Source of the DNA: Pseudoxanthomonas sangjuensis
Lineage (GTDB): Bacteria > Pseudomonadota > Gammaproteobacteria > Xanthomonadales > Xanthomonadaceae
Length of the DNA: 64,000 nt
Reading direction: 5' to 3'
Assembly (NCBI RefSeq): GCF_010211755.1
Contig: NZ_PDWR01000009.1
Span: 1-64,000 of the forward strand
How positions within the stretch are numbered: the stretch's first letter is position 1; each line of letters starts with the position of its first letter. The position numbers were made by a program, and so were the translations under genes. Under the pieces are notes generated by a model. It was not told the DNA's origin and searched no databases. It saw only the letters and a program-made list of their open reading frames with translations. This document shows, one piece after another, positions 1 to 64,000 of the stretch.

Positions 1-65
1 GGCTGGCTGGCCTGCTCAACCGCACCGCGCTTGAACTCGGTGCTGAACTTCCTTCGCTTCGACAT
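1..65 (-). CDS. IS3-family transposase OrfA, N-terminal fragment cut by the window edge
   Basis: The reverse strand reads ATG at 65-63 followed by MSKRRKFSTEFKRGAVEQAS and then runs off the left edge. This opening (a basic run, then FSxEFKRxAV) is typical of the helix-turn-helix OrfA protein of IS3-family insertion sequences, which binds the element ends. A good ribosome site (GAGGAG) lies about 6 bases upstream. Only 21 codons are visible, so it cannot be told whether the element is complete or whether OrfB with the DDE domain follows. The family call rests on this short N-terminus. Confidence 0.7.
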   Translation of the reverse strand, partial: MSKRRKFSTEFKRGAVEQASQ

Positions 66-101
66 GAACACTCCTCATGGCCTTGATCGGCCTTCTCGTA
101 A

Positions 102-132
102 GTGTCCGTGAAAACGGGGGTGAACCCTTCAA
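102..132. repeat. probable terminal inverted repeat of the IS3-family element
   Basis: Just upstream of the OrfA start the outward-reading strand begins TGAAGGGTTCACCCCCG and ends GGACACT. This resembles IS3-family ends: TG at the tip, a C-run, then a GGACACT-like inner end. The exact boundary is inferred, because the other end of the element is outside the window and no target duplication can be seen. Confidence 0.35.
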
Positions 133-146
133 AACCCCAGCAAGCG

Positions 147-214
147 CAGGGTGGGCTCAAGCCCACCGCTCGCATGATCCGCACGACGGCGACGGTGGGC
201 CAGGGCCCACCCTG
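147..214. repeat. inverted repeat downstream of fabB, REP-like hairpin
   Basis: Arms at 147-168 and 193-214 both contain AGGGTGGGC facing CCCACC and are nearly perfect inverse copies of each other, separated by 24 bases. Each arm is itself a small hairpin. It lies 5 bases beyond the fabB stop codon and could act as a transcription stop or mRNA stabiliser for the fabAB message. There is no clear T-run, so terminator function is only an inference. Confidence 0.6.
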
Positions 215-219
215 TTGCC

Positions 220-1428
220 TTAGACCCGCGCGAACACCAGCGCGGCATTGGTGCCGCCGAAGCCGAAGCTGTTGGACATCACCGTGTCGAGCGTCGCGTC
301 GCGGCTGGCGCGGACGACGGGATAACCCTCGGCGCCCGGGTCCAGCGCGTCGATGTTGGCGGAACCGGCGATGAAGCCGTCGCGCAGCATCAACAGGCTG
401 TAGATCGCCTCGTGCACGCTGGCCGCGCCCAGCGAATGCCCGGACAGCGCCTTGGTCGACGACACCGGCGGCAGCGCCTCGCCGAACACCGCGCGGATCG
501 CGTCCAGTTCGACGATGTCGCCCGCCGGCGTCGAGGTGCCGTGGGTGTTCAGGTAGTCGACCGGCGCGGTCACGCCTTCCAGCGCCATGCGCATGCAGCG
601 CACCGCGCCTTCGCCGGACGGCGCGACCATGTCGGCGCCGTCGGAAGTCACGCCGTAACCGACCAGTTCGGCATGGATGCGCGCGCCGCGGGCGATGGCG
701 TGCTCGTAGTCCTCCAGCACCAGCATGCCGCCGCCGCCGGCGATGACGAAACCGTCGCGGTCGGCGTCGTACGGGCGCGAGGCCGCGGCCGGGTCGTCGT
801 TGCGCTTGCTGGACAGCGCGCCCATCGCGTCGAACATCATGGTCAGCGCCCAGTGCGCTTCCTCGCCGCCGCCGGCGAAGACCACGTCCTGGCGCCCGGC
901 GCGGATCAGGTCCGCGGCCGCGCCGATGCAGTGCGCCGACGTCGCGCACGCCGCCGACAGCGAATAGCTGGCGCCCTTGATCCGGTACGCGGTGGCCAGG
1001 TTGGCCGATACCGTCGAGCACATCGTCTTCGGCACCATGTACGGGCCGACCTTGCGGATGCCGCGCTCGCGCAGCAGGTCGGCGGCCTTGATCTGCCATT
1101 CGGCCGAACCGCCGCCGGAACCGGCGACCAGGCCGGTGCGCGGCTGGCTGACCTGCGCCTCGGACAGGCCGGCGTCGGCGATCGCGTCGCGCATCGCGAT
1201 GTGGGCGTAGGCCGCGGCATCGCCCATGAAGCGCTTCTGTTTGCGGTCGATCTGCGCTTCCAGGTCGATCTCGGGCTTGCCCGCCACGTGGCTGCGGAAT
1301 CCGAGTTCGGCGTAATCGGACTGGAAACGGATGCCGGAACGCCCGGCGCGCAGCGCGGCCGACACGCTGTCCGCATCATTGCCCAGGCAGGAAACGATGC
1401 CCAGGCCGGTAACGACGACGCGGCGCAT
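220..1428 (-). CDS. fabB: 3-oxoacyl-[ACP] synthase I FabB
   Basis: Condensing enzyme that elongates acyl-ACP, including the cis-3-decenoyl-ACP made by FabA, so it is needed for unsaturated fatty acid synthesis in the cytoplasm. The 402-residue protein has the usual FabB length. The thiolase-fold motifs are all present: nucleophile Cys161 in SAACATS, first His in [11 protein letters not shown], second His in GHSLGAA, and the glycine-rich C-terminus [11 protein letters not shown]. The ATG at 1428 is chosen because it begins [10 protein letters not shown], the conserved family start, and lies 2 bases after the fabA stop. The fabA-fabB pair is a classic operon in gammaproteobacteria with anaerobic-type unsaturated fatty acid synthesis. 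Confidence 0.96.
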
Positions 1429-1430
1429 GC

Positions 1431-1946
1431 TCAGAAGTTCTCCGTCGAAGTGAACAGGCCCACGCGCAGGTCGCGCGCGGTGTAGATCTCGCGGCCGTCG
1501 ACCAGCACGCGGCCGTCGGCCACCGCCAGCACCAGCTTGCGGTTGACCACGCGGCTGATGTCGATCTCGTAGCTGACCTTCTTCGCGCTCGGCAGCACCT
1601 GGCCGGTGAACTTGACCTCGCCCACGCCCAATGCGCGGCCGCGCCCCGGCGCGCCGGTCCAGGTGAGGAAGAAGCCGGTCAGCTGCCACAGCGCATCCAG
1701 CCCGAGGCAACCGGGCATCACCGGGTCGCCGAGGAAATGGCACTGGAAGAACCACAGGTCCGGATGGATGTCGAGTTCGGCGCGCACCATGCCCTTGCCC
1801 TGCGCGCCGCCGTCCTGGCGGATCTCGGTGATGCGGTCGAACATCAGCATCGGCGCGTTGGGCAGGCGCCCGCTGTCCGGACCGAAAAGCTCGCCGCGGG
1901 CGCTGGCCAGCAGTTCGTCGCGTGTGAAGGCAGCGGGGGAATTCAT
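1431..1946 (-). CDS. fabA: 3-hydroxydecanoyl-[ACP] dehydratase/isomerase FabA
   Basis: Hotdog-fold enzyme that dehydrates 3-hydroxydecanoyl-ACP and isomerises trans-2- to cis-3-decenoyl-ACP, the branch point to unsaturated fatty acids. The protein has 171 residues (E. coli 172). The catalytic His70 sits in [14 protein letters not shown] and the acidic catalytic residue is Asp84 in [12 protein letters not shown], both at family-standard positions. The ATG at 1946 ([16 protein letters not shown]) is preferred over the in-frame ATG 114 bases upstream because it matches the usual N-terminus. It is the first gene of the fabAB operon. The 240 bases upstream hold no gene, and no FabR/DesT-type operator could be identified with confidence. 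Confidence 0.96.
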
Positions 1947-2186
1947 GGGTTGGTCGTTTCCGATGCGTGGACGGGGCGCGCATGTTTGCACATTTGCGCG
2001 GCGCCAGTATTGATGCGAGTCAACCGGCTTTTTCCATACGCATGCGTAGGCACGCCGCAACGCCTTGCAGGTGCGTCCCTGGCGCTTCGCGAATACGACT
2101 AAAGCCGCAGGCGAAGCAGGGGCCCATGCCCGGCCTTCGCGTTCCCCGCGCGTTGCGCTGCCGGGCCGCGGCCGGCCCGCGAACGG

Positions 2187-3287
2187 TCAATCCAGCGTCG
2201 GATAGTCGATGTAGCCGTGGTCGCCGCCGCCGTAGAACGTCTTCGCGTCCCACGCGTTCAACGGCGCGTTCTCGCGCAGGCGGCGCACCAGGTCCGGATT
2301 GGAGATGAAGAGCTTGCCGAACGCGACCGCGTCGGCATGGCCGGATGCGACCGCCCGTTCCGCCAGCGCGCGGTCGTAGCCGTTGTTGGCGATCCACGCG
2401 CCGCTACCGCCGGCGTCGCGGTACGCCCGCTTCAACGCCGCGTAGTCGAACGGCAGGTTGTCGCGCGGGCCGCCGGTCGCGCCCTCGATCACGTGCACGA
2501 AGGCGAGCCCGTGCTTCGCCAGCGCGCGCGCCACGTGCTCGAACAGCGGCTGCGGCTCGGGATCGGACACGTCGTTGGCCGGCGTGACCGGCGAGATGCG
2601 GATGCCGGTGCGGCCGCCGCCGATTTCGCCGGCGACCGCGGCGACCACCTCGTCGAGCAAGCGCGCGCGGTTCTCGATGCCGCCGCCGTATCCGTCGCCG
2701 CGCCGGTTGCTGCCGGAACGCAGGAACTGGTCGACCAGGTAGCCGTTGGCGCCGTGGATCTCGACGCCGTCGAAGCCGGCCTCGATCGCGGCGCGCGCGG
2801 CGCGGCGGTAGTCGTCGAGGATGCCGGGGATCTCCGCCGGCTCCAGCGCGCGCGGTTCGGAGGTCGCGACGAAGCCGCCATTGCCGCCGGCATCGACCAG
2901 GAAGGTCTTGCTGTTGGCGCGGATCGCAGACGGCGCCACCGGCGCCCGTCCGTCCGGCTGCAGCGAAACGTGCGAAACGCGGCCCACGTGCCAGATCTGC
3001 GCGACGATCCTGCCGCCGGCCGCGTGCACCGCCGCGGTGACGCGCTTCCAGCCCTCGACCTGCTCCGGCGCATACAGCCCCGGCACGTCGGCGTAGCCCT
3101 GCCCTTGCTGGCTGATCGCGACGCCTTCGCTGACCAGCAGGCCGGCCGTCGCGCGTTGCGCGTAGTAGGTCGCGGCACGCGGCTGCGGCACCGCGCCCGG
3201 CGAGCGGTTGCGGGTCAGCGGCGCCATCACGATGCGGTTGGCGAGCTGGAGCTCGCCGGCGGTCAGCGGGTCGAACAACGTGGGCAT
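2187..3287 (-). CDS. old yellow enzyme family FMN oxidoreductase (NemA-like alkene reductase)
   Basis: TIM-barrel FMN protein of the N-ethylmaleimide/xenobiotic reductase group, which reduces activated C=C bonds or nitro groups with NAD(P)H. The 366 residues begin MPTLFDPLTAGEL and contain the family signatures: NRIVMAPLTRNRS near the N-terminus, WHVGRVSHVSLQPDG, the substrate-binding HGANGYLVDQFL, FGKLFISNPDLVRRL, and the C-terminal tail FYGGGDHGYIDYPTL. The ATG at 3287 fits the usual start; an in-frame extension upstream looks non-coding. It stands alone, 193 bases from the next gene. The physiological substrate is unknown. Confidence 0.9.
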   Translation of the reverse strand: MPTLFDPLTAGELQLANRIVMAPLTRNRSPGAVPQPRAATYYAQRATAGLLVSEGVAISQQGQGYADVPGLYAPEQVEGWKRVTAAVHAAGGRIVAQIWHVGRVSHVSLQPDGRAPVAPSAIRANSKTFLVDAGGNGGFVATSEPRALEPAEIPGILDDYRRAARAAIEAGFDGVEIHGANGYLVDQFLRSGSNRRGDGYGGGIENRARLLDEVVAAVAGEIGGGRTGIRISPVTPANDVSDPEPQPLFEHVARALAKHGLAFVHVIEGATGGPRDNLPFDYAALKRAYRDAGGSGAWIANNGYDRALAERAVASGHADAVAFGKLFISNPDLVRRLRENAPLNAWDAKTFYGGGDHGYIDYPTLD

Positions 3288-3479
3288 GGAGGATGCTCGT
3301 TCTTCTCTGCGGGGTTGCGAAGGATGCCCCGCGCGATGGGTCCGGGCCATCGGCGCGGCGGGAAATCTGCGTTGCATCGATCCCGCCTGCCGGCGGTCAT
3401 TCCCGCGGCAGCGTGCCGAGGCGGAATCGACTCGAAGTCCATGGACGACCCGGTATTCCCCCGCGGGGGAAGGCGTCGT

Positions 3480-3926
3480 TCAGCGCACCACCAGTACCGG
3501 CACCTTGCTGTGGGTCAGCACCAACTGCGTCTGGCTGCCGAGCAGCACCTTGTCCACGCCGCGGCGCCCGTGCGAGGCCATCACCACCAGGTCGTTGCCG
3601 GACTCGCGCACGGTTTCGAGGATGCCGTCGGCGGCGTAGCGGTCGAGCAGGTGGTGGCCGGTGGCCTCGACCCCGGCCTGCCTGGCCGCGTCCAGCGCCG
3701 GCATCAGGATCGCCTGCGCCTGCGCCTCGCGGCTTTCGCGGTATTCCGGCGACGCCTGGTAGGCGATGGTCCAGCCGAACGCGTCGTACACGCCCATCGC
3801 CCACGGCTCGGAGACGACGAGGATGTCGACCTTCGCCTGCAGCGCCCTGGCCAGGGCCAGGCCCTCGCGCAGGCCCTTGGCGGCCAGTTCGGAACCGTCG
3901 ATCGCGATCAGGATGCGTTGGTACAT
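3480..3926 (-). CDS. universal stress protein, UspA family
   Basis: Single-domain Usp protein of 148 residues. It starts MYQRILIAIDGSELA and ends with the ATP-binding signature SHGRRGVDKVLLGSQTQ (G-x2-G-x9-G-S) followed by VLVV, so it should belong to the nucleotide-binding subclass. The start is supported by a strong GAGGAG ribosome site and by a -10-like TTTAAT at 3964-3959. Monocistronic by position. Role in stress resistance is known for the family, but the particular stress cannot be read from the sequence. Confidence 0.92.
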   Translation of the reverse strand: MYQRILIAIDGSELAAKGLREGLALARALQAKVDILVVSEPWAMGVYDAFGWTIAYQASPEYRESREAQAQAILMPALDAARQAGVEATGHHLLDRYAADGILETVRESGNDLVVMASHGRRGVDKVLLGSQTQLVLTHSKVPVLVVR

Positions 3927-4092
3927 GGCCTACTCCTCGCGGCAGTTGCGACGCTGCCATTAAACGCCCGCCCGCGCCGCCGCGCATTGATCCGGATCAG
4001 GCCGCCGGCCGGCCGTTCGTTCGCGCGGGGCCCCGCGCCCGGGTTTCGGCGCCATAATCCGGCCGACCCCAGGATTCCGCCGAAGATCCCCC

Positions 4093-5939
<1,847 letters not shown>

Positions 5940-5943
<4 letters not shown>

Positions 5944-6018
5944 GAGCGGCGCAAGCCGCGATGCCTTTCGTTCCGTCGCGATCTGTTCGAAAAACATCGC
6001 GGCTTGCGCCGCTCCTAC
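5940..6018. repeat. long palindromic repeat between convergent genes (GTAGGAGCGGC family)
   Basis: Arms at 5940-5963 and 5995-6018 are perfect 24-base inverse complements (GTAGGAGCGGCGCAAGCC...) around a 31-base loop. A close copy lies at 26442-26510, so it belongs to a dispersed family. Repeats beginning GTAGGAGCGGC are common in Xanthomonadaceae and Pseudomonas intergenic DNA. It supplies the stop codon of the ABC exporter and ends 8 bases from the uvrD stop, so it probably serves as a two-way terminator as well. Confidence 0.85.
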
Positions 6019-6025
6019 AAGGGCG

Positions 6026-8221
6026 TCACGCCGGCGACAGGTTCGCGTACGCCAGCACAAGCCACTTGCTGCCCTCGCCGTCGAACTGCACCTGCACCCG
6101 CGCGTGCGCGCCGCTGCCTTCGTAGTCGGTGACCACGCCGCTGCCGAACTTCGGGTGCACGACGTTGGAACCCAGCTTGAGCGCCGGCTGCTCCAGCGCG
6201 GCATGGCCGAGCGGACGCGGCTGCGGCGGCGCGTACGGCCGCGACACCTGCACGCGCGGGCGCACCTCGCTGAGCAGGTGCGGCGGGATCTCGCGCAGGA
6301 AGCGCGACGGGATGCCGTACATGTCCTGGCCGTGCAGGCGCCGCGACTCGGCGTAGGTCAGCACCAGCTTCTGCCGCGCGCGGGTGATGCCGACGTAGGC
6401 GAGGCGGCGCTCCTCCTCGAGCCGTCCGCTCTCTTCGAGCGAACGGCTGCTCGGGAACAGCCCTTCCTCCAGCCCGACCAGGAACACCAGCGGGAACTCG
6501 AGGCCCTTGGCCGAATGCAGCGTCATCAGCTGCACGCCGTCCTCGTCGGCCTGCGCCTGGCCCTCGCCGGCTTCCAGCGCGGCGTAGGACAGGAATTCGA
6601 CCAGCTCGCTCATGTCGACAGGTTCATCCTCGTCCGGGTCGTCGAGGCGGCGGGTGAAGCGCGAGGCGACGGAGAGCAGTTCGTCGAGGTTCTCGGTGCG
6701 CGATTCCGAATCCAGCCGGCCCTTGCTGTCGTTGGCGTAGAACTCGCGCAGGCCGGAGCGGGCCAGCACGTGGTCGATCTTGTCCTTCAGGTCGAGCGCG
6801 GCGACCTCGTCGGCCATCGCGTCGACCAGCGCGAGGAAGCCGGCCAGCGCGTTGCGCGCGCGCGCGGCGAGGCCGGTCCCGGAAACGATGGCCTGCGCCG
6901 CGCTCCACAGCGGCAGCGACTGCGCGCGCGCCAGCTTGCGTACCTCGTCGAGCGTGCGCTCGCCGATGCCGCGCGCGGGCGTGTTGACCGCCCTTTCGAA
7001 GGCGGCGTCGTCGGCGCGGCTGGCGACCAGGCGCAGGTAGGCCAGCGTGTCCTTGATCTCGGCGCGCTCGAAGAAGCGCATGCCGCCGTAGACGCGGTAC
7101 GGCACCTGCTCGGCGAGCAGCGCCTCTTCCAGCGCGCGCGACTGCGCATTGCTGCGGTAGAGCATCGCCGCGTCGCGGTAACTGCCGCCGTCGCGCACCC
7201 ACTGGCGGATGCGCTCGATGACGTAGCGCGCCTCGTCGATCTCGTTGTACGCGGCGTAGACGTCGACCGGTTCGCCGTCGCCGGTGTCGGTCCACAGCTG
7301 CTTGCCGATGCGGCCCGGGTTGTGCGCGATCACCGCGTTGGCGGCGTTGAGGATGTTGGCGCTGGAGCGGTAGTTCTGCTCCAGGCGGATGGTCCGCGCG
7401 TCGGGGAAGTCGCGCAGGAACTGCTGCATGTTCTCGACCCGGGCGCCGCGCCAGCCGTAGATGCTCTGGTCGTCGTCGCCGACCACGAACACGTGGCCCG
7501 TGTCGCCGGCCAGTACGCGGACGAAGGCGTACTGGATCGAGTTGGTGTCCTGGAATTCGTCGACGAGGATCTCGCGGAAGCGCGCGCGGTAGTGCGCCAG
7601 CAGCGCCGGGTTGTCCCGCAGCAGCTCGTGCGCGCGCAGCAGCAGTTCGGCGAAATCGACCAGCCCGGCGCGGTCGCAGCGCTCCTGGTACAGCGCGTAG
7701 CAACGCAGCATCACGCTGCCCCATTCGTCGTGCTTTTCGGCCTGGATGTGCTGCGGGCGGCGGCCTTCGTCCTTCTGCGCGTTGATCCACCAGGCGATCT
7801 GCCGCGGCGGGAAGCGGCCTTCGTCCAGTTCCAGCTGCTGCACCACGCGCTTGACCAGGCGCAGCTGGTCGTCGGAATCCAGCACCTGGAAGCCTTCCGG
7901 CAGCCCCGCCTCGTTCCAGTGCAGGCGCAGCAGGCGGTGGGCGAGGCCGTGGAAGGTGCCGACCCACAGTCCGCGCGAGCCGTGGCGCAACTGCGCGTCG
8001 ACGCGCTGGCGCATCTCGCCGGCGGCCTTGTTGGTGAAGGTCACGGCGAAGATGCCGTGCACCGGCACGCCGTGCACTTCGTTGAGCCAGGCGATGCGGT
8101 GGGTCAGCACGCGGGTCTTGCCGGAGCCGGCGCCGGCGAGGACGAGGTAATGGCCGGGTGGCGCGGAAACGGCTTCGCGCTGGGCCGGGTTCAGCCCGTC
8201 GAGCAGGTGGGAAACATCCAT
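6026..8221 (-). CDS. uvrD: DNA helicase II UvrD, superfamily 1A
   Basis: 3'-5' helicase of nucleotide excision and mismatch repair, 731 residues. It has the Q-motif LNPAQREAV, Walker A AGAGSGKT, motif Ia TFTNKAAGEM, motif II VDEFQDTN, motif III VGDDDQSIYGWRGA, motif IV LEQNYRSS, motif V TLHSAKGLEFP, and motif VI AYVGITRARQKL. The C-terminal part VVHPKFGSGVV...YANLSP matches the UvrD/PcrA C-terminal interaction domain. The ATG at 8221 fits the family start. A -10-like TAAAAT at 8233-8228 ends 6 bases before the ATG, so the transcript is probably leaderless. No LexA-type box was recognised. Confidence 0.95.
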   Translation of the reverse strand: MDVSHLLDGLNPAQREAVSAPPGHYLVLAGAGSGKTRVLTHRIAWLNEVHGVPVHGIFAVTFTNKAAGEMRQRVDAQLRHGSRGLWVGTFHGLAHRLLRLHWNEAGLPEGFQVLDSDDQLRLVKRVVQQLELDEGRFPPRQIAWWINAQKDEGRRPQHIQAEKHDEWGSVMLRCYALYQERCDRAGLVDFAELLLRAHELLRDNPALLAHYRARFREILVDEFQDTNSIQYAFVRVLAGDTGHVFVVGDDDQSIYGWRGARVENMQQFLRDFPDARTIRLEQNYRSSANILNAANAVIAHNPGRIGKQLWTDTGDGEPVDVYAAYNEIDEARYVIERIRQWVRDGGSYRDAAMLYRSNAQSRALEEALLAEQVPYRVYGGMRFFERAEIKDTLAYLRLVASRADDAAFERAVNTPARGIGERTLDEVRKLARAQSLPLWSAAQAIVSGTGLAARARNALAGFLALVDAMADEVAALDLKDKIDHVLARSGLREFYANDSKGRLDSESRTENLDELLSVASRFTRRLDDPDEDEPVDMSELVEFLSYAALEAGEGQAQADEDGVQLMTLHSAKGLEFPLVFLVGLEEGLFPSSRSLEESGRLEEERRLAYVGITRARQKLVLTYAESRRLHGQDMYGIPSRFLREIPPHLLSEVRPRVQVSRPYAPPQPRPLGHAALEQPALKLGSNVVHPKFGSGVVTDYEGSGAHARVQVQFDGEGSKWLVLAYANLSPA

Positions 8222-8264
8222 CCGTGCATTTTACGCGGCGGCGGCGCCCGGCGCGGTCCGGCCT

Positions 8265-8645
8265 TCAGCGCGGACGGTAGAACTGCAGCACGTTGCCGCC
8301 GGGATCGCGCAGGTGGAACTCGCGCGTGCCCCACGGCGTGTCCGCCGGGCGCGCCCACGGCCCGTGCCACGCATCGGGCGGCAGCGCGGCGGCGAATTCG
8401 CCGTGCAGCGCATCGACGTCGGCGACGAGGAAGCGATAGGCCGGCCGATCGATGCCGTCCCGCCACTGCCCCGCATCGGCCCATTGCAGGTGCAGTTCGA
8501 CGCCGTCGCGGTGCACCGCCGCATAGCGCGGCGCGTCCGCGTCGTCCTGGAACGACAATGCGAAGCCGAGGCTGCGGTAGAACCGGACCGAAGCCGCCAC
8601 GTCGCGGCAGGCCAGCACCGGGTGCGCTGCGTCGATCCGGCTCAT
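8265..8645 (-). CDS. VOC-family protein (glyoxalase/bleomycin-resistance fold)
   Basis: 126 residues with two beta-alpha-beta-beta-beta repeats. The first contains VLACRDVAASVRFYRSLGF and the second ends FHLRDPGGNVLQFYRP, a typical close for bleomycin-resistance/glyoxalase-like proteins. Such proteins are usually dimers that bind a metal or sequester a drug, and the sequence does not show which. It lies 25 bases after the YqhA-like gene on the same strand and may be co-transcribed with it. Confidence 0.82.
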   Translation of the reverse strand: MSRIDAAHPVLACRDVAASVRFYRSLGFALSFQDDADAPRYAAVHRDGVELHLQWADAGQWRDGIDRPAYRFLVADVDALHGEFAAALPPDAWHGPWARPADTPWGTREFHLRDPGGNVLQFYRPR

Positions 8646-8670
8646 GGCGGCGGCGCCCCGTCCCCGGCCG

Positions 8671-9234
8671 TCAGTGCGCGGCGTGCTCGCGCCGGGTCGC
8701 GCCCTGGGTCATCAGCTTGTCGGTATAGGCGATGCCCATCGCCGACAGGATGAACACGCAGTGGATGATGGTCTGCCACATCACGCCCGGCCCGGTGAAG
8801 CGGTTGTCGCCGGTGCCGAGGCTGCCGACCTCGATGAAGGTCTTCAGCAGGTGGATCGACGAGATGCCGATGATCGCCATCGCCAGCTTGACCTTCAGCA
8901 CGCTGGCGTTGACGTGGCTCAGCCATTCCGGCTGGTCCGGGTGGCCCTCGAGGTTCAGCCGCGAGACGAAGGTTTCGTAGCCGCCGACGATCACCATCAC
9001 CAGCAGGTTGGAGATCATCACCACGTCGATCAGGCCCAGCACCGACAGCATGATCAGCTGCTCGGTCAGGCCGGTGGCGTGGCTGGCCAGGTGCCACAGC
9101 TCCTTGAAGAACAGCACCACGTACACGCCCTGCGCCACGATCAGGCCCAGGTACAGCGGCAACTGCAGCCAGCGCGAGGCGAAGATCAGCGCGGGCAGCG
9201 GGCGGAGCGGAGCGGCGGCGGTCGGTTCGGACAT
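8671..9234 (-). CDS. YqhA/UPF0114 family inner-membrane protein
   Basis: 187 residues with four hydrophobic segments (around [55 protein letters not shown] and [19 protein letters not shown]). The order and the conserved [10 protein letters not shown] region match the UPF0114/YqhA family. Function of the family is not established. A TTAATC -10-like box lies about 40 bases upstream. It shares a likely transcript with the VOC protein. Confidence 0.85.
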
Positions 9235-9301
9235 GGAATCGCGGGGGCGGCAGGCGGCGGAGCGCGGAGATTAACCGCGGCGGCGGCGCACTGCCAAGCC
9301 G

Positions 9302-10315
9302 CTACGGCGCCGGTCCGGTCGACCTGCGCAGCTGCAATGCGTACGACACGTCGACGAGGCCGCCGGTGCGCCGCTCGCGGATTTCCTTGAGCAGTTCCAG
9401 CGCCGCCAGGCGCCCCATCTCGCGCGTGGGCTGGCGCACCGTGGTCAGCGACGGGTAGATCTGCCGCGAGATCGGCGTGTCGTCGAAGCCGCACACCGAA
9501 ACGTCCTTCGGCACCGACAGGCCGCGCTCGAAGATCGCGCAGATCGCGCCGGCCGCCATGTCGTCGTTGGCGGCGATGATCGCGGTCGGCGGTTGCGCCA
9601 GGTCGAGCAGCTGGTGGGTCGCGGCGACGCCGGAGCCATGCGAGAACTCGCCCGCGACCACCAGCGTCGGGTCGTAGTCCAGGCCCGCGTCCTGCAATCC
9701 GTCGCGGTAGCCGGCCAGGCGCCAGCCGCTGGCGCCGTGCGCCGGATGGCCCTTGATGTGCGCGATGCGCCGGTGCCCCAGCGACACCAGGTGCGCCATC
9801 ATCTCGCGCGCCGCGCTGCGCTCGTCGAGGACCACGCCGACGCGGCGGTGGGTTTCCTTCGGCGAGATGCTGGCATAGGGAATGTCCCGCGCGTCCAGCC
9901 GCGCCAGCAGGGCCTCGTCGTCGGTGATCGGCGGGGTCAGCACCACGCCGTCCAGGCGCGACTGCAGGATCAGCGCCTCGACCTTGGCGACGATGTCCTT
10001 CGCGTCGTAGACCAGCGGCGCCAGCATCAGGTTGTAGTGCTGCGCCTGGCAGGCGTCGAGCACGCCCAGCTCGACCTCCATCAGGTAGTTGCTGGACGGG
10101 TTGTCGTACAGCATCGCCACCAGGTAGGAGCGGCGGCCGGCGAGCGTGCGCGCGGACGGGTGCGGGCGGTACTGCAGCTTCTCCACCGCCGCCTGGACCG
10201 CGCGGCGAGTGGCCTCGGAGACGTTGGGTTCGCTGTTGAGCACGCGCGAAACCGTCTTCATCGAGACTCCCGCTGCCTCTGCGACATCTTCGATTCGCAC
10301 GCGCATGCCTTCCAT
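9302..10315 (-). CDS. LacI-family transcriptional regulator of the adjacent glycosidase/receptor locus
   Basis: 337 residues. The N-terminal helix-turn-helix and hinge read VRIEDVAEAAGVSMKTVSRV and PHPSARTLAGRRS, followed by a periplasmic-binding-protein-like sensor domain (about 65-330). The ATG at 10315 has an AAGGA ribosome site; the next ATG is 9 bases on. It is divergent from the GH3 gene. Two identical 14-bp palindromes with a central CG, the form expected of LacI-family operators, lie before that gene (10460) and before the TonB receptor (14788), and a third related palindrome lies before the regulator itself (10371). I infer that it represses the locus and is released by a beta-glucoside sugar. 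The inducer is not shown by the sequence. Confidence 0.9.
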   Translation of the reverse strand: MEGMRVRIEDVAEAAGVSMKTVSRVLNSEPNVSEATRRAVQAAVEKLQYRPHPSARTLAGRRSYLVAMLYDNPSSNYLMEVELGVLDACQAQHYNLMLAPLVYDAKDIVAKVEALILQSRLDGVVLTPPITDDEALLARLDARDIPYASISPKETHRRVGVVLDERSAAREMMAHLVSLGHRRIAHIKGHPAHGASGWRLAGYRDGLQDAGLDYDPTLVVAGEFSHGSGVAATHQLLDLAQPPTAIIAANDDMAAGAICAIFERGLSVPKDVSVCGFDDTPISRQIYPSLTTVRQPTREMGRLAALELLKEIRERRTGGLVDVSYALQLRRSTGPAP

Positions 10316-10370
10316 TTCGTCCTTGCCTACCCTATCCGGGTCATTCTGCCAGATGTCGCCAAAGTCGCAT

Positions 10371-10382
10371 GTTAGCGCTAAC
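10371..10382. promoter_or_regulatory. palindrome GTTAGCGCTAAC, possible LacI-family operator
   Basis: Perfect 12-bp palindrome 55 bases upstream of the LacI-regulator start and 127 bases before the GH3 gene. It shares the AGCGCT core with the operators at 10460 and 14788 but has TTA instead of GAC in the half-site. It may serve autoregulation or bind a different LacI-family protein. Confidence 0.5.
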
Positions 10383-10459
10383 TTTACCTTCCGCAGGCCG
10401 ACCGGCTCATGTCGCTATGCAGCAAGCTTCGCCCGCAACGCTGCGCTACGCTGGAAAGG

Positions 10460-10473
10460 TGACAGCGCTGTCA
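10460..10473. promoter_or_regulatory. LacI-type operator TGACAGCGCTGTCA upstream of the GH3 gene
   Basis: Perfect 14-bp palindrome ending 36 bases before the ATG of the GH3 glucosidase, identical to the one at 14788-14801. Two identical copies in 64 kb, both in front of genes of one carbohydrate locus next to a LacI gene, make a shared operator very likely. Confidence 0.8.
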
Positions 10474-10508
10474 GCTCCGACCCTCCCTTCCGTCCCGAGT
10501 TCCCGCCG

Positions 10509-13082
10509 ATGAACACCATCCGCCGACATCCCCGCCCTTCCGCCCGCAGCCTGCTGCTGGCCAGCCTGGTCGTCGCACTGGCCGCCTGCCAGCGCAGCGC
10601 GCCGGACGCGTCGCCGGCCGCCGCCGCGGACGACGGCGGCAACGCCATCGTCCCCGAACACTGGCCCGAGGTCGCGTGGCCGCTCGCCGCCGATCCCGCG
10701 CTCGAGGCGCGCGTCGACGGGCTGCTGAAGACGATGACGGTCGAGGAAAAGGTCGGCCAGATCATCCAGGGCGACATCGGCAGCGTCACCCCCGACGACG
10801 TGCGCAAGTACCGGCTCGGCTCGATCCTCGCCGGCGGCGGCTCCGATCCCGGCGGCAAGTACGACGCGACGCCGCAGGCCTGGCTGGACCTGGCCGACGC
10901 GTTCTGGGAGGCGTCGATGGACACTTCCGGCGGCGGCAAGGCCATCCCGGTGATCTGGGGCATCGACGCCGTGCACGGGCAGAGCAACATCGTCGGCGCG
11001 ACGCTGTTCCCGCACAACATCGGCCTCGGCGCCACCCGCGATGCGGAACTGATGCGCCAGATCGGCCGCGTCACCGCGGTCGAGACGCGCACCACCGGCA
11101 TGGAATGGACCTTCGCCCCGACCGTCGCGGTGCCGCAGGACGATCGCTGGGGCCGCAGCTACGAAGGCTATTCGGAGAACCCCGAGGTCGTCGCCAGCTT
11201 CGCCCCGGCGATGGTCGAGGGCCTGCAGGGCAAGGCCGGCGCGCCGGATTTCCTCGACGACGAGCACGTGATGACGTCGATCAAGCACTTCCTCGGCGAC
11301 GGCGGCACCGCCAACGGCAAGGACCAGGGCGACAACCTGTCCAGCGAAGCGGTGCTGCGCGACGTGCACGCCGCCGGCTACAAGACCGGCGTCGCCGCCG
11401 GCGCGCAGGCGGTGATGGCCTCGTACAACAGCTGGCACGGGCAGAAGATGCACGGCCGCAAGGACCTGCTGACCGACGTGCTGAAGGGCCGCTTCCACTT
11501 CGGCGGCTTCGTCGTCGGCGACTGGAACGGCCACGGCCAGGTCGCCGGCTGCACGCCGACCGATTGCGCGGCCACGTACAACGCCGGCCTCGACATGGCG
11601 ATGGCGCCGGACAGCTGGAAGGGCCTGTACGAAAGCACCCTGGCGCACGTGAAGGCCGGCGAGATCCCGATGCAGCGGCTCGACGACGCGGTGCGGCGGA
11701 TCCTGCGGGTCAAGTTCCGCATGGGCCTGTTCGAGAAGCCGAAGCCGTCGCAGCGCGCGCTCGGCGGCAAGTTCGAACTGCTCGGCGCGCCCGCGCACCG
11801 CGCGATCGCGCGCCGGGCGGTGCGCGAATCGCTGGTGCTGCTGAAGAACCAGGGCGGCGTTCTCCCGCTCGATCCGAAGAAGAAGCTGCTGGTCGCCGGC
11901 GACGGCGCCGACAACGTCGGCAAGCAGGCCGGCGGCTGGACCCTGACCTGGCAGGGCACCGGCACCATGCGCAAGGACTTCCCGAACGCCGATTCGATCT
12001 GGGACGGGCTGAAGCAGCAGGTCGAGGCCGCCGGCGGCAGCGCCGAGCTCGCGGTCGACGGCAAGTACAAGACCCGGCCGGACGCGGCGATCGTCGTGTT
12101 CGGCGAAGAGCCCTACGCCGAGTTCCAGGGCGACCTGGCCAACCTGCTGTACAAGTCCGGCAGCAGCGACGACCTGGCGCTGATCAAGCGGCTCAAGGCC
12201 GACGGCATCCCGGTGGTCGCGGTGTTCCTCAGCGGCCGCCCGCTGTGGGTCAACCGCGAGATCAACGCCTCCGACGCCTTCGTCGCGGCGTGGCTGCCCG
12301 GTTCCGAAGGCGGCGGCATCGCCGACGTGCTGCTGCGCGGCGCCGACGGCAAGCCGCAGCACGACTTCCACGGCAAGCTCAGCTTCTCGTGGCCGAAGCG
12401 CGCCGACCAGTATGCGAACAACTTCGGGCAGGAGGACTACGACCCGCAGTTCGCGTTCGGTTACGGCCTGACCTACGCCGACGACGGCGATCTCGCCGCA
12501 CTGCCGGAGGAGGCGGGCGTCGATCCGGCCGCGGCCCGCGGCAACGCGTTCTTCGCCCGCGGCGTCGCCGGCCCCGGCCTGCGCCTGCGCCTGCTCGGCA
12601 GCGACGGCGCCGCCACCGACGTGGTCCACGCGCAGGAACAGAGCGGCGACGGCACGCTGAAGATGACCCCGTTCGACTACAAGGTGCAGGAAGGCGCGCG
12701 CCGGCTGGCCTGGTCGGGCGCGGCGACCGCCGAGTTGCGCTCGGATGCGCCGCTCGACCTGGTGCGCGAAACCAACGGCGACGTGTTCGTGATCGCCACG
12801 CTGCGCGTCGACGCGCTGCCGGCCGACGGCAAGGTCGCGCTGCTCGCGCGCGGCGGCGAGGGCCAGGCGGAACTGCCGATCGGCCCGGCGCTGGCGAAGT
12901 TGCCGCGCGGCGAATGGCTGCGCTTCGGCGTGGCGCTGAAGTGCCTGCGCGTCGCCGGCGCCGACACCGGCAAGCTCGACGTGCCGTTCGCGATCCGCTC
13001 CGGCGCCGGCCTCGACCTGGCGCTGGCCGATGTGGTCGCGGCGACCGCGTTCGACCACAAGCTGGATTGCCCGATGCAGTAG
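10509..13082 (+). CDS. GH3 beta-glucosidase / glucan 1,4-beta-glucosidase lipoprotein
   Basis: 857-residue exo-acting glycoside hydrolase that should release glucose from beta-glucans or cello-oligosaccharides. The signal peptide ends in a lipobox (LVVALAAC), placing it on a membrane facing the periplasm or outside. The (beta/alpha)8 domain contains WGIDAVHGQSNI, FAPTVAVPQDDRWGR and KHFLGDGGT, and the nucleophile Asp is in FVVGDWNGHGQV. The second domain contains WLPGSEGGGIADVL. A C-terminal domain (about 700-857) has a beta-sandwich look and may be a carbohydrate-binding module. The ATG at 10509 is chosen because it gives the signal peptide; in-frame sequence upstream covers the operator. 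Part of the LacI locus with GH30 and the TonB receptor. Confidence 0.92.
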   Translation: MNTIRRHPRPSARSLLLASLVVALAACQRSAPDASPAAAADDGGNAIVPEHWPEVAWPLAADPALEARVDGLLKTMTVEEKVGQIIQGDIGSVTPDDVRKYRLGSILAGGGSDPGGKYDATPQAWLDLADAFWEASMDTSGGGKAIPVIWGIDAVHGQSNIVGATLFPHNIGLGATRDAELMRQIGRVTAVETRTTGMEWTFAPTVAVPQDDRWGRSYEGYSENPEVVASFAPAMVEGLQGKAGAPDFLDDEHVMTSIKHFLGDGGTANGKDQGDNLSSEAVLRDVHAAGYKTGVAAGAQAVMASYNSWHGQKMHGRKDLLTDVLKGRFHFGGFVVGDWNGHGQVAGCTPTDCAATYNAGLDMAMAPDSWKGLYESTLAHVKAGEIPMQRLDDAVRRILRVKFRMGLFEKPKPSQRALGGKFELLGAPAHRAIARRAVRESLVLLKNQGGVLPLDPKKKLLVAGDGADNVGKQAGGWTLTWQGTGTMRKDFPNADSIWDGLKQQVEAAGGSAELAVDGKYKTRPDAAIVVFGEEPYAEFQGDLANLLYKSGSSDDLALIKRLKADGIPVVAVFLSGRPLWVNREINASDAFVAAWLPGSEGGGIADVLLRGADGKPQHDFHGKLSFSWPKRADQYANNFGQEDYDPQFAFGYGLTYADDGDLAALPEEAGVDPAAARGNAFFARGVAGPGLRLRLLGSDGAATDVVHAQEQSGDGTLKMTPFDYKVQEGARRLAWSGAATAELRSDAPLDLVRETNGDVFVIATLRVDALPADGKVALLARGGEGQAELPIGPALAKLPRGEWLRFGVALKCLRVAGADTGKLDVPFAIRSGAGLDLALADVVAATAFDHKLDCPMQ

Positions 13083-13134
13083 GCCGCTGCGCGGCAGGAG
13101 GCGATGCGCCGCCTGCCGGCCGCCTGACGGGATC

Positions 13135-13167
13135 GAAGGGCCGGGACGCGTCGCTTCCCGGCCCTTC
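13135..13167. terminator. bidirectional hairpin between the convergent GH3 and GH30 genes
   Basis: A perfect 12-bp stem (13135-13146 with 13156-13167, GAAGGGCCGGGA) with a 9-base loop lies midway between the two convergent stop codons. It ends 14 bases from the GH30 stop. There is no long T-run on either strand. Confidence 0.6.
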
Positions 13168-13180
13168 CCGCTTCAGCGGC

Positions 13181-14719
13181 TCATTTTTCGCCGGCCGCCC
13201 AGCGGAACGTGGCCACGCTTTTCGCCGGCAGCGTGGCGACGAAGCGGCGCCCGCCTTCGCGCACGCCGAGCGCACGCGGCGCGGCGCCGGAATTGCCGAC
13301 CACCAGCACGCGCGTCGCGTCGTCGGCGTTGACGAAGGCGACGTTGTCCAGACCGTCGCCGGTTGCGGTCGAGGCGACGCGCCATGCGCCGCGGCGCACG
13401 AAGCGGCTGACATGGGCCAGCGCGTAGTAGTCGTCGGTGCGCGAGACCGCGCCGGTCTTCGAGTCGATGGTCACGATGCCGCGGCAGGTGCCGCAGCCGC
13501 CGGCGTGCGGGCCGCGGTTTTCGTCCAGCGCGAGGTTCCACAGCAGCACGCCGCGCGCCCAGTTGCGCAGCGAGCCGATGACCACGCTGCGCATCTGCAG
13601 GGTCAGGCCGCCGCTGGCCAGCGGCTCCCAATCGCCGCCGGAGCATTCGGTCATGTAGGCGTCGCGGTCGGGATAGGCGTCGTGCACGCGCGACTGCGCC
13701 GACGCGTCGCCGGCGTAGCAATGCCAGGCGACGGCCGGGACGTAACGCGCGGCGACCGGGTCGGCGAGCACGCCCAGCGGCTCCTCCGGCTTGTCCCAGT
13801 TGTGGTCCCAGTCGAAGATCTGCACCTGTGGCGCGCGTTGCGCCAGCAGCGGGCCGAGGTGGTCGCCGATGAAGCGCGCCCGTTCCGGCGCGTTCAGGCG
13901 CATGCCCGGGTAGTCGCCCGGCTCGAAGTCCGGTTCGTTCTGCACGGTCAGCGCGGTCACCGGCACGCCCTCGGCGGCGTAGGCCTCGACGTACTTCAGC
14001 AGGTAGCGCGCGAAGGCGTCGTAGTGTTCCGGCGCCAGCCGGCCCTTGATCAGGTTGCCGTTGTCCTTCATCCACGCCGGCGCGCTCCACGGCGAGGCCA
14101 TGACCTTCAGTTGCGGATTGATCGCCAGCGCCTGCTTCACCACCGGGATCACGTCGTCGCGGTTGGGCGCGATGTCGAAATGCCTCAGTTCCGGGTCCGG
14201 CTTGCCGTCCGGCGGATCGTCGAGGCTGTAGTGGCGGCGCGAGAAATCCGACGCGCCGATGGTCAGGCGGGTGAAGTCGAAGCCGATGCCGTCGCCTTCG
14301 CGGCCGAACAGCTCGCGCAGCAACGCCTCGCGCTGGGCGGTGTCCATCCGGTTGCGGATCAGCCATGCCGACGCGTCGGTGATCGACGCGCCGAAGCCGA
14401 CCACCTGCTGGTAGCGGGTCGCCGCATCGACCTCGATGTCGACCGGTCCGTCCGCCGGCCCGAATTCGAGCGTCGACGGCGCCAGCGCCAGGCGCTGGTC
14501 GGACGTCGTCGTCCACGCTTCGACCCTGGCGCCGCGACTGCCGGCCCCGGCATCCGCCCGTGGCGGCGCATCGTCGCAAGCGGCCAGCTGGAAGCACAGG
14601 AGCAGGCCGAGGGCCACGTGCGGCCACGGGCCCCGTGCCCCCGCGCGCCTGTTGCGCAGATGCTTTTTCGCGCTGCAACACGCGGATTTCTGAAAACGAA
14701 TGTAACTCTCTGGAATCAC
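13181..14719 (-). CDS. GH30 glycosidase lipoprotein (glucosylceramidase-like)
   Basis: Retaining clan-A hydrolase with the GH30 layout. The acid/base Glu is in TVQNEPDFEPG and the nucleophile Glu in YMTECSGGDWE; other family motifs are VVGFGASITDASA, RLTIGASDFS and SPWSAPAWMKDNG. GH30 members of this type act on beta-1,6-glucans or glucosylceramides. A lipobox (LLLCFQLAAC) marks it as a lipoprotein. The start is uncertain. I give the GTG at 14719 (512 residues), which has GGGAAG upstream. A CTG at 14659 would give a more normal signal peptide. The in-frame ATG at 14785 is unlikely because it sits 2 bases from the operator. It is divergent from the receptor and shares that operator region. Confidence 0.87.
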   Translation of the reverse strand: MIPESYIRFQKSACCSAKKHLRNRRAGARGPWPHVALGLLLCFQLAACDDAPPRADAGAGSRGARVEAWTTTSDQRLALAPSTLEFGPADGPVDIEVDAATRYQQVVGFGASITDASAWLIRNRMDTAQREALLRELFGREGDGIGFDFTRLTIGASDFSRRHYSLDDPPDGKPDPELRHFDIAPNRDDVIPVVKQALAINPQLKVMASPWSAPAWMKDNGNLIKGRLAPEHYDAFARYLLKYVEAYAAEGVPVTALTVQNEPDFEPGDYPGMRLNAPERARFIGDHLGPLLAQRAPQVQIFDWDHNWDKPEEPLGVLADPVAARYVPAVAWHCYAGDASAQSRVHDAYPDRDAYMTECSGGDWEPLASGGLTLQMRSVVIGSLRNWARGVLLWNLALDENRGPHAGGCGTCRGIVTIDSKTGAVSRTDDYYALAHVSRFVRRGAWRVASTATGDGLDNVAFVNADDATRVLVVGNSGAAPRALGVREGGRRFVATLPAKSVATFRWAAGEK

Positions 14720-14761
14720 TGGACTTCCCACCGCAAGCTGATTTTGGCCATTGAACCCGTG

Positions 14762-14790
14762 TTGACAGATTTGTTTGGATTCCATTATGA
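14762..14790 (+). promoter_or_regulatory. sigma-70-type promoter of the TonB-dependent receptor gene
   Basis: A perfect -35 TTGACA (14762-14767) is followed after 17 bases by TTATGA (14785-14790). The operator palindrome begins at 14788, inside the -10 box, so a bound repressor would block RNA polymerase. On the other strand a CATAAT box (14789-14784) faces the GH30 gene, so one operator could control both directions. Confidence 0.7.
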
Positions 14791-14801
14791 CAGCGCTGTC
14801 A
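14788..14801. promoter_or_regulatory. LacI-type operator TGACAGCGCTGTCA between the GH30 and receptor genes
   Basis: Perfect 14-bp palindrome, identical to 10460-10473. It overlaps the predicted -10 region of the receptor promoter and the last bases of a CATAAT box on the opposite strand. Position and identity support repression by the LacI regulator at 9302. Confidence 0.82.
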
Positions 14802-14822
14802 AAATCCCTCGGGAGGGGAGTT

Positions 14823-17654
14823 ATGCAAGCGCAAAACCACGTTGTCGCCGATTCACCACGCCGTCGCCGATTCCATCCACAACACGCCCCCGCCGCCGGG
14901 CGCCAGGGGCCGAACGCCAGCGCGCTGGCGCTTGCCTGCATGGCGGCGCTCGCGTTCTCCGCGCAGGCGCAGGAGACGCCGCCGGCCCAGCCGGAACAGC
15001 CGACCGCGGCCGCGCAGGACGATCAGACCACGTCCACGCTGGACGCCGTGCAGGTCATCGGCATCCGCCACAGCATCGCGACCTCGGTGCAAACCAAGAA
15101 TGAATCGACCTCGATCGTCGAAGCGGTCTCGGCCGAGGACATCGGCAAGCTGCCGGACATCAGCATCGCCGATTCGATTTCGCGCCTGCCCGGCCTGACC
15201 ATGCAGCGCGTCGACGGGCGCGGCCAGGTGATCCACATCCGCGGCATGTCCGAACAGTTCGCCGGCACCCTGCTGAACGGCCGCGAGCAAGTGACGACCG
15301 GCGACAACCGCGGCGTCGAGTTCGATCAGTACCCGGCCGAGCTGATCAATGCCGTCACCGTCTACAAGACCCCCGACGCATCGCTGGTCGGCCAGGGCCT
15401 GTCCGGCACGGTGAACATGCAGACCATCCGCCCGCTCGACTACGGCGAACGCCGCATCGTGGTCAGCGGCCAGGGCGAAAAGAATTCGCTGGGCGACCTG
15501 ACCGACGGCGGCAAGGATACCGGCTACCGCTTCTCGGCCTCGTACGTCGACCAGTTCGCCAACGACACCATCGGCGTCGCCATCGGCGTCGCGCGCCTGG
15601 CCTCGCCGTTCCAGGAAAAGCATTACAAGTCGTGGTGGTGGGCCGATACCGGTGCATGGGGTACCCCGCAGGCCGGCGTGCCGGAAGGCGCGATCGCGTT
15701 GCAGGGCGCCGAAGGCTGGGTGAAGTCGCGCGACACCACCCGCACCGGCGTCATGGCGGTGCTGGAATTCAAGCCCAACGACACCTGGCACAGCGTGCTC
15801 GACATGTACCACTCGAAGTTCGAACAGGGCGAGTGGATGCGCGGCGCGATGTGGACCAACGACCCATGGTGGAACGGCGGCGCGGTGACCTACACCGCCG
15901 CCAACACCACCGACTACCACGGCACGCCGGTGGTCACCAGCGGCACCCTCAGCGGCATCGAGCCGGTGGTGCGCAACGACGACAACCAGCGCGACGACAA
16001 GATCAGTGCGTTCGGCTGGAACAACGAGTTCAAGTGGGGCGTGTACACGCTGGCCGCCGACGTCAGCTACTCGCGCGCCGAACGCGACCAGTCGACGCTG
16101 GAAACCTACGCCGGCATGCTCGGCGGGCTCGACGTCGACTTCCAGATCCCGCTGACCCCGGGCTACGCCGACTACGCGCTGCCCGACCTGTCCGACCCGA
16201 ACTCGGTCTACCTGCGCGATCCGCAGGGCTGGGGCCACGACGGCCGCATGGAGAATTCGCAGCAGAAGGACACGCTGAAGTCGTTCCGCCTGTCGATGAA
16301 CCGGCTGGTCGATTCGTACTTCCTGCGCAGCTACGACGTCGGCTTCAACTACAGCAAGCGCACCAAGGACAAGGCGGCGCAGGTCTATTTCACCGACCTG
16401 CTGAACGATCGCGCGCCGACCCTGGTCGACCCGTCGCTGCTGTTCGCGCCGACCGACCTCGGCTTCGCCGGCATGGGCAACGTGCTGGCCTACGACGCGC
16501 GCGCCCTGCTGTCGCGCTACTACGACGTCTACCTGAGCGAGAGCAACGACGACCTGCAGAAGGACCAGCGCATCGAGGAAGAGGTCCGCACCTTCTATGC
16601 CAAGGCCAACCTCGACCTCGACCTGACCGACACGGTCCGCATGCGCGGCAACGTCGGCGTGCAGTTGGTGCAGGTCGACCAGTCCGCGGACGGCGTGGTG
16701 ATCCAGGCCGACGGCCCGGTGGCGGTCAGCGGCGTCGGGGCTTCCTACGGCGACATCCTGCCCAGCCTGAATCTGGTGTTCGATTTCGGCAACGGCTGGA
16801 ACGTCCGCTTCGGCGCCGCCCGCGAGATCATGCGCCCGCGCATCAACGACATGGGCGCGTACGGCTACGTCGGCGTGGCGGTGACCAATGGCGTTGGCGA
16901 ATGGACCGGCAGCGGCGGCAACCCGGAGCTGGAGCCGTACCGCGCCAATTCCGTGGACCTGTCGGTCGAGAAGTATTTCGGCGAATCCAATTCGAGCTAC
17001 ATGGCCCTGGCGGTGTTCTACAAGGACCTGGACTCGTACATCTATACCCAGACCATCCCGTGGAACTTCGCCGGCTACGACTACGAAGGCGACACCCCGC
17101 CGTCCTCGGACTGGGGCACCTTCTCGACCCCGGCCAACGGCACCGGCGGCTACATGCGCGGCGCCGAACTGGGCATGGCACTGGGCGGCGACCTGATCAG
17201 TTCGGCCCTGGACGGCTTCGGCCTGCTGCTCAACGCCTCGTACACCGAGTCGTCGATCGATCCGGACGGCCCGAACCAGGGCAGCGGCACCGACACCTTC
17301 CCCGGCCTGTCGAAGATCGTCGCCAACGCCACCCTGTACTACGAAAAGAACGGCTTCTCGGCGCGCGTCAGCCAGCGCTTCCGCGACCCGTACCGCGGCG
17401 AGTACAGCTACATCTTCGGCCAGCGCAGCTACCGCTACACGCGCAACGAACGCACGGTCGACCTGCAGCTGGGTTACGACTTCCCGGAAAGCAGCGCACT
17501 GGGCGGCTTGTCGCTGCTGGCGCAGGTGAACAACGTCACCAACGAACCGTTCCGCACCGAAGTCAGCGACTCCAACGGTTTCGGCCTGTTCTTCCCCGAG
17601 GAATACACCGAGTACGGCCGCCAGTACCTGCTCGGCTTCCGCTACGCGTTCTGA
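14823..17654 (+). CDS. TonB-dependent outer-membrane receptor, TonB-Xanth-Caul type
   Basis: 943-residue outer-membrane transporter for a sugar-type ligand, energised by TonB-ExbB-ExbD. After a signal peptide (ALALACMAALAFSAQAQ) comes a short linker, then the plug domain (DIGKLPDISIADSISRLPG, QVIHIRGMS, PAELINAVTVYKTPDAS, GLSGTVNMQT), then a 22-strand-type barrel ending in an aromatic residue (LLGFRYAF). The plug wording is that of the large Xanthomonas/Caulobacter subfamily. The ATG at 14823 has an excellent GGGAGGGGAG ribosome site. It is controlled by the operator at 14788 and sits with GH3 and GH30 enzymes, so it probably imports the oligosaccharides that these enzymes process. Confidence 0.94.
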   Translation: MQAQNHVVADSPRRRRFHPQHAPAAGRQGPNASALALACMAALAFSAQAQETPPAQPEQPTAAAQDDQTTSTLDAVQVIGIRHSIATSVQTKNESTSIVEAVSAEDIGKLPDISIADSISRLPGLTMQRVDGRGQVIHIRGMSEQFAGTLLNGREQVTTGDNRGVEFDQYPAELINAVTVYKTPDASLVGQGLSGTVNMQTIRPLDYGERRIVVSGQGEKNSLGDLTDGGKDTGYRFSASYVDQFANDTIGVAIGVARLASPFQEKHYKSWWWADTGAWGTPQAGVPEGAIALQGAEGWVKSRDTTRTGVMAVLEFKPNDTWHSVLDMYHSKFEQGEWMRGAMWTNDPWWNGGAVTYTAANTTDYHGTPVVTSGTLSGIEPVVRNDDNQRDDKISAFGWNNEFKWGVYTLAADVSYSRAERDQSTLETYAGMLGGLDVDFQIPLTPGYADYALPDLSDPNSVYLRDPQGWGHDGRMENSQQKDTLKSFRLSMNRLVDSYFLRSYDVGFNYSKRTKDKAAQVYFTDLLNDRAPTLVDPSLLFAPTDLGFAGMGNVLAYDARALLSRYYDVYLSESNDDLQKDQRIEEEVRTFYAKANLDLDLTDTVRMRGNVGVQLVQVDQSADGVVIQADGPVAVSGVGASYGDILPSLNLVFDFGNGWNVRFGAAREIMRPRINDMGAYGYVGVAVTNGVGEWTGSGGNPELEPYRANSVDLSVEKYFGESNSSYMALAVFYKDLDSYIYTQTIPWNFAGYDYEGDTPPSSDWGTFSTPANGTGGYMRGAELGMALGGDLISSALDGFGLLLNASYTESSIDPDGPNQGSGTDTFPGLSKIVANATLYYEKNGFSARVSQRFRDPYRGEYSYIFGQRSYRYTRNERTVDLQLGYDFPESSALGGLSLLAQVNNVTNEPFRTEVSDSNGFGLFFPEEYTEYGRQYLLGFRYAF

Positions 17655-17662
17655 GGCATGCA

Positions 17663-17697
17663 ACGCAGCGGTCCGTCGCCATGACGGACCGCTGCGT
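17663..17697 (+). terminator. terminator hairpin of the TonB receptor gene
   Basis: Perfect 15-bp stem (17663-17677 with 17683-17697, ACGCAGCGGTCCGTC) and 5-base loop, 9 bases after the stop codon, followed by only a short CTT. Very stable; function inferred from position. Confidence 0.7.
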
Positions 17698-17742
17698 CTT
17701 CGCGCAGTAGACTGCGGCCCCCACCCCCAGCGGAGCCGCCGC

Positions 17743-18444
17743 ATGATCGACCTGCATTACTGGCCCACACCGAACGGGCACAAGATCACCCTGTTCCTCG
17801 AGGAAGCCGGCCTCGACTACCGGATCGTGCCGGTCGACATCGGCAAGGGCGACCAGTTCAGGCCCGAATTCCTCGCGATCTCGCCGAACAACAAGATGCC
17901 GGCGATCGTCGACCACGCGCCGGCCGATGGCGGCGCGCCGATCTCCGTGTTCGAATCCGGCGCGATCCTCGCCTACCTGGCCAACAAGACCGGCCGTTTC
18001 GTCCCCGCCGACACGCGCGGCCGCACCGAGGTCAGCCAGTGGCTGCACTGGCAGATCGGCGGGCTCGGGCCGATGACCGGGCAGTACGGCCATTTCCACG
18101 TCTATGCGCCGGAAGACATCGCGTACGCGAAGAACCGCTACCGCAACGAAGCGCTGCGCCTGCTCGGCGTGCTCGACAAGCGCCTGGCCGACCGCGAATT
18201 CGTCGCGGGCGACGCCTACAGCATCGCCGACATGGCGATCTATCCGTGGGTGAACCCCTACGACAAGGCGCCGCTGGACATGGCGCCGTTCGCCAACGTC
18301 CGCCGCTGGCACGACGTGGTGGCCGAACGCCCGGCCACGCAACGCGCCTATGCGCTGCGTTCGCAGGTCAACCCGAACGCGGGCCAGCCGCTGAGCGATG
18401 AGGAGAAGAAACTGCTGTTCGGGATCGAGCCGAAGAAGGGCTGA
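17743..18444 (+). CDS. glutathione S-transferase of the YfcG/YghU (nu-class) type
   Basis: 233-residue GST. The N-terminal thioredoxin-like domain has YWPTPNGHKITLFLEEAGL, where Thr and Asn replace the usual Tyr/Ser, as in YfcG and YghU disulfide reductases that bind two glutathione molecules. The cis-Pro loop is NNKMPAI and the gamma-glutamyl-binding motif is FESGAILAYLA. The helical C-terminal domain ends DAYSIADMAIYPWV. A TAGACT -10-like box lies 30 bases upstream. It is probably a single-gene unit. Confidence 0.9.
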   Translation: MIDLHYWPTPNGHKITLFLEEAGLDYRIVPVDIGKGDQFRPEFLAISPNNKMPAIVDHAPADGGAPISVFESGAILAYLANKTGRFVPADTRGRTEVSQWLHWQIGGLGPMTGQYGHFHVYAPEDIAYAKNRYRNEALRLLGVLDKRLADREFVAGDAYSIADMAIYPWVNPYDKAPLDMAPFANVRRWHDVVAERPATQRAYALRSQVNPNAGQPLSDEEKKLLFGIEPKKG

Positions 18445-18470
18445 TTGCTTCCGCCGCCACTTGCGATAAC

Positions 18471-18623
18471 CCCTCCCCCGCTTACGGGAGAGGGAAACGG
18501 CGCGCGGCGCCAAGGGTGAGGACCCGGCTTTCGATCTTTGCGATGCGAAGAGCAGAAGCCGCTCGCTGCGCTCGCGCCCTCATCCGCCCTTTGGGGCCCC
18601 TTCCCCCGCAAGCGGGGGAAGGG
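18471..18623. repeat. intergenic mosaic repeat with terminal hairpins
   Basis: Begins with CCCTCCCCCGC facing GGGAGAGGG (18471-18494) and ends with the hairpin CCTTCCCCCGC-AA-GCGGGGGAAGG (18599-18622), with GCGCCCTCATCCGCCC between. The ends and the CCTCATCCG block also occur, inverted or in part, in the elements at 41731 and 47893, so all three belong to one family. It lies between two convergent genes, so the last hairpin can also stop transcription. Confidence 0.75.
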
Positions 18624-18637
18624 TTCTTTCCGGGCGC

Positions 18638-20977
18638 CTATTCGGCGACCTTCAGCTCGAACTGCGCCGGCGGCTCGACGCCGAGCAGGTTCTTGACGAA
18701 GTAGTCCCAGCGCCGGCGGGTCACGTACAGGCCGGCCGCGCCGCTGCCGTAGCCGTGGCGCGCGTTGGGGATCATCAGCAGGTCGAAGTCCTTGTTCGCC
18801 TTGATCAGCGCGTCGGCGACCAGCAGGGTCATGTACGGCGGCACGTTGTCGTCCATCGTGCCGTGGACCAGCATCAGCTTGCCCTGCAGGTTCTTCGCGA
18901 TCGAGGCGTTGTCCTGCCCGGTGTAGTTGCTGCCGCCGCCGTCCTTCTTCTCCAGCAGGCCGTGGTAACGCTCGGCCCAGTCGTCCTCGTAGTTCAGGTT
19001 GTCGTGGTTGCCGCTTTCGGCCCAGCCCACCTTGAAGGTTTCCGGATAGCGGAACATCGCCGTCGCGGTGGCGTTGCCGCCGCCGCTGTGGCCCCACATG
19101 CCGACGCGGGTCGCGTCGAACCACGGGTAACGCTCGCCCAGCTGCTTCACCGCCGCGACCTGGTCCGGCAGGGTGTTGTCGGCCATGTTGGCGTAGGAAA
19201 CGTCCTGGAAGGTCTTGCTGCGCCACGGCGTGCCCATGCCGTCGATGGCGACGAAGGCGAACCCCAGTTGCGCCAGCGACTGGCCGTCGCGGAACGCGGT
19301 GCTGAAGCGGTAGTTGCTGGCCGAACCGACCTGCGGCCCGGGATAGATGTAGACGATGACCGGGTATTTCTTCGCCGGATCCAGGTTCGCCGGCTTGACC
19401 ATCAGCCCGTACAGGTCGGTCTTGCCGTCGCGCGCCTTGACCGTGAACTCTTCGGCCGGCTGCCAGCCGATGGCCTGCAACCGGGCGATGTCGGCGCGGG
19501 CGATTTCCTGCCTGGTCGCGCCATCGGCCGCGGAACGCAGCACGGTGACCGTCGGCTGCGCCGTCGTCGAATACGCGTCGACGAACCACGCGCCGCCCGG
19601 CGACAGGGCAACGGCGTGATCGGCGGCTTCCGGGGTCAACGGCGTCACGTCGCCGCCGTCCAGCGACACCTTGTACAGGTGCTTGTAATACGGATTGCCC
19701 GGTTCGCGGCCGTTGCCGACGAACCACAGCGTGCGCGTCTGCGCATCGATGCGCTCGATGCCGTCCACGTTCCACTGCCCGCTGGTGATCTGGCGCTTTT
19801 CCTTGCCGGTGGCCAGGTCGTGCAGGTACAGGTGGCCCCAGTCGGACTTCTGCGAATACCAGATGAACTCGTTGCTTTCCGGCAGGTAGCGCCACGCGAC
19901 CGAGGACAACGCCGTGTTGCTCTGGTACTGGGTGACGACGGTTTCCCTGTACACGTCGCGCACCTCGCCGGTCGCGACGTCGGCCACGCGCAGTTGCGCG
20001 GACTTGTGCCCGCGGTCGGTGCTGACGAAGGCCAGCGTCCTGCCGTCGGGCGCCCACTGCACGTCCTCCCAGCCGTTGTCGCAGACGATGTCGTCGCTGC
20101 AGGTGGAACGGTGGAAATCCGCCGGCATCTTCAGCCGCACGGTCTTCTTCGCGGCGACGTCGATCACCACGCGCTCGATCATCGCCACGTGCTCGTCGCC
20201 GGCCAGCGGGTACTTCCAGCGCTCGACCACCGGCGTGCCGACGTTGGTCTTCACCAGCACCATCTCGCCGACCTTGCGCTGGTCCTGCTGGAAGGTGGCG
20301 ATCTTCGTCGAGTCCGGCGACCAGACCAGGATCGCGTTGTCGCTGTGCTTCCAGCCGGCGTTGTCGGTGGCGTAGCCGTAGTCGGTGGCGCCGTCGCTGG
20401 TCAGCTGCGTCTCCGCGCCGCTGGCGAGGTCGCGCACCCACAGGTTCCAATCGCGGACGAACGCCTCCTTCTTCCCGTCCGGCGACGCGACGCCCGGCTC
20501 CTGCTTCTTCGCCAGCTTCGCCTCGCAGGCCTTGCCCGCGCAGACGAAGGCGCCGGCTGTCGTGGCCACCTCGACGCGGCCGTCGGCGAGCAGCTTGATC
20601 CCGCTGACCGGCAGCTTGCCGGCCTTCGCCGGCTTGCCGCCCTTGCCGGCCGCGGTCAGCGCCTGCGCCAGCGCGGCGTGGTCGAACGCCGGCGCGGCCT
20701 TGCCGGTCTTCGCGTCGAATACCAGGAAGCGGTCGCCGTTGGCGTCGTGGTCGCGGTACCAGAAGCGGTCGTCGGCGAGCCAGCTGACGCGCCCGACCGC
20801 GTGGTCGACCAGCGGGTTGGCGTTCTGCGGGAGGAATTTCGCGGCGCGCGCGTAATCGTCTGCGGTCGGCATCGCGCGAGTCTGCGCGAGCGCGGGCGAC
20901 GCGATCAACAGGCCCGGCAGGAGTCCCGCCAAGACGATGGCGCCGATGCGCGCCGGTTCCGTGAACTTGCCAGCCAT
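18638..20977 (-). CDS. S9 family dipeptidyl peptidase IV-like serine peptidase, exported
   Basis: 779 residues. The signal peptide (VLAGLLPGLLIASPALAQ) is followed by an eight-bladed beta-propeller (about 40-510) and an alpha/beta-hydrolase domain. The catalytic Ser is in MWGHSGGGNATA, the Asp in VHGTMDDNVPPYMT, and the His in PNARHGYGSG. Such enzymes cut Xaa-Pro dipeptides from peptides in the periplasm and are abundant in Xanthomonadaceae that live on protein. A GGAAGG ribosome site precedes the ATG. Single-gene unit. Confidence 0.93.
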   Translation of the reverse strand: MAGKFTEPARIGAIVLAGLLPGLLIASPALAQTRAMPTADDYARAAKFLPQNANPLVDHAVGRVSWLADDRFWYRDHDANGDRFLVFDAKTGKAAPAFDHAALAQALTAAGKGGKPAKAGKLPVSGIKLLADGRVEVATTAGAFVCAGKACEAKLAKKQEPGVASPDGKKEAFVRDWNLWVRDLASGAETQLTSDGATDYGYATDNAGWKHSDNAILVWSPDSTKIATFQQDQRKVGEMVLVKTNVGTPVVERWKYPLAGDEHVAMIERVVIDVAAKKTVRLKMPADFHRSTCSDDIVCDNGWEDVQWAPDGRTLAFVSTDRGHKSAQLRVADVATGEVRDVYRETVVTQYQSNTALSSVAWRYLPESNEFIWYSQKSDWGHLYLHDLATGKEKRQITSGQWNVDGIERIDAQTRTLWFVGNGREPGNPYYKHLYKVSLDGGDVTPLTPEAADHAVALSPGGAWFVDAYSTTAQPTVTVLRSAADGATRQEIARADIARLQAIGWQPAEEFTVKARDGKTDLYGLMVKPANLDPAKKYPVIVYIYPGPQVGSASNYRFSTAFRDGQSLAQLGFAFVAIDGMGTPWRSKTFQDVSYANMADNTLPDQVAAVKQLGERYPWFDATRVGMWGHSGGGNATATAMFRYPETFKVGWAESGNHDNLNYEDDWAERYHGLLEKKDGGGSNYTGQDNASIAKNLQGKLMLVHGTMDDNVPPYMTLLVADALIKANKDFDLLMIPNARHGYGSGAAGLYVTRRRWDYFVKNLLGVEPPAQFELKVAE

Positions 20978-21021
20978 GAGCCTTCCATCGGGGAAAAGGC
21001 CATGCTAACCGCTGCGGCCGA

Positions 21022-21501
21022 TCAGCCGAACATGACTTGCGGCCTATGCGCGGCCGCGCCGCCTCGGGGCGTGGTCGCCGGCGGCACCGCCGCTTCCGGC
21101 ACCCAGATCGCCACGCCGGCCGCCTTCTTCTGCGTGGTCGGAATGCCGACGCTGAGTCCGCCGCCGCTGTGGCGGCCGAACGTGCCCGCGCCCACCGACA
21201 TGCCGACCGGCGAACCGCTGCCGCCCACGCCGACCAGGACCACGCCGTTGGCGCCCAGCGCCGCCGCCTCGCGCTTCAACCGGGCCACCGCCGCATCGGT
21301 CTGGCCCTGGGTGCCGAAGCCGACCGCACTGGTCGCTTCCAGCTGGGCGATTTCGACCGAGCCCGGCGGCGGGCTGCCGTAGATGCGCACCTGCGCCGGA
21401 TCGATCGGCGCGCGCGCCTCGCCAAGCATGACCTTCGAAGTGCCGGCGCAACCGGCCAGCGCGACGGCGGCCAGCGCGACCGCGGCAAGACGCAATTTCA
21501 T
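21022..21501 (-). CDS. small lipoprotein of unknown function
   Basis: 159 residues with a clear lipoprotein signal (MKLRLAAVALAAVALAGC). The remainder holds a segment of about 70 residues with alternating strands and helix (AQVRIYGSPPPGSVEIAQLE, AVARLKREAAALGANGVVLV) and a Gly-rich stretch. The strand-helix pattern recalls small YbjQ/DUF4156-like domains of outer-membrane lipoproteins, but I do not assign a family. The ATG at 21501 has a GGGAGG site; an earlier in-frame ATG at 21528 would spoil the signal peptide. Confidence 0.75.
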   Translation of the reverse strand: MKLRLAAVALAAVALAGCAGTSKVMLGEARAPIDPAQVRIYGSPPPGSVEIAQLEATSAVGFGTQGQTDAAVARLKREAAALGANGVVLVGVGGSGSPVGMSVGAGTFGRHSGGGLSVGIPTTQKKAAGVAIWVPEAAVPPATTPRGGAAAHRPQVMFG

Positions 21502-21606
21502 GGCGGGCCTCCCGTTGGTTGGCGGCATCTTCCGCCGCAGGGCATGAATATAGCCCCACCCGGATCGGTGGGTGCCGCATCGGGCCGCGCGGTATCATCC
21601 GCCATC

Positions 21607-21633
21607 GTGATTCCCCCGGTCTTTCCCGCATGA
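21607..21633 (+). other. possible 8-codon leader ORF coupled to xanB2
   Basis: GTG at 21607 opens the reading frame MIPPVFPA, whose TGA stop overlaps the xanB2 ATG as ATGA. A TATCAT -10-like box at 21593-21598 would start the RNA close to this GTG. xanB2 has no clear ribosome site of its own (CTTTCCCGC precedes its ATG), so translation may depend on ribosomes ending the leader. It contains a Pro-Pro pair. Inference only. Confidence 0.4.
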
Positions 21634-22655
21634 GCGCCGCGCTGTCCGAGCCCCTGCCCCGTAGCCCGCGGCTGGCGGTCGAACTGGTCGCGCCGGAAGC
21701 GCTCGCCGTCGAGCTGGCCCGTCCCGATACCCTCGCCGTGTTCGGTTTCGGGCCCGAAGCGCCGACGCGCGACGCGGTCGGCGATGCCCGCTACCTGCGC
21801 GTACCGCTGGCGCCGCTGGACCAGGCGCGGCTGGAGGTATGGCGCGGCGCCGGCCCGGCGTCCGCTGGCTTCGACGGCGGCATCGCCCATGCCGACGACG
21901 GCGAACTGCAGTTCGGCGCGATCGAACTGCGCGACCGCGACGCCGACGACATGCTCGCCGCCAGCGAACGCGCCTACGCCCAGGCCAGCGCGTTCTGGCG
22001 CGGCAGCGGCTTCCCGCACCTGCTGCGGATCTGGAACTACTTCGACGAGATCACCTGGGGCGAAGGCGACGACGAGCGCTACCGCCAGTTCTGCATCGGC
22101 CGCGTGCGCGGCCTCGGCCAAGTCGATACCGCCGCGCTGCCGGCCGCGACCGCGATCGGAAGCAACGACGGCGGGCGCGTGCTGCAGGTCTACTGGCTGG
22201 CGGCGCGGCGCCCCGGCACGCCGCTGGAAAACCCGCGCCAGACCAGCGCGTGGCGCTACCCGCGCGAATACGGCCCGCAACCGCCGAGCTTCGCCCGCGC
22301 GCTGTTGCCGCCGCCGGGCGCGTTGCCGCTGTTCGTTTCCGGCACCGCCAGCATCGTCGGCCACGCCTCGCAGCACGCCGGTTCGCTGGCGCCGCAGCTC
22401 GACGAAACCCTCGCCAACCTCGACAGCCTGCTCGACGCGGCGCGCGAACGCCGCCCCGGCCTGCCGGCGGCGCTGGACGCGTCGACCCGGCTGAAGGTCT
22501 ACGTGCGCGACGCCGCGCAGGCGGCGGCCGTCGAACGCCTGCTGCGCGCGCGCCTCGGCGACGCGGTGCCGTGGCTGCTGCTGCACGGCGACGTGTGCCG
22601 GCGCGAGCTGCAGGTGGAAATCGAGGGCATGCACGGCGTCATAATGGATGCCTGA
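21630..22655 (+). CDS. xanB2: chorismatase / hydroxybenzoate synthase XanB2 (LenB2)
   Basis: Enzyme of the FkbO/Hyg5 chorismatase fold that converts chorismate to 3- and 4-hydroxybenzoate plus pyruvate in Xanthomonas and Lysobacter. The products feed xanthomonadin-type aryl-polyene pigment and ubiquinone. The 341-residue protein carries family landmarks: LLRIWNYFDEITWGEGDDER, RYRQFCIGR, the active-site segment FVSGTASIVGHASQHAG, and a C-terminal EIEGMHGV. The ATG at 21630 fits the family start. It is followed 34 bases later by a small membrane protein. No pigment-cluster genes are next to it, unlike in Xanthomonas. The aroE gene about 4 kb away serves the same pathway but is not linked by operon. 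Confidence 0.88.
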   Translation: MSAALSEPLPRSPRLAVELVAPEALAVELARPDTLAVFGFGPEAPTRDAVGDARYLRVPLAPLDQARLEVWRGAGPASAGFDGGIAHADDGELQFGAIELRDRDADDMLAASERAYAQASAFWRGSGFPHLLRIWNYFDEITWGEGDDERYRQFCIGRVRGLGQVDTAALPAATAIGSNDGGRVLQVYWLAARRPGTPLENPRQTSAWRYPREYGPQPPSFARALLPPPGALPLFVSGTASIVGHASQHAGSLAPQLDETLANLDSLLDAARERRPGLPAALDASTRLKVYVRDAAQAAAVERLLRARLGDAVPWLLLHGDVCRRELQVEIEGMHGVIMDA

Positions 22656-22689
22656 TCGCGACGGCCGCGAGCCGCGAGGAGAGAACGCA

Positions 22690-22944
22690 ATGGGACTGAT
22701 CAGTCTGATCTGGGGCATCGTCGCCATGGTCTGGATGGTGCTGGCGCTGATCCCGCTCATCAGCCTCACCAACTGGCTGCTGATCCCGTTCGCCGCGGTC
22801 GGCGCGATCATCGCCGCGGTCGGCATCCTGTTCACCCGCAGCGGAAAGCGCGGCCGCGCCAAGGCCGGGCTGGTGCTCAACGGCATCGTCATCCTGGTCG
22901 CCATCGCCCGGATCGGCCTGACCGGCACCGGCGGGCTGATCTGA
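22690..22944 (+). CDS. small two-to-three-helix membrane protein
   Basis: 84 residues with hydrophobic segments at about 2-20, 25-45 and 65-80, and a basic loop (TRSGKRGRAK) between the last two. A strong GAGGAG ribosome site precedes the ATG. A CATAAT box (22640-22645) inside the end of xanB2 may give it its own promoter. Similar small proteins are common and of unknown function; I do not recognise a named family. Confidence 0.75.
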   Translation: MGLISLIWGIVAMVWMVLALIPLISLTNWLLIPFAAVGAIIAAVGILFTRSGKRGRAKAGLVLNGIVILVAIARIGLTGTGGLI

Positions 22945-23027
22945 GGTTCTGAGGTAACGCAACGGCGCCGGCGGCGTCCATGCGGCTCTGACGTCCCTGC
23001 GCCCACGGGACAGCATTACCGCCTGCA

Positions 23028-23044
23028 AAAAGGCTTCGCCTTTT
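23028..23044 (+). terminator. small hairpin, possible terminator
   Basis: AAAAGGC-TTC-GCCTTTT (7-bp stem) 83 bases after the small membrane protein and 45 bases before the CRP-like site. The trailing TTTTG gives a short U-run; weak but plausible terminator. Confidence 0.45.
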
Positions 23045-23088
23045 GTCCGGTCCGGCCGGCGTTTTACGTGTGCCGCCCACCTGTTGAA

Positions 23089-23104
23089 TGTGACGGCGAT
23101 CACG
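23089..23104. promoter_or_regulatory. CRP/Clp-like binding site upstream of the metalloprotease operon
   Basis: TGTGACGGCGATCACG matches the CRP consensus TGTGA-N6-TCACA at nine of ten defined positions. In Xanthomonas and Lysobacter the CRP homologue Clp controls secreted proteases. The site lies 132 bases before the first gene of the pair at 23236 and 23690. Regulation is inferred. Confidence 0.6.
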
Positions 23105-23235
23105 GCGCAGACTGCGCCCAGTCGGCATTTCCCCCTGGCTTCGACCTGCCGACCGACCGATCCGTCGCCGCCCGGCCCACGCGCCGGCAACGGCGGGTTT
23201 TCCTCTGTTCCGTCCAGACGTGCAAAGGGGTACTT

Positions 23236-23697
23236 ATGAAGAAGCACAGACCCGGTTCGTGGTGGCTGCTGTCCGCGGCCGCGCTGGCGCTGGCCGCCAA
23301 CGCCGCGGAAACGCCCAAATCGAACGATGCGCAAGACACCGTGGAAGTCACCTTCGCCGGCATGAAGGTCGGCGTGGACAAGAAGACGGGCAAGCTGCGC
23401 CCGCTGACCGCGGAAGAATCCCGGCAGCTCGACGCGGCCATGGCCAGGCAGATGCGCGCCAACGCCAAGGCGCACCCCGCCAGCCCGGTGCCGGCGCCGC
23501 CCGACGAGGCCGCCGCCATCGCCGAGGCGCGCGTCCTGCCCGGTGGCGGCACGGCGATGAAGCTGCCCGCGACGCACATGGAATACCTGTACGCGACCCG
23601 CGACGCCAACGGCAACCTGGTGCTGAGTCATTCCGGCGACGACGCGGACGCCGCGCGGCCCGCGCAGGACGCCGCGAAGGAGTGGGCCCATGAATAA
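23236..23697 (+). CDS. small exported protein preceding a secreted metalloprotease
   Basis: 153 residues with a signal peptide (MKKHRPGSWWLLSAAALALAANA). The segment VDKKTGKLRPLTAEESRQLD resembles the short post-PEP-CTERM-1-type motif (a D/K-x-TG-K-L-R-P block followed by an acidic helix) seen in exported proteins encoded beside PA-domain proteases. The rest is Ala/Pro-rich without a known domain. The ATG at 23236 has AAAGGGG upstream. Its last 8 bases overlap the next gene, so the two are translationally coupled and probably act together. A chaperone, inhibitor or propeptide-like role is possible but not shown. Confidence 0.7.
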   Translation: MKKHRPGSWWLLSAAALALAANAAETPKSNDAQDTVEVTFAGMKVGVDKKTGKLRPLTAEESRQLDAAMARQMRANAKAHPASPVPAPPDEAAAIAEARVLPGGGTAMKLPATHMEYLYATRDANGNLVLSHSGDDADAARPAQDAAKEWAHE

Positions 23698-25333
23698 GCC
23701 ACTCCTCGCCTCCGCCCTGGCCTTGGCCCTGGCCGCGCTCAGCGGCAACGCCGATGCCGCCCGCGTCGTGCTGTACAACCTCGACCCCGCCGGCGTCGGC
23801 CTCAACGACCCCACGCCGATCGCGCCGACCGGCGCCAATCCCGGCACCACCGTCGGCGAGCAGCGCCGCATCGCCTACCTGTTCGCCGCCGACCTGTGGG
23901 GCTCGGTGCTGCAGAGCGATGTCGACATCAAGGTCTACGCCTCGTTCGCGCCGCTGTCGTGCGCAGCGACCAGTGGCGTGCTCGGCTCGGCCGGGCCGAA
24001 CTGGATCGTCTACAACTTCCCCGGCGTCGATCCGAACGTGCTGTATCCCTCCGCGCTGGGCGACGCGATCGCCGGCGAGGACCTGGTGCCCGATCCGCAG
24101 GACCCGGGCGACATCGCCTCGCAGTTCAACGGCAACCTCGGCCAGCCCGGCTGCCTGGAGTCCTTCTCCTGGTACTACGGACTGGACGGCAACACCCCGC
24201 CGGGCGCGATCAACTTCCTCAACGTGGTGATGCACGAGATCGGCCACGGCCTGGGCTTCTCCGGTTTCCTCAACAAGACCAGCGGCGCGCTGCTGGCCGG
24301 GCTGCCCGACGTCTACACGCGGCTGGCCTACGACAACGTGAGCAACCTGCGCTTCACCGACGCGGGCATGACCAACGCGACCCGCGCGCTGGCCATGCGC
24401 ACGCCCGGCCGCACGGTCTGGGACGGCGCCGAAGTCAGCGCCCAGGCGCCGCTGATCCTCGACGAGGCGGTGCTGCTGCGCCTGACCGGCAGCCTGACCG
24501 CGGGCTACACCTACTACGGCACCGCCGCTTTCGGTGCGCCCGCCACGCCGGCCAACTTCAGCGGCGAACTGGTGCTGGCCGACGACGGCGTGGGCCCCGA
24601 CACCGCCGACGCCTGCGAACCGCTGCCGGCCGGCAGCCTGACCGGCAAGATCGCCTTCATGAACCGCGGCACCTGCGGCTTCGAGTTCAAGGCGCTCAAT
24701 GCCGAGAACGCGGGCGCGATCGGTGCGGTGATCGGCAACGTCGCCAGCTCCGGCACCCCGGGCACCGCGCCCGGCATGGCCGAGGATCCGGCGATCACCG
24801 CCACCATCCCGACGCTCAGCCTCGGCCTGGCCGAAGCCGATGCCATCCGCGCGGCGCTGCCGGGCATCGACATCAGCCTCGGCACGATCCCCGGCCGCCT
24901 CGCCGGCGGCGACGCCAACGGCCGCGTCCAGCTGTACGCGCCGACCACGGTGGCCTCCGGCTCGACCTTCTCGCATTTCGACACGCTGCTGTCGCCGAAT
25001 GCGGTAATGGAGCCGAACATCACCGACACGCTGCACGCCGAGGCCAACCTCGACCTGACCCCGGCCCTGCTCGACGACCTCGGCTGGGTGCTCAACCCGG
25101 GCAACGCGAAGATCGGCAACTGCACCACCAACGTCGACGTGGTCGGCGACGGCGGCCTGATCCCGGGCGCCAACGTGCAGGCATGGAGCAACCTGTGCCT
25201 GCGCACCAGCCCCAGCAAGGCCGTGTACCAGAACTGCATGTCCGCCTACAAGGACCGGGCGCTGGCGGTCGGCATCCTGACCGGCAACCAGGGCGGCAAG
25301 GTCGCCGCCTGCGCGGCGAAGATCCTCAAGTAG
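23690..25333 (+). CDS. secreted leishmanolysin-like zinc metalloprotease with an inserted PA domain
   Basis: 547 residues with a signal peptide (LLASALALALAALSGNADA). The zinc motif is HEIGHGLGFSGFL at about residue 180, the M8-type HExxHxxGF form. About 230 residues later comes SHFDTLLSPNAVMEP, which looks like the third His ligand and Met-turn. Between them (about 270-410) lies a protease-associated domain (GELVLADDGVGP..., KIAFMNRGTCGFEFKALNAE, GAIGAVIGN). The C-terminal 60 residues hold four Cys and may form two disulfides. Secretion and proteolysis are inferred from motifs. Coupled to the upstream gene; a CRP-like site precedes the operon and a strong terminator follows it. Confidence 0.85.
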   Translation: MNKPLLASALALALAALSGNADAARVVLYNLDPAGVGLNDPTPIAPTGANPGTTVGEQRRIAYLFAADLWGSVLQSDVDIKVYASFAPLSCAATSGVLGSAGPNWIVYNFPGVDPNVLYPSALGDAIAGEDLVPDPQDPGDIASQFNGNLGQPGCLESFSWYYGLDGNTPPGAINFLNVVMHEIGHGLGFSGFLNKTSGALLAGLPDVYTRLAYDNVSNLRFTDAGMTNATRALAMRTPGRTVWDGAEVSAQAPLILDEAVLLRLTGSLTAGYTYYGTAAFGAPATPANFSGELVLADDGVGPDTADACEPLPAGSLTGKIAFMNRGTCGFEFKALNAENAGAIGAVIGNVASSGTPGTAPGMAEDPAITATIPTLSLGLAEADAIRAALPGIDISLGTIPGRLAGGDANGRVQLYAPTTVASGSTFSHFDTLLSPNAVMEPNITDTLHAEANLDLTPALLDDLGWVLNPGNAKIGNCTTNVDVVGDGGLIPGANVQAWSNLCLRTSPSKAVYQNCMSAYKDRALAVGILTGNQGGKVAACAAKILK

Positions 25334-26428
<1,095 letters not shown>

Positions 26429-26441
26429 AAACGGATACCCT

Positions 26442-26510
26442 GTAGGAGCGGCGCGGGCCGCGATGCCTTTCGCTGCATGTGGGACAGGTCGCGGCTCGTG
26501 CCGCTCCTAC
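26442..26510. repeat. second copy of the GTAGGAGCGGC palindromic repeat
   Basis: Arms begin GTAGGAGCGGCGCGGGCC (26442) and end GCTCGTGCCGCTCCTAC (26510); they pair with two G-T wobbles over 22 bases. The inner sequence CGATGCCTTTCG is shared with the 5940 copy. It lies between hemB and aroE, 24 bases before the aroE start. Confidence 0.85.
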
Positions 26511-26533
26511 AACAACATTCGTGGAGGTAGGGC

Positions 26534-27382
26534 ATGAAACGCTACGCCATCTTCGGTCAACCGGTCGCGCAGTCGCAGTCGCCGCGCATCCACGCCGCGT
26601 TCGCAAGGCAGACCGGCATCGCGCTGGAATACACCGCGATAGAGAGTTCGCCGGCCGATTTCCCGAAGGTGCTGGAACGCTTCGTCGCTGGGGGCGGCGC
26701 CGGCGGCAACGTGACGATGCCGCTGAAGGAAACCGCGTTCGCGCTGTGCGCAACGCTCGGCGAGCGGGCACGCCGCGCCGGCGCGGTCAACACGCTGACC
26801 TGGAACGACGGCCAGTGGCACGGCGACAACACCGACGGCGCGGGGCTGGTGCGCGACCTGACCGGGCGCCACGGCCTGGATCTGCGCGACCGCCGCGTGC
26901 TGCTGCTCGGCGCCGGCGGCGCGGCGCGCGGCGTGGCGCCGGCGCTGCTCGACGCTGGCGTCGCGCAGATGTACGTGGTCAACCGCACGCCGGAAAAGGC
27001 CGACGCGCTGGTCGACATGCTGGGCTTGCCGCGGCGGGTGCACTCGCGCTACTGGGAACAGCTCGGCGAGCTGGGCGAGTTCGAGCTGGTCGTCAACACG
27101 ACCTCGGCCGGGCGCGGCAACAACGGCAACCATGCGTTGAAGCTGCCGTTCTCGATCACCACCTCGCGCACCGCGGCGGTGGACCTCAACTACGGCGAAG
27201 CGGCGATCCCGTTCCTGGCCTGGGCGCGCGCGGCCGGCTGCCGCGACATCGTCGACGGCCTGGGCATGCTGGTCGAACAGGCGGCCGAAGCGTTCAAGCT
27301 GTGGCACGGCGTGCGCCCGGACACCGACCCGGTGTACGCCGAGTTGCGCGGGAGGCATGCGGCGCTGGCGACGGCGGATTGA
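26534..27382 (+). CDS. aroE: shikimate dehydrogenase AroE
   Basis: NADP-dependent reduction of 3-dehydroshikimate in the aromatic amino-acid/chorismate pathway. The 282-residue protein has substrate-site serines in [12 protein letters not shown], the catalytic Lys65 in NVTMPLKE, the catalytic Asp101 in NTDGAGLV, and the Rossmann loop LGAGGAARG followed by VVNRTPEKA. The C-terminal motif [17 protein letters not shown] is standard. The ATG at 26534 has GGAGGTAGG upstream. Chorismate made by this pathway is also the substrate of XanB2 at 21630. Confidence 0.95.
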
Positions 27383-27410
27383 AGCCACTCGCCGAACGAA
27401 GAGAGTGGTC

Positions 27411-27755
27411 ATGGATAATCCCTATGGAACGCCAGTCTCCCATGTGGCCGACGCGCAGGCGCCGCAACACCTGTGGACGCGACCTGTCATCGCTTTTACT
27501 TCGGGGATATTGCTGCTGCCGATGTTGGCAGTCGCCGTGATATTCGCCTCCGACAAAGGTTCTGCGTCATACGGCAATTTTTATTTTTGGGGTTCCGTCG
27601 CAGTAGGCAGCGTGGTTGCGGGGCTTGTGTCGTTGCGTTTTCCGCGAATGCCCGTGTGGCTGGCGATACTGTTAGGCCCGTTGTCCGTGTTGCTGACAAT
27701 TGTCGTAGTTATCGTTTCCGCATTTTCTCTGGGCATGATTCGTCTGTCGCCGTAA
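27411..27755 (+). CDS. hypothetical membrane protein, lower GC than its neighbours
   Basis: 114 residues with three predicted transmembrane helices (PVIAFTSGILLLPMLAVAVI, FWGSVAVGSVVAGLVSL, AILLGPLSVLLTIVVVIVSA) after a polar N-terminus rich in His and Asp. AGAGAG precedes the ATG. The DNA is visibly richer in A+T than the flanking genes, with third positions often A or T, which suggests recent acquisition. No family was recognised. Confidence 0.65.
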   Translation: MDNPYGTPVSHVADAQAPQHLWTRPVIAFTSGILLLPMLAVAVIFASDKGSASYGNFYFWGSVAVGSVVAGLVSLRFPRMPVWLAILLGPLSVLLTIVVVIVSAFSLGMIRLSP

Positions 27756-27757
27756 CC

Positions 27758-28078
27758 GTGAAGATCGACCGCGTCCGCGACTACGCGCTCTCGCTGCCGG
27801 AAACCGCGGAAGCGCCGCACTTCAACTTCACCTCGTTCCGGGTCAGCGGCAAGATCTTCGCGACCGCGCCACCGGAAAACACCCATCTGCACGTCTTCGT
27901 CAACGAAGAACAACGCGAAACCGCGCTGGCGCTGCATCCGGATTCCATCGAAAAGCTGTTCTGGGGCCAGAAAGCCTGCGGGTTGCGGATCGCGCTGGCG
28001 AAGGCAAAGCCCGAAACCGTCGAGTCGCTGCTGCGGCAGGCATGGGCGGCGAAGGCCCCAAAGCGCCTGCCGAAATAA
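27758..28078 (+). CDS. MmcQ/YjbR family protein
   Basis: 106 residues starting at GTG 27758 (MKIDRVRDYALSLPETAEAP), two bases after the stop of the preceding gene. The layout (LPE.....F....F.V.GKIFA, then a Leu-rich C-terminal helix pair) is that of the YjbR/MmcQ fold, a double-wing DNA-binding-like domain with an unproven role. The DNA returns here to the high GC of the backbone, so only the upstream gene looks foreign. It converges on the DUF58 gene 22 bases away. Confidence 0.8.
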   Translation: MKIDRVRDYALSLPETAEAPHFNFTSFRVSGKIFATAPPENTHLHVFVNEEQRETALALHPDSIEKLFWGQKACGLRIALAKAKPETVESLLRQAWAAKAPKRLPK

Positions 28079-28100
28079 GCAACGCCGCCGCAGCATCGTT

Positions 28101-29402
28101 TCACAACAACCCGTCGCGCTTCACCGCGAGGTAGCGTTCGACCAGCGCCGCCGGCAATTCCGCGGCGGTCACGTCCAGCACCATCACCCGGTGGCTGCGC
28201 AAGGCATCGTGCGCGGCGGTGCGCTGTTCGAGGTAGCGCGCCACCGCGCCGGCGCGGATCGCGCCGGACAGGTCCTTCACCGCGTCGCCGAGCGCATCGT
28301 CGATGGCCTGCTCGCGCAGGCTGGCCACGCAGACCAGGTGGCGCTTCTTCAGCAACTGCACCGCGGCCAGCAGGTCCTCGATGTCCTCGTCGCGCACGTT
28401 GGTCACCAGCATCACCAGCGCGCGGCGGCGCTGGCGCAGCGACAGCTCGGTCGCCGCGGCGAGGTAGTCGGTGGCGACCGGTTGCGCCTGCAGGTCGTAG
28501 CTGGCGCGCAGCAGCGTGTCGATCGCGCCCATGCCACGCTGCGGCGACACCCAGCGGCCGTCGCCGCCGGCGGCGAGCAGTCCGACCGCATCGCCCTGGC
28601 GCAACGCGAGGTAGGAAACCACCAGCGCGGCGTTGAGCGCGTGGTCGAAGTGCGCCAGCTCGCCCTCGCGCGCCAGCATGCGCCGGCCGGTGTCGAGCAG
28701 CAGGACCACCTGCTGGTTCTTCTCGTCCTGGTATTCGCGCGAGATCAGCTTGCGCGAGCGCGAGGTCGCCTTCCAGTCGATCTGGCGCAGGCTGTCGCCG
28801 ATGCGGTACTCGCGCATCTGGTGGAAGTCGGTGCCCTCGCCGCGGCGTCGCTTCAGGTGCGCGCCGACCAGCCGCGACGCCTGTTCCGCGCTGAACAATG
28901 CGAAGCGGGTCAGCGGCGCGAAGTTCGGGAACACCCGCACCTGCTGCGGCGCGCCGGCCACGCGCGACTGCTTCCACAGCCGCAGCGGCGACGCGATGCG
29001 CAGCTGCACGCCGGCGAAGCGCGCGTCGCCGCGCTCGTTCGGGCGCAGCTTGTAGGCGAAGCTCGACGCGGTCTGCGGCGCCAGCTTCAAGCGCCGCGGC
29101 AGGCCCTGCGACGGCCAGCCGCCGGGGTGCAGGTCGAACACGTCGACGCGCTGCGCGCGCGATGGCGATTCGACCCGCAGCGTCACCTCGCGTTCGATGC
29201 CGAGCGGCAACGCCTCCGGAATCTCGCGGGTCACGTTCGGCGTCTCGCGCCTGCGCAACCGCCACGCATCGAAGCCCGCCAACGCGGCGATCGCCGCGCC
29301 GGTTGCCGTCCACGCCGCCACCGGCGCGTCGAGGAACAGCACCGCGAGGCCGGACAGGCCCCAGAGGGCGAGCAGAACGACCAGTGGCGCGGCGGGAATC
29401 AA
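28101..29402 (-). CDS. DUF58 domain protein of the MoxR operon
   Basis: Membrane-anchored protein of about 433 residues. Two N-terminal helices (PLVVLLALWGLSGLAVLFL and a following Ala-rich segment) precede a cytosolic region. This holds the DUF58 hallmark RRGEGTDFHQMREYRIGDSLRQIDWKA-like segment and a von Willebrand-A-like part (VVLLLDTGRRM). The start is ambiguous. The TTG at 29402 (MIPAAPLVV) avoids reading the first 29 codons from the intergenic repeat at 29424-29535, which the ATG at 29489 would require. Last gene of the six-gene operon. DUF58 proteins are regular partners of MoxR ATPases; a chaperone or metal-insertion role is suggested for the family but not proven here. Confidence 0.83.
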   Translation of the reverse strand: MIPAAPLVVLLALWGLSGLAVLFLDAPVAAWTATGAAIAALAGFDAWRLRRRETPNVTREIPEALPLGIEREVTLRVESPSRAQRVDVFDLHPGGWPSQGLPRRLKLAPQTASSFAYKLRPNERGDARFAGVQLRIASPLRLWKQSRVAGAPQQVRVFPNFAPLTRFALFSAEQASRLVGAHLKRRRGEGTDFHQMREYRIGDSLRQIDWKATSRSRKLISREYQDEKNQQVVLLLDTGRRMLAREGELAHFDHALNAALVVSYLALRQGDAVGLLAAGGDGRWVSPQRGMGAIDTLLRASYDLQAQPVATDYLAAATELSLRQRRRALVMLVTNVRDEDIEDLLAAVQLLKKRHLVCVASLREQAIDDALGDAVKDLSGAIRAGAVARYLEQRTAAHDALRSHRVMVLDVTAAELPAALVERYLAVKRDGLL

Positions 29403-29423
29403 GATGAAGTTCCCGAAAATTCC

Positions 29424-29535
29424 CGTTCGTCCTGAGCGTAGGCGCATGGCGCCGAAGTCGAAGGACCAAAGCACCCCGACTTGCAGCATGTTTCGACTTT
29501 GCGAAGCTGCGCTGCGCTACGCTCGACACGAACGG
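29424..29535. repeat. inverted intergenic repeat between moxR and the DUF58 gene
   Basis: CGTTCGTCCTGAGCGTAG (29424-29441) is inverted at the far end (29518-29535, CTACGCTCGACACGAACG), with TTCGAC/GTCGAA blocks inside. Repeats with CTGAGCGTAG and GTCGAAG are widespread intergenic elements in Xanthomonadaceae. It interrupts the operon and may tune expression of the last gene. Confidence 0.7.
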
Positions 29536-29556
29536 TTCCGTTTTCCGGCGCGGGGA

Positions 29557-30549
29557 TCACTTGCGCGGCGCCTCGACCTTGGCCAGCAACGCCTGCAGCA
29601 CGTCGTCGGCATCCTGGCCTTCGATCTGCAGCTCCGGCGACAGCGAGATGCGGTGGCGCAGCGCCGGCCTGGCCACTTCGCGCACGTCGTCGGGGACGAC
29701 GAAGTCGCGGCCGGACAGTACCGCCTGCGCGCGCGCGGCGCGGACCAGGGCGATGCTGCCGCGCGGGCCGGCGCCGAGGGCGATGCCCGGCCACTTGCGG
29801 GTCGCGGCTGCGATCCGCACCGCGTAGTCGATCACCTGCTCGTCGACCGTCACCGCGGCGACGCCGCGCTGCATCCCGATCACGTCGGCGGCGGCGGCGA
29901 CGCGGTTCACCTTCGACAGGTCGAAGTCGCCGGCGGTGCGGCCGGTGGTGATCGCATCGACCATGCGCTTCTCGTCGGCCAGTCCCGGGTAGTCGATCAG
30001 CACCTTCAGCAGGAAGCGGTCGAGCTGCGCTTCCGGCAGCGGATAGGTGCCTTCCTGTTCGACCGGGTTCTGCGTGGCCAGGGCCATGAACGGCGGTTCC
30101 AGCGCGAACGCCTTGCCCTCGATCGTCACCTGCCCTTCCTGCATCACCTCGAGCAGCGCCGACTGGGTCTTGGCCGGGGCACGGTTGATCTCGTCGGCCA
30201 GCAGCAGGTGGGTGAACACCGGGCCGCGGCGGATCTTGAAGCTCTCGCTCTTCGGGTCGTACACCGCGTGGCCGCTGACGTCGCTGGGCATCAGGTCGGG
30301 AGTGAACTGCACACGCGCGTAGTTCAGTTCCAGCGCCTGCGCCAGCGCGCGCACCAGCAGGGTCTTGCCGAGGCCGGGCACGCCCTCGAGCAGCACGTGG
30401 CCGCCGGCGAGCAGCGCGATCAGGATCTGGTCGAGCACTTCCGGCTGGCCAATGAAGGCCTTGGCGACCTCGTCGCGGATCGCGGCGGCGCGCTGGCTGA
30501 GCGCATCGCCGGTCAGCGGGGCGATGGCGTGGAAGTTGGAATCGCTCAT
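29557..30549 (-). CDS. MoxR-family AAA+ ATPase
   Basis: 330-residue AAA+ protein. It has Walker A EGVPGLGKT, Walker B LLLADEINRAPAK, sensor 1 ATQNPVEQEGTYPLPEAQLDRF, and a C-terminal lid with GPRGSIALVRAARAQA. MoxR ATPases are chaperone-like and act with DUF58/vWA proteins. The ATG at 30549 overlaps the stop of the DUF4350 gene (ATGA), so the two are translationally coupled. Fifth gene of the operon RDD-SpoIIM-DUF4129-DUF4350-MoxR-DUF58. Confidence 0.95.
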   Translation of the reverse strand: MSDSNFHAIAPLTGDALSQRAAAIRDEVAKAFIGQPEVLDQILIALLAGGHVLLEGVPGLGKTLLVRALAQALELNYARVQFTPDLMPSDVSGHAVYDPKSESFKIRRGPVFTHLLLADEINRAPAKTQSALLEVMQEGQVTIEGKAFALEPPFMALATQNPVEQEGTYPLPEAQLDRFLLKVLIDYPGLADEKRMVDAITTGRTAGDFDLSKVNRVAAAADVIGMQRGVAAVTVDEQVIDYAVRIAAATRKWPGIALGAGPRGSIALVRAARAQAVLSGRDFVVPDDVREVARPALRHRISLSPELQIEGQDADDVLQALLAKVEAPRK

Positions 30550-31751
30550 AGTCGGCTTCTCAGTTCGATCAGGAGGGAAATGCGGTCGCGGAACGCCGCC
30601 TTGTCGTGCGAGGCGGGCACCTGCAGCGCCTTGCGCAACGCATCGGCGGGCAGCTTGAAGCGCTCGGCCAGCAGCGCCAGCTGCGGCTCGCCGGACAGCG
30701 ATGCGGCGAGCGGGTCGCGGCGGCGCAGGCGGGCGAGGAAGGCGGCACGCACCGCGGCGTACAGCAGCGGGCCGCGGCCGTAGCGGAACAGGTGTTCGCC
30801 GCTGGCGCGCACGTGCTCGAGCAGCGAACGCCGTTCCGCCACCGGTGCCGGCCGCTGCGGGCCGAAGCGGCGTGCGCGCAGCCACAGCCACGCCCCCAGC
30901 GCCAGCGCCAGCGGCAACCACACCGGCCAGCCGCGCGCCAGCAGCAGCGACCACAGCGACGGCATCTGCGCCGCGTAGACCAGGTGCACGGTGCCGCGGC
31001 CGTAGTTCGGCGCGAGCACCTGCCGCGCCAGCGCGCGGTGCGGCACGTCGCGCAGGCCGCTGCCGCTGCTTTCGCCGCCAAACAGGTTGACGACCGCACC
31101 TTCGCTGCGGCCATTGGCCAGGAAATCCATGTCGGCGAGCACGTCGACATGGCCCTCGCCGCGGGCGAGGCGCGCGTAGACGTAACCGTGCTTCAGGTCG
31201 CCCCACGCCAGTTCCGGCACCACGCCGGCGAAGCCGAAGCGGCGCGCGCCGCAGAACTCGATGTGGCGTTCCTCGCCCTCGAGCTGGTATGGCACGCATT
31301 CGCGGCTGCCGTCGTCGTCGTTGCGCAGGACCAGCTGCAGTTCGCCGAACAGCGGCGCCGACAGCTGCTTGTCCCATTCGACGCCGTGCGGCGTGCGCAA
31401 GACCAGGTGGCCGCCGCGCTCGACCCAGGCGAGCAGGCGCCGCGCATCGGGCGGCGACATCGCGCGCGGGTCGCCGAACACCAGCACCGTGTCGCGCGGC
31501 CCCGGCGCGTGCGCGGACAGGTCGAGGCGCTGCCGCGACTCGACGCGCACGCCGTCGGCCTGCAGCGCCTTCTTCAGCGCGTACAGTGGGTTGTACGCGG
31601 CCTCACCGCGCGGTGGCAGCGGGAATTCGCGCTCGACGCGGATGTAGTTGTGCAGGAACCACGCCAGCGCCACGACCACGACCGCGACCACGCCGGCCGC
31701 CAGCAGGCCGCCGCGCGCGCCGCGCAGGTCGCGCTTCGCCACCGCGTTCAT
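30546..31751 (-). CDS. DUF4350 domain membrane protein
   Basis: 401 residues. An N-terminal helix (GLLAAGVVAVVVVALAWFL) is followed by an extracytoplasmic alpha/beta domain with AAYNPLYALKKALQADG and TVLVFGDPRAMSP, typical of DUF4350. A second membrane helix (GWPVWLPLALALGAWLWL) leads to a basic cytosolic tail. The ATG at 31751 overlaps the stop of the preceding gene (ATGA) and is preferred over a GTG 9 bases earlier. Its own stop overlaps the MoxR start the same way. Family function unknown; always seen beside MoxR/DUF58 genes. Confidence 0.85.
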   Translation of the reverse strand: MNAVAKRDLRGARGGLLAAGVVAVVVVALAWFLHNYIRVEREFPLPPRGEAAYNPLYALKKALQADGVRVESRQRLDLSAHAPGPRDTVLVFGDPRAMSPPDARRLLAWVERGGHLVLRTPHGVEWDKQLSAPLFGELQLVLRNDDDGSRECVPYQLEGEERHIEFCGARRFGFAGVVPELAWGDLKHGYVYARLARGEGHVDVLADMDFLANGRSEGAVVNLFGGESSGSGLRDVPHRALARQVLAPNYGRGTVHLVYAAQMPSLWSLLLARGWPVWLPLALALGAWLWLRARRFGPQRPAPVAERRSLLEHVRASGEHLFRYGRGPLLYAAVRAAFLARLRRRDPLAASLSGEPQLALLAERFKLPADALRKALQVPASHDKAAFRDRISLLIELRSRL

Positions 31752-33328
31752 GCCGTCCACCCGTAGCGCTGCTGCAACTGGCCGAGCAGGCTTTCGAATT
31801 CGTCCTCGCCCGGCAGCCGCTGCGCGTAGGCCGCGTACTGCCAGACCGCGACCATGCGCGCGAACAGGCTGCGTTCGTCACCGTCGCGCAGGCGCCGCGA
31901 CGCGCGCAGGCATTCGGCCTCGGTCGCGCCCGGCGGCAACACCACGTCGGCATGCGCGGCCATCACCTCGACGCTGGCGCGGTACAACAGCGCCAGCGCG
32001 TGGCGCGGCCTGCCTTCGCGCCACAACCGCCGCGCGCTGGCGGCGATATCGGGCGGCAGCAGTTCGGGGATCGGCAGGGTTTCGGTTTCGACCGCGGCCG
32101 CCTGCGCACGGCGCGGCCGCCACGTGCCGCGCATCCACGGCAGCCAGTGCCCTGCCGTGGCGACCAGGATCGCCAGCAGCAGCGCGGCGAGGATCCACAG
32201 GCCCCATTCGCCGATGAAGGCGAACATGCGCCCGATCGCCCCCAGCCACGGCAGGTTGCTGCTGCGCACCGGCCGCGGCTGGTCCGGGTTGCGCTTCTGC
32301 CACTGCTTGACCTTGCGCTTGGCGCCGAGCAACGGATCGGCGTAGGCCTGCTCGACCGCCTTGCGGAACGCCGCATCGTCGACGCGCTGCTCGCCGAACA
32401 CCGCCGGCAGCGTCGACGGTTGTTCGCGCTGCGCGGTCGCTCCGGCGGCCGCTTCGGCCTGCGCGCCGGACGGCGCGGGCGAGGGCAGCGTGCGCTGCGC
32501 ATCGCGTTCCTGCGCAGGCAACGGCGCGGCGGCGCACACGGCCAGCAACAGCAGCAACGGTGCGGTCGCCGCGCGCAGGCGCTCGCGCAGGCGGCGGAAC
32601 GCGATCTCGACGTCCCACGCCTCGATCTGGGTGCGCCGGTTCAGGTACAGGCCGAAACCGGCGCCGACGTAGAACGGCGCGATCGCCGTCATCGCCAGCC
32701 AGCAGAAGCCATTCCACAGCAGGTTGGCCCACGCCGGCGGATCGCGCAGCAGCGCCATCCAGCCAGCGCGCAGCGTCTCCGGCAGGTGCTCCGGCGGCAC
32801 GAACATCAGCAGCGTGGCGACGCTGCCCAGCGCCAGCGCCAGTTCGAAATGCCAGCACACCAGGGTCAGCAGCGCCGCATGCCCGTACACCGCGCCGCCG
32901 CGCACGCGCCGGCGCTCGCGCAAGCGGGTGCCGGCCGCGCCTTCCAGCAGGTCGACCGGCAGGAACAGCGAACGCGCCGGGCCCAGCCGGCGCCAGGTCA
33001 GGTAGTGCAGCATCGGCTTCCAGCCCCAGCGCGCCTGCGCGGCGAGGGTGGCGCGCACGGCGGGCGGATCGCCGAACACCGCGCGCGACAGCACGTACAG
33101 CGGGATGCGCTCGAACGCCGGCTTCATCCACCACATCAGGAAGCCGGCCAGCCAGAACAGGTCGAACGCCCACGCGATGGCGTTCAGCGCGACGAACAGC
33201 GGCAGGGTGGCCGCGAGCCACGGTTTCCAGATCGCCGCGGCGTGGCGACGCACCAGCGCGCTGCCGAGTTCGACCGCTTCCCACGGCGAACGCGCGCGCA
33301 GGTTGACGGTCAGCCGGTCAAGCCGCAT
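31748..33328 (-). CDS. DUF4129 domain membrane protein
   Basis: 526 residues. Several N-terminal membrane helices (about 30-280) precede a loop rich in Ala, Pro and Gln and another helix (WGLWILAALLLAILVATAG). The cytosolic C-terminal DUF4129 part reads ARRLWREGRPRHALALLYRA ... RRLRDGDERSLFARMVAVWQ with the closing RLPGEDEFESLLGQLQ. The ATG at 33328 lies inside the end of the SpoIIM gene (11-base overlap). Conserved partner of the MoxR operon with no known biochemical role. Confidence 0.85.
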   Translation of the reverse strand: MRLDRLTVNLRARSPWEAVELGSALVRRHAAAIWKPWLAATLPLFVALNAIAWAFDLFWLAGFLMWWMKPAFERIPLYVLSRAVFGDPPAVRATLAAQARWGWKPMLHYLTWRRLGPARSLFLPVDLLEGAAGTRLRERRRVRGGAVYGHAALLTLVCWHFELALALGSVATLLMFVPPEHLPETLRAGWMALLRDPPAWANLLWNGFCWLAMTAIAPFYVGAGFGLYLNRRTQIEAWDVEIAFRRLRERLRAATAPLLLLLAVCAAAPLPAQERDAQRTLPSPAPSGAQAEAAAGATAQREQPSTLPAVFGEQRVDDAAFRKAVEQAYADPLLGAKRKVKQWQKRNPDQPRPVRSSNLPWLGAIGRMFAFIGEWGLWILAALLLAILVATAGHWLPWMRGTWRPRRAQAAAVETETLPIPELLPPDIAASARRLWREGRPRHALALLYRASVEVMAAHADVVLPPGATEAECLRASRRLRDGDERSLFARMVAVWQYAAYAQRLPGEDEFESLLGQLQQRYGWTA

Positions 33329-34436
33329 CAACGGATTCCTTTTGCCATTCCCGCCGCCGGCCATGGCGCGACGCATCGGCTTGCGGATCGCCCGGCCCGA
33401 GCATCCCTGGCCGGGCGCCCGGCACGACGGTGCGGCCGTGCGGCGCCAGCGCGTCATGGCCCCGCCCGCCGAAGAACAGCCACGACAACACCAGCGTCCA
33501 CAGCACCGCGGCGACCGAGTACTTCACCGCCGCCGGGATCGAACCGATCGCCGACCAGAACGCCTCGATGAAGGCGGCGATCAGCAGCATCGCCGCCACG
33601 CCCAGGCACAGCTTCGCGCCCTTCTTGCCGCCTTCGACGAGTGCGTCGATGCGCCGGCGCCGGCCCGGCGCGAGCAGGCTGAAGCCCAGCCGCAGCCCCG
33701 CGCCGCCGGCGATGACGATCGCGGTCAGTTCGAACGCGCCGTGCCCGCAAGCGAAGCGGAACAGCGGATCCCCGTAGCCGATCTGCACCAGGTGGCCGAA
33801 CGTCGCGCCGATGCCGATGCCGTTGAAGATCAGCACGAGAATGGTGCCGACGCCGAACAGCAGGCCGCTGGCGAAGGTGCGCAGGCCGATGCTGATGTTG
33901 TTCATGATGTACACGCCGAACATCGCCCAGTCGGTACCGCTGTCGCGGCCCAGCCGCTGCGCCGGATTGGCCGGGTCGTACATGCGCTCGTATGCGGCGA
34001 TCTGCTGCGGGTCCATCAGCGCGTGGATCAGCTCCGGCCGGTACTGCAGCAGCACGAACCAGCCGACCAGCGGGATCGCGAACAGCGCCAGCGACGCCCA
34101 CATGCAGCCGGCTTCGCTGCGCACCAGCCGCGGGAACCCGGCGAGCAGGAACTCGCCGACGCGGCGCCAGCGCGGCGGCGGCGGGCGGTACAGCAGGTTG
34201 TGGCCCCGCTGCATCAGATCCTGCAGGCGCGTGGTGACCACCGGGCTGTAGCCGCGGCGGCGCGCCAGCGCCAGTTGCTGGCAGATGCGGCGGTAGCGCT
34301 GCGGGACGTCCTCGTCGCCGAGCTCGAGGGTATTGCGTTCGCCGCGCGCCGCGCGCGCGTCGCCGCGGGCCTGCAGCCATTGCTCGAACGCGACCCATTC
34401 GGCCTGGTGGCGGGCGACGAACTGCTCCTGTTTCAT
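33318..34436 (-). CDS. SpoIIM-like (stage II sporulation protein M family) membrane protein
   Basis: 372 residues. The soluble N-terminal half has helical segments (EQFVARHQAEWVAFEQWLQA). The C-terminal membrane domain contains the family core: YIMNNISIGLRTFASGLLFG, then GIGATFGHL and HGAFELTAIVIAGGAGLRLG. In non-sporulating bacteria this family occurs in MoxR operons and its function is unknown. The ATG at 34436 overlaps the RDD stop (ATGA). The C-terminal 40 residues are Gly/Arg-rich and probably disordered. Confidence 0.88.
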   Translation of the reverse strand: MKQEQFVARHQAEWVAFEQWLQARGDARAARGERNTLELGDEDVPQRYRRICQQLALARRRGYSPVVTTRLQDLMQRGHNLLYRPPPPRWRRVGEFLLAGFPRLVRSEAGCMWASLALFAIPLVGWFVLLQYRPELIHALMDPQQIAAYERMYDPANPAQRLGRDSGTDWAMFGVYIMNNISIGLRTFASGLLFGVGTILVLIFNGIGIGATFGHLVQIGYGDPLFRFACGHGAFELTAIVIAGGAGLRLGFSLLAPGRRRRIDALVEGGKKGAKLCLGVAAMLLIAAFIEAFWSAIGSIPAAVKYSVAAVLWTLVLSWLFFGGRGHDALAPHGRTVVPGARPGMLGPGDPQADASRHGRRREWQKESVDAA

Positions 34437-35113
34437 CGCCGCCCCAGCAACCAGTTCGCCATGCCGTACAGGCGCAGCACGCCGGCCTGGCCGCGCGCGG
34501 CGGTCAGCGGTTCGACGATGTCGGCCAGTTCCGCCTGCCGCGCCGCGGTCAGCTGTGGCGCGCGTTCGCCGAAGGCGACGATCGCCGCCTGTTCCGCCGG
34601 CTGCAGCGCGGCCGGCGGCGCCAGCACCGCGTTGAACGGCGCCGGCGCGTGTTCGCGCTCGCGTTCGTCGTGCACGACCAGGGTGCCGGCGACCATGTCG
34701 CCAAGGCGGCGTCCGTGCGGGTCGGCGAGGCTGGCGACCAGCCCGGCCATGTAGCCGAACGGCAGCATGTCGACGGTGCGCAGCAGGTTGCGCACGATCG
34801 CCGCCAGCCAGCCGACCGGCGCGCCGTCGGCGGACACCACGCGCAGCGACATCGCCTTCTTGCCGAGGGTCTGCCCGTTCCACAGCGTTTCCAGCACGAT
34901 CGGATACGCCCAGTACACCAGGAACATCGCGATCAGGTACAGGCCCTGCCCGGCGCGGCCGAGGAAGGCCAGCAGCATGCCGCAGACCAGCAGCAACGCC
35001 ACGCGCACGGCGAAGTCGATGGTCCACGCCACCGCGCGCGGCACCGGGCCGGCGGCCGGCAGGTGCAGGGCCACGCCTTCGGGGGTGACGACTTCGCGAT
35101 AGGTGTCGAGCAT
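34433..35113 (-). CDS. RDD family membrane protein
   Basis: 226 residues. The RDD domain (about 20-150) has PRAVAWTIDFAVRVALLLVC (first helix with the conserved Arg and Asp), WNGQTLGKKAMSLRVV and GRRLGDMVAGTLVV, which match the family pattern. The rest is a cytosolic helical tail. RDD proteins are thought to act in transport in some bacteria. First full gene of the operon. There is no ribosome site before its ATG. Instead the stop of an upstream 24-codon ORF overlaps it (TGATG), which implies coupled translation. Confidence 0.9.
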   Translation of the reverse strand: MLDTYREVVTPEGVALHLPAAGPVPRAVAWTIDFAVRVALLLVCGMLLAFLGRAGQGLYLIAMFLVYWAYPIVLETLWNGQTLGKKAMSLRVVSADGAPVGWLAAIVRNLLRTVDMLPFGYMAGLVASLADPHGRRLGDMVAGTLVVHDEREREHAPAPFNAVLAPPAALQPAEQAAIVAFGERAPQLTAARQAELADIVEPLTAARGQAGVLRLYGMANWLLGRR

Positions 35114-35187
35114 CAGCCGCCGGTCCGGCGCCGGCGCCGGCGCGGCGCGGCATCGCGCCGCGACCTGGTCGTATCAACACGCGTCAT
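35113..35187 (-). CDS. 24-codon Arg-rich leader ORF of the RDD-MoxR operon
   Basis: ATG at 35187 with a good GAGGGA ribosome site encodes MTRVDTTRSRRDAAPRRRRR and four more residues; ten of the 24 are Arg, six of them in a row (alternating CGC and CGG). The TGA stop overlaps the RDD start as TGATG. A GATTAA -10-like box lies about 35 bases upstream (near 35225). A run of Arg codons can slow ribosomes, so this could be a regulatory leader; it may instead be only a coupling device. Inference from sequence layout. Confidence 0.55.
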   Translation of the reverse strand: MTRVDTTRSRRDAAPRRRRRRTGG

Positions 35188-35249
35188 GCATCCCTCGCGC
35201 CGCTTCCTCGTCGCAGCGACTTTAATCGCGGCGCCCGCGCTTGCACAGG

Positions 35250-36143
35250 TCAGCGCACCGTGCTGTCCCGGCGCTTGTCGCGATCGCCGCCGAACAAGCG
35301 CTTGACCGCCGCGCCCAGCGCGACGACGCCGATCAGGCCCAGTTTCCAGAACTTGGCCAGCAACAGGCCGAGCTTGGCGAACAGGCCGGCCTTGGCGGCG
35401 AGGCCGCCGCCGATCAGCGCGGCGATGCCGTAGGCCGCGACCTTGTCGGTGGAGGCGTCGTAGTCGGCGTAGCGCGCGCCGGGGTCGAACTCGGCCATCG
35501 ACAGCAGCTGCTGCATGCCTTGCTGCACCTGGCCCAGTTCGGACATGCCGGCGACCGCGTTGAGGCTGAGATAGCCGCGGCGGCCGAGCACGCGGATGTC
35601 GTAGTTCAGGGTGTGTTGCGAACTGCCTTCGAACGCGAGCTCCTTGGCCCAGTGCAGCTTCTTGCTGCCGGCGTCGTAGCGCGGCGCCGACGCCCAGCCG
35701 ACCAGGTCGACGGTTCCGTAGCCGGCCTTCTTGCGTTCCTCGTTGCTGTCGCGGGTTTCCTGCTGCAGCTGCGCGAGCAGTTCGTCGTAGTCGATCTTCG
35801 CCGCATCCTCGTCCGACACGTAGCCGTCGTCGGAATAGGTCACCACCACCGCCCAGCTGTCGTCGGCGCTCAGCGCCGGTTGCGCCGGCACGACCATGCC
35901 GAGGACGCTGTCGTCGGGCGGATTGCCCCACATTTCCTCGAGCACGCGCCGCGCGTCGGCCTTCTCCAGGTAACGGAACGCCGGGCCGAGGCGGAAATGC
36001 GCGCCGGCCTCGGGCACGGCAACGTCGCCGTCCTTGAAATGCAGCGACGCGACGAATTTCTCGGCGGCCGACTCCTGCGCCATTGCCGGCATCGCCAGCG
36101 CGATCCATGCCGCGGCCAGCAGGCCGCACAACTTCCGCTTCAT
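35250..36143 (-). CDS. exported/membrane DUF2167 domain protein
   Basis: 297 residues with a signal peptide (MKRKLCGLLAAAWIALAMPAMA). The DUF2167 domain has VLEEMWGNPPDDSVLGMVVP, VVVTYSDDGYVSDEDAAKIDYDELL and LVGWASAPRYD. Near the C-terminus are two helices (AYGIAALIGGGLAAKAGLF and FWKLGLIGVVALGAAVK) and a very basic tail (RLFGGDRDKRRDS). AAGGGG precedes the ATG at 36143. Family function unknown; often linked to stress or membrane genes. Lies directly upstream of the RDD operon leader. Confidence 0.88.
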   Translation of the reverse strand: MKRKLCGLLAAAWIALAMPAMAQESAAEKFVASLHFKDGDVAVPEAGAHFRLGPAFRYLEKADARRVLEEMWGNPPDDSVLGMVVPAQPALSADDSWAVVVTYSDDGYVSDEDAAKIDYDELLAQLQQETRDSNEERKKAGYGTVDLVGWASAPRYDAGSKKLHWAKELAFEGSSQHTLNYDIRVLGRRGYLSLNAVAGMSELGQVQQGMQQLLSMAEFDPGARYADYDASTDKVAAYGIAALIGGGLAAKAGLFAKLGLLLAKFWKLGLIGVVALGAAVKRLFGGDRDKRRDSTVR

Positions 36144-36242
36144 CAGGTTCCCCTTGGACGGCACCCCATGCCGATGCCGGAGTGTGCCCGTCCGCCGGCG
36201 TTCCGCGCAAGCCGCGATAGCTTTGCGTGATGCGTGTCGTGG

Positions 36243-36776
36243 CTACGCGCCGAGGTACTGGTCCTTCAGCTTCACGTAGTGCCGCGCGGAATACAGCAGG
36301 CTTTCGATCTCCCTGTCGCTCAGCCTGCGCGCCGGCCGCGCCGGGTTGCCGAGCCACAATTCGCCCTCGCCGACGGTCTTGCCGGGGCCGACCACCGCGC
36401 CGGCGCCGACCAGCGCGTGCTTCTTCACCGTCGCGCCGTCGAGGATGGTCGCGCCCATGCCGATCAGGCAGGCATCCTCGATCGTGCAGGCGTGGACGAT
36501 CGCGCCGTGACCGATGGTCACGTCCGCGCCGATCAGCGTCGGATGGCCGGCGCTGTTGTACGGGCTGTGGTGGCTGACGTGGACGATGCTGCCATCCTGG
36601 ATGTTGGTGCGCGCGCCGACCCGGATGTAGTTGACGTCGCCGCGCAGCACCACGCCCGGCCAGACCGACGCGTCCTCGGCCAGCTCGACGTCGCCGATGA
36701 CGGTCGCCGCCGGATCGACGTAGACCCGCGCCCCGAGGGTGGGAAAGCGGTCGAGATAGGGGCGCAGGAAGGTCAT
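36243..36776 (-). CDS. gamma-type carbonic anhydrase-like protein (YrdA/PaaY family)
   Basis: 177 residues forming a left-handed beta-helix of hexapeptide repeats (for example ASVWPGVVLRGDVNYIRVGA, LIGADVTIGHGAIVHACTIE). The three zinc-site His are in SIVHVSHHSPYN and the TIGHGAIVHAC segment. A C-terminal helix (RLSDREIESLLYSARHYVKL) closes the trimer. The ATG at 36776 (MTFLRPYLDRFP) matches the usual family start; an ATG at 36839 would add an atypical extension. Divergent from the aldehyde dehydrogenase gene. Confidence 0.9.
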   Translation of the reverse strand: MTFLRPYLDRFPTLGARVYVDPAATVIGDVELAEDASVWPGVVLRGDVNYIRVGARTNIQDGSIVHVSHHSPYNSAGHPTLIGADVTIGHGAIVHACTIEDACLIGMGATILDGATVKKHALVGAGAVVGPGKTVGEGELWLGNPARPARRLSDREIESLLYSARHYVKLKDQYLGA

Positions 36777-36837
36777 GCTGGCGCTGGTGCCGCGATACGA
36801 CGGGAAATGCGCATCGTACAGGACTAGACTCGGCCGC

Positions 36838-38247
36838 ATGGACATGAACGCCGACACGCCGGTCCCGGAACTGCGGCCGACCCTCGATCGCCTGCGCGCG
36901 GCATGGCAGGCCGGCAAGCCGAGCTACGCGCAGCGCATCGACGACCTGCAACGCCTGCGCGATGCGCTGAAGCGGCGGCTCGGCGACATGGCCAGCACCA
37001 TCTCCGCCGACTTCGGCCACCGCTCGAAGCACGAAAGCCTGCTCGCCGACGGCATGACCGCGCTGAACGAGATCGACCACCTGCGCAGGCACCTGCGCGG
37101 CTGGATGCGGCCGCGGCGCGTCGGCGTCGGCTGGCGCTTCCTGCCCGGCCGCGCGGAAGTGCGCAGCGTGCCGGTCGGCGTGGTCGGGGTGATCTCGCCC
37201 TGGAACTACCCGGTCAACCTGGCGCTGATCCCGCTGGCCACCGCGATCGCCGCCGGCAACCACGTGTTCCTGAAACCCTCCGAGCACACGCCGCGCACCA
37301 GCGCCTTCCTGCGCGAGCTGCTGGCCGAGGTGTTCCCGGCGGACCGCATCGCCGTCGCGACCGGCGGGCCGGAAGTCGGCGGCGCGTTCGCCGCGCTGCC
37401 GTTCGACCACCTGGTGTTCACCGGCTCGACCGCGGTCGGCCGCAAGGTGATGGCCGCCGCGGCGCCGAACCTGACCCCGCTGACGCTGGAGCTGGGCGGC
37501 AAGTCGCCGGCGATCGTGGTCGACGACTATCCGGTCGAACAGGCGGCGGCGCGGCTGGCCACCGGCAAGTGGTTCAACTGCGGACAGACCTGCATCGCGC
37601 CGGATTACGTGCTGGTCGGGCGCAAGCGCCGCGACCGGCTCGTGCAGGCGCTGCGCGAACAGATGGCAACGCGCTACGGCAGCTTCAGCGACCCGGTCGA
37701 CTACACCCGCGTGATCAACGACGGCCAGTACGCGCGGCTGCAGGGCTACCTCGACGATGCGCGTTCGCGCGGGCTGGAGGTAATCACACTCGCCGGCGAA
37801 GCGAAGCCGGACCAGCGCCTGCTGCCGCCGACGCTGGTGCTGGAACCGGGCGACGACGCCAGGATCATGCAGGAGGAGATCTTCGGGCCGATCCTGCCGA
37901 TCAAGAGCGTCGACACGCTCGACGAAGCCATCGCCTACGTCAACGCGCACGACCGCCCGCTGGCGCTGTACCCGTTCGCGAAGCACGAAGGCGCGATCGA
38001 GAAGGTGCTGTACAACACCCTTGCCGGCGGCGTGTCGGTCAACGACACCCTGTTCCACTTCGCGATCACCAACCTGCCCTTCGGCGGCATCGGCGCCAGC
38101 GGCATGGGCGCCTACCACGGCCGCGCCGGCTTCGACGCGATGAGCAAGCAGCTGCCGGTATTCTGGCAGGCCAGGTACACCGGCGGCGACCTGCTGAAGC
38201 CGCCTTATTCGAAGATTTCGAAGTTCATCGATTTCATCGTGCGCTGA
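36838..38247 (+). CDS. coniferyl-aldehyde-dehydrogenase-like NAD(P) aldehyde dehydrogenase
   Basis: 469 residues of the ALDH superfamily. It has GVISPWNYPVNLALIPLA, the cofactor Lys in FLKPSEHTPRTS, FTGSTAVGRKVM, the general base Glu in TLELGGKSPAIV, the nucleophile Cys in FNCGQTCIAPDYVL, and EEIFGPILPI. The absence of the linker found in longer ALDHs and the C-terminal tail YPPYSK-like (KPPYSKISKFI) fit the CalB/ALDH3-type group that oxidises aromatic or long-chain aldehydes. A TAGACT -10-like box at 36825-36830 ends 7 bases before the ATG, so the mRNA is probably leaderless. Confidence 0.9.
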   Translation: MDMNADTPVPELRPTLDRLRAAWQAGKPSYAQRIDDLQRLRDALKRRLGDMASTISADFGHRSKHESLLADGMTALNEIDHLRRHLRGWMRPRRVGVGWRFLPGRAEVRSVPVGVVGVISPWNYPVNLALIPLATAIAAGNHVFLKPSEHTPRTSAFLRELLAEVFPADRIAVATGGPEVGGAFAALPFDHLVFTGSTAVGRKVMAAAAPNLTPLTLELGGKSPAIVVDDYPVEQAAARLATGKWFNCGQTCIAPDYVLVGRKRRDRLVQALREQMATRYGSFSDPVDYTRVINDGQYARLQGYLDDARSRGLEVITLAGEAKPDQRLLPPTLVLEPGDDARIMQEEIFGPILPIKSVDTLDEAIAYVNAHDRPLALYPFAKHEGAIEKVLYNTLAGGVSVNDTLFHFAITNLPFGGIGASGMGAYHGRAGFDAMSKQLPVFWQARYTGGDLLKPPYSKISKFIDFIVR

Positions 38248-38258
38248 TGGCCACCCTC

Positions 38259-38720
38259 ATGAAATTTGAGAAAACCGCCTTCTTTCTATTTTTTGTGGCC
38301 GGCACTGCGTCGGCGAACACCTGTATCTATAAGCCCGGGGTCGAAAAATACGAAAAAGCAACCACTGTCTTCATCGCCACGATTACCGGCGTTGACGCCT
38401 TCCCGACATCGACCTCCATAGGCAATGGCGACTGGTATCGCCTGAACTACCGCTATCTCGTGCGAGAGGTCTTCAAGGGCGACCCCTCCATCGTGGAGTC
38501 CATTTTCACCAACCAGATTTACACCACCTACGACGCAGCCATCGTGCACAGCATGCATCTCTCCAAGCTGCAACCGGGCGACAATGTACTGATATCGGCG
38601 GGTTCATCCGGAGAGGTTAATTTGAGCGGTTGTGAGGGAATGCCTTGGAATCCCGACCCGAAGGAGCTTGCGTTACTTCGCTCTCTGAACCCTCCCGATG
38701 TCGGCAATACAAAGCCATGA
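38259..38720 (+). CDS. small exported protein, AT-richer than its surroundings
   Basis: 153 residues with a signal peptide (MKFEKTAFFLFFVAGTASA) and a Cys right after it (NTCIYK). The pattern C...Y.KA..VFIATI and YLVREVFKGDPS, with a second Cys in LSGCEGMPWN, resembles small secreted NTR/TIMP-like domains, but I assign this only tentatively. An in-frame ATG at 38247 overlaps the aldehyde dehydrogenase stop and could be the start; 38259 gives the better signal peptide. The base composition and AT-ending codons suggest horizontal origin. Confidence 0.65.
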   Translation: MKFEKTAFFLFFVAGTASANTCIYKPGVEKYEKATTVFIATITGVDAFPTSTSIGNGDWYRLNYRYLVREVFKGDPSIVESIFTNQIYTTYDAAIVHSMHLSKLQPGDNVLISAGSSGEVNLSGCEGMPWNPDPKELALLRSLNPPDVGNTKP

Positions 38721-38774
38721 CGTGGCAGATTCGTGGCTCCAGGCTGCAACCAAATCTGTATTAGGATTTGCACG

Positions 38775-39545
38775 ATGAAAATCGCCAGCTGGAACGTCAA
38801 CTCGCTCAACGTGCGCCTGCCGCACCTCGAGGCGTGGCTGAAGACCTTCGCGCCGGACGTGGTCGGCATCCAGGAAACCAAGCTGGAAGACCACAAGTTT
38901 CCCGACTCGGTGCTGGCCGGGCTGGGCTACCGCAGCGTGTTCGCCGGGCAGAAGACCTACAACGGCGTGGCGATCCTCGCCCGCGAGCGCAGCATCGGCG
39001 ACGTGCAGGTCGGCATCCCCGATTTCGACGACGAACAGAAGCGCGTCATCGCCGCGACCGTCGACGGCGTGCGCATCGTCAACCTGTACGTGGTCAACGG
39101 CCAGGACGTCGGCACCGACAAGTACAGCTACAAGCTGCGCTGGCTCGACGCCGTGCACGGCTGGCTGGCCGAGGAGCTGAAGAAGCATCCGCAACTGGTC
39201 GTGCTGGGCGACTTCAACATCGCGCCGGACGAGCGCGACGTGCACGATCCGTTGCAGTGGAACGACGAACACATCCTGACCTCGACCGCCGAACGCGCCG
39301 CGCTACGCCGCCTGTACGCGCTCGGCCTGCACGACGCCTTCCGCCTGCACGACGACGCGGCCGGCACGTTCAGCTGGTGGGACTACCGGCAGGGCGGCTT
39401 CCGCCGCAACCTCGGCCTGCGCATCGACCTGACGCTGGTCTCGGACACGCTGCGCGACAATGCGGTCGAGGCCGGCATCGACCGCGAACCGCGCACCTGG
39501 GAACGGCCGAGCGACCACGCGCCCGCCTGGGTGCGATTGAAATAG
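38775..39545 (+). CDS. xthA: exodeoxyribonuclease III (AP endonuclease)
   Basis: 256-residue Mg-dependent DNA-repair nuclease of the EEP fold. It has the N-terminal metal Asn in MKIASWNVNSL, the metal Glu in IQETKLED, the catalytic region VVLGDFNIAPDERD, RIDLTLVSD, and the closing His in PSDHAPAWVRL. It removes 3' blocks and cuts at abasic sites. The ATG at 38775 has AGGA upstream. It begins 54 bases after the AT-rich gene and is probably transcribed from its own promoter. Confidence 0.96.
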   Translation: MKIASWNVNSLNVRLPHLEAWLKTFAPDVVGIQETKLEDHKFPDSVLAGLGYRSVFAGQKTYNGVAILARERSIGDVQVGIPDFDDEQKRVIAATVDGVRIVNLYVVNGQDVGTDKYSYKLRWLDAVHGWLAEELKKHPQLVVLGDFNIAPDERDVHDPLQWNDEHILTSTAERAALRRLYALGLHDAFRLHDDAAGTFSWWDYRQGGFRRNLGLRIDLTLVSDTLRDNAVEAGIDREPRTWERPSDHAPAWVRLK

Positions 39546-39575
39546 CGCCCGCAACGCCGGCCACCGGGGCACGAC

Positions 39576-39944
39576 ATGTCGAACAAGGACGCTGCACTGG
39601 ATTTCCTGCAGATGGTGGTTGCCGGCGACATCGACGCGGCCTACGAAAGGCACGTCGCGCCGGACCTGGTCCACCACAACGCGTACGTCCCGGCCGGCGC
39701 GGACGCGCTGCGCGCGGCGATGAAGGAAGCGCACGCGCGGCAACCCGGCAAGGTCTTCGAGGTCAGGCAGGCGATCGCCGGCGACGACCGCGTCGCGGTC
39801 CATTCGCACCTGCGCTTCAAGCCGGAGGACCGGGGCTACGCGGTGGTGCACCTCTTCCGTTTCGAGGCCGGCAGGATCGCCGAGATGTGGGACATGGCTC
39901 AGGAAGTGCCGGCGGATTCGCCGAACGCGGACGGCCTGTTCTGA
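39576..39944 (+). CDS. SnoaL-like / NTF2-fold protein
   Basis: 122 residues with the NTF2-like pattern: helix KDAALDFLQMVVAGDIDAAY, then VAPDLVHHNAYVPAGADALR, VFEVRQAIAGDDRVAVHSHL and VVHLFRFEAGRIAEMWDMAQ. Close in layout to SnoaL-like polyketide-cyclase relatives of unknown substrate. It lies 30 bases after xthA and is followed by a hairpin terminator, so the two may be one unit. Confidence 0.82.
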   Translation: MSNKDAALDFLQMVVAGDIDAAYERHVAPDLVHHNAYVPAGADALRAAMKEAHARQPGKVFEVRQAIAGDDRVAVHSHLRFKPEDRGYAVVHLFRFEAGRIAEMWDMAQEVPADSPNADGLF

Positions 39945-39949
39945 CAGGG

Positions 39950-39974
39950 CAAAGGCCCGGGAACCGGGCCTTTG
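39950..39974 (+). terminator. hairpin terminator after the SnoaL-like gene
   Basis: Perfect 11-bp stem CAAAGGCCCGG (39950-39960) with 39964-39974 and a GAA loop, 5 bases after the stop codon. The stem itself ends in TTTG and no further T-run follows. Confidence 0.7.
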
Positions 39975-40045
39975 CGGCGCCACGGACCTTGGGTGCGTCT
40001 CAAGCTTCACTCGATTTCAGCGCACGCGGCCGCAGCGAAAAGCGT

Positions 40046-40300
40046 TCAACGCGCCTTGCCGCGCGTGAACAGGTTGACGATCAGCAGCAACACGATGGCA
40101 CCGATCAGCGCGGTGATCAAGTAGCCGATCCAGCCGCTGAAGTTCAATCCGACCAGCGGCAACAACCAGCCGCCGACGAACCCGCCGATGATGCCGACGA
40201 TCACGTTGAGGATGATGCCCTGCGACGCGTCGCGCCTCATGACGATACTGGCCAGCCAGCCCGCGATGCCGCCGACGATCAACTGGATGATGAGACCCAT
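40046..40300 (-). CDS. GlsB/YeaQ/YmgE-family small stress membrane protein
   Basis: 84 residues with three hydrophobic segments and the family signature: IIQLIVGGIAGWLASIVMR, then GIILNVIVGIIGGFVGGWLL and ITALIGAIVLLLIVNLF. The Gly-rich helices are typical of transglycosylase-associated proteins (the historic name; no enzyme activity is established). The ATG at 40300 has AGGAGC upstream. Single-gene unit converging on the SnoaL-like gene. Confidence 0.92.
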   Translation of the reverse strand: MGLIIQLIVGGIAGWLASIVMRRDASQGIILNVIVGIIGGFVGGWLLPLVGLNFSGWIGYLITALIGAIVLLLIVNLFTRGKAR

Positions 40301-40464
40301 GCGATCTGCTCCTTCTGGATGTGGAAGGGATGTCGTGGGGTCGGCACCGGCCGGTGCCGTGCGCAGATTGGACCCGCCCCGCCCGTAAGACCGCGTCAAC
40401 GCCCGGCCCGCGCGACGCTTCGCGCATGCTGCCCCGCAGCAGCGGCGCGCATAGAATGGCGCCG

Positions 40465-41046
40465 ATGCCAGACGCCCCGCACGATCCCGCGATGCCGCGC
40501 ACCTGGGTGGTTCCGCACCGCCACGGCACGCGCGGCGAACCCTCGGTGCGCCCGCTGCTGGCCGACACCCTCGGCATGGCCGCGGAAGCGCTGCCGCTGC
40601 AGCGCGACGACAGCGGCCGCCCGCGCCTGCATGCGCCGCTGCAGCGCTACGACCTGGGCTGGAGCCACAGCGGCGACGCGCTGCTGCTGGCGCTGGGCGA
40701 GGCGGTGACGCTGGGCGTGGACATCGAGCGCCTGCGGCCGCGGCCGCGCGCGCTGGAACTGGCGCAGCGCTTCTTCCACCCCGACGAGGCCGCATGGCTG
40801 CGCGCGCAGCGCGACGACGCGCGCGAGCTGGCCTTCGTGCGCCTGTGGTGCGCGAAGGAAGCGGTGCTGAAGGCGCACGGCGCCGGCATCGTGCTGGGCC
40901 TGGAAAAGCCGGTCTTCGCCGAAACCGGCGACGGACTGCGCCTGGTCGCCAGCCACCCCGCGCTCGGCGCGCCGGCAGACTGGACGCTGCGCGAATGGGA
41001 ACCGCTGCCCGGCTACCGCGCGGCGCTGGCGTGGCGCCCGGCCTGA
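40465..41046 (+). CDS. 4'-phosphopantetheinyl transferase superfamily protein
   Basis: 193 residues. The signature motifs are [10 protein letters not shown] (Mg-binding Asp and Glu) and [12 protein letters not shown] (Glu and Lys), with an upstream [11 protein letters not shown] matching the family WNLSHS-like segment. It should transfer phosphopantetheine from CoA to a carrier protein. The Sfp/AcpT-like layout suggests a secondary PPTase for polyketide, peptide or aryl-polyene carrier proteins, though none is in the window. A TAGAAT box at 40452-40457 places the RNA start on the ATG at 40465, so the message is probably leaderless. A further ATG at 40456 lies inside the -10 box and is rejected. 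Confidence 0.85.
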
Positions 41047-41068
41047 CCGCGTCGGCGATAATGCGCGG

Positions 41069-41722
41069 GTGAACGACGCCCCCCTCTCCCCCGAACTGCG
41101 CGACGAACTGGACCGGTCGCTGCGCGCCGGCCTGCGCGCGCTCGGCCTCGACGCCGACGCGCTGGCCCCGCGCCTGCTCGACTACCTGGCCCTGCTGGCG
41201 CGCTGGAACCGCGCCTACAACCTGACCGCGATCCGCGACCCGCGGCAGATGGTGACGATGCACCTGCTCGATTCGCTGGCGATGCATCCCTTCGTCGGCG
41301 ACGGAACCCTGGCCGACCTCGGTACCGGCCCCGGCCTGCCCGGCATTCCGCTGGCCATCGCCAAGCCCGGCCTGCAGGTCACCCTGGTCGAGAGCAACGG
41401 CAAGAAGGCGCGCTTCCTGCGCGAAGCGGTGCGCCAGCTCGGCCTGTCCAACGCGCGCGTGGCCGAGTCGCGCGCCGAGGCGCTGGACGAACCAGCCGCC
41501 TACGCCAACCTGACCGCGCGCGCGCTGGCCACGCTGGCCGGCATCGTCGAGGTCGGCGGCCACCTGTTGCAGCCCGGCGGCCGCCTGCTGGCGATGAAGG
41601 GCGTGGTGCCGCACGACGAAATCGCCGCGCTGCCCGCCGGCTGGCGCGTTGAGGTGGTGCACCCGCTGAAGGTGCCGGGGCTCGATGCCGAGCGGCATCT
41701 GGTGGTGGTCAGGCGCGACTGA
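41069..41722 (+). CDS. rsmG: 16S rRNA m7G527 methyltransferase RsmG (GidB)
   Basis: 217-residue SAM-dependent methyltransferase acting on the small ribosomal subunit. Motifs are [31 protein letters not shown], the SAM loop [34 protein letters not shown], and [13 protein letters not shown]. It starts at GTG 41069; the GATAAT box at 41057-41062 ends 6 bases before, predicting a leaderless mRNA. It precedes parA-parB, the order usual near the replication origin in proteobacteria. Confidence 0.95.
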
Positions 41723-41730
41723 TGCTTTTT

Positions 41731-41910
41731 CCTTCTCCCTCCGGGAGAAGGTGCCCCGCAGGGGCGGATGAGGGTTCGGTCGAGCGACGAGAATCGAGCC
41801 GCGATACGCTTCGAACAAGCGCTGCGCACCCTGCATGTTCGCCACGGATTCCCGGCATTCCCTGCTCCGCCGAACCCTCACCCCAACCCCTCTCCCGAGG
41901 GGAGAGGGGC
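41731..41910. repeat. large mosaic inverted repeat between rsmG and parA
   Basis: Starts with the hairpin CCTTCTCCC-TCC-GGGAGAAGG and GGCGGATGAGGGTTCGG. It ends with CCGAACCCTCACCCC and the hairpin CCCCTCTCCC-GAG-GGGAGAGGGG. The two halves are inverse relatives around an unrelated centre of about 90 bases. The outer parts match 47893-48073 almost base for base (TGCTCCGCCGAACCCTCACC is identical), while the centres differ. A mobile, non-coding repeat unit. Confidence 0.85.
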
Positions 41911-42010
41911 TTGTCCGGCTTCGACTTTGCCCCTTTCAGCCACTTACCGCCTGATTCCGGCCGCCGTCATCCCGCATAATCCCGCTTCCACCCGGTTCCA
42001 AGGCACCCGC

Positions 42011-42796
42011 ATGGCCCGCATCATCGCCGTCGCCAACCAGAAGGGCGGCGTCGGCAAGACCACGACGTCCGTCAACCTCGCCGCCGCGCTGGCGCGCGCG
42101 CCGCTGCGCGTGCTGCTGGTCGACCTGGACGCGCAAGGCAACGCCACGATGGGCAGCGGCATCGACAAGCGCGAACTGGAAGCGTCCACCTGCGACGTGC
42201 TGATGGGCGAGGTCGAGGCGAAGGCGGCGATCGTGCGCACGCCGGAGGAATTCGACCTGATGCCGGGCAACATCGACCTGACCGCGGCCGAGATCGACCT
42301 GATGGAGAAGGAAGGCCGCGAGTCGCGGCTCAAGGCCGCGCTGGAACCGCTGCGCGGCGACTACGACTTCATCATCATCGACTGCCCGCCGGCGCTGTCG
42401 CTGCTCACGCTGAACGCGCTGACCGCGGCCGACGCGGTGCTGGTACCGATGCAGTGCGAGTACTACGCGCTGGAAGGCCTGTCCGCGCTGCTGGAAACCG
42501 TCGAGGCGATCCGCGGCCGGCTGAACCCGCGGCTGGAGATCGAGGGCGTGCTGCGCACCATGTTCGACGTGCGCAACAACCTGGCCAACGCGGTGTCGGC
42601 GGAACTGACGCAACATTTCGGCGACAAGGTGTTCCGTACCATCGTGCCGCGCAACGTGCGCCTGGCCGAGGCGCCCAGCCACGGCCAGAGCATCGTCGGT
42701 TACGATCGTGCTTCGCGCGGCGGCGTGGCCTACCTGGGCCTGGCCGGCGAAATCATCCGCCGGCAGAAAGAAAGAACGAAATCGGAGGCCCATTGA
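42011..42796 (+). CDS. parA: chromosome partitioning ATPase ParA
   Basis: 261-residue deviant Walker-A ATPase. The P-loop is NQKGGVGKTTTSVNLA, Walker A' is LLVDLDAQGNATMGSG, and Walker B is IIIDCPPALSLLTLNAL. Further family motifs are MQCEYYALEGLSALLETVE and IPRNVRL-like (VPRNVRLAEAPSHGQSIVGY). With ParB it segregates the chromosome. The ATG at 42011 has AAGG upstream. A CATAAT box at 41975-41980 lies inside the gap after the repeat. The stop overlaps the parB start by one base (TGATG). Confidence 0.96.
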   Translation: MARIIAVANQKGGVGKTTTSVNLAAALARAPLRVLLVDLDAQGNATMGSGIDKRELEASTCDVLMGEVEAKAAIVRTPEEFDLMPGNIDLTAAEIDLMEKEGRESRLKAALEPLRGDYDFIIIDCPPALSLLTLNALTAADAVLVPMQCEYYALEGLSALLETVEAIRGRLNPRLEIEGVLRTMFDVRNNLANAVSAELTQHFGDKVFRTIVPRNVRLAEAPSHGQSIVGYDRASRGGVAYLGLAGEIIRRQKERTKSEAH

Positions 42797-43716
42797 TGTC
42801 CGCCCCCAAGCACACCCCCGTCGCCAAGAAGCGCGGCCTCGGCCGCGGCCTCGAGGCCCTGCTCGGCCCGGCCAAGGCCGCCGAGACGCCGCCGCCGGAA
42901 GCGCAGCCGGGCGAGACCCTGCGCAACCTGCCGGTGGACCGGCTGCAGCCGGGCAAGTACCAGCCGCGCACCGGCATGGACCCGGCCAAGCTGGGCGAGC
43001 TGGCCGAGTCGATCAAGGCGCAGGGGGTGATCCAGCCGATCGTGGTGCGCGAGCTGGCGTCGGGGAAATTCGAGATCGTCGCCGGCGAGCGCCGCTGGCG
43101 CGCGTCGCAGCAGGCCGGACTGAACGAAGTGCCGGTGGTGGTGCGCGAGCTCGACGACCGCACCGTCATCGCGATGGCGCTGATCGAGAACATCCAGCGC
43201 GAGGACCTGAATCCGCTGGAAGAAGCGCAATCGCTGCAGCGCCTGATCAACGAATTCTCGCTGACCCACGCCGAAGCCGCCGAAGCGGTGGGCCGCTCGC
43301 GCGCGGCGGTGTCGAACCTGCTGCGCCTGCTGGAGCTGCCGCCGGCGATCCGCACGCTGCTGGAGCAGCGCAAGCTGGAAATGGGCCACGCCCGCGCACT
43401 GCTGACGCTGGCGCCGGAGCTGGCCAGCAAGCTGGCGCACGAGGCCGCGGAACAGGGCTGGTCGGTGCGCGAAGTCGAGCACCGCGCGCAGCAGTTCGCC
43501 GCGGGCAAGGTGCCCACCGGCGCCAAGAAGGCCAAGTCCGGCAAGCCGGCGCCGCAGGCCGACATCGCCTCGCTGGAAACCGAACTGTCCGAATCGCTCG
43601 GCACCAAGGTCGTCATCGACCACGGCCGCGGCGGCAAGGGCAAGCTGGTGATCCACTACACCGACCTCGACACGCTGGACGGGGTGCTGGAGAAGTTGCG
43701 CGGAGAAAGAAAGTAA
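42796..43716 (+). CDS. parB: chromosome partitioning protein ParB
   Basis: 306 residues. It has the N-terminal RGLGRGLEALLG (ParA-stimulating region), the CTPase/ParB core with YQPRTGMDP, QPIVVRELASGKFEIVAGERRWRA and ALIENIQREDLNPLEEA, then the helix-turn-helix THAEAAEAVGRSRAAVSNLLRL, and a C-terminal dimer domain ending VLEKLRG. Coupled to parA. No parS site (consensus TGTTTCACGTGAAACA) was noticed in the window. Downstream composition drops sharply. Confidence 0.96.
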   Translation: MSAPKHTPVAKKRGLGRGLEALLGPAKAAETPPPEAQPGETLRNLPVDRLQPGKYQPRTGMDPAKLGELAESIKAQGVIQPIVVRELASGKFEIVAGERRWRASQQAGLNEVPVVVRELDDRTVIAMALIENIQREDLNPLEEAQSLQRLINEFSLTHAEAAEAVGRSRAAVSNLLRLLELPPAIRTLLEQRKLEMGHARALLTLAPELASKLAHEAAEQGWSVREVEHRAQQFAAGKVPTGAKKAKSGKPAPQADIASLETELSESLGTKVVIDHGRGGKGKLVIHYTDLDTLDGVLEKLRGERK

Positions 43717-43777
43717 TTTTGTGCTTGTCCTTGTTTTTCCGAGCTACGCGTTCGTCGTCTAGAGGAGGAAATAAGGC

Positions 43778-43957
43778 ATGAATGATTTCGAGGAAAAACT
43801 TAAAAAGTTTCGGCTAGACGACGAGCGTCTCCAAGCGGCTATGCGGAGCGCCAAGTTCGTTCTCACTCAAAGCGAGCCACAAGCCTTTGTAGTGGAAACC
43901 GTTGTCGTTACTAAAGGCCGCGCCGAAATAATTAAGAAGGAAAAGTCTTATGTCTAA
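43778..43957 (+). CDS. 59-aa ORF coupled to the SDH-type protease, AT-rich
   Basis: Starts at ATG 43778 behind a perfect AGAGGAGG ribosome site. The protein begins MNDFEEKLKKFRLDDERLQA and ends EIIKKEKSYV. It is highly charged (Lys/Glu-rich) with a probable N-terminal helix and a short beta-like middle (AFVVETVVVTKG). No known domain. Its last 8 bases overlap the start of the protease gene, so the two are translationally coupled and likely work together. Codon use and A+T content are unlike those of parB next door, which indicates acquisition by transfer. It could be an adaptor, inhibitor or antitoxin-like partner; this is unproven. Confidence 0.7.
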   Translation: MNDFEEKLKKFRLDDERLQAAMRSAKFVLTQSEPQAFVVETVVVTKGRAEIIKKEKSYV

Positions 43958-44957
43958 CTGGTCCGAGCTGGTTAGGGAACTAGGACAGCTTGGCAGTGGA
44001 TATGACATTCTTCGCCGGAAATACACGAAAGATTTAGCAGACTACACGGGAAGAAACGTCATCTGCTATTACAGTGGGTGGCTGCAAAAGCCTGAACTCG
44101 GCAATCTTTCTGCCGTTAATGACAATGACAAAAATGGCCTGATGACGGCTATAAATGGGCTAGATCCTAAGAAAGGCCTGGATCTTGTCCTACACACCCC
44201 TGGCGGTGATACAGCGGCAACGGAATCAATCGTCGATTATCTCTGGAGCAAATTCGGCAAGAATGTCCGCTGTTTTGTTCCACAAATGGCAATGTCTGCT
44301 GGCACGATGATCGCCTGCTCCACCAAGGAAATTTGGATGGGCAAACATTCGTCGCTTGGCCCGGTAGATCCGCAATTCGGATCCATTCCTGCTCATGGAG
44401 TTCTTGAAGAGTTTGAGCGTGCTTATAAAGAAATAATCGAGGATCCTCGCACAGTACCGATTTGGCAGCCGATACTAGCCAAATACCCCCCGGCGTTTAT
44501 CGGCGAGTGCAAGAAGGCGGTTGATTGGTCAAATTCTTTAGTTGGCCAATGGCTGAAAAGAAATATGTTCTCACGCCGCAAGAATCCGGAAGAGACCATT
44601 GCCACTATCCTTCGCGAGCTTGGCGACCACTCTGTAAATTTCGCCCATAACCGACACTTGTCATTCGACAAGTGCAAAGAAATTGGCCTGCGGGTAGTTG
44701 AGCTTGAGTCTGATCAAGACCTACAAGATAAGGTCCTATCAGTCCACCACATCTACTATCACACGCTATCGAGCACCAACGCGTTTAAGATCATCCAGAA
44801 CCACGATGGTTCTGCATTCATATTGCAAGCACAGCCGCAGATTGTCGTTGGGCAAATGCCGAATCGGCCTCAGCAAGTCGATGGCCAACAGCCTCCTCAG
44901 AACAGTCCACGTCAAGTCGAACCTGCCCCAATGGAAATTGACGCAGAACGACCCTGA
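43950..44957 (+). CDS. SDH-family Clp-fold serine proteinase (SDH_sah/SppA-like)
   Basis: 335 residues of the ClpP/crotonase-type fold. It has DLVLHTPGGDTAATESIVDYL (oxyanion region and helix), VRCFVPQMAMSAGTMIACST with the likely nucleophile Ser in MSAG, and MGKHSSLGPVDPQFGSIPAHG, matching the serine dehydrogenase proteinase family (PF01972). No signal peptide is present, so it should be cytosolic. The C-terminal 50 residues are Pro/Gln-rich and probably disordered. The base composition is clearly lower in GC than the flanking genes. Members of this family are scattered in accessory DNA and their targets are mostly unknown. A role in stress or phage response is a possibility only. Confidence 0.85.
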   Translation: MSNWSELVRELGQLGSGYDILRRKYTKDLADYTGRNVICYYSGWLQKPELGNLSAVNDNDKNGLMTAINGLDPKKGLDLVLHTPGGDTAATESIVDYLWSKFGKNVRCFVPQMAMSAGTMIACSTKEIWMGKHSSLGPVDPQFGSIPAHGVLEEFERAYKEIIEDPRTVPIWQPILAKYPPAFIGECKKAVDWSNSLVGQWLKRNMFSRRKNPEETIATILRELGDHSVNFAHNRHLSFDKCKEIGLRVVELESDQDLQDKVLSVHHIYYHTLSSTNAFKIIQNHDGSAFILQAQPQIVVGQMPNRPQQVDGQQPPQNSPRQVEPAPMEIDAERP

Positions 44958-44989
44958 GACTTGCTCTACGAATCTACGAGACAGCACCG

Positions 44990-45062
44990 GTAGAGCGGGT
45001 TTCAACCCGCCGCTTCTGCGATCTTCGCGTTGAACCCAACGGCGGGTCGTGACCCGCCCTAC
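44990..45062. repeat. inverted repeat (GTAGAGCGGGTTTC type) after the protease gene
   Basis: Arms 44990-45012 and 45040-45062 (GTAGAGCGGGTTTCAACC... facing ...ACCCGCCCTAC) pair over 23 bases with three or four mismatches, and each arm is also a small hairpin. It resembles REP-like units of this family of bacteria and marks the right edge of the AT-rich insertion. Could also stop transcription from the protease gene. Confidence 0.75.
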
Positions 45063-45076
45063 ACAATGTTTGGGCT

Positions 45077-45104
45077 CGTCATTCCCGCTTTCGCGGGGAT
45101 GACG
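45077..45104. repeat. CGTCATTCCCGC hairpin repeat
   Basis: CGTCATTCCCGC-TTTC-GCGGGGATGACG, a 12-bp stem with one wobble. Repeats with CGTCATTCCCGCG...GCGGGAATGACG are widespread in proteobacterial intergenic DNA. A related partial copy (CATCCCCGCG facing CGGGGATC) occurs at about 50549-50570 after rpmG. Confidence 0.7.
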
Positions 45105-45207
45105 TGAGTGGAGGAAACCCGCCGCACCCAGTCATTTGCGTCTAATCAACACGCCGTCCGCAGCTTGCGCTTAACATTGCCGACAGCCCGCAAGCGCGAG
45201 GAATGGC

Positions 45208-47883
45208 GTGAGCACCTACCGCCTCAAATCGGTCTTCCAGCCGCAGTCGGTGGCGATCATCGGCGGCAGCCCGCGCGAGCGTTCGGCCGGGCGCGCGGTG
45301 GCGCGCAACCTGCGCTCGTCCGGGTTCAAGGGACGGATCGGCTGGGTCAGCCCGAATTACAGCGAAATCGACGGCATCGCCACCGTCGCCCGCGTCAGCG
45401 GCCTGCCGTGGGTGCCCGACCTGGTCGTGGTCACCACCCCGGCCGGCATCGTGCCGAAGGTCGTCGCCGAGGCCGCCGCGCACGGCGCCGGCGCCGCGGT
45501 GATCCTGACCGCGATCGCGGACCCCGCGATCGCCGCGAAGGCGGGCGCCGCCGCGCGCGAACACGGCATGCGCCTGCTCGGTCCGCATTGCCTGGGCGTG
45601 ATCGCGCCGCACGCCGCGCTCAACGCCAGCATCGCCGCGCACACGCCGCCGCCGGGCGACCTGGCGCTGCTGTCGCAGTCCAGCGCCATTGCCGCGGCGC
45701 TGGTCGAATGGAGTTCCACCCGCGCCGTCGGCTTCTCCGCGGTGGTGTCGCTGGGCGATGCGATCGACGTCGACTTCGCCGACCTGCTCGACCACTTCGC
45801 CGTCGATCCGCGCACCCGCGCGATCCTGTTGTACGTGGAGCAGATCCGAAACGCGCGCAAGTTCATGTCGGCCGCGCGCGCGGCCGCGCGCGCCAAGCCG
45901 GTGGTCGTGGTGAAGTCGGGGCGGCGCGGCCCGCCGCTCAGCTTCGACGACGTCGGCATGCGCGCGCTGGCGCAGCCGGACGCGGTCTACGCCGCCGCGT
46001 TCCGCCGCGCCGGCCTGTTGCAGGTCAATGCGCTGGACGAACTGTTCGCTGCCGCCGAAACCCTCGGCCGGCTGCGCACCTTCCCCGGCCGCCGCCTCGC
46101 CATCCTCGGCAACGGCGGCGGCGTCGGCGCGCTGGCGCTGGACCAGTTGCAGCGGCTCGGCGGCACCGCGGCCGGGCTGTCGCCCGACACCGTCGCCAAG
46201 CTCGACAAGCTGCTGCCGGACGGCTGGTCGCGCGAGAACCCGGTCGACATCGTCGTCGACGCCGACGGCGTGCGCTACGCCACCGCGGTCGAGGCGTTGC
46301 TGGCGGACGCGGAAAACGACGCGCTGATGGTGATCAACGTGCCGACCGCGTTCACTTCGTCGGCGGAAGCGGCGCAGGGGCTGGCCGGCGCCATCGCGAA
46401 GAAGAAGGCCGGCAAGCCGGTGTTCGCAGTGTGGCTGGGCCGCGACGACGCGACCCTGGCCGCGCTCAACGCCGCGCGCGTGCCCAGCTACGCCACCGAA
46501 GCCGACGCGATCAGCGGCTTCATGCACCTGGTGCGCTACCGCGAGGCGCAGACCGCACTGATGGAAACCCCGCCGAGCCTGCCGCAGGATTTCGCGCCCG
46601 ACGTCGCCGCGGCGCGCGCGATCGTGCGGGACGCGCTGGCCAGGGGCGGCGGCCAGCTCGACGCCGGGGCCACGCTGCGCCTGCTCGCCGCCTACGGCAT
46701 CGCCGCCACGCCGGTGGCCGCGGTGGCCGACGCCGACGCGGCGGCGCGGGCGGCCGGGCCGTTGCTCGCCGCCGGCAAGGCCGTGGCGGTGAAGATCCAC
46801 TCGCCCGACATCGCCCACAAGAGTACGGTCGACGGCGTGCGCCTGAACCTCGCCACCGCGCAGGCGGTGCACGACGCCGCCGTCGACGTGCTGAAGCAGG
46901 CGCGCGAGAAGCGCCCGGATGCGCGCATCGAAGGCGTCGTCGTGCAAGCGATGGAAGAGCGCCCGGAACGCCGCGAACTGATCGCGGCGATCGCCGACGA
47001 CCCGCTGTTCGGGCCGGTGATCGTGTTCGGCCGCGGCGGCACCGCGGTGCGGGTGATCGACGACCTGGCCCTGGCGCTGCCGCCGCTCGACCTGCGCCTG
47101 GCGCACGAACTGATCGACCGGACCCGCGTGTCGCGCCGCCTGAAGTCCTACCGCGGCATGCCCGCGGTCGACGAGCGCGAGATCGCGCTGGTGCTGGTCA
47201 AGCTGGCGCAGCTGGCCGCCGACCTGCCGGAAATCCGGCAATTGAGCCTGAACCCGCTGCTGGCCGACCGCCACGGCGCGGTCGCGGTCGACGCGCGGGT
47301 GATCGTCGAGCCGATGCCGGCGCTGCACAAGGGCCGCGGCCACCCGCGCTTCGCGATCTTCCCGTATCCGCAGGAATGGGAGCGCCACATCGAACTGGCC
47401 GACGGTTCGCCGGCGTTCGTGCGCCCGGTGCGGCCGGAGGACGACGCGCTGTTCCGCGAATTCTTCACCCATGTCAGCGAGGAAGACCTGCGCCTGCGCT
47501 TCTTCCAGTCGGTGAAGCACTTCAGCCACGAATTCATCGCGCGCCTGACCCAGCTCGACTATGCGCGCTCGATCGCGCTGGTCGCGCTGGACGCGGACGG
47601 CGCGATGCTCGGTGCGGTGCGACTGATGGCCGACGCCAACTACGAGAAGGGCGAGTACGGCATCCTCGTCCGCTCGGACCTGAAGGGCCACGGCATCGGC
47701 TGGCGGCTGATGACGATCATGATCGAATACGCAGGCTGGCTGGGCCTGCGCGAGGTCGACGGCCAGGTGCTGCGCGAGAACCGCGGCATGCTGGCGATGT
47801 GCGAGCAACTCGGCTTCGACATCCGCCCCGACCCCGACGACCCGGGGTTGATGGAGGTCAGGTTGCCGGTGGGAAGGGCGTGA
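45208..47883 (+). CDS. bifunctional acyl-CoA synthetase (NDP-forming)-like / GNAT acetyltransferase, Pat type
   Basis: 891 residues in the order of Pat/YfiQ protein-lysine acetyltransferases. The CoA-binding domain has SVAIIGGSPRERSAGRAVARN, ligase-CoA domains have GPHCLGVIAPHAALNAS and LSQSSAIAAALVEWS, the ATP-grasp part has VAVKIHSPDIAHKSTVDGV and VVVQAMEERPERRELI, and the C-terminal GNAT domain (about 740-890) has FREFFTHVSEEDLRLRFFQ and GILVRSDLKGHGIGWRLM. In enterobacteria this protein acetylates and inactivates acetyl-CoA synthetase and other proteins. It starts at GTG 45208 with GAGGAA upstream. Single-gene unit. Confidence 0.92.
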   Translation: MSTYRLKSVFQPQSVAIIGGSPRERSAGRAVARNLRSSGFKGRIGWVSPNYSEIDGIATVARVSGLPWVPDLVVVTTPAGIVPKVVAEAAAHGAGAAVILTAIADPAIAAKAGAAAREHGMRLLGPHCLGVIAPHAALNASIAAHTPPPGDLALLSQSSAIAAALVEWSSTRAVGFSAVVSLGDAIDVDFADLLDHFAVDPRTRAILLYVEQIRNARKFMSAARAAARAKPVVVVKSGRRGPPLSFDDVGMRALAQPDAVYAAAFRRAGLLQVNALDELFAAAETLGRLRTFPGRRLAILGNGGGVGALALDQLQRLGGTAAGLSPDTVAKLDKLLPDGWSRENPVDIVVDADGVRYATAVEALLADAENDALMVINVPTAFTSSAEAAQGLAGAIAKKKAGKPVFAVWLGRDDATLAALNAARVPSYATEADAISGFMHLVRYREAQTALMETPPSLPQDFAPDVAAARAIVRDALARGGGQLDAGATLRLLAAYGIAATPVAAVADADAAARAAGPLLAAGKAVAVKIHSPDIAHKSTVDGVRLNLATAQAVHDAAVDVLKQAREKRPDARIEGVVVQAMEERPERRELIAAIADDPLFGPVIVFGRGGTAVRVIDDLALALPPLDLRLAHELIDRTRVSRRLKSYRGMPAVDEREIALVLVKLAQLAADLPEIRQLSLNPLLADRHGAVAVDARVIVEPMPALHKGRGHPRFAIFPYPQEWERHIELADGSPAFVRPVRPEDDALFREFFTHVSEEDLRLRFFQSVKHFSHEFIARLTQLDYARSIALVALDADGAMLGAVRLMADANYEKGEYGILVRSDLKGHGIGWRLMTIMIEYAGWLGLREVDGQVLRENRGMLAMCEQLGFDIRPDPDDPGLMEVRLPVGRA

Positions 47884-47892
47884 CATCTCGTC

Positions 47893-48073
47893 CCTTCTCC
47901 CTCCGGGAGAAGGTGGCGCGAAGCGCCGGATGAGGGTTCGGCGAAGCCGGCCATGCGCGAATTCCCGCGCCACGACGATATGCGCAATCCCGCCTGTTGA
48001 AACCATGTCGCGAGTTCGAGCTTTCCTGCTCCGCCGAACCCTCACCCCAACCCCTCTCCCGATGGGAGAGGGG
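47893..48073. repeat. second large mosaic inverted repeat of the 41731 family
   Basis: Hairpin CCTTCTCCC-TCC-GGGAGAAGG at the left, CGGATGAGGGTTCGGC next, then a unique centre. At the right are TGCTCCGCCGAACCCTCACC and CCCCTCTCCC-GAT-GGGAGAGGGG (48051-48073), followed by CTTTTTG. The right hairpin plus T-run looks like a rho-independent terminator, yet it stands 46 bases before the DUF885 gene, so it should end transcription from the Pat gene. Confidence 0.85.
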
Positions 48074-48118
48074 CTTTTTGGTGCGATGATTGCTCGTCCT
48101 CTGCGCCGCTACGTTTCC

Positions 48119-49882
48119 ATGACCCGACCGCTGTTCCTGCTGGCTCTCCTGTTCGCGGCCATTCCCCTCGCCCGCGCGCAGGAGTCCGGCGCCGACGCCG
48201 CGTTCCGCGCCATCTACGAAACCGAATGGGCCTGGCGCCAGGCCGAACTGGGGCAGGCCGACGAGGACAGCGACTCCACCGGCAACAACCCGCACCTGCC
48301 CGACGTCGGCCCCGCGGCGCAGGCCGCGCGCCGCGCGAAGTGGGAAGCCGTGCTGGCGCAGCTGGACAAGCTCGACATCGCACGGCTCTCGCCCGAGAAC
48401 CGCATCAACCTGGCGATCTACCGGCCGCAGGTCGAGAACCTGATCGCCGAGGTGCGCTTCCGCGCCTACGAGATGCCGTTCAACGCCGACAGCTCGTTCT
48501 GGTCGAACCTGGGTTTCATGGCGCGCGCGCCGATGCAAGACGCCGCCGCGCTGCGCGCCTACATCTCGCGGCTCAACGACGTGCCGCGCTACTTCGACCA
48601 GCAGATCGGCAACATGCGCGCCGGATTGAAGCGGGGCTTCAGCGTGCCGCGCGCGGTGCTGGACGGCCGCGACGTGTCGATCGCGGCGGTCGCGGAGCTG
48701 AAGGACCCGGCCCAGTCCGCGTTCTACGCGCCGTTCACGAAGTTGCCGGCGCGGATTCCGGCCGAAGCGCAGGAACAGCTGCGCGCCGAAGCGAAGGCGG
48801 CGATCTCCGGTTCGGTGATCCCCGCCTACGCGAAGCTGCTGGCCTTCTTCCGCGACGAGTACGTGCCGCAGGCGCGCACCACCCTCGCCGCCGAGGCGAT
48901 GCCGGATGGCAAGGCTTTCTACCGCCAGCAGATCCGCGAATACACCACGCTCGACCTGTCGCCGGAGGAAATACACCGGATCGGCCTCGACGAAGTGGCG
49001 CGCATCCAGTCCGAAATGGACGCGATCATCAAGCAGGTCGGCTTCAAGGGTTCGTTCGCCGATTTCCTGGCGTTCCTGCGCACCGACCCGCGGTTCTACG
49101 CGAAGACGCCGCAGGAACTGCTGGACCGCGCCGCGTGGATTGCCAAGCGCGTCGACGGCGAGATCGGCAAGCTGATCGGCACCCTGCCGCGCGGGCGCTT
49201 CGCGATCGTGGAAGTGCCGCCGGACATCGCCCCGTTCTGGACCGCCGGCCGCGGCGGCGTCGACACCTACTGGCTCAACACCTACGACCTGCCGTCGCGC
49301 CCGCTGTACAACCTGCCGGCGCTGACCCTGCACGAATCCTCGCCCGGGCATTCGCTGCAGGGCGCGCTGGCCGAGGAACAGGGCGCGCAGCCGGACTTCC
49401 GCCGCAAGAACTACATTTCCGCCTACGGCGAGGGCTGGGGCCTGTATGCGGAAAAGCTCGGCGAGGAGATGGGCATCTACCAGACCCCGTACGAGGAGTT
49501 CGGCCGCCTGACCTACGAGATGTGGCGCGCCTGCCGGCTGGTCATCGACACCGGCGTGCACCACTACGGCTGGAGCCGCGTGCAGGCGCAGGCCTACCTG
49601 CGCGAGCGCACCGCGCTGAGCGAGCACGAGGTCACCACCGAGGTCGACCGCTACATCTCCTGGCCGGCGCAGGCGCTGAGCTACAAGCTGGGCGAGATCG
49701 CGATCGTGCGCCTGCGGGCCGAGGCCGAGAAGGAACTGGGGCCGAAATTCGACGTCCGCGCCTTCCACGACGCCGTGCTCAGTCAGGGCTCGGTGCCGCT
49801 GCCGGTGCTGGAAAGCCAGATCCGCGCGTTCATCGCCCGGGCCAAGGCCGCCCCGGGCGGCGCGGCCAGGACCGCGCCGTGA
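48119..49882 (+). CDS. exported DUF885-family putative metallohydrolase
   Basis: 587 residues with a signal peptide (MTRPLFLLALLFAAIPLARA). The family core is the zinc-site-like motif LHESSPGHSLQ followed by YGEGWGLYAEKLGEEMG, EMWRACRLVIDTGVHHYGWS and EVDRYISWPAQALSYKLGE. These are the standard DUF885 landmarks, which resemble a carboxypeptidase-like gluzincin fold. DUF885 proteins are common in protein-degrading Xanthomonadaceae, and their peptides are not known. The ATG at 48119 is chosen because it gives the signal peptide; sequence upstream belongs to the repeat. Confidence 0.9.
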   Translation: MTRPLFLLALLFAAIPLARAQESGADAAFRAIYETEWAWRQAELGQADEDSDSTGNNPHLPDVGPAAQAARRAKWEAVLAQLDKLDIARLSPENRINLAIYRPQVENLIAEVRFRAYEMPFNADSSFWSNLGFMARAPMQDAAALRAYISRLNDVPRYFDQQIGNMRAGLKRGFSVPRAVLDGRDVSIAAVAELKDPAQSAFYAPFTKLPARIPAEAQEQLRAEAKAAISGSVIPAYAKLLAFFRDEYVPQARTTLAAEAMPDGKAFYRQQIREYTTLDLSPEEIHRIGLDEVARIQSEMDAIIKQVGFKGSFADFLAFLRTDPRFYAKTPQELLDRAAWIAKRVDGEIGKLIGTLPRGRFAIVEVPPDIAPFWTAGRGGVDTYWLNTYDLPSRPLYNLPALTLHESSPGHSLQGALAEEQGAQPDFRRKNYISAYGEGWGLYAEKLGEEMGIYQTPYEEFGRLTYEMWRACRLVIDTGVHHYGWSRVQAQAYLRERTALSEHEVTTEVDRYISWPAQALSYKLGEIAIVRLRAEAEKELGPKFDVRAFHDAVLSQGSVPLPVLESQIRAFIARAKAAPGGAARTAP

Positions 49883-49945
49883 CCCGCCGGCGCCCTGCCG
49901 TCGCAGCCGCCCCCGAGACGGGACCGGCCGATCCGGCGTAAGTGT

Positions 49946-49974
49946 TTGCATGGAAAGGAAAACCCGGGCATAAT
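49946..49974 (+). promoter_or_regulatory. promoter of the rpmB-rpmG operon
   Basis: -35 TTGCAT (49946-49951), 17-base spacer, -10 CATAAT (49969-49974). RNA should start near 49981, leaving a leader of about 110 bases before rpmB. Good spacing and the right place for a strong ribosomal-protein promoter. The leader may hold a regulatory fold, but none was identified. Confidence 0.75.
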
Positions 49975-50093
49975 GCACGGCTCGCTGCGTCCGCCCCGGC
50001 CGGGTTCCAGTCCCCGGGTGAGTTAGCCGCAGGCCGAGGCCGCCGTTTCCCGGGCTATGGGAGACACCCACACATTCGAGAAGGTGCACAACG

Positions 50094-50330
50094 ATGTCCC
50101 GCGTATGCCAAGTTTCCGGCAAGCGTGTGCAGACGGGCAACAACGTCTCCCACGCCAACAACCGTACCCGCCGCCGCTTCCTGCCCAACCTGCACGAGCG
50201 CCGCTTCTGGGTCGCCAGCGAGAACCGCTGGGTCAAGCTGAAGGTTTCCGCGCACTCGCTGCGCACCATCGACAAGGTCGGCATCGACGCCGTCCTGGCC
50301 GAGCTGCGCGCGCGCGGCGAGAAGATCTGA
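50094..50330 (+). CDS. rpmB: 50S ribosomal protein L28
   Basis: 78 residues: [20 protein letters not shown], then [15 protein letters not shown] and [15 protein letters not shown]. This is the standard L28 form. The single Cys is not part of a zinc-binding set. GAAGG precedes the ATG. First gene of the rpmB-rpmG operon, 11 bases before rpmG. Confidence 0.98.
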
Positions 50331-50341
50331 GGAGATAGGAC

Positions 50342-50506
50342 ATGGCAGGCAAGCGCGACAAGATCAAGCTGGTGTCCACGGCCGATACCGGCCACTTCTA
50401 CACCACCGACAAGAACAAGAAGAACACCCCCGGGAAGATGGAAATGAAGAAGTACGACCCGGTGGTGCGCAAGCACGTGATCTACAAGGAAGCGAAGATC
50501 AAGTGA
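50342..50506 (+). CDS. rpmG: 50S ribosomal protein L33
   Basis: 54 residues: [20 protein letters not shown], then [19 protein letters not shown] and [14 protein letters not shown]. This is the Cys-free (C-minus, zinc-independent) form of L33 typical of proteobacteria. GAGGAGATAGG precedes the ATG. It ends 77 bases before a strong terminator. Confidence 0.98.
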
Positions 50507-50583
50507 CGCCGCGGCGCGTTCGCTTGGCGAACGCCTTTGCCGCCGCGCCATCCCCGCGAAAACGGGGATCCGGTTCCGCGAGG

Positions 50584-50610
50584 AAACCCGCCGCAAGGCG
50601 GGTTTTCTTT
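50584..50610 (+). terminator. rho-independent terminator of rpmB-rpmG
   Basis: 9-bp stem AAACCCGCC (50584-50592) with 50597-50605, GCAA tetraloop, then TCTTTT. Classic form. A weaker hairpin (CATCCCCGCG / CGGGGATC type) lies 20-35 bases upstream. Confidence 0.92.
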
Positions 50611-50733
50611 TGGGCGCGCGGAATCCCCGGGGTCGAAATCGCCGTTCGCCCGCCTCCGACGCCCCCTCTCCGCCAGCAGCGACGGGAAGGCGGTTCGACC
50701 CAAATTTTCGCGCGGGCTGGCAGAATCGCCGCC

Positions 50734-50763
50734 ATGCCGACCCCGCCCGGCCCCGCGCGATGA
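50734..50763 (+). other. possible 9-codon leader ORF coupled to cls
   Basis: ATG at 50734 encodes MPTPPGPAR; its TGA overlaps the cls ATG as ATGA. A CAGAAT -10-like box (50721-50726) would start the RNA at this ATG, so the leader may be read without a ribosome site. The cls start itself is preceded only by CCCCGCGCG. It contains Pro-Pro-Gly, a sequence known to stall ribosomes lacking EF-P. Inference only. Confidence 0.4.
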
Positions 50764-52181
50764 CGGATTTCACCTGGTCGCTCAGCACCTGGCTGCTGGT
50801 CGTGGACTGGGTCGTGCGCCTGGCTTCGTTGCTGTGGATCCCGGCACGGACCAACCCGGCGGCCGCGCGCAGCTGGCTGCTGCTGATCGCCTTCGTGCCG
50901 CTGCTCGGCCTGCCGCTGTACCTGCTGTTCGGCCACCCGTGGCTGTCGCGCGAACGCATCCGCCGGCAGGCGCTGGCCTCGCAGGTGATCCGCGAGCAGC
51001 AGGCGCCGCTCAGGCACCTGCGCTGGACGCCCGGAGGCGACGGCGCCGATGCCGAAATGGTGCCGCTGGTCGAGCAGCTCGGCGACTTCATGCCGACCCA
51101 CGGCAACGCGATCGAACTGCTCGACGACTACGACGCTTCGCTGCGCGCGCTGATCGACGACATCGACCGCGCGCGGCAGCGCGTGCACCTGCTCTATTAC
51201 CTGATGTTCGACGACGCGGTCGGCGACGCCATCGCCGCCGCGCTGAAGCGTGCCGCCGCACGCGGCGTGCAGTGCAGGCTGCTGCTGGACGCGGTCGGCG
51301 CCAAGCGCGGCCTGCGCCGCTACGCCGCGGAACTGCGCCTGGCCGGCGTGCAGGTGCACGACCTGCTGCCCGGCGGCCTGCGCTGGCGCCGCAGCGGGCG
51401 CATGGACCTGCGCAACCACCGCAAGGTCGCGGTGATCGACAACGACGCGGCCTACGTCGGCTCGCAGAACCTGGCCACCGCGGAATTCGTGCCCGGCTTC
51501 CCCAACCGCGAACTGGTCGCGCGCGTGCGCGGGCCGGCGGTGGCGCACCTGGAGGCGGTGTTCGCCAGCGACTGGTTCATCGAGACCGGCGAGCGCCTGG
51601 AGGTCGCGCCGACCGCGCCGGTGCAGCACGCCGACGTCGCCGCGCAACTGCTGCCGAGCGGCCCGGCGTATCCGTTCGCGAACGCGCGCGACACGGTCAA
51701 CGCGCTGATCCACCTGGCCAAGCGCCGGCTGGTGCTGGTCACGCCGTACTTCGTGCCGGACGACGCCACGCTGAGCGCGCTGCGCATCGCCGCGCTGTCC
51801 GGGGTCGAGACGCAGCTGATCCTGTCGGCCAGCAACAACCAGCGGCTGACCGCGTGGGCACAGGAGTCGTACTTCGAGGAACTGCTGGCCAGCGGGGTGA
51901 AGATCGCGCTGTACCGCCCGCGGTTCCTCCACGCCAAGCACCTGAGCGTGGACGACGGCATGGCGCTGGTCGGCTCGATCAACCTCGACATCCGCTCGTT
52001 CGCGCTGAACGCGGAGATCGGCCTGCTCTGCTACGACCGCGGCGTGGTCGCGCGGATGCGCGAAATCGAGGCCTCGTACCTGGCCGATGCCGACTCCGTG
52101 TCGCTCGCGGCGTGGAAGGACCGCCCGGCGTGGCGGCGCAGCCGCGAGGGGTTCGCGCGGCTGATGGATTTCCTGATGTGA
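50760..52181 (+). CDS. cls: cardiolipin synthase, phospholipase D family
   Basis: 473-residue inner-membrane enzyme that joins two phosphatidylglycerols to cardiolipin. Two N-terminal hydrophobic segments (WLLVVDWVVRLASLLWI and WLLLIAFVPLLGLPLYLLFG) precede two PLD domains. The first HKD motif is NHRKVAVIDNDAAYVGSQN and the second is HAKHLSVDDGMALVGSINLD. The length fits ClsA-type enzymes. The ATG at 50760 overlaps the stop of the 9-codon leader. It is preceded by the ribosomal-protein terminator, so it is transcribed separately. Confidence 0.94.
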   Translation: MTDFTWSLSTWLLVVDWVVRLASLLWIPARTNPAAARSWLLLIAFVPLLGLPLYLLFGHPWLSRERIRRQALASQVIREQQAPLRHLRWTPGGDGADAEMVPLVEQLGDFMPTHGNAIELLDDYDASLRALIDDIDRARQRVHLLYYLMFDDAVGDAIAAALKRAAARGVQCRLLLDAVGAKRGLRRYAAELRLAGVQVHDLLPGGLRWRRSGRMDLRNHRKVAVIDNDAAYVGSQNLATAEFVPGFPNRELVARVRGPAVAHLEAVFASDWFIETGERLEVAPTAPVQHADVAAQLLPSGPAYPFANARDTVNALIHLAKRRLVLVTPYFVPDDATLSALRIAALSGVETQLILSASNNQRLTAWAQESYFEELLASGVKIALYRPRFLHAKHLSVDDGMALVGSINLDIRSFALNAEIGLLCYDRGVVARMREIEASYLADADSVSLAAWKDRPAWRRSREGFARLMDFLM

Positions 52182-52236
52182 GTGATTCCCGTTCTTCCCG
52201 ACGGCCGCAAGGCCTTCTGCCCCCTACAATGTGCCG

Positions 52237-53622
52237 ATGACGGACGGAGCGGACGACGCGGTTTTCGACATCGCCATCATCGGCGGCGGCGCGGGCGGCG
52301 TGCTGACCGCGATCCACGCGCTGCGGCTGGCACGTACGCCGGCGCGCATCGTGCTGGTCGAACCCTCGCCGGTGCTGGCGCAGGGCGTGGCCTATGCGAC
52401 CCGGCACGCGGAGCACCTGCTCAACGTGCCGGCGCGCGGCATGAGCGCGTTCGACGACCGGCCGGGCGACTTCGTCGATTTCCTGGCGGCCGGCGCGGCG
52501 GAACGCGACGCACTGGCCGGACGCTACGCCGAACGCCGCCGCTACGCCGACTACCTGCGCACGCGGCTGGAACAGGCGCGGCAGGCGAGCGCGGCGACGC
52601 TGCGGGTCGTGCAGGACCGCGCCGCCGGACTCGGCTTCGCCGACGACGGATCGATCGAACTGGAGCTGCACGGCGGCGCGTCCCTGCGCGCGCGCGGCGC
52701 CGTGCTCGCGATCGGCAACACGCCGCGGCCGCTGCCGGCGCGCGGCGCGGGCGCGCTGCCCGCGTCCAGGCTGCTGGCCGCCTGGGATTACGACGCGATC
52801 AAGGGCATCGACCACGACGCCGACGTCTGCGTCGTCGGTTCCGGACTGAGCATGGCCGATGCGCTGATGAGCCTGGCCGACAACGGCCACCGCGGCGAGC
52901 TGCACGTGCTGTCGCGCCACGCACTGCTGCCGATGGCGCACGCGGCGACGCCGGATTCGGCCGATTTCGACATCGAACCGCTGCTGGCGATGGGACTGCG
53001 CGGGCGGGTGCGCGCGCTGCGCGGGCACGCGCACGGCGGCGCCCGGAACGGCCTGCCGTGGCAGGCGGCGATGGAGCGCCTGCGCCCGCACGGGCAGGCG
53101 CTGTGGCAATCGCTGCCGTCCGGCGAGCAGCGCCGCTTCCTGCGCCACGTCGTACGCCATTGGGACGTGCACCGCCACCGCATCGCGCCGCAGGTGCATG
53201 CGCGGATCGAGGGACTGCGCGAAAGCGGCCAGTTGCGCGTGCATCGCGGCCGCCTGCGCCACGTGATCGCGCAGGGCAACTGCGTGCGCATGGGCTGGCA
53301 GCAGCGCGACGGCAGCCTGCGCGAATTCGACGTCGACGTGCTGGTCAACGCCACCGGCGTCGAGTTGCGCGCACAGACCATGCGCAACGCGCTGCTCGAC
53401 GGCCTGCTCGGCCATGGCCATGCGCGGCCCGGCCCGCACGGCATCGGCGTGGACACCGCGCCCGACGGCCGCGTGCTCGACGCCGGCGGCCGCGCGCAGC
53501 CGCGGCTGTACGCGCTGGGCAGCCTGCGCATCGGCAGCCTGTGGGAAAGCATCGCGGTACCGGAACTGCGCGGGCAGGCGGAAGCCGCGGCGCGCGCGCT
53601 GCTCGGGCAAGGCAAGGAGTGA
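52237..53622 (+). CDS. FAD/NAD(P)-binding protein of the NAD_binding_9 type
   Basis: 461 residues. The dinucleotide motif is DIAIIGGGAGGVLTAIHALR, followed by LVEPSPVLAQGVAYATRHAEHLLNVPA (the conserved GVAYxT...HLLNVPA block of PF13454), then a second site VCVVGSGLSMADALMSLA. The C-terminal VNATGVELR and LYALGSLRIGSLWESIAVPELRGQA close the fold. The family includes adenylate-reductase-like and uncharacterised oxidoreductases; the substrate is unknown. The ATG at 52237 is 7 bases after TACAAT (52225-52230), so the message is probably leaderless. A GTG at 52231 is too close to that box. Confidence 0.85.
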   Translation: MTDGADDAVFDIAIIGGGAGGVLTAIHALRLARTPARIVLVEPSPVLAQGVAYATRHAEHLLNVPARGMSAFDDRPGDFVDFLAAGAAERDALAGRYAERRRYADYLRTRLEQARQASAATLRVVQDRAAGLGFADDGSIELELHGGASLRARGAVLAIGNTPRPLPARGAGALPASRLLAAWDYDAIKGIDHDADVCVVGSGLSMADALMSLADNGHRGELHVLSRHALLPMAHAATPDSADFDIEPLLAMGLRGRVRALRGHAHGGARNGLPWQAAMERLRPHGQALWQSLPSGEQRRFLRHVVRHWDVHRHRIAPQVHARIEGLRESGQLRVHRGRLRHVIAQGNCVRMGWQQRDGSLREFDVDVLVNATGVELRAQTMRNALLDGLLGHGHARPGPHGIGVDTAPDGRVLDAGGRAQPRLYALGSLRIGSLWESIAVPELRGQAEAAARALLGQGKE

Positions 53623-53727
53623 GCGGAGAGGAGTGAGAAACGAGCGGGAGCGCAGACCCCTTCCTCGCTTCTCACTCCTCTCCGCTCACTTCTCCTGTCC
53701 CATCCGCCCCGGCGTAGAATCCGGGCG

Positions 53728-56700
53728 GTGCCGGCGCCGGAGGGGGCGTTCTTGTCGAGTTGGGTGCTGCTGCTGGTTTCGATCGGCTACGCCGCGCTGC
53801 TGTTCGCCGTGGCGTGGTGGGGCGACCGCCGCCCGCTGTACCCGGACCGGCCGTGGCTGCGCCCGGTGGTGTACAGCCTGGCGCTGGCGGTGTACTGCTC
53901 GTCGTGGACCTTCTACGGCGCGGTCGGCAGCGCGGTGCGCAACGGCATCGGCTACCTGCCGATCTACCTCGGCCCGCTGCTGTTGCTGCTGTTCGGCTGG
54001 CGCATCATCGAACGGCTGGCGCTGATCGCGCGCAGCCAGAACACGGTTTCGATCGCCGACTTCATCTCCTCGCGCTACGGCCGCTCGCGCCGGCTCGCCG
54101 CGCTGGTCACGCTGATCGCGCTGATCGGCGTGGTGCCGTACCTGGCGCTGCAGTACAAGGCGGTGGCGCTGAGCCTGGGCGCGCTGACCGGGCAGGGCGC
54201 CGGCGACACCGGCTTCTTCACCGACCCGGCGCTGTACGTGGCGCTGCTGATGGCGCTGTTCGCCGCGCTGTTCGGCACCCGCCAGGTCGACGCCACCGAG
54301 CACCACCACGGCATGATGCTGGCGATCGCGCTGGAGTCGATGGTCAAGCTGCTGGCGATGGTCGCGATCGGCGTGTTCGCGTACTTCTGGCTGGGCGGCC
54401 CGGTGCGCGTCGGCGACGCCGCGCGCACGCTGTTCCAGAACGCGCCGCCGGTCGGCTTCCTGACCCAGACCCTGCTCGGCTTCCTCGCCATCGTCTGCCT
54501 GCCGCGCCAGTTCCACGTGGCGGTGGTCGAATGCAGCGAAGTCGGCGACATCCGCCCGGCGCGCTGGCTGTTCGGCGGCTACCTGCTGCTGATCTCGGCG
54601 ATGGTGGTGCCGATCGCCGCCGCCGGCATGCGCCTGTTCGGCGGCGAAAGCGCCGGCGCGGCCGACACCATCGTGCTGACCCTGCCGCTGAACGCGGGCA
54701 GCGACGCGCTGGCGCTGGTCGCCTACGTCGGCGGCTTCTCCGCCGCCACCGGCATGACCATCGTCGCCAGCATCGCCCTGTCGACGATGGTCAGCAACGA
54801 CCTGGTGATGCCGCTGCTGCTGCGCCGCAACCTGGCCGCGCGCCAGGCCGCCGCCGACGTGGCCACGCTCGTGCTGTGGATCCGCCGCGCCGCGATCGCG
54901 CTGCTCGCGCTGTGCGCCTACGCCTACTACCGCAGCAGCAGCGGCAACGAGAGCTCGCTCGCCTCGTACGGCCTGATCGCGTTCGCCGCGGTGGCGCAGT
55001 TCGCACCCGGCCTGCTCGGCGGCCTGTACTGGCGCGGCGCCAGCCGCCGCGGCGTCGAAATCGGCATGCTGGTCGGCTTCGCGGTGTGGGTGTACACGCT
55101 GCTGCTGCCGACGCTGTCGGCATCGGGCTGGCTCGGCCCGCAATGGCTGCAGACCGGGCCGTTCGGCCTGCACTGGCTGCGCCCGCAGCAGCTGTTCAAC
55201 CTCAGCGGCTGGGACCCGCTGACCCACGGCACGTTCTGGTCGCTGCTGGTCAACGCCGGCACGATGATGCTGGTCTCGGCGCGCTGGCGGCCCAGCGTCG
55301 ACGAGCGCCTGCGCATCGCGCCGTTCCTCGACCCCTACGCGCAAAGGCAGGCGCTGGTGCCGAGCGAATGGCCCGGCAGCGTGCGCGTGTCCGACCTGCT
55401 GTCGCTGGCCGAGCGCGTGGTCGGCGAGCGCCACGCGCGCCGCGCCTTCGCCGAGCAGGCCGCGGCGCTGAACCGCGAGCTCAAGCCGGACGCGCCGGCC
55501 GACCGCGTCTGGGTGCAGTTCACCGAACGCCTGCTCGCCGCGGCGATCGGCGCGGCGTCGGCGCGGCTGGTGCTGACCAGCGTGCTGCACGGCTCGGGCA
55601 TGGAGCTGGGCGAAGTGGTCGCGGTGCTCGACGAGGCCGGGCAGGAACTGCGCTTCAACCGCGAGATCCTCTCGACCACGCTGGAGAACATCTCCGCCGG
55701 GGTCAGCGTGGTCGACCCGAACATGCGCCTGGTCGCCTGGAACCGCCGCTACCAGCAGATGTTCGGCTACCCGGAAGGCATGCTCTACGTCGGCCGCCCG
55801 GTCGCCGACCTGATCCGCTACAACGCCGAACGCGGCGAGCTGGGCGAGGGCGACGTCGAGGAGCACGTGCGCAAGCGCATCGCGCACATGCGCGCCGGCA
55901 CCCCGCACGTGTTCGAGCGCGTGCGCAGCGACGGCCGCGTGGTCGAACTGCGCGGGCAGTCGCTGCCCGGCGGCGGCTACGTGACCAGCTACAACGACGT
56001 CACCGACTTCAAGCGCGCCGAAATCGCGCTGCGCGAGGCCAACGAGACGCTGGAAATGCGCGTGGCCGAGCGCAGCCGCGAGGCCGAGGCCGCGCAGCAG
56101 TCGAAGACTCGCTTCCTCGCCGCGATCAGCCACGACGTGCTGCAGCCGCTGAACGCGGCGCGGCTGTTCACCAGCGCGCTGCGCGAGAGCGACGAGCCCG
56201 GCGAGCAGCGCCACCTCGCCGAACGCATCGACGCCTCGCTGCGCGCCGCCGAGGAGCTGCTCGACGGCCTGCTCGACGTGTCGCGGCTGGATACCGGCAG
56301 CCTGCACATCCAGCTCGGCGACTTCGACGCCGGCGAACTGCTGCGCGAACTGGCCGCGCAGTACGCGCCGGTCGCGGCCGGCCGCGGCCTCGACCTGCGC
56401 GTGCACGCGCGCCGCGTGCCGGTGCGCAGCGACCGCCGCCTGCTGCGCCGGGTGCTGCAGAACTTCATCGCGAACGCGCTGCGCTATACCCGCCGCGGCC
56501 GCATCGTGCTGGGCCTGCGCGCGCACGGCGACGACGTCGAGCTGCAGGTCTGGGACACCGGCCCCGGCATCCCCGAGCAGCACATGCGGCAGATCTTCGT
56601 CGAGTTCCACCGCTTCCAGCAGCCGTTCGACTGGGGCGAGCAGGGCCTGGGCCTGGGCCTGTCGATCTGCCAGCGCATCTCGCGCCTGCTCGGCCACGAG

Positions 56701-57201
56701 TTGAACGCGCGCAGCGCGGTCGGCAGCGGCAGCATGTTCTCGATCGCGGTGCCGCGCGCGGCGGCGATCCAGCCGCTGCCGGCACCGGCGCGGCGGCTGG
56801 AAGCGCTGGCCAACGACAGCCTCGAAGGCCTGCGCGTGCTGTGCGTCGACAACGACAAGGAAACCCTCGACGGCATGCGCGCGCTGCTGGGCCGCTGGAA
56901 GGTCGAGATCCTGACCGCGACCACGGTCGACGAAGCGCTGCAGCGGATGCAAGAAGCGCCGGCGGTGATGCTGGTCGACTACCACCTGCACGACCGCCTC
57001 GACGGCCTCGATGCGCTCGACGCGTTACGCGCGGCCAGCCCCGGCCCGGTGGTCGGCGCGCTGCTGACCGCCGACGGCCGCGACGAACTCAAGCGCGAGG
57101 CGCGCGCGCGCGGCGGTTACCGCCTGCTGACCAAGCCGGTGAAACCGGCCTCGCTGCGCGCCTTCCTCGCCGCCGCGCAGAGCCAGGCGGTCGGCGCCTG
57201 A
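53728..57201 (+). CDS. sodium:solute symporter fused to hybrid histidine kinase/response regulator
   Basis: About 1157 residues. An SSS transporter-like domain with about 13 helices (residues 1-500) resembles PutP (SRSGRSRRLAALVT-like loops, GDIRPARWLFGGYLLLIS). A PAS domain follows (TLENISAGVSVVDPNMRLVAWN), then a coiled linker, HisKA with the phospho-His in FLAAISHDVLQPLNAARLF, and HATPase motifs LQNFIANALRYT, DTGPGIPEQH and GLGLGLSIC. The C-terminal receiver has its Asp in VMLVDYHLHD. The architecture resembles CbrA/CrbS-type sensors of carbon sources. TAGAAT at 53715-53720 places the RNA start on the GTG at 53728. A TTG at 53752 has GGAGGGGG upstream and is an alternative start. No separate response regulator is adjacent. 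Confidence 0.92.
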   Translation: MPAPEGAFLSSWVLLLVSIGYAALLFAVAWWGDRRPLYPDRPWLRPVVYSLALAVYCSSWTFYGAVGSAVRNGIGYLPIYLGPLLLLLFGWRIIERLALIARSQNTVSIADFISSRYGRSRRLAALVTLIALIGVVPYLALQYKAVALSLGALTGQGAGDTGFFTDPALYVALLMALFAALFGTRQVDATEHHHGMMLAIALESMVKLLAMVAIGVFAYFWLGGPVRVGDAARTLFQNAPPVGFLTQTLLGFLAIVCLPRQFHVAVVECSEVGDIRPARWLFGGYLLLISAMVVPIAAAGMRLFGGESAGAADTIVLTLPLNAGSDALALVAYVGGFSAATGMTIVASIALSTMVSNDLVMPLLLRRNLAARQAAADVATLVLWIRRAAIALLALCAYAYYRSSSGNESSLASYGLIAFAAVAQFAPGLLGGLYWRGASRRGVEIGMLVGFAVWVYTLLLPTLSASGWLGPQWLQTGPFGLHWLRPQQLFNLSGWDPLTHGTFWSLLVNAGTMMLVSARWRPSVDERLRIAPFLDPYAQRQALVPSEWPGSVRVSDLLSLAERVVGERHARRAFAEQAAALNRELKPDAPADRVWVQFTERLLAAAIGAASARLVLTSVLHGSGMELGEVVAVLDEAGQELRFNREILSTTLENISAGVSVVDPNMRLVAWNRRYQQMFGYPEGMLYVGRPVADLIRYNAERGELGEGDVEEHVRKRIAHMRAGTPHVFERVRSDGRVVELRGQSLPGGGYVTSYNDVTDFKRAEIALREANETLEMRVAERSREAEAAQQSKTRFLAAISHDVLQPLNAARLFTSALRESDEPGEQRHLAERIDASLRAAEELLDGLLDVSRLDTGSLHIQLGDFDAGELLRELAAQYAPVAAGRGLDLRVHARRVPVRSDRRLLRRVLQNFIANALRYTRRGRIVLGLRAHGDDVELQVWDTGPGIPEQHMRQIFVEFHRFQQPFDWGEQGLGLGLSICQRISRLLGHELNARSAVGSGSMFSIAVPRAAAIQPLPAPARRLEALANDSLEGLRVLCVDNDKETLDGMRALLGRWKVEILTATTVDEALQRMQEAPAVMLVDYHLHDRLDGLDALDALRAASPGPVVGALLTADGRDELKREARARGGYRLLTKPVKPASLRAFLAAAQSQAVGA

Positions 57202-57345
57202 GCCCGGGGCTTCCTCACGAATCTTCCGGTTCCGATCCGCCCCCTGCGGAAAGGGGGAATCCCGGCCCCGGGAATATGGGAAGACCTTGGCCTGGAAGAC
57301 GCGGGGAGGCGGCCTGCCCGCAGACGCAGCGCCTCGTTTTCCTGC

Positions 57346-57375
57346 TTGCCTGCACGAAGGTCGCGCGCCTATCGT
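57346..57375 (+). promoter_or_regulatory. possible promoter of the DoxX gene
   Basis: TTGCCT (57346-57351), 18-base spacer and TATCGT (57370-57375), 54 bases before the ATG. Two mismatches to the -10 consensus; plausible but weak. The rest of the 227-base gap after the kinase gene shows no other signal. Confidence 0.35.
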
Positions 57376-57428
57376 CGCCTCGCCGTCGCCGGCCCGGGAC
57401 GGCCCACCACCAACTTGGGAGAGAACCG

Positions 57429-57833
57429 ATGAAGGATTTCGCCGTGTTGCTGGGCCGCATCGGCCTGGCGCTGGTTTTCCTGTGGTCCGGCTGGGGCAAG
57501 CTGCAGGGCTACGACGCCACCGCGGCCTACATGGCGTCGGCCGGCGTCCCGGGCGCGCTGCTGCCGCTGGTGATCTTCGTCGAAATCGCCGGCGGCCTGG
57601 CCGTGCTGACCGGTGCGCTGACGTTCTGGGCGGGCACGGGCCTGGCCCTGTTCTCGCTGGCCTCGGCGTTCCTGTTCCACCGCGCGGCGCCGGGCATGGA
57701 CGCGATGGCCGCGATGAACCAGCAGATCCACTTCATGAAGAACGTGGCGATGGCTGGCGGCCTGCTGGTGCTGGCCGCGCACGGACCGGGCGGCCACAGC
57801 ATCGATGCGTGGCTGAAGAAGCGCAGGAAGTAG
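57429..57833 (+). CDS. DoxX family membrane protein
   Basis: 134 residues with four helices: LLGRIGLALVFLWSGWGKL, GALLPLVIFVEIAGGLAVLTG, FWAGTGLALFSLASAFLFH and FMKNVAMAGGLLVLAAHG. The FLWSGWGKLQGY and FHFMKN-like (IHFMKNVAMAGG) signatures are those of the DoxX/DoxD group, small redox-linked membrane proteins. GAGAG precedes the ATG. Followed by a perfect hairpin. Confidence 0.92.
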   Translation: MKDFAVLLGRIGLALVFLWSGWGKLQGYDATAAYMASAGVPGALLPLVIFVEIAGGLAVLTGALTFWAGTGLALFSLASAFLFHRAAPGMDAMAAMNQQIHFMKNVAMAGGLLVLAAHGPGGHSIDAWLKKRRK

Positions 57834-57860
57834 GCGTTCCGCCACGGTTCCGGCGTCCCC

Positions 57861-57885
57861 TCGCGCCCGCGCGGTGCGGGCGCGA
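57861..57885. terminator. hairpin between convergent DoxX and DUF4096 genes
   Basis: Perfect 10-bp stem TCGCGCCCGC (57861-57870) with 57876-57885 and GCGGT loop. It can serve both genes; no T-run. Confidence 0.6.
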
Positions 57886-57896
57886 ACCGGCGCGTC

Positions 57897-58301
57897 TCAG
57901 CCGCGCTGGCGCTTGCGTTCGCGTCGCGACGCGATGTTGTCGGCGTATCTGCCGACCAGCGCGCGCAACGCGGCCTGCGCTTCGGGCAGCATGCCCATCG
58001 CCGCGATCACGCTGGGCCACAAGCCCTCGTCGTGCCAGCGCCCGAAGCGGATGTAGATGGTGTGCCAGCGGCCGTATTCGGCCGGGATGTCCGACCAGTA
58101 GGCCTCGGCCTGCGCGACCCACAGCACCGCCTCGACGAAACGCCGCGCATTGCCGCCGTTGTGCGCGCGCGCGCCGACCCGGCCGGGCAGCTCCGCTTCG
58201 ATCCGGTTCCATTGCCGGTCGGTGAGCCGCAGCCGCGAGTGCCATTGCGGCGGCTTGGCCCGCTTCTGGCCATTGCTGTCCGTGGAAGTTTCCAGCGCCA
58301 T
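57897..58301 (-). CDS. orphan IS5-type DUF4096 (transposase N-terminal) domain protein
   Basis: 134 residues from ATG 58301. The core LRLTDRQWNRIEAELPGR, then NARRFVEAVLWVAQAEAYWS, IPAEYGRWHTIYIRFGRWHD and GLW matches the N-terminal DNA-binding-like domain (PF13340) of IS5-group transposases. No DDE catalytic domain follows; instead the protein closes with an Ala-rich helix and a basic tail (YADNIASRRERKRQRG). No terminal inverted repeats or target duplications were seen around it. This suggests an IS remnant or a domesticated DNA-binding protein. An in-frame ATG at 58367 would add 22 residues read from the stem-loop region. Upstream DNA is packed with hairpins. Confidence 0.75.
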   Translation of the reverse strand: MALETSTDSNGQKRAKPPQWHSRLRLTDRQWNRIEAELPGRVGARAHNGGNARRFVEAVLWVAQAEAYWSDIPAEYGRWHTIYIRFGRWHDEGLWPSVIAAMGMLPEAQAALRALVGRYADNIASRRERKRQRG

Positions 58302-58330
58302 TGCCCTGTCACCGAATATCGCGAAAGGAT

Positions 58331-58620
58331 CGGGGGGCGGATGACCGCCCCCCGACGATGTCGCCATCGCGGCGACGGCCGGATCCGCGCGAGCTCGGGG
58401 AAGGCGTGCGGACCGGCTTCGGGGAAACAGGAAACGGGTTCCTGCCTCCCGACAGCCGCCAGTGGGGATAGACCGGCGGAAGCCTGAAATTTGGCGCCCC
58501 GTCCATGGGGCCTGGATCCCTGGGGGATCCCTTGCGGTCGCCGCCTGGCGACCGCAAGGGCGCAGGCCGGCCCCCATGCCTGCGTGTGCGGGTTCTGCTC
58601 GTCCGTAAGCGGAAGTCCGC
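58331..58620 (-). ncRNA. candidate structured RNA or leader: eight or more stem-loops in 290 bases
   Basis: This covers most of the 561-base stretch (58302-58862) that has no convincing gene. Stems: 58331-58340/58345-58354 (10 bp), 58360-58365/58371-58376 (6), 58420-58451 (6 bp extended through an internal loop), 58456-58463/58472-58479 (8), 58496-58500/58507-58511 (5), 58514-58520/58524-58530 (7), 58529-58542/58547-58560 (14 bp, perfect), 58561-58567/58578-58584 (7) and 58609-58620 (4). The 8-bp stem pairs fully, as G-U, only in a minus-strand RNA, which is the sense of the DUF4096 gene. It could be a long structured 5' leader, an independent RNA or a compound repeat. No homology was checked. 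Bases 58621-58862 hold nothing I can name. Confidence 0.45.
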
Positions 58621-58862
58621 ACGTCACTGCTCCATGGCGCACATGGTTGGCGATGTGACTTGGGTCTCATAGCGGCCGGGCACGAACGCTTGGTTGCCGA
58701 AGCGCGAACGGTGCCGGCAGCGGCGCGGCGGCGAGCCCCCTGCCGCGCGCAAGCACCTTCGAATCGCCGCTGGCGAGGCTGGGAGACGCCCGGGGATGGA
58801 GGAGATTTCCCGGAAGCCGGCCAAGGGCGGCCCGGGACGCGCAGCGCGGCGCCTGGCGGCCG

Positions 58863-59789
58863 CTAGCCGCGGATCGCCGCTTCCATCGCCGCCTGCCAGG
58901 GCGGCGGATCGGTGATGCGCTCGGCGAGGAACCCGAGCAGGGACTGCACCTTCGGCGAATTGCGCCGGCTCTTCGGATAGACCAGCGAGACCGGCTCCGG
59001 CACCGGCGCGTGCTGCGGCAACAGCACGCGCAGCTGGCCGGCCACCACGGCATCGACCGCGACCGGGCCCGGCAACAGCGCGATGCCGAGCCCGGCGACC
59101 GCGGCATCGCGCAGGTGCACGGCGCTGCTGCTGCGCAGGCGCTCGCGCACCCGGCAGGCCTGCGCCTCGCCGCCGGACTGCAATTGCCAGAAGCCGTTGC
59201 CGTCGGCGAGCGCGTCGAGCAGGCCATCGTGCCCGGCCAGGTCGGACAGCGATTGCGGCGTGCCGTTCGCCTGCAGGTAGGCGGGGCTGGCGCACAGCCA
59301 GCGCCGGAACGCGGTCAGCGGCCGCGCGACCAGGGTCGAATCGCCGAGTCGGCCGACGCGCAACGCAAGGTCGAAATGGCTTTCGCTGAGGTTGGCGTCG
59401 CGCTCGCCGGATTCGACCTCGAGCAGCACTTCCGGGAATTTCGCCGCGAACGCGTCCAGCAGCGGCAGCAGCAGGCGCGCGCCGGCATCGCCCGGCACGG
59501 CGATGCGCAGGCGGCCCCTGACCAGCTGGTTGTGGCCGGCGACGAAGTCGTTGGCGGCGCCGACCGATTCGAGGATGCGCACGCACTTGGCGTAGTAGAC
59601 CGCGCCGACCTCGGTGGCGCGCACGCTGCGCGAGGAGCGGTCCAGCAGCGAGGCGCCGAGTTCCTTTTCCAGTTCGGCGATGCGCCGGCTGACCACCGAC
59701 TTGGTGGTGCCGAGCCGGCGCGCGGCGTCGGTGAAGCTGGCGGTTTCGACCACGGCGACCAGCGCGGTCATGTCGGCGAATTCGACCAT
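58863..59789 (-). CDS. LysR-family transcriptional regulator
   Basis: 308 residues. The N-terminal winged helix-turn-helix is MTALVAVVETASFTDAARRL and TTKSVVSRRIAELEKELGAS, followed by LLDRSSRSVRATEVG. A two-lobed effector domain follows (RGRLRIAVPGDAGARLLLPL, then VAGLGIALLPG). The SVRATEVGAVYYAKCVRIL wording is that of the large CrgA/DsdC-like AaeR group. The ATG at 59789 lies 8 bases after the stop of the pseudokinase gene on the same strand, so it is probably the last gene of the GTPase operon. Its targets are not known. Confidence 0.92.
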   Translation of the reverse strand: MVEFADMTALVAVVETASFTDAARRLGTTKSVVSRRIAELEKELGASLLDRSSRSVRATEVGAVYYAKCVRILESVGAANDFVAGHNQLVRGRLRIAVPGDAGARLLLPLLDAFAAKFPEVLLEVESGERDANLSESHFDLALRVGRLGDSTLVARPLTAFRRWLCASPAYLQANGTPQSLSDLAGHDGLLDALADGNGFWQLQSGGEAQACRVRERLRSSSAVHLRDAAVAGLGIALLPGPVAVDAVVAGQLRVLLPQHAPVPEPVSLVYPKSRRNSPKVQSLLGFLAERITDPPPWQAAMEAAIRG

Positions 59790-59797
59790 GGCGACCG

Positions 59798-61306
59798 CTA
59801 CGCCCCCATCGCCAGCAGTTCGGCGAGCACCGCGCGCAGCGTGTCGCGGTCGGCGTGCGGCGATGCGACCGCGCTGCGGCCGTCGCGCGTCCAGCCGGTT
59901 TCGCCGGTGCCCGCGGCGGCGTCGAGCAGCAGCACGGCGACGCCGGCTCCGCGGCCGAGTCCGCGCGCCAGTTCGCGGCCAGCGCCGTCGCCGAAGTCCG
60001 CCGACAGCACCAGCAGCGACACCGCGCCGTCGCGCAGCAACGCTTCGATCCGCGCCGGTTCCGTCGCCGCCAGCGCCGGCACGCCGAGCGCGGTCAGCAC
60101 TTCGACCAGCGCCTCGGCGGTGCGCGCCGGTTGCGCCGCGACCACCGCGATGCGTTCGGCGCCGGTCCGGGCCGCCGCGCCCGCCCGTTCGCCCGCGTGC
60201 GATCGGGTGGGCGCGCCGACCACGCGCGCGACCGGCACGCGGATCCACAGTTCGTGGCCGCCGGCCTTGCGCGGGACCAGTTCGACCCTGGCCTTCATCC
60301 GCCGCAGCAGCAGTTGCGACGCCGCCAGCGCTAGGCTGCCGCCGGCATCGGTCTGCGCGAGCAGGTCGGAGCTGGTGGCCAGCGCGCCGAAGCGCTGCGC
60401 GTCGAAGCCGTCGGGCTCGCGCGCCAGTTCGATCTCCAGCGCGCCCGACGCGGCCGCCAGCGACACGGCGAGGCTGCCGGACTCGGCGCCGTCGAGCGCA
60501 TGGATGACCAGGTTGATCAGCACCTGGCGCAACCCCAGGTCGTCGACCTCGACCGTCGCGCCGCGCTTGGGCAGGCGCACTTCGAACGCGATGCCCTGCG
60601 CGCACGCCTGCAGGCCGAAACTCTGCTGCAGCAGCGCGGCCAGCTGCGCCAGTTCCAGCACGCCGGGCGCGCCGTCGGCATCGGGCCCGCCGAGCGCGAG
60701 CAGCGCGTTGTTCGACATCGCCTCCAGCCGCACCGCGGCATGCTGGATCGCGGCGACCGAGCGCTGCGTGGCCGGGTCGTCGCGGTGGCGCTGGCCGAGC
60801 AGGCGCGCGTGTCCGGCCAGCAGCGCCAGCGGCGCGCGCATCTCGTCGGCGAGTCCGGCGAACAGCTCGGCGTCGCGGCGGAACGGTTGCAGCGCGCGCG
60901 GACGCGCGCGTCCGGCGCCGCCCTTCAGCATCGCCTTGCGCAGCTTCGCCTCGCGCAGTTCCGCTTCGTTGCCGGCCTGCTGCTTGCGCTGCAGCGCGCG
61001 TTGCAGTTCGGTCGCGTCGCGCAGCACGAAGTGGCAGCTGTCCTCTTCCTCGACCACGTGCACGTCGGCGTAGCGGCCCTCCGACAGCTCCACCGCCGGC
61101 ACCAGGTCGGGCACGCCGGCGCCGCCGCCGCGCAGGTCGCGCAGGCGCCGGCACACGTCCTCGCGCGCGTCGCCGCCGGCGACGAACCAGTCGAGGTCGC
61201 CGACCACGTCGAGCAGCTCGCCGTCGCGGTCGAAGGTCACCACCACCGGCGGGCGCGGCGCGCCCCTGGCGGCGGAAGCGGCATGGCGCGGCGTCCTCGG
61301 GCCCAC
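59798..61306 (-). CDS. degenerate histidine kinase with pseudo-receiver, in a GTPase operon
   Basis: 502 residues from GTG 61306, which has GGAGGG 9 bases upstream and lies 2 bases after the GTPase stop. An N-terminal PAS-like part (VVVTFDRDGELLDVVGDLDW) is followed by a coiled segment and a HisKA-like helix pair. Here the phospho-His position is Asp (LADEMRAPLALLAGHARLL instead of LxHExRxPL). In the ATPase-like domain the N-box reads VLINLVIHALDG, with the key Asn replaced by His, and the G1/G2 glycine boxes are not recognisable. The C-terminus is receiver-like (RIAVVAAQPARTAEALVEV, LLVLSADFGDG). It is probably a pseudokinase acting as a scaffold or effector of the GTPase. This is inference. 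Confidence 0.75.
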   Translation of the reverse strand: MGPRTPRHAASAARGAPRPPVVVTFDRDGELLDVVGDLDWFVAGGDAREDVCRRLRDLRGGGAGVPDLVPAVELSEGRYADVHVVEEEDSCHFVLRDATELQRALQRKQQAGNEAELREAKLRKAMLKGGAGRARPRALQPFRRDAELFAGLADEMRAPLALLAGHARLLGQRHRDDPATQRSVAAIQHAAVRLEAMSNNALLALGGPDADGAPGVLELAQLAALLQQSFGLQACAQGIAFEVRLPKRGATVEVDDLGLRQVLINLVIHALDGAESGSLAVSLAAASGALEIELAREPDGFDAQRFGALATSSDLLAQTDAGGSLALAASQLLLRRMKARVELVPRKAGGHELWIRVPVARVVGAPTRSHAGERAGAAARTGAERIAVVAAQPARTAEALVEVLTALGVPALAATEPARIEALLRDGAVSLLVLSADFGDGAGRELARGLGRGAGVAVLLLDAAAGTGETGWTRDGRSAVASPHADRDTLRAVLAELLAMGA

Positions 61307-61308
61307 GG

Positions 61309-61815
61309 CTATGCGCCCTCCGCGACCGCCCGGGCCAGCGCGGCGCAGGCTTCCTCGACGCCGGCGCCGCTGAGCGCGCTGGCGCTGAACACCGGCAGCT
61401 GCGCGGCGAGCTTCTCGATCCGCGCCGGCGCCACCTCCCATTCGCCGGCCAGGTCGTTCTTGTTCACCAGCAGCACCGCCGGCAGCGCGCGGCCGAGCAG
61501 CCGCTGCGCCTGTTCGCGCAGTTCCAATGCGGTGTCGACGGTGTCGGCGCGGGTGCCGTCGGCGACCAGCAGCAGGCCGTGGCAGCCGCCGAGGTAGTTG
61601 GCGCGCATCTGGTCGAGCGCGTTGGCGCCGGCGATGTCCCACAGCACCAGGCGCAGTTCGTCGTCGCCCAGGCGCAGGGTCTTGCTGTCGACCTTGACCC
61701 CGACCGTGGTCAGGTAGGCCGGCGAGAAGGTGTTGCGCACCGTGCGCGCGACCGTGCTGGTCTTGCCGACCGCGAAATCGCCGAGCAGGCAGACCTTGCG
61801 CGACACCGAGCTCAT
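61309..61815 (-). CDS. Ras-like small GTP-binding protein lacking the catalytic Gln
   Basis: 168 residues of a prokaryotic Ras-superfamily GTPase. G1 is GDFAVGKTS (12-20), the G2 Thr is in YLTTVGVKV (36-37), G3 is WDIAGAN (59-65), G4 is NKND (118-121), and G5 is SAS (144-146). The residue matching Gln61 of Ras is Ala64, so intrinsic hydrolysis should be slow and a partner may supply the catalysis. No lipidation motif. The ATG at 61815 overlaps the stop of the OmpA-domain gene (ATGA). The gene order places it between a membrane sensor and a pseudokinase. Confidence 0.93.
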   Translation of the reverse strand: MSSVSRKVCLLGDFAVGKTSTVARTVRNTFSPAYLTTVGVKVDSKTLRLGDDELRLVLWDIAGANALDQMRANYLGGCHGLLLVADGTRADTVDTALELREQAQRLLGRALPAVLLVNKNDLAGEWEVAPARIEKLAAQLPVFSASALSGAGVEEACAALARAVAEGA

Positions 61816-63536
61816 CGCGCCGCCTCCCGCTTCGCCGGCATCGGCACCGCGACCACGCGCGCGCCGCGTTGCCCGATGGCCGCATCCGCCGCAGCCAGCG
61901 CCTGGTCGACCGCGACGTCGGAGGGCGCGCGCACTTCCGCGGCGAGCCGGCCGGCGAGCCATTCGGCGCGCTGCCGGCGCAGTTCGGCGTTCTGTTCGCC
62001 GCTGCCGGCGCCGTCGGTCAGGCCGGCGGTGCGGAAGCCGAACGCGATGTCGCCGCCGCCGGCCGCCTGCAGCCCGCGCACGCCGGCGACGATGCGCGCC
62101 AGCGCGGCTTCCGCGTCGGCGTCGGGCACGCCGGCGCCGCTGGCGAACGGGATCGTCAGCCGCTTGAGTTGCGCGCCCAGCGCTTCCACCCGCGCCTGCT
62201 GCGGGTACGCCAGCGCGCTGGCGTCGATGCCGGTCACCCCCGCCATCGCCAGCCCCGGCGGATCGTGGCGCAGGCGGTACCAGGTGGCGAACGGCACCTC
62301 GCCGCGCAGCTTCAGCACGCCCTGCGCGTCCGGCGGCAAGACGTTCTCTTTCGGCAGCCCCAGCGCGAGCGCGGCGCGCGCGGCGGTGAGCTCGGGTTCC
62401 AGCGACATGAAGCCGCGCAGCTTCCACCGCGCTTCGATCTTCGGGTGGGCTTGCGACAGCCATGCCTGCGGATCGGCGGCGGCGGGATCGCGCAGGCCCT
62501 CGATGCGCAGTTCGCCGCGGGCCGAATCGTCGAACTGCGTCACCACGACGCCGGGCATCGACGACAGCTGCCGGCGGATCCCGGCGACCTGCTTCGACCA
62601 GCTCCATGACGCCCACGCCCACCATGCCAGCAGGCCGGCGACGACGGCGAGCGCGCCCCACAGCACGTAGCGCGACGTATTCGATTGCGATTGCGGTTGC
62701 GGCGCGGCCGTGGCGTCGTCGCGCGCGTTGAGCGCGTCGAATTGCGGCTGTTCGAGCAGGCCGGCGCCTTCCGCGCCGACGCCCGTGCCCTCGGCCAGCG
62801 CCGCGCCGTGCCGCGCATGCAAGGCTTCGATCAGTTCATCGAGGCGGGTCGGGAAATCGACCGGCGGCACGCCGCGCACGAACGCGACCAGCCGCGCCTG
62901 CGGGCCTTCGCCGACTTCCAGCCGGTAGTCGCCGACAGTCGCCGAGTTGATCGCGTGGGCGTCGTCTCCCGACACCGAATCGCGCACGAACTGCTGGATC
63001 GCGGTGAACATGCCGGCGACCGCGTCGGCGTCGAGCTCGGGCAGCCCGCTGGCGGTCAGGTGGCCGAGCAGCAGGCCGGATTCGGGCTGGATCAGGAACA
63101 GGTGCTCGACCCGCCAGCTCGCGGTATGCCGCAACACGACCTGCGCGTACGGCACGCCGCTGCGCCAGGCTTCGACGCGCCATTTCAGCGAGCGCGGGCT
63201 CAGCGCGTTGTTGACCGCGCGGTCGATGTCGGCGGAGAGCTGGCGCATCGCTTCCTGGATCGAGCGCCGGATCGCCGGGCCGATCACCGGGAACACTGCG
63301 TTGACCACGGTTTCCGGCCTGCGCTGCACCGCCTGTTCGAGGCCGCTGACCGTGGCCTCGGCCAGCGCGCGGCTCAGCCGCGTCGGCCTGCCGCTGGCGA
63401 GGCCGCGTTCGATTTCGTCGGCGACGCGGTCGGGTACGCGCTCGCCGCTTTCGCGCAGGTCGGCCTGCAGCGCATCGAGGCGATCGCGCTCCTGGTCGAG
63501 CAACAACTGGCGAAGACGGTCGTATTCGCCGTTCAT
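61812..63536 (-). CDS. inner-membrane protein with cytosolic N-domain and periplasmic OmpA-like domain
   Basis: 574 residues. The N-terminal cytosolic part (1-285) has helices with PTRLSRALAEATVSGLEQAV and VVNAVFPVIGPAIRRSIQEA. It then has a roadblock/profilin-like segment (VEHLFLIQPESGLLLGHLTA, DADAVAGMFTAIQQFVRDSV, ARLVAFVRG). A single membrane helix lies at 290-311. Outside there is a BON-like segment (320-370) and an OmpA-type C-terminal domain (about 470-550, LTIPFASGAGVPDADAEAAL, then QNAELRRQRAEWLAGRLA). The layout fits a protein that senses the cell wall and talks to the adjacent GTPase. The ATG at 63536 lies 17 bases after the coiled-coil gene. The roadblock and BON assignments are my inference. 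Confidence 0.8.
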   Translation of the reverse strand: MNGEYDRLRQLLLDQERDRLDALQADLRESGERVPDRVADEIERGLASGRPTRLSRALAEATVSGLEQAVQRRPETVVNAVFPVIGPAIRRSIQEAMRQLSADIDRAVNNALSPRSLKWRVEAWRSGVPYAQVVLRHTASWRVEHLFLIQPESGLLLGHLTASGLPELDADAVAGMFTAIQQFVRDSVSGDDAHAINSATVGDYRLEVGEGPQARLVAFVRGVPPVDFPTRLDELIEALHARHGAALAEGTGVGAEGAGLLEQPQFDALNARDDATAAPQPQSQSNTSRYVLWGALAVVAGLLAWWAWASWSWSKQVAGIRRQLSSMPGVVVTQFDDSARGELRIEGLRDPAAADPQAWLSQAHPKIEARWKLRGFMSLEPELTAARAALALGLPKENVLPPDAQGVLKLRGEVPFATWYRLRHDPPGLAMAGVTGIDASALAYPQQARVEALGAQLKRLTIPFASGAGVPDADAEAALARIVAGVRGLQAAGGGDIAFGFRTAGLTDGAGSGEQNAELRRQRAEWLAGRLAAEVRAPSDVAVDQALAAADAAIGQRGARVVAVPMPAKREAAR

Positions 63537-63553
63537 GCGTGGGACCTGCGTCC

Positions 63554-64000
63554 TCAGCGGCGCTTGCCGCCGCCCTTGCCCCCGGCGGTGACCACGTCCT
63601 GCGCGCCGCGCAGCCGCAGCGAAACCTCGGCCATCAGGTCGGCCAGGTCCTCGCGCGCCAGCTTCTCGCCGCCCAGCTCGTCGCGCGCGCTGGCCAGCGC
63701 CTCGCGCACCTGCTGCAGCGCGGCCTGCAGTTTCTGTTCGCTCTGCGCCAGCGCTTCGCGCGCGCGCGCGGCGGCGGCCTCGGCGTGGTCCTCGTGCTGC
63801 TGCAGCACGGCGTTGATTTCGTCGCGCTGGCTGCGCAGCGCCTGGCCGAAGCGGGTGTCGACGTCGTCGAGCGCGCTCTTGCGCGCGGCGCTCTCCTGGC
63901 GCAGCTGCTGCACCAGCTTCTCGATCTGCGGGGCCAGCCTGCTTTCCAGCGCCGCGATCCGCGCCTCGTAGTCGCCGGCGATGCGCGCGGCCTCGGCCTC
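63554..64000 (-). CDS. long coiled-coil protein, C-terminal part; gene continues past the window
   Basis: Open through the right edge; 148 residues are visible. It is almost entirely heptad-rich helix (ESRLAPQIEKLVQQLRQESA, ALDDVDTRFGQALRSQRDE, AAARAREALAQSEQKLQAAL) and ends in a short Gly/Lys/Arg tail (GGKGGGKRR). Coiled-coil partners are common in polarity and scaffold systems. The reading frame has no stop up to base 64000, so the start is unseen. It is the upstream neighbour of the OmpA-domain gene and likely part of the same operon. Confidence 0.75.
   Translation of the reverse strand, partial: EAEAARIAGDYEARIAALESRLAPQIEKLVQQLRQESAARKSALDDVDTRFGQALRSQRDEINAVLQQHEDHAEAAAARAREALAQSEQKLQAALQQVREALASARDELGGEKLAREDLADLMAEVSLRLRGAQDVVTAGGKGGGKRR

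What the first reader, a model, noticed from the sequence alone, without database searches (positions are those of the whole stretch)
58863..64000. Overlapped operon of membrane OmpA-like sensor, Ras-like GTPase, pseudokinase and LysR regulator
Seen: five same-strand genes with gaps of 17, -4, 2 and 8 bases, so they are almost surely one transcript. Known: prokaryotic Ras-like GTPases (MglA, Rup families) usually act with a roadblock GAP partner. Inference: the cytosolic segment of the OmpA-domain protein (residues 130-222) has a roadblock-like layout and could be that partner. A cell-wall contact outside would then be passed to the GTPase, then to the degenerate kinase, and perhaps to a LysR regulator. 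I know of no described pathway with this exact set.
Basis: partly seen in the sequence, partly recalled or inferred. Interest (0 to 1): 0.7.

Follow-up and report, generated by a model that had tools for sequence, protein, structure and literature searches.

The report
Wall-anchored longin protein beside Rab-like GTPase
A bacterial gene set couples a small Rab-like GTPase to a wall-binding membrane protein whose inner part is predicted to fold like proteins that control Rab GTPases in our own cells, and in this bacterium the attached kinase has lost its catalytic residues.

Summary
The five genes and gaps are as described. Four of them match the 'Group 1 Rup' GTPase neighbourhood published in 2014 (PMC4316618), so the set is not new. 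Three things appear to be. (1) That paper's 'conserved domain of unknown function' is a longin/roadblock fold in an AlphaFold2 model; the best structural matches include TRAPP, Fuzzy-Inturned, Mon1-Ccz1 and MglB, and also SNARE and adaptor longins. In an order-wide sample of 398 genomes 65 of 70 with the GTPase also have the domain (64 adjacent), 324 have neither; some loci have GTPase and kinase without it. (2) In 12 Xanthomonadaceae loci the output kinase has lost its catalytic residues but keeps a Gln-Gln motif (11-12 of 12); 72 other loci are nearly all intact. A LysR gene follows in 12 of 12, and the upstream response regulator is usually missing. (3) Elsewhere in Pseudomonadota class III cyclases or GGDEF-EAL proteins sit in the output position. 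That the longin domain is the GTPase's platform, and that the Gln acts in trans, are inferences: no complex was modelled and nothing is shown by experiment.

The parts
63554..64000 (-). Coiled-coil protein gene, first of the four core genes; 198 aa in full, its start lies 150 bases beyond the window
   Evidence: conserved N-terminal IRxxLFGG and C-terminal KxxREDLA motifs in an alignment of 72 loci; in one open frame with the membrane protein in L059
61812..63536 (-). Longin-TM-BON-OmpA membrane protein, 574 aa
   Evidence: OmpA in 43 of 68 relatives
62712..63119 (-). Longin/roadblock-fold domain, residues 140-275 of the membrane protein
62598..62669 (-). Probable transmembrane helix, about residues 290-313
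   Evidence: hydrophobic stretch read from the sequence, within modelled helix 287-326; no topology program was run
62208..62552 (-). BON-like periplasmic segment, residues 329-443
   Evidence: BON in 5 of 68 relatives; profile matches Rv0899 over 395-570; secondary structure
61836..62195 (-). OmpA-type peptidoglycan-binding domain, residues 448-567
61309..61815 (-). Rup-type Ras-superfamily GTPase, 168 aa, Ala at the catalytic Gln position
59798..61306 (-). Degenerate hybrid histidine kinase (PAS-like, DHp-CA fold, receiver fold), 502 aa
61013..61249 (-). PAS-like N-terminal domain of the output protein, residues 20-98
   Evidence: strand and helix order in the model; long alignments to plant phytochromes begin at residue 18-20; the domain was not searched by itself
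60977..60982 (-). Invariant Gln-Gln (residues 109-110) on the helix after the PAS-like domain
   Evidence: Q109 63 of 63, Q110 62 of 63
60845..60847 (-). Asp154 in place of the phosphoacceptor His
58863..59789 (-). LysR-type regulator, lineage-specific fifth gene

Best explanation
This is a Group 1 Rup GTPase system, in a kinase-dead form found in Xanthomonadaceae. Shown by sequence: gene order, absence of the G3 Gln in the GTPase, loss of kinase and receiver catalytic residues, retention of Gln109-Gln110. Shown by structure prediction: the cytosolic part of the wall-binding membrane protein is a longin/roadblock domain. Inferred: this domain, probably as a dimer and with the coiled-coil protein, is the inner-membrane platform that binds the GTPase and sets its nucleotide state, under control of the BON-OmpA part that touches peptidoglycan. 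Inferred: GTP-bound Rup binds the PAS-QQ segment of the output protein, whose Gln may complete the active site in trans (an idea of the 2014 paper). In relatives this would switch a histidine kinase, a class III cyclase or a GGDEF-EAL enzyme; here, with the enzyme dead, the protein can act only by binding. Speculative: the LysR protein replaces the missing response regulator as transcriptional output.
For: 2014 description of the four-gene neighbourhood and of the invariant Gln. None of 81 GTPases has the G3 Gln. Longin/roadblock fold of residues 140-275. GTPase and longin domain: of 398 genomes 65 have both, 5 GTPase only, 4 longin only, 324 neither; 64 of 72 GTPase matches have it adjacent on the same strand, upstream. 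In other Pseudomonadota the GTPase is beside the longin gene in 15 of 17 loci read, out of 46 genomes with a longin match. Kinase residues, 12 Xanthomonadaceae against 72 other loci: His 1 against 70; N-box Asn 0 against 69; G1 Asp 1 against 69; receiver Asp 2 against 65; Q1 11 against 70, Q2 12 against 70. The 12 form one clade in the GTPase tree, support 0.951. Own genome has no Robl_LC7 match. Outputs elsewhere: 8 class III cyclase, 3 GGDEF-EAL, 1 kinase of 12 scanned.
Confidence: 0.6

Rival explanations
1. The longin-fold domain is a dimerisation or scaffold module for the membrane protein and does not touch the GTPase, which is regulated by something else.
For: Longin folds of SNAREs and adaptors are among the structural matches; L155 has the membrane protein without this part beside a GTPase gene, and L042, L064, L156 and L157 have GTPase and kinase without the membrane gene.
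Against: 65 of 70 GTPase-bearing genomes have the domain, adjacent in 64; TRAPP, Fuzzy-Inturned, Mon1-Ccz1 and MglB, all GTPase regulators, are among the best matches; no other roadblock match in the genome.
Confidence: 0.25
2. The kinase-like protein still works in phosphotransfer, for example as a regulatory partner of another kinase in the manner of DivL.
For: DHp-CA and receiver folds are kept in the model, with DivL and RetS among the matches; L003 keeps a His.
Against: N-box, G1, G2 and receiver acidic-pocket residues are gone in 11-12 of 12 loci, and no receiver gene lies upstream in 7 of 7 readable loci of the set L001-L008.
Confidence: 0.2
3. The operon is decaying in Xanthomonadaceae and the dead kinase reflects relaxed selection.
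For: Only 10 of 297 family genomes have the GTPase at E<=1e-20; the set is split and the membrane protein shortened in G078 (L153).
Against: Key G1, G3 and G4 residues intact in the GTPase, Gln pair retained in 11-12 of 12, open frames and LysR linkage kept in 12 loci, which form one clade. No selection test was run.
Confidence: 0.2
4. LysR is only a neighbour with its own role; the pathway ends at the GTPase and its effector. This is compatible with the rest of the main reading.
For: A 56% relative of this LysR stands alone in G191 and weaker ones (48 and 43%) are in G157.
Against: Downstream of the kinase in 12 of 12 family loci; present at the locus in the 5 Rup-bearing genomes of the 198 searched.
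Confidence: 0.5

Closest known systems
Group 1 Rup GTPase systems (Wuichet and Søgaard-Andersen 2014, PMC4316618; abstract, passages and sections 16-18 read)
   Same: Coiled-coil gene, domain-TM-OmpA gene, GTPase without G3 Gln, output protein with invariant N-terminal Gln
   Different: There the domain is of unknown function and outputs are kinase or c-di-GMP enzymes; here the domain is given a fold, the kinase is dead, and a LysR gene follows
MglA-MglB (Ras-like GTPase and roadblock GAP)
   Same: Small GTPase with a genetically linked longin/roadblock-fold partner; MglB is among the structural matches
   Different: Partner is membrane- and wall-anchored, no significant sequence similarity to 30 roadblock proteins was found, and the GTPase matches Ras and Rab best
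Actinobacterial conservons (CvnA-D; PMC13343842, passages read)
   Same: GTPase, roadblock-fold partner and histidine-kinase-like protein in one operon
   Different: CvnA8 autophosphorylates (PMC13343842); here the kinase residues are gone, the longin-fold part is fused to a peptidoglycan-binding membrane protein, and no Robl_LC7 match was found in the genome
TRAPP, Mon1-Ccz1 and Fuzzy-Inturned Rab exchange factors
   Same: Among the closest solved structures to residues 140-275; they act on Rab GTPases
   Different: Eukaryotic multi-subunit complexes; no exchange activity is known for the bacterial protein

Membership tests
Group 1 Rup GTPase system | Single-domain Ras-superfamily GTPase | tested here: met
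   Pfam Ras 1.1e-25; key G1, G3 and G4 residues (G12, K18, D60, G63, N118, K119, D121) in 81 of 81
Group 1 Rup GTPase system | No Gln in the G3 motif | tested here: met
   Ala in the window; Gln in 0 of 81
Group 1 Rup GTPase system | Neighbouring coiled-coil gene and conserved domain-TM-OmpA gene | tested here: met
   coiled coil judged from sequence and weak Pfam matches to helical families; TM helix read from sequence and model only
Group 1 Rup GTPase system | Output module with invariant N-terminal Gln | tested here: met
   Q109 63 of 63; that it is the same Gln as in the 2014 logo is inferred, the figure is not held
Group 1 Rup GTPase system | Place within the Group 1 clade of the 2014 tree | not tested
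   The sequences of that tree were not fetched
Roadblock/longin superfamily | Longin/roadblock fold | tested here: met
Roadblock/longin superfamily | Detectable sequence relationship | tested here: inconclusive
   hhalign against 30 roadblock proteins not significant; weak Pfam hits Fuz_longin_1 0.0092, Robl_LC7 0.0099, Intu_longin_1 0.2 in one, one and two members of 68, beside unrelated families; the only PDB profile hit up to E 10 is a roadblock protein at E 0.55
Roadblock/longin superfamily | Binding or regulation of a small GTPase | not testable with these tools
   Complexes could not be modelled
Catalytically active histidine kinase | Phosphoacceptor His, N-box Asn, G1 Asp | tested here: not met
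   Window has Asp, His and Arg at these positions
Actinobacterial conservon | Stand-alone MglB-type roadblock protein in the operon | tested here: not met
   No Robl_LC7 match in the operon proteins or in the genome

The most novel reading that the evidence does not exclude
Bacteria have Rab-style circuits built on a peptidoglycan-anchored longin platform: wall state sets the nucleotide state of Rup, and the output protein supplies the missing catalytic Gln, so that effector and GAP are one. Xanthomonadaceae have stripped this to a phosphorylation-free pathway in which a dead kinase acts only as the GTPase's effector and a LysR protein reads the result.
Probability: 0.25. Interest if true: 0.85.

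Novelty: new variant of a known kind. Interest (0 to 1): 0.6.

Why it matters
The 2014 survey proposed that eukaryotic Ras-superfamily GTPases derive from ancestral Rup GTPases, and predicted no MglB-type partner for Rup (abstract of PMC4316618). A longin-fold partner in the same operon would fill that gap and suggest that the pairing of Rab-like GTPases with longin domains exists in bacteria, tied to the cell wall. The kinase-dead clade is a natural experiment: it separates the conserved PAS-QQ part of the output protein from its enzyme, which makes the old proposal of a Gln supplied in trans directly testable.

Tried and rejected
Sequence-level proof of roadblock homology failed: hhalign of the longin alignment against 30 roadblock proteins was not significant, and of seven other operon segments used as controls two scored higher, kinase CA 2.2% and receiver 0.9% against 0.8%. 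A short pattern shared by both (G...DxD...M) is in 68 of 68 longin domains and 11 of 30 roadblock proteins, against 32 of 1360 and 13 of 600 shuffles and 14 of 386 windows of other operon proteins, but it was chosen after seeing the family, so I do not count it as proof.

Considered and set aside: that the GTPase is an MglA (best matches are Ras and Rab; the listing of PMC3000849 says MglA proteins have a Thr, by recall in place of the Asp that is Asp60 here, 81 of 81). That OmpA was misread: it is undetectable in the window protein alone but clear in the family.

Rows left out: alignment A1 holds the window and 67 of the 77 other loci with a membrane-protein match (fragments, near duplicates and two very long forms dropped). 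A4 holds the window and 62 of the 79 other loci with a kinase-profile match. A trial alignment A2 was not used. L092, L093, L096 and L099 repeat L003, L004, L008 and L005 and were not counted again. The 'kinase' row of L047 is its receiver gene and counts as gaps.

Literature: for 'Rup GTPase' or 'Group 1 Rup' only the 2014 paper was found. One search lists a few later papers holding a word that begins with 'rup', which may be another word; I did not open them for this. The one search for longin with OmpA, GTPase and bacterial gave one unrelated paper. Other searches. The library holds open-licence papers only. PMC3521125, PMC7703760, PMC10933270 and PMC13343842 were read as found passages; PMC4316618 as abstract, passages and sections 16-18; others as search listings.

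The response-regulator count is a lower bound: L014 has a candidate that the filter missed. The Fisher p ignores shared ancestry.

Full report
What is there. The minus strand of 58863-64000 carries five genes with gaps of 17, -4, 2 and 8 bases. The first, a coiled-coil protein, runs 150 bases beyond the window. The window is 1-64000 of a 113,984-base contig. The organism is probably a Pseudoxanthomonas: two genomes marked same genus (G218, G230) gave stretches whose sequence matches loci named Pseudoxanthomonas sacheonensis and P. kalamensis.

A known system. Wuichet and Søgaard-Andersen (PMC4316618; [quoted passage not shown] Each feature is met here. The GTPase has Ala at the Gln position and 0 of 81 have Gln. 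The output protein has Gln109-Gln110, conserved in 63 and 62 of 63.

Conservation. A scan of one-genome-per-species contigs found 230 relatives of the GTPase, of which the best 80 were kept. With the window, 81 loci hold the GTPase; profiles find the membrane protein in 78 and the coiled-coil protein in 72, while LysR is in 8, and the longin domain in 75. Four of the six loci without the longin domain are cut by contig ends; L042 and L064 have GTPase and kinase but no membrane gene nearby. In an order-wide sample of 398 genomes, 70 have the GTPase (72 matches) and 69 the longin domain; 65 have both, 64 of them adjacent, same strand, longin upstream. Exceptions: G392 (GTPase) and G404, G416 and G563 (longin) lie near contig ends; G309 and G319 have GTPase, kinase and upstream regulator without the membrane gene, the G309 GTPase with a stop inside; G344 has the membrane gene without the longin part; G408 has the longin domain without a GTPase match; G078 has both on opposite strands about 8 kb apart. 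The second GTPase copies of G330 and G336 and the GTPase of G342, all genus g77, have a kinase-like gene downstream but no membrane gene in the 1.3-1.5 kb held upstream (L105, L108, L110). In 349 genomes across the phylum, 46 have the longin domain. I read 17 of these: the coiled-coil gene is matched in 17 and the GTPase in 15; of the other two, L145 ends at a contig end and L141 shows none.

The kinase. The model shows a PAS-like domain (20-98), a helix bearing the Gln pair, DHp-CA and receiver folds. In 12 Xanthomonadaceae loci against 72 others the intact residue is found as follows: phosphoacceptor His 1 against 70, N-box Asn 0 against 69, G1 Asp 1 against 69, G2 Gly 0 against 69, receiver Asp 2 against 65, receiver Lys 0 against 66; Gln pair 11 and 12 of 12 against 70 and 70 of 72, the rest of the 72 being mostly gaps. 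The 12 form one clade in the GTPase tree (support 0.951, root set on L053), inside a group of 34 whose other kinases are intact at these positions. A receiver-domain gene lies upstream of the coiled-coil gene in 43 of 60 other loci with enough sequence, a lower bound; 37 of the 43 carry an OmpR-type DNA-binding signature, and one was checked by Pfam (L020). In the set L001-L008 it is in 0 of 7 readable loci; of the four further family loci, L098 has a receiver gene there and no match was seen in L094, L095 and L097. Thus kinase chemistry was lost, most simply once, while the Gln motif stayed, as expected if the kept function of this protein is to meet the GTPase.

Other outputs. Of 12 output proteins scanned from other families, 8 carry a class III nucleotide cyclase domain, 3 GGDEF-EAL and 1 a kinase. 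The Gln pair is present after the PAS-like part in all 8 cyclases and at a similar position in 2 of the 3 GGDEF-EAL proteins; in the third and in the kinase L146 it is not clear. The 2014 main text names c-di-GMP enzymes and kinases as outputs and has the word cyclase once, for diguanylate cyclase.

LysR. It follows the kinase in all 12 family loci and is at the locus in the 5 Rup-bearing genomes of 198 searched, but a 56% relative stands alone in G191. It is a lineage-specific companion; its part in the pathway is open.

Mechanism. Most likely the wall-binding membrane protein presents a longin platform that controls Rup, and Rup acts through the PAS-QQ segment. Loci with GTPase and kinase but no membrane gene show that the GTPase-output pair can exist without the platform. 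Steps not shown: GTPase binding by either protein, direction of regulation, role of the Gln, role of LysR. The rivals and their tests are listed in their field; the fourth, that LysR is only a neighbour, is compatible with the main reading.

Noticed in passing
L135-L140, L150, L151: Rup neighbourhoods in other Pseudomonadota have a class III nucleotide cyclase with the PAS-QQ segment as output protein.
   Followed up: partly
L105, L108, L110: GTPase loci of genus g77 (second copies in G330 and G336): the kinase-like gene matches the kinase profile at about 3-243 and 373-482 only, as if the ATP-binding domain were missing, and no membrane gene is in the short stretch upstream.
   Followed up: partly
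L136-L140, L149-L151: The periplasmic BON-like segment of the membrane protein is repeated a varying number of times, as if its reach to the wall varied.
   Followed up: no
L059:4668-6761: Coiled-coil and membrane protein parts lie in one open frame, a natural fusion that suggests the two proteins work together.
   Followed up: partly
L155:3961-5448: Membrane protein gene missing profile positions 106-281, which include the longin part, beside a GTPase gene; real loss or assembly fault unknown.
   Followed up: no
L042, L064, L156, L157: GTPase and kinase without a recognisable coiled-coil or membrane protein gene.
   Followed up: partly
L153:14811-15884: In G078 the longin part sits in a shortened membrane protein on the opposite strand, about 8 kb from the GTPase.
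   Followed up: no
window 57900-58445: IS4/5-type transposase fragment (DUF4096) downstream of the LysR gene.
   Followed up: no
L001:6258-7007 (beyond the window): GntR-UTRA regulator gene directly upstream of the coiled-coil gene, followed by a divergent gene that reads like glucose-6-phosphate dehydrogenase (the latter name is from reading the translation).
   Followed up: no
family-wide: Robl_LC7 matches are in 45 of 149 family genomes and in none of the 4 Rup-bearing ones of that sample; too few to call exclusion.
   Followed up: no
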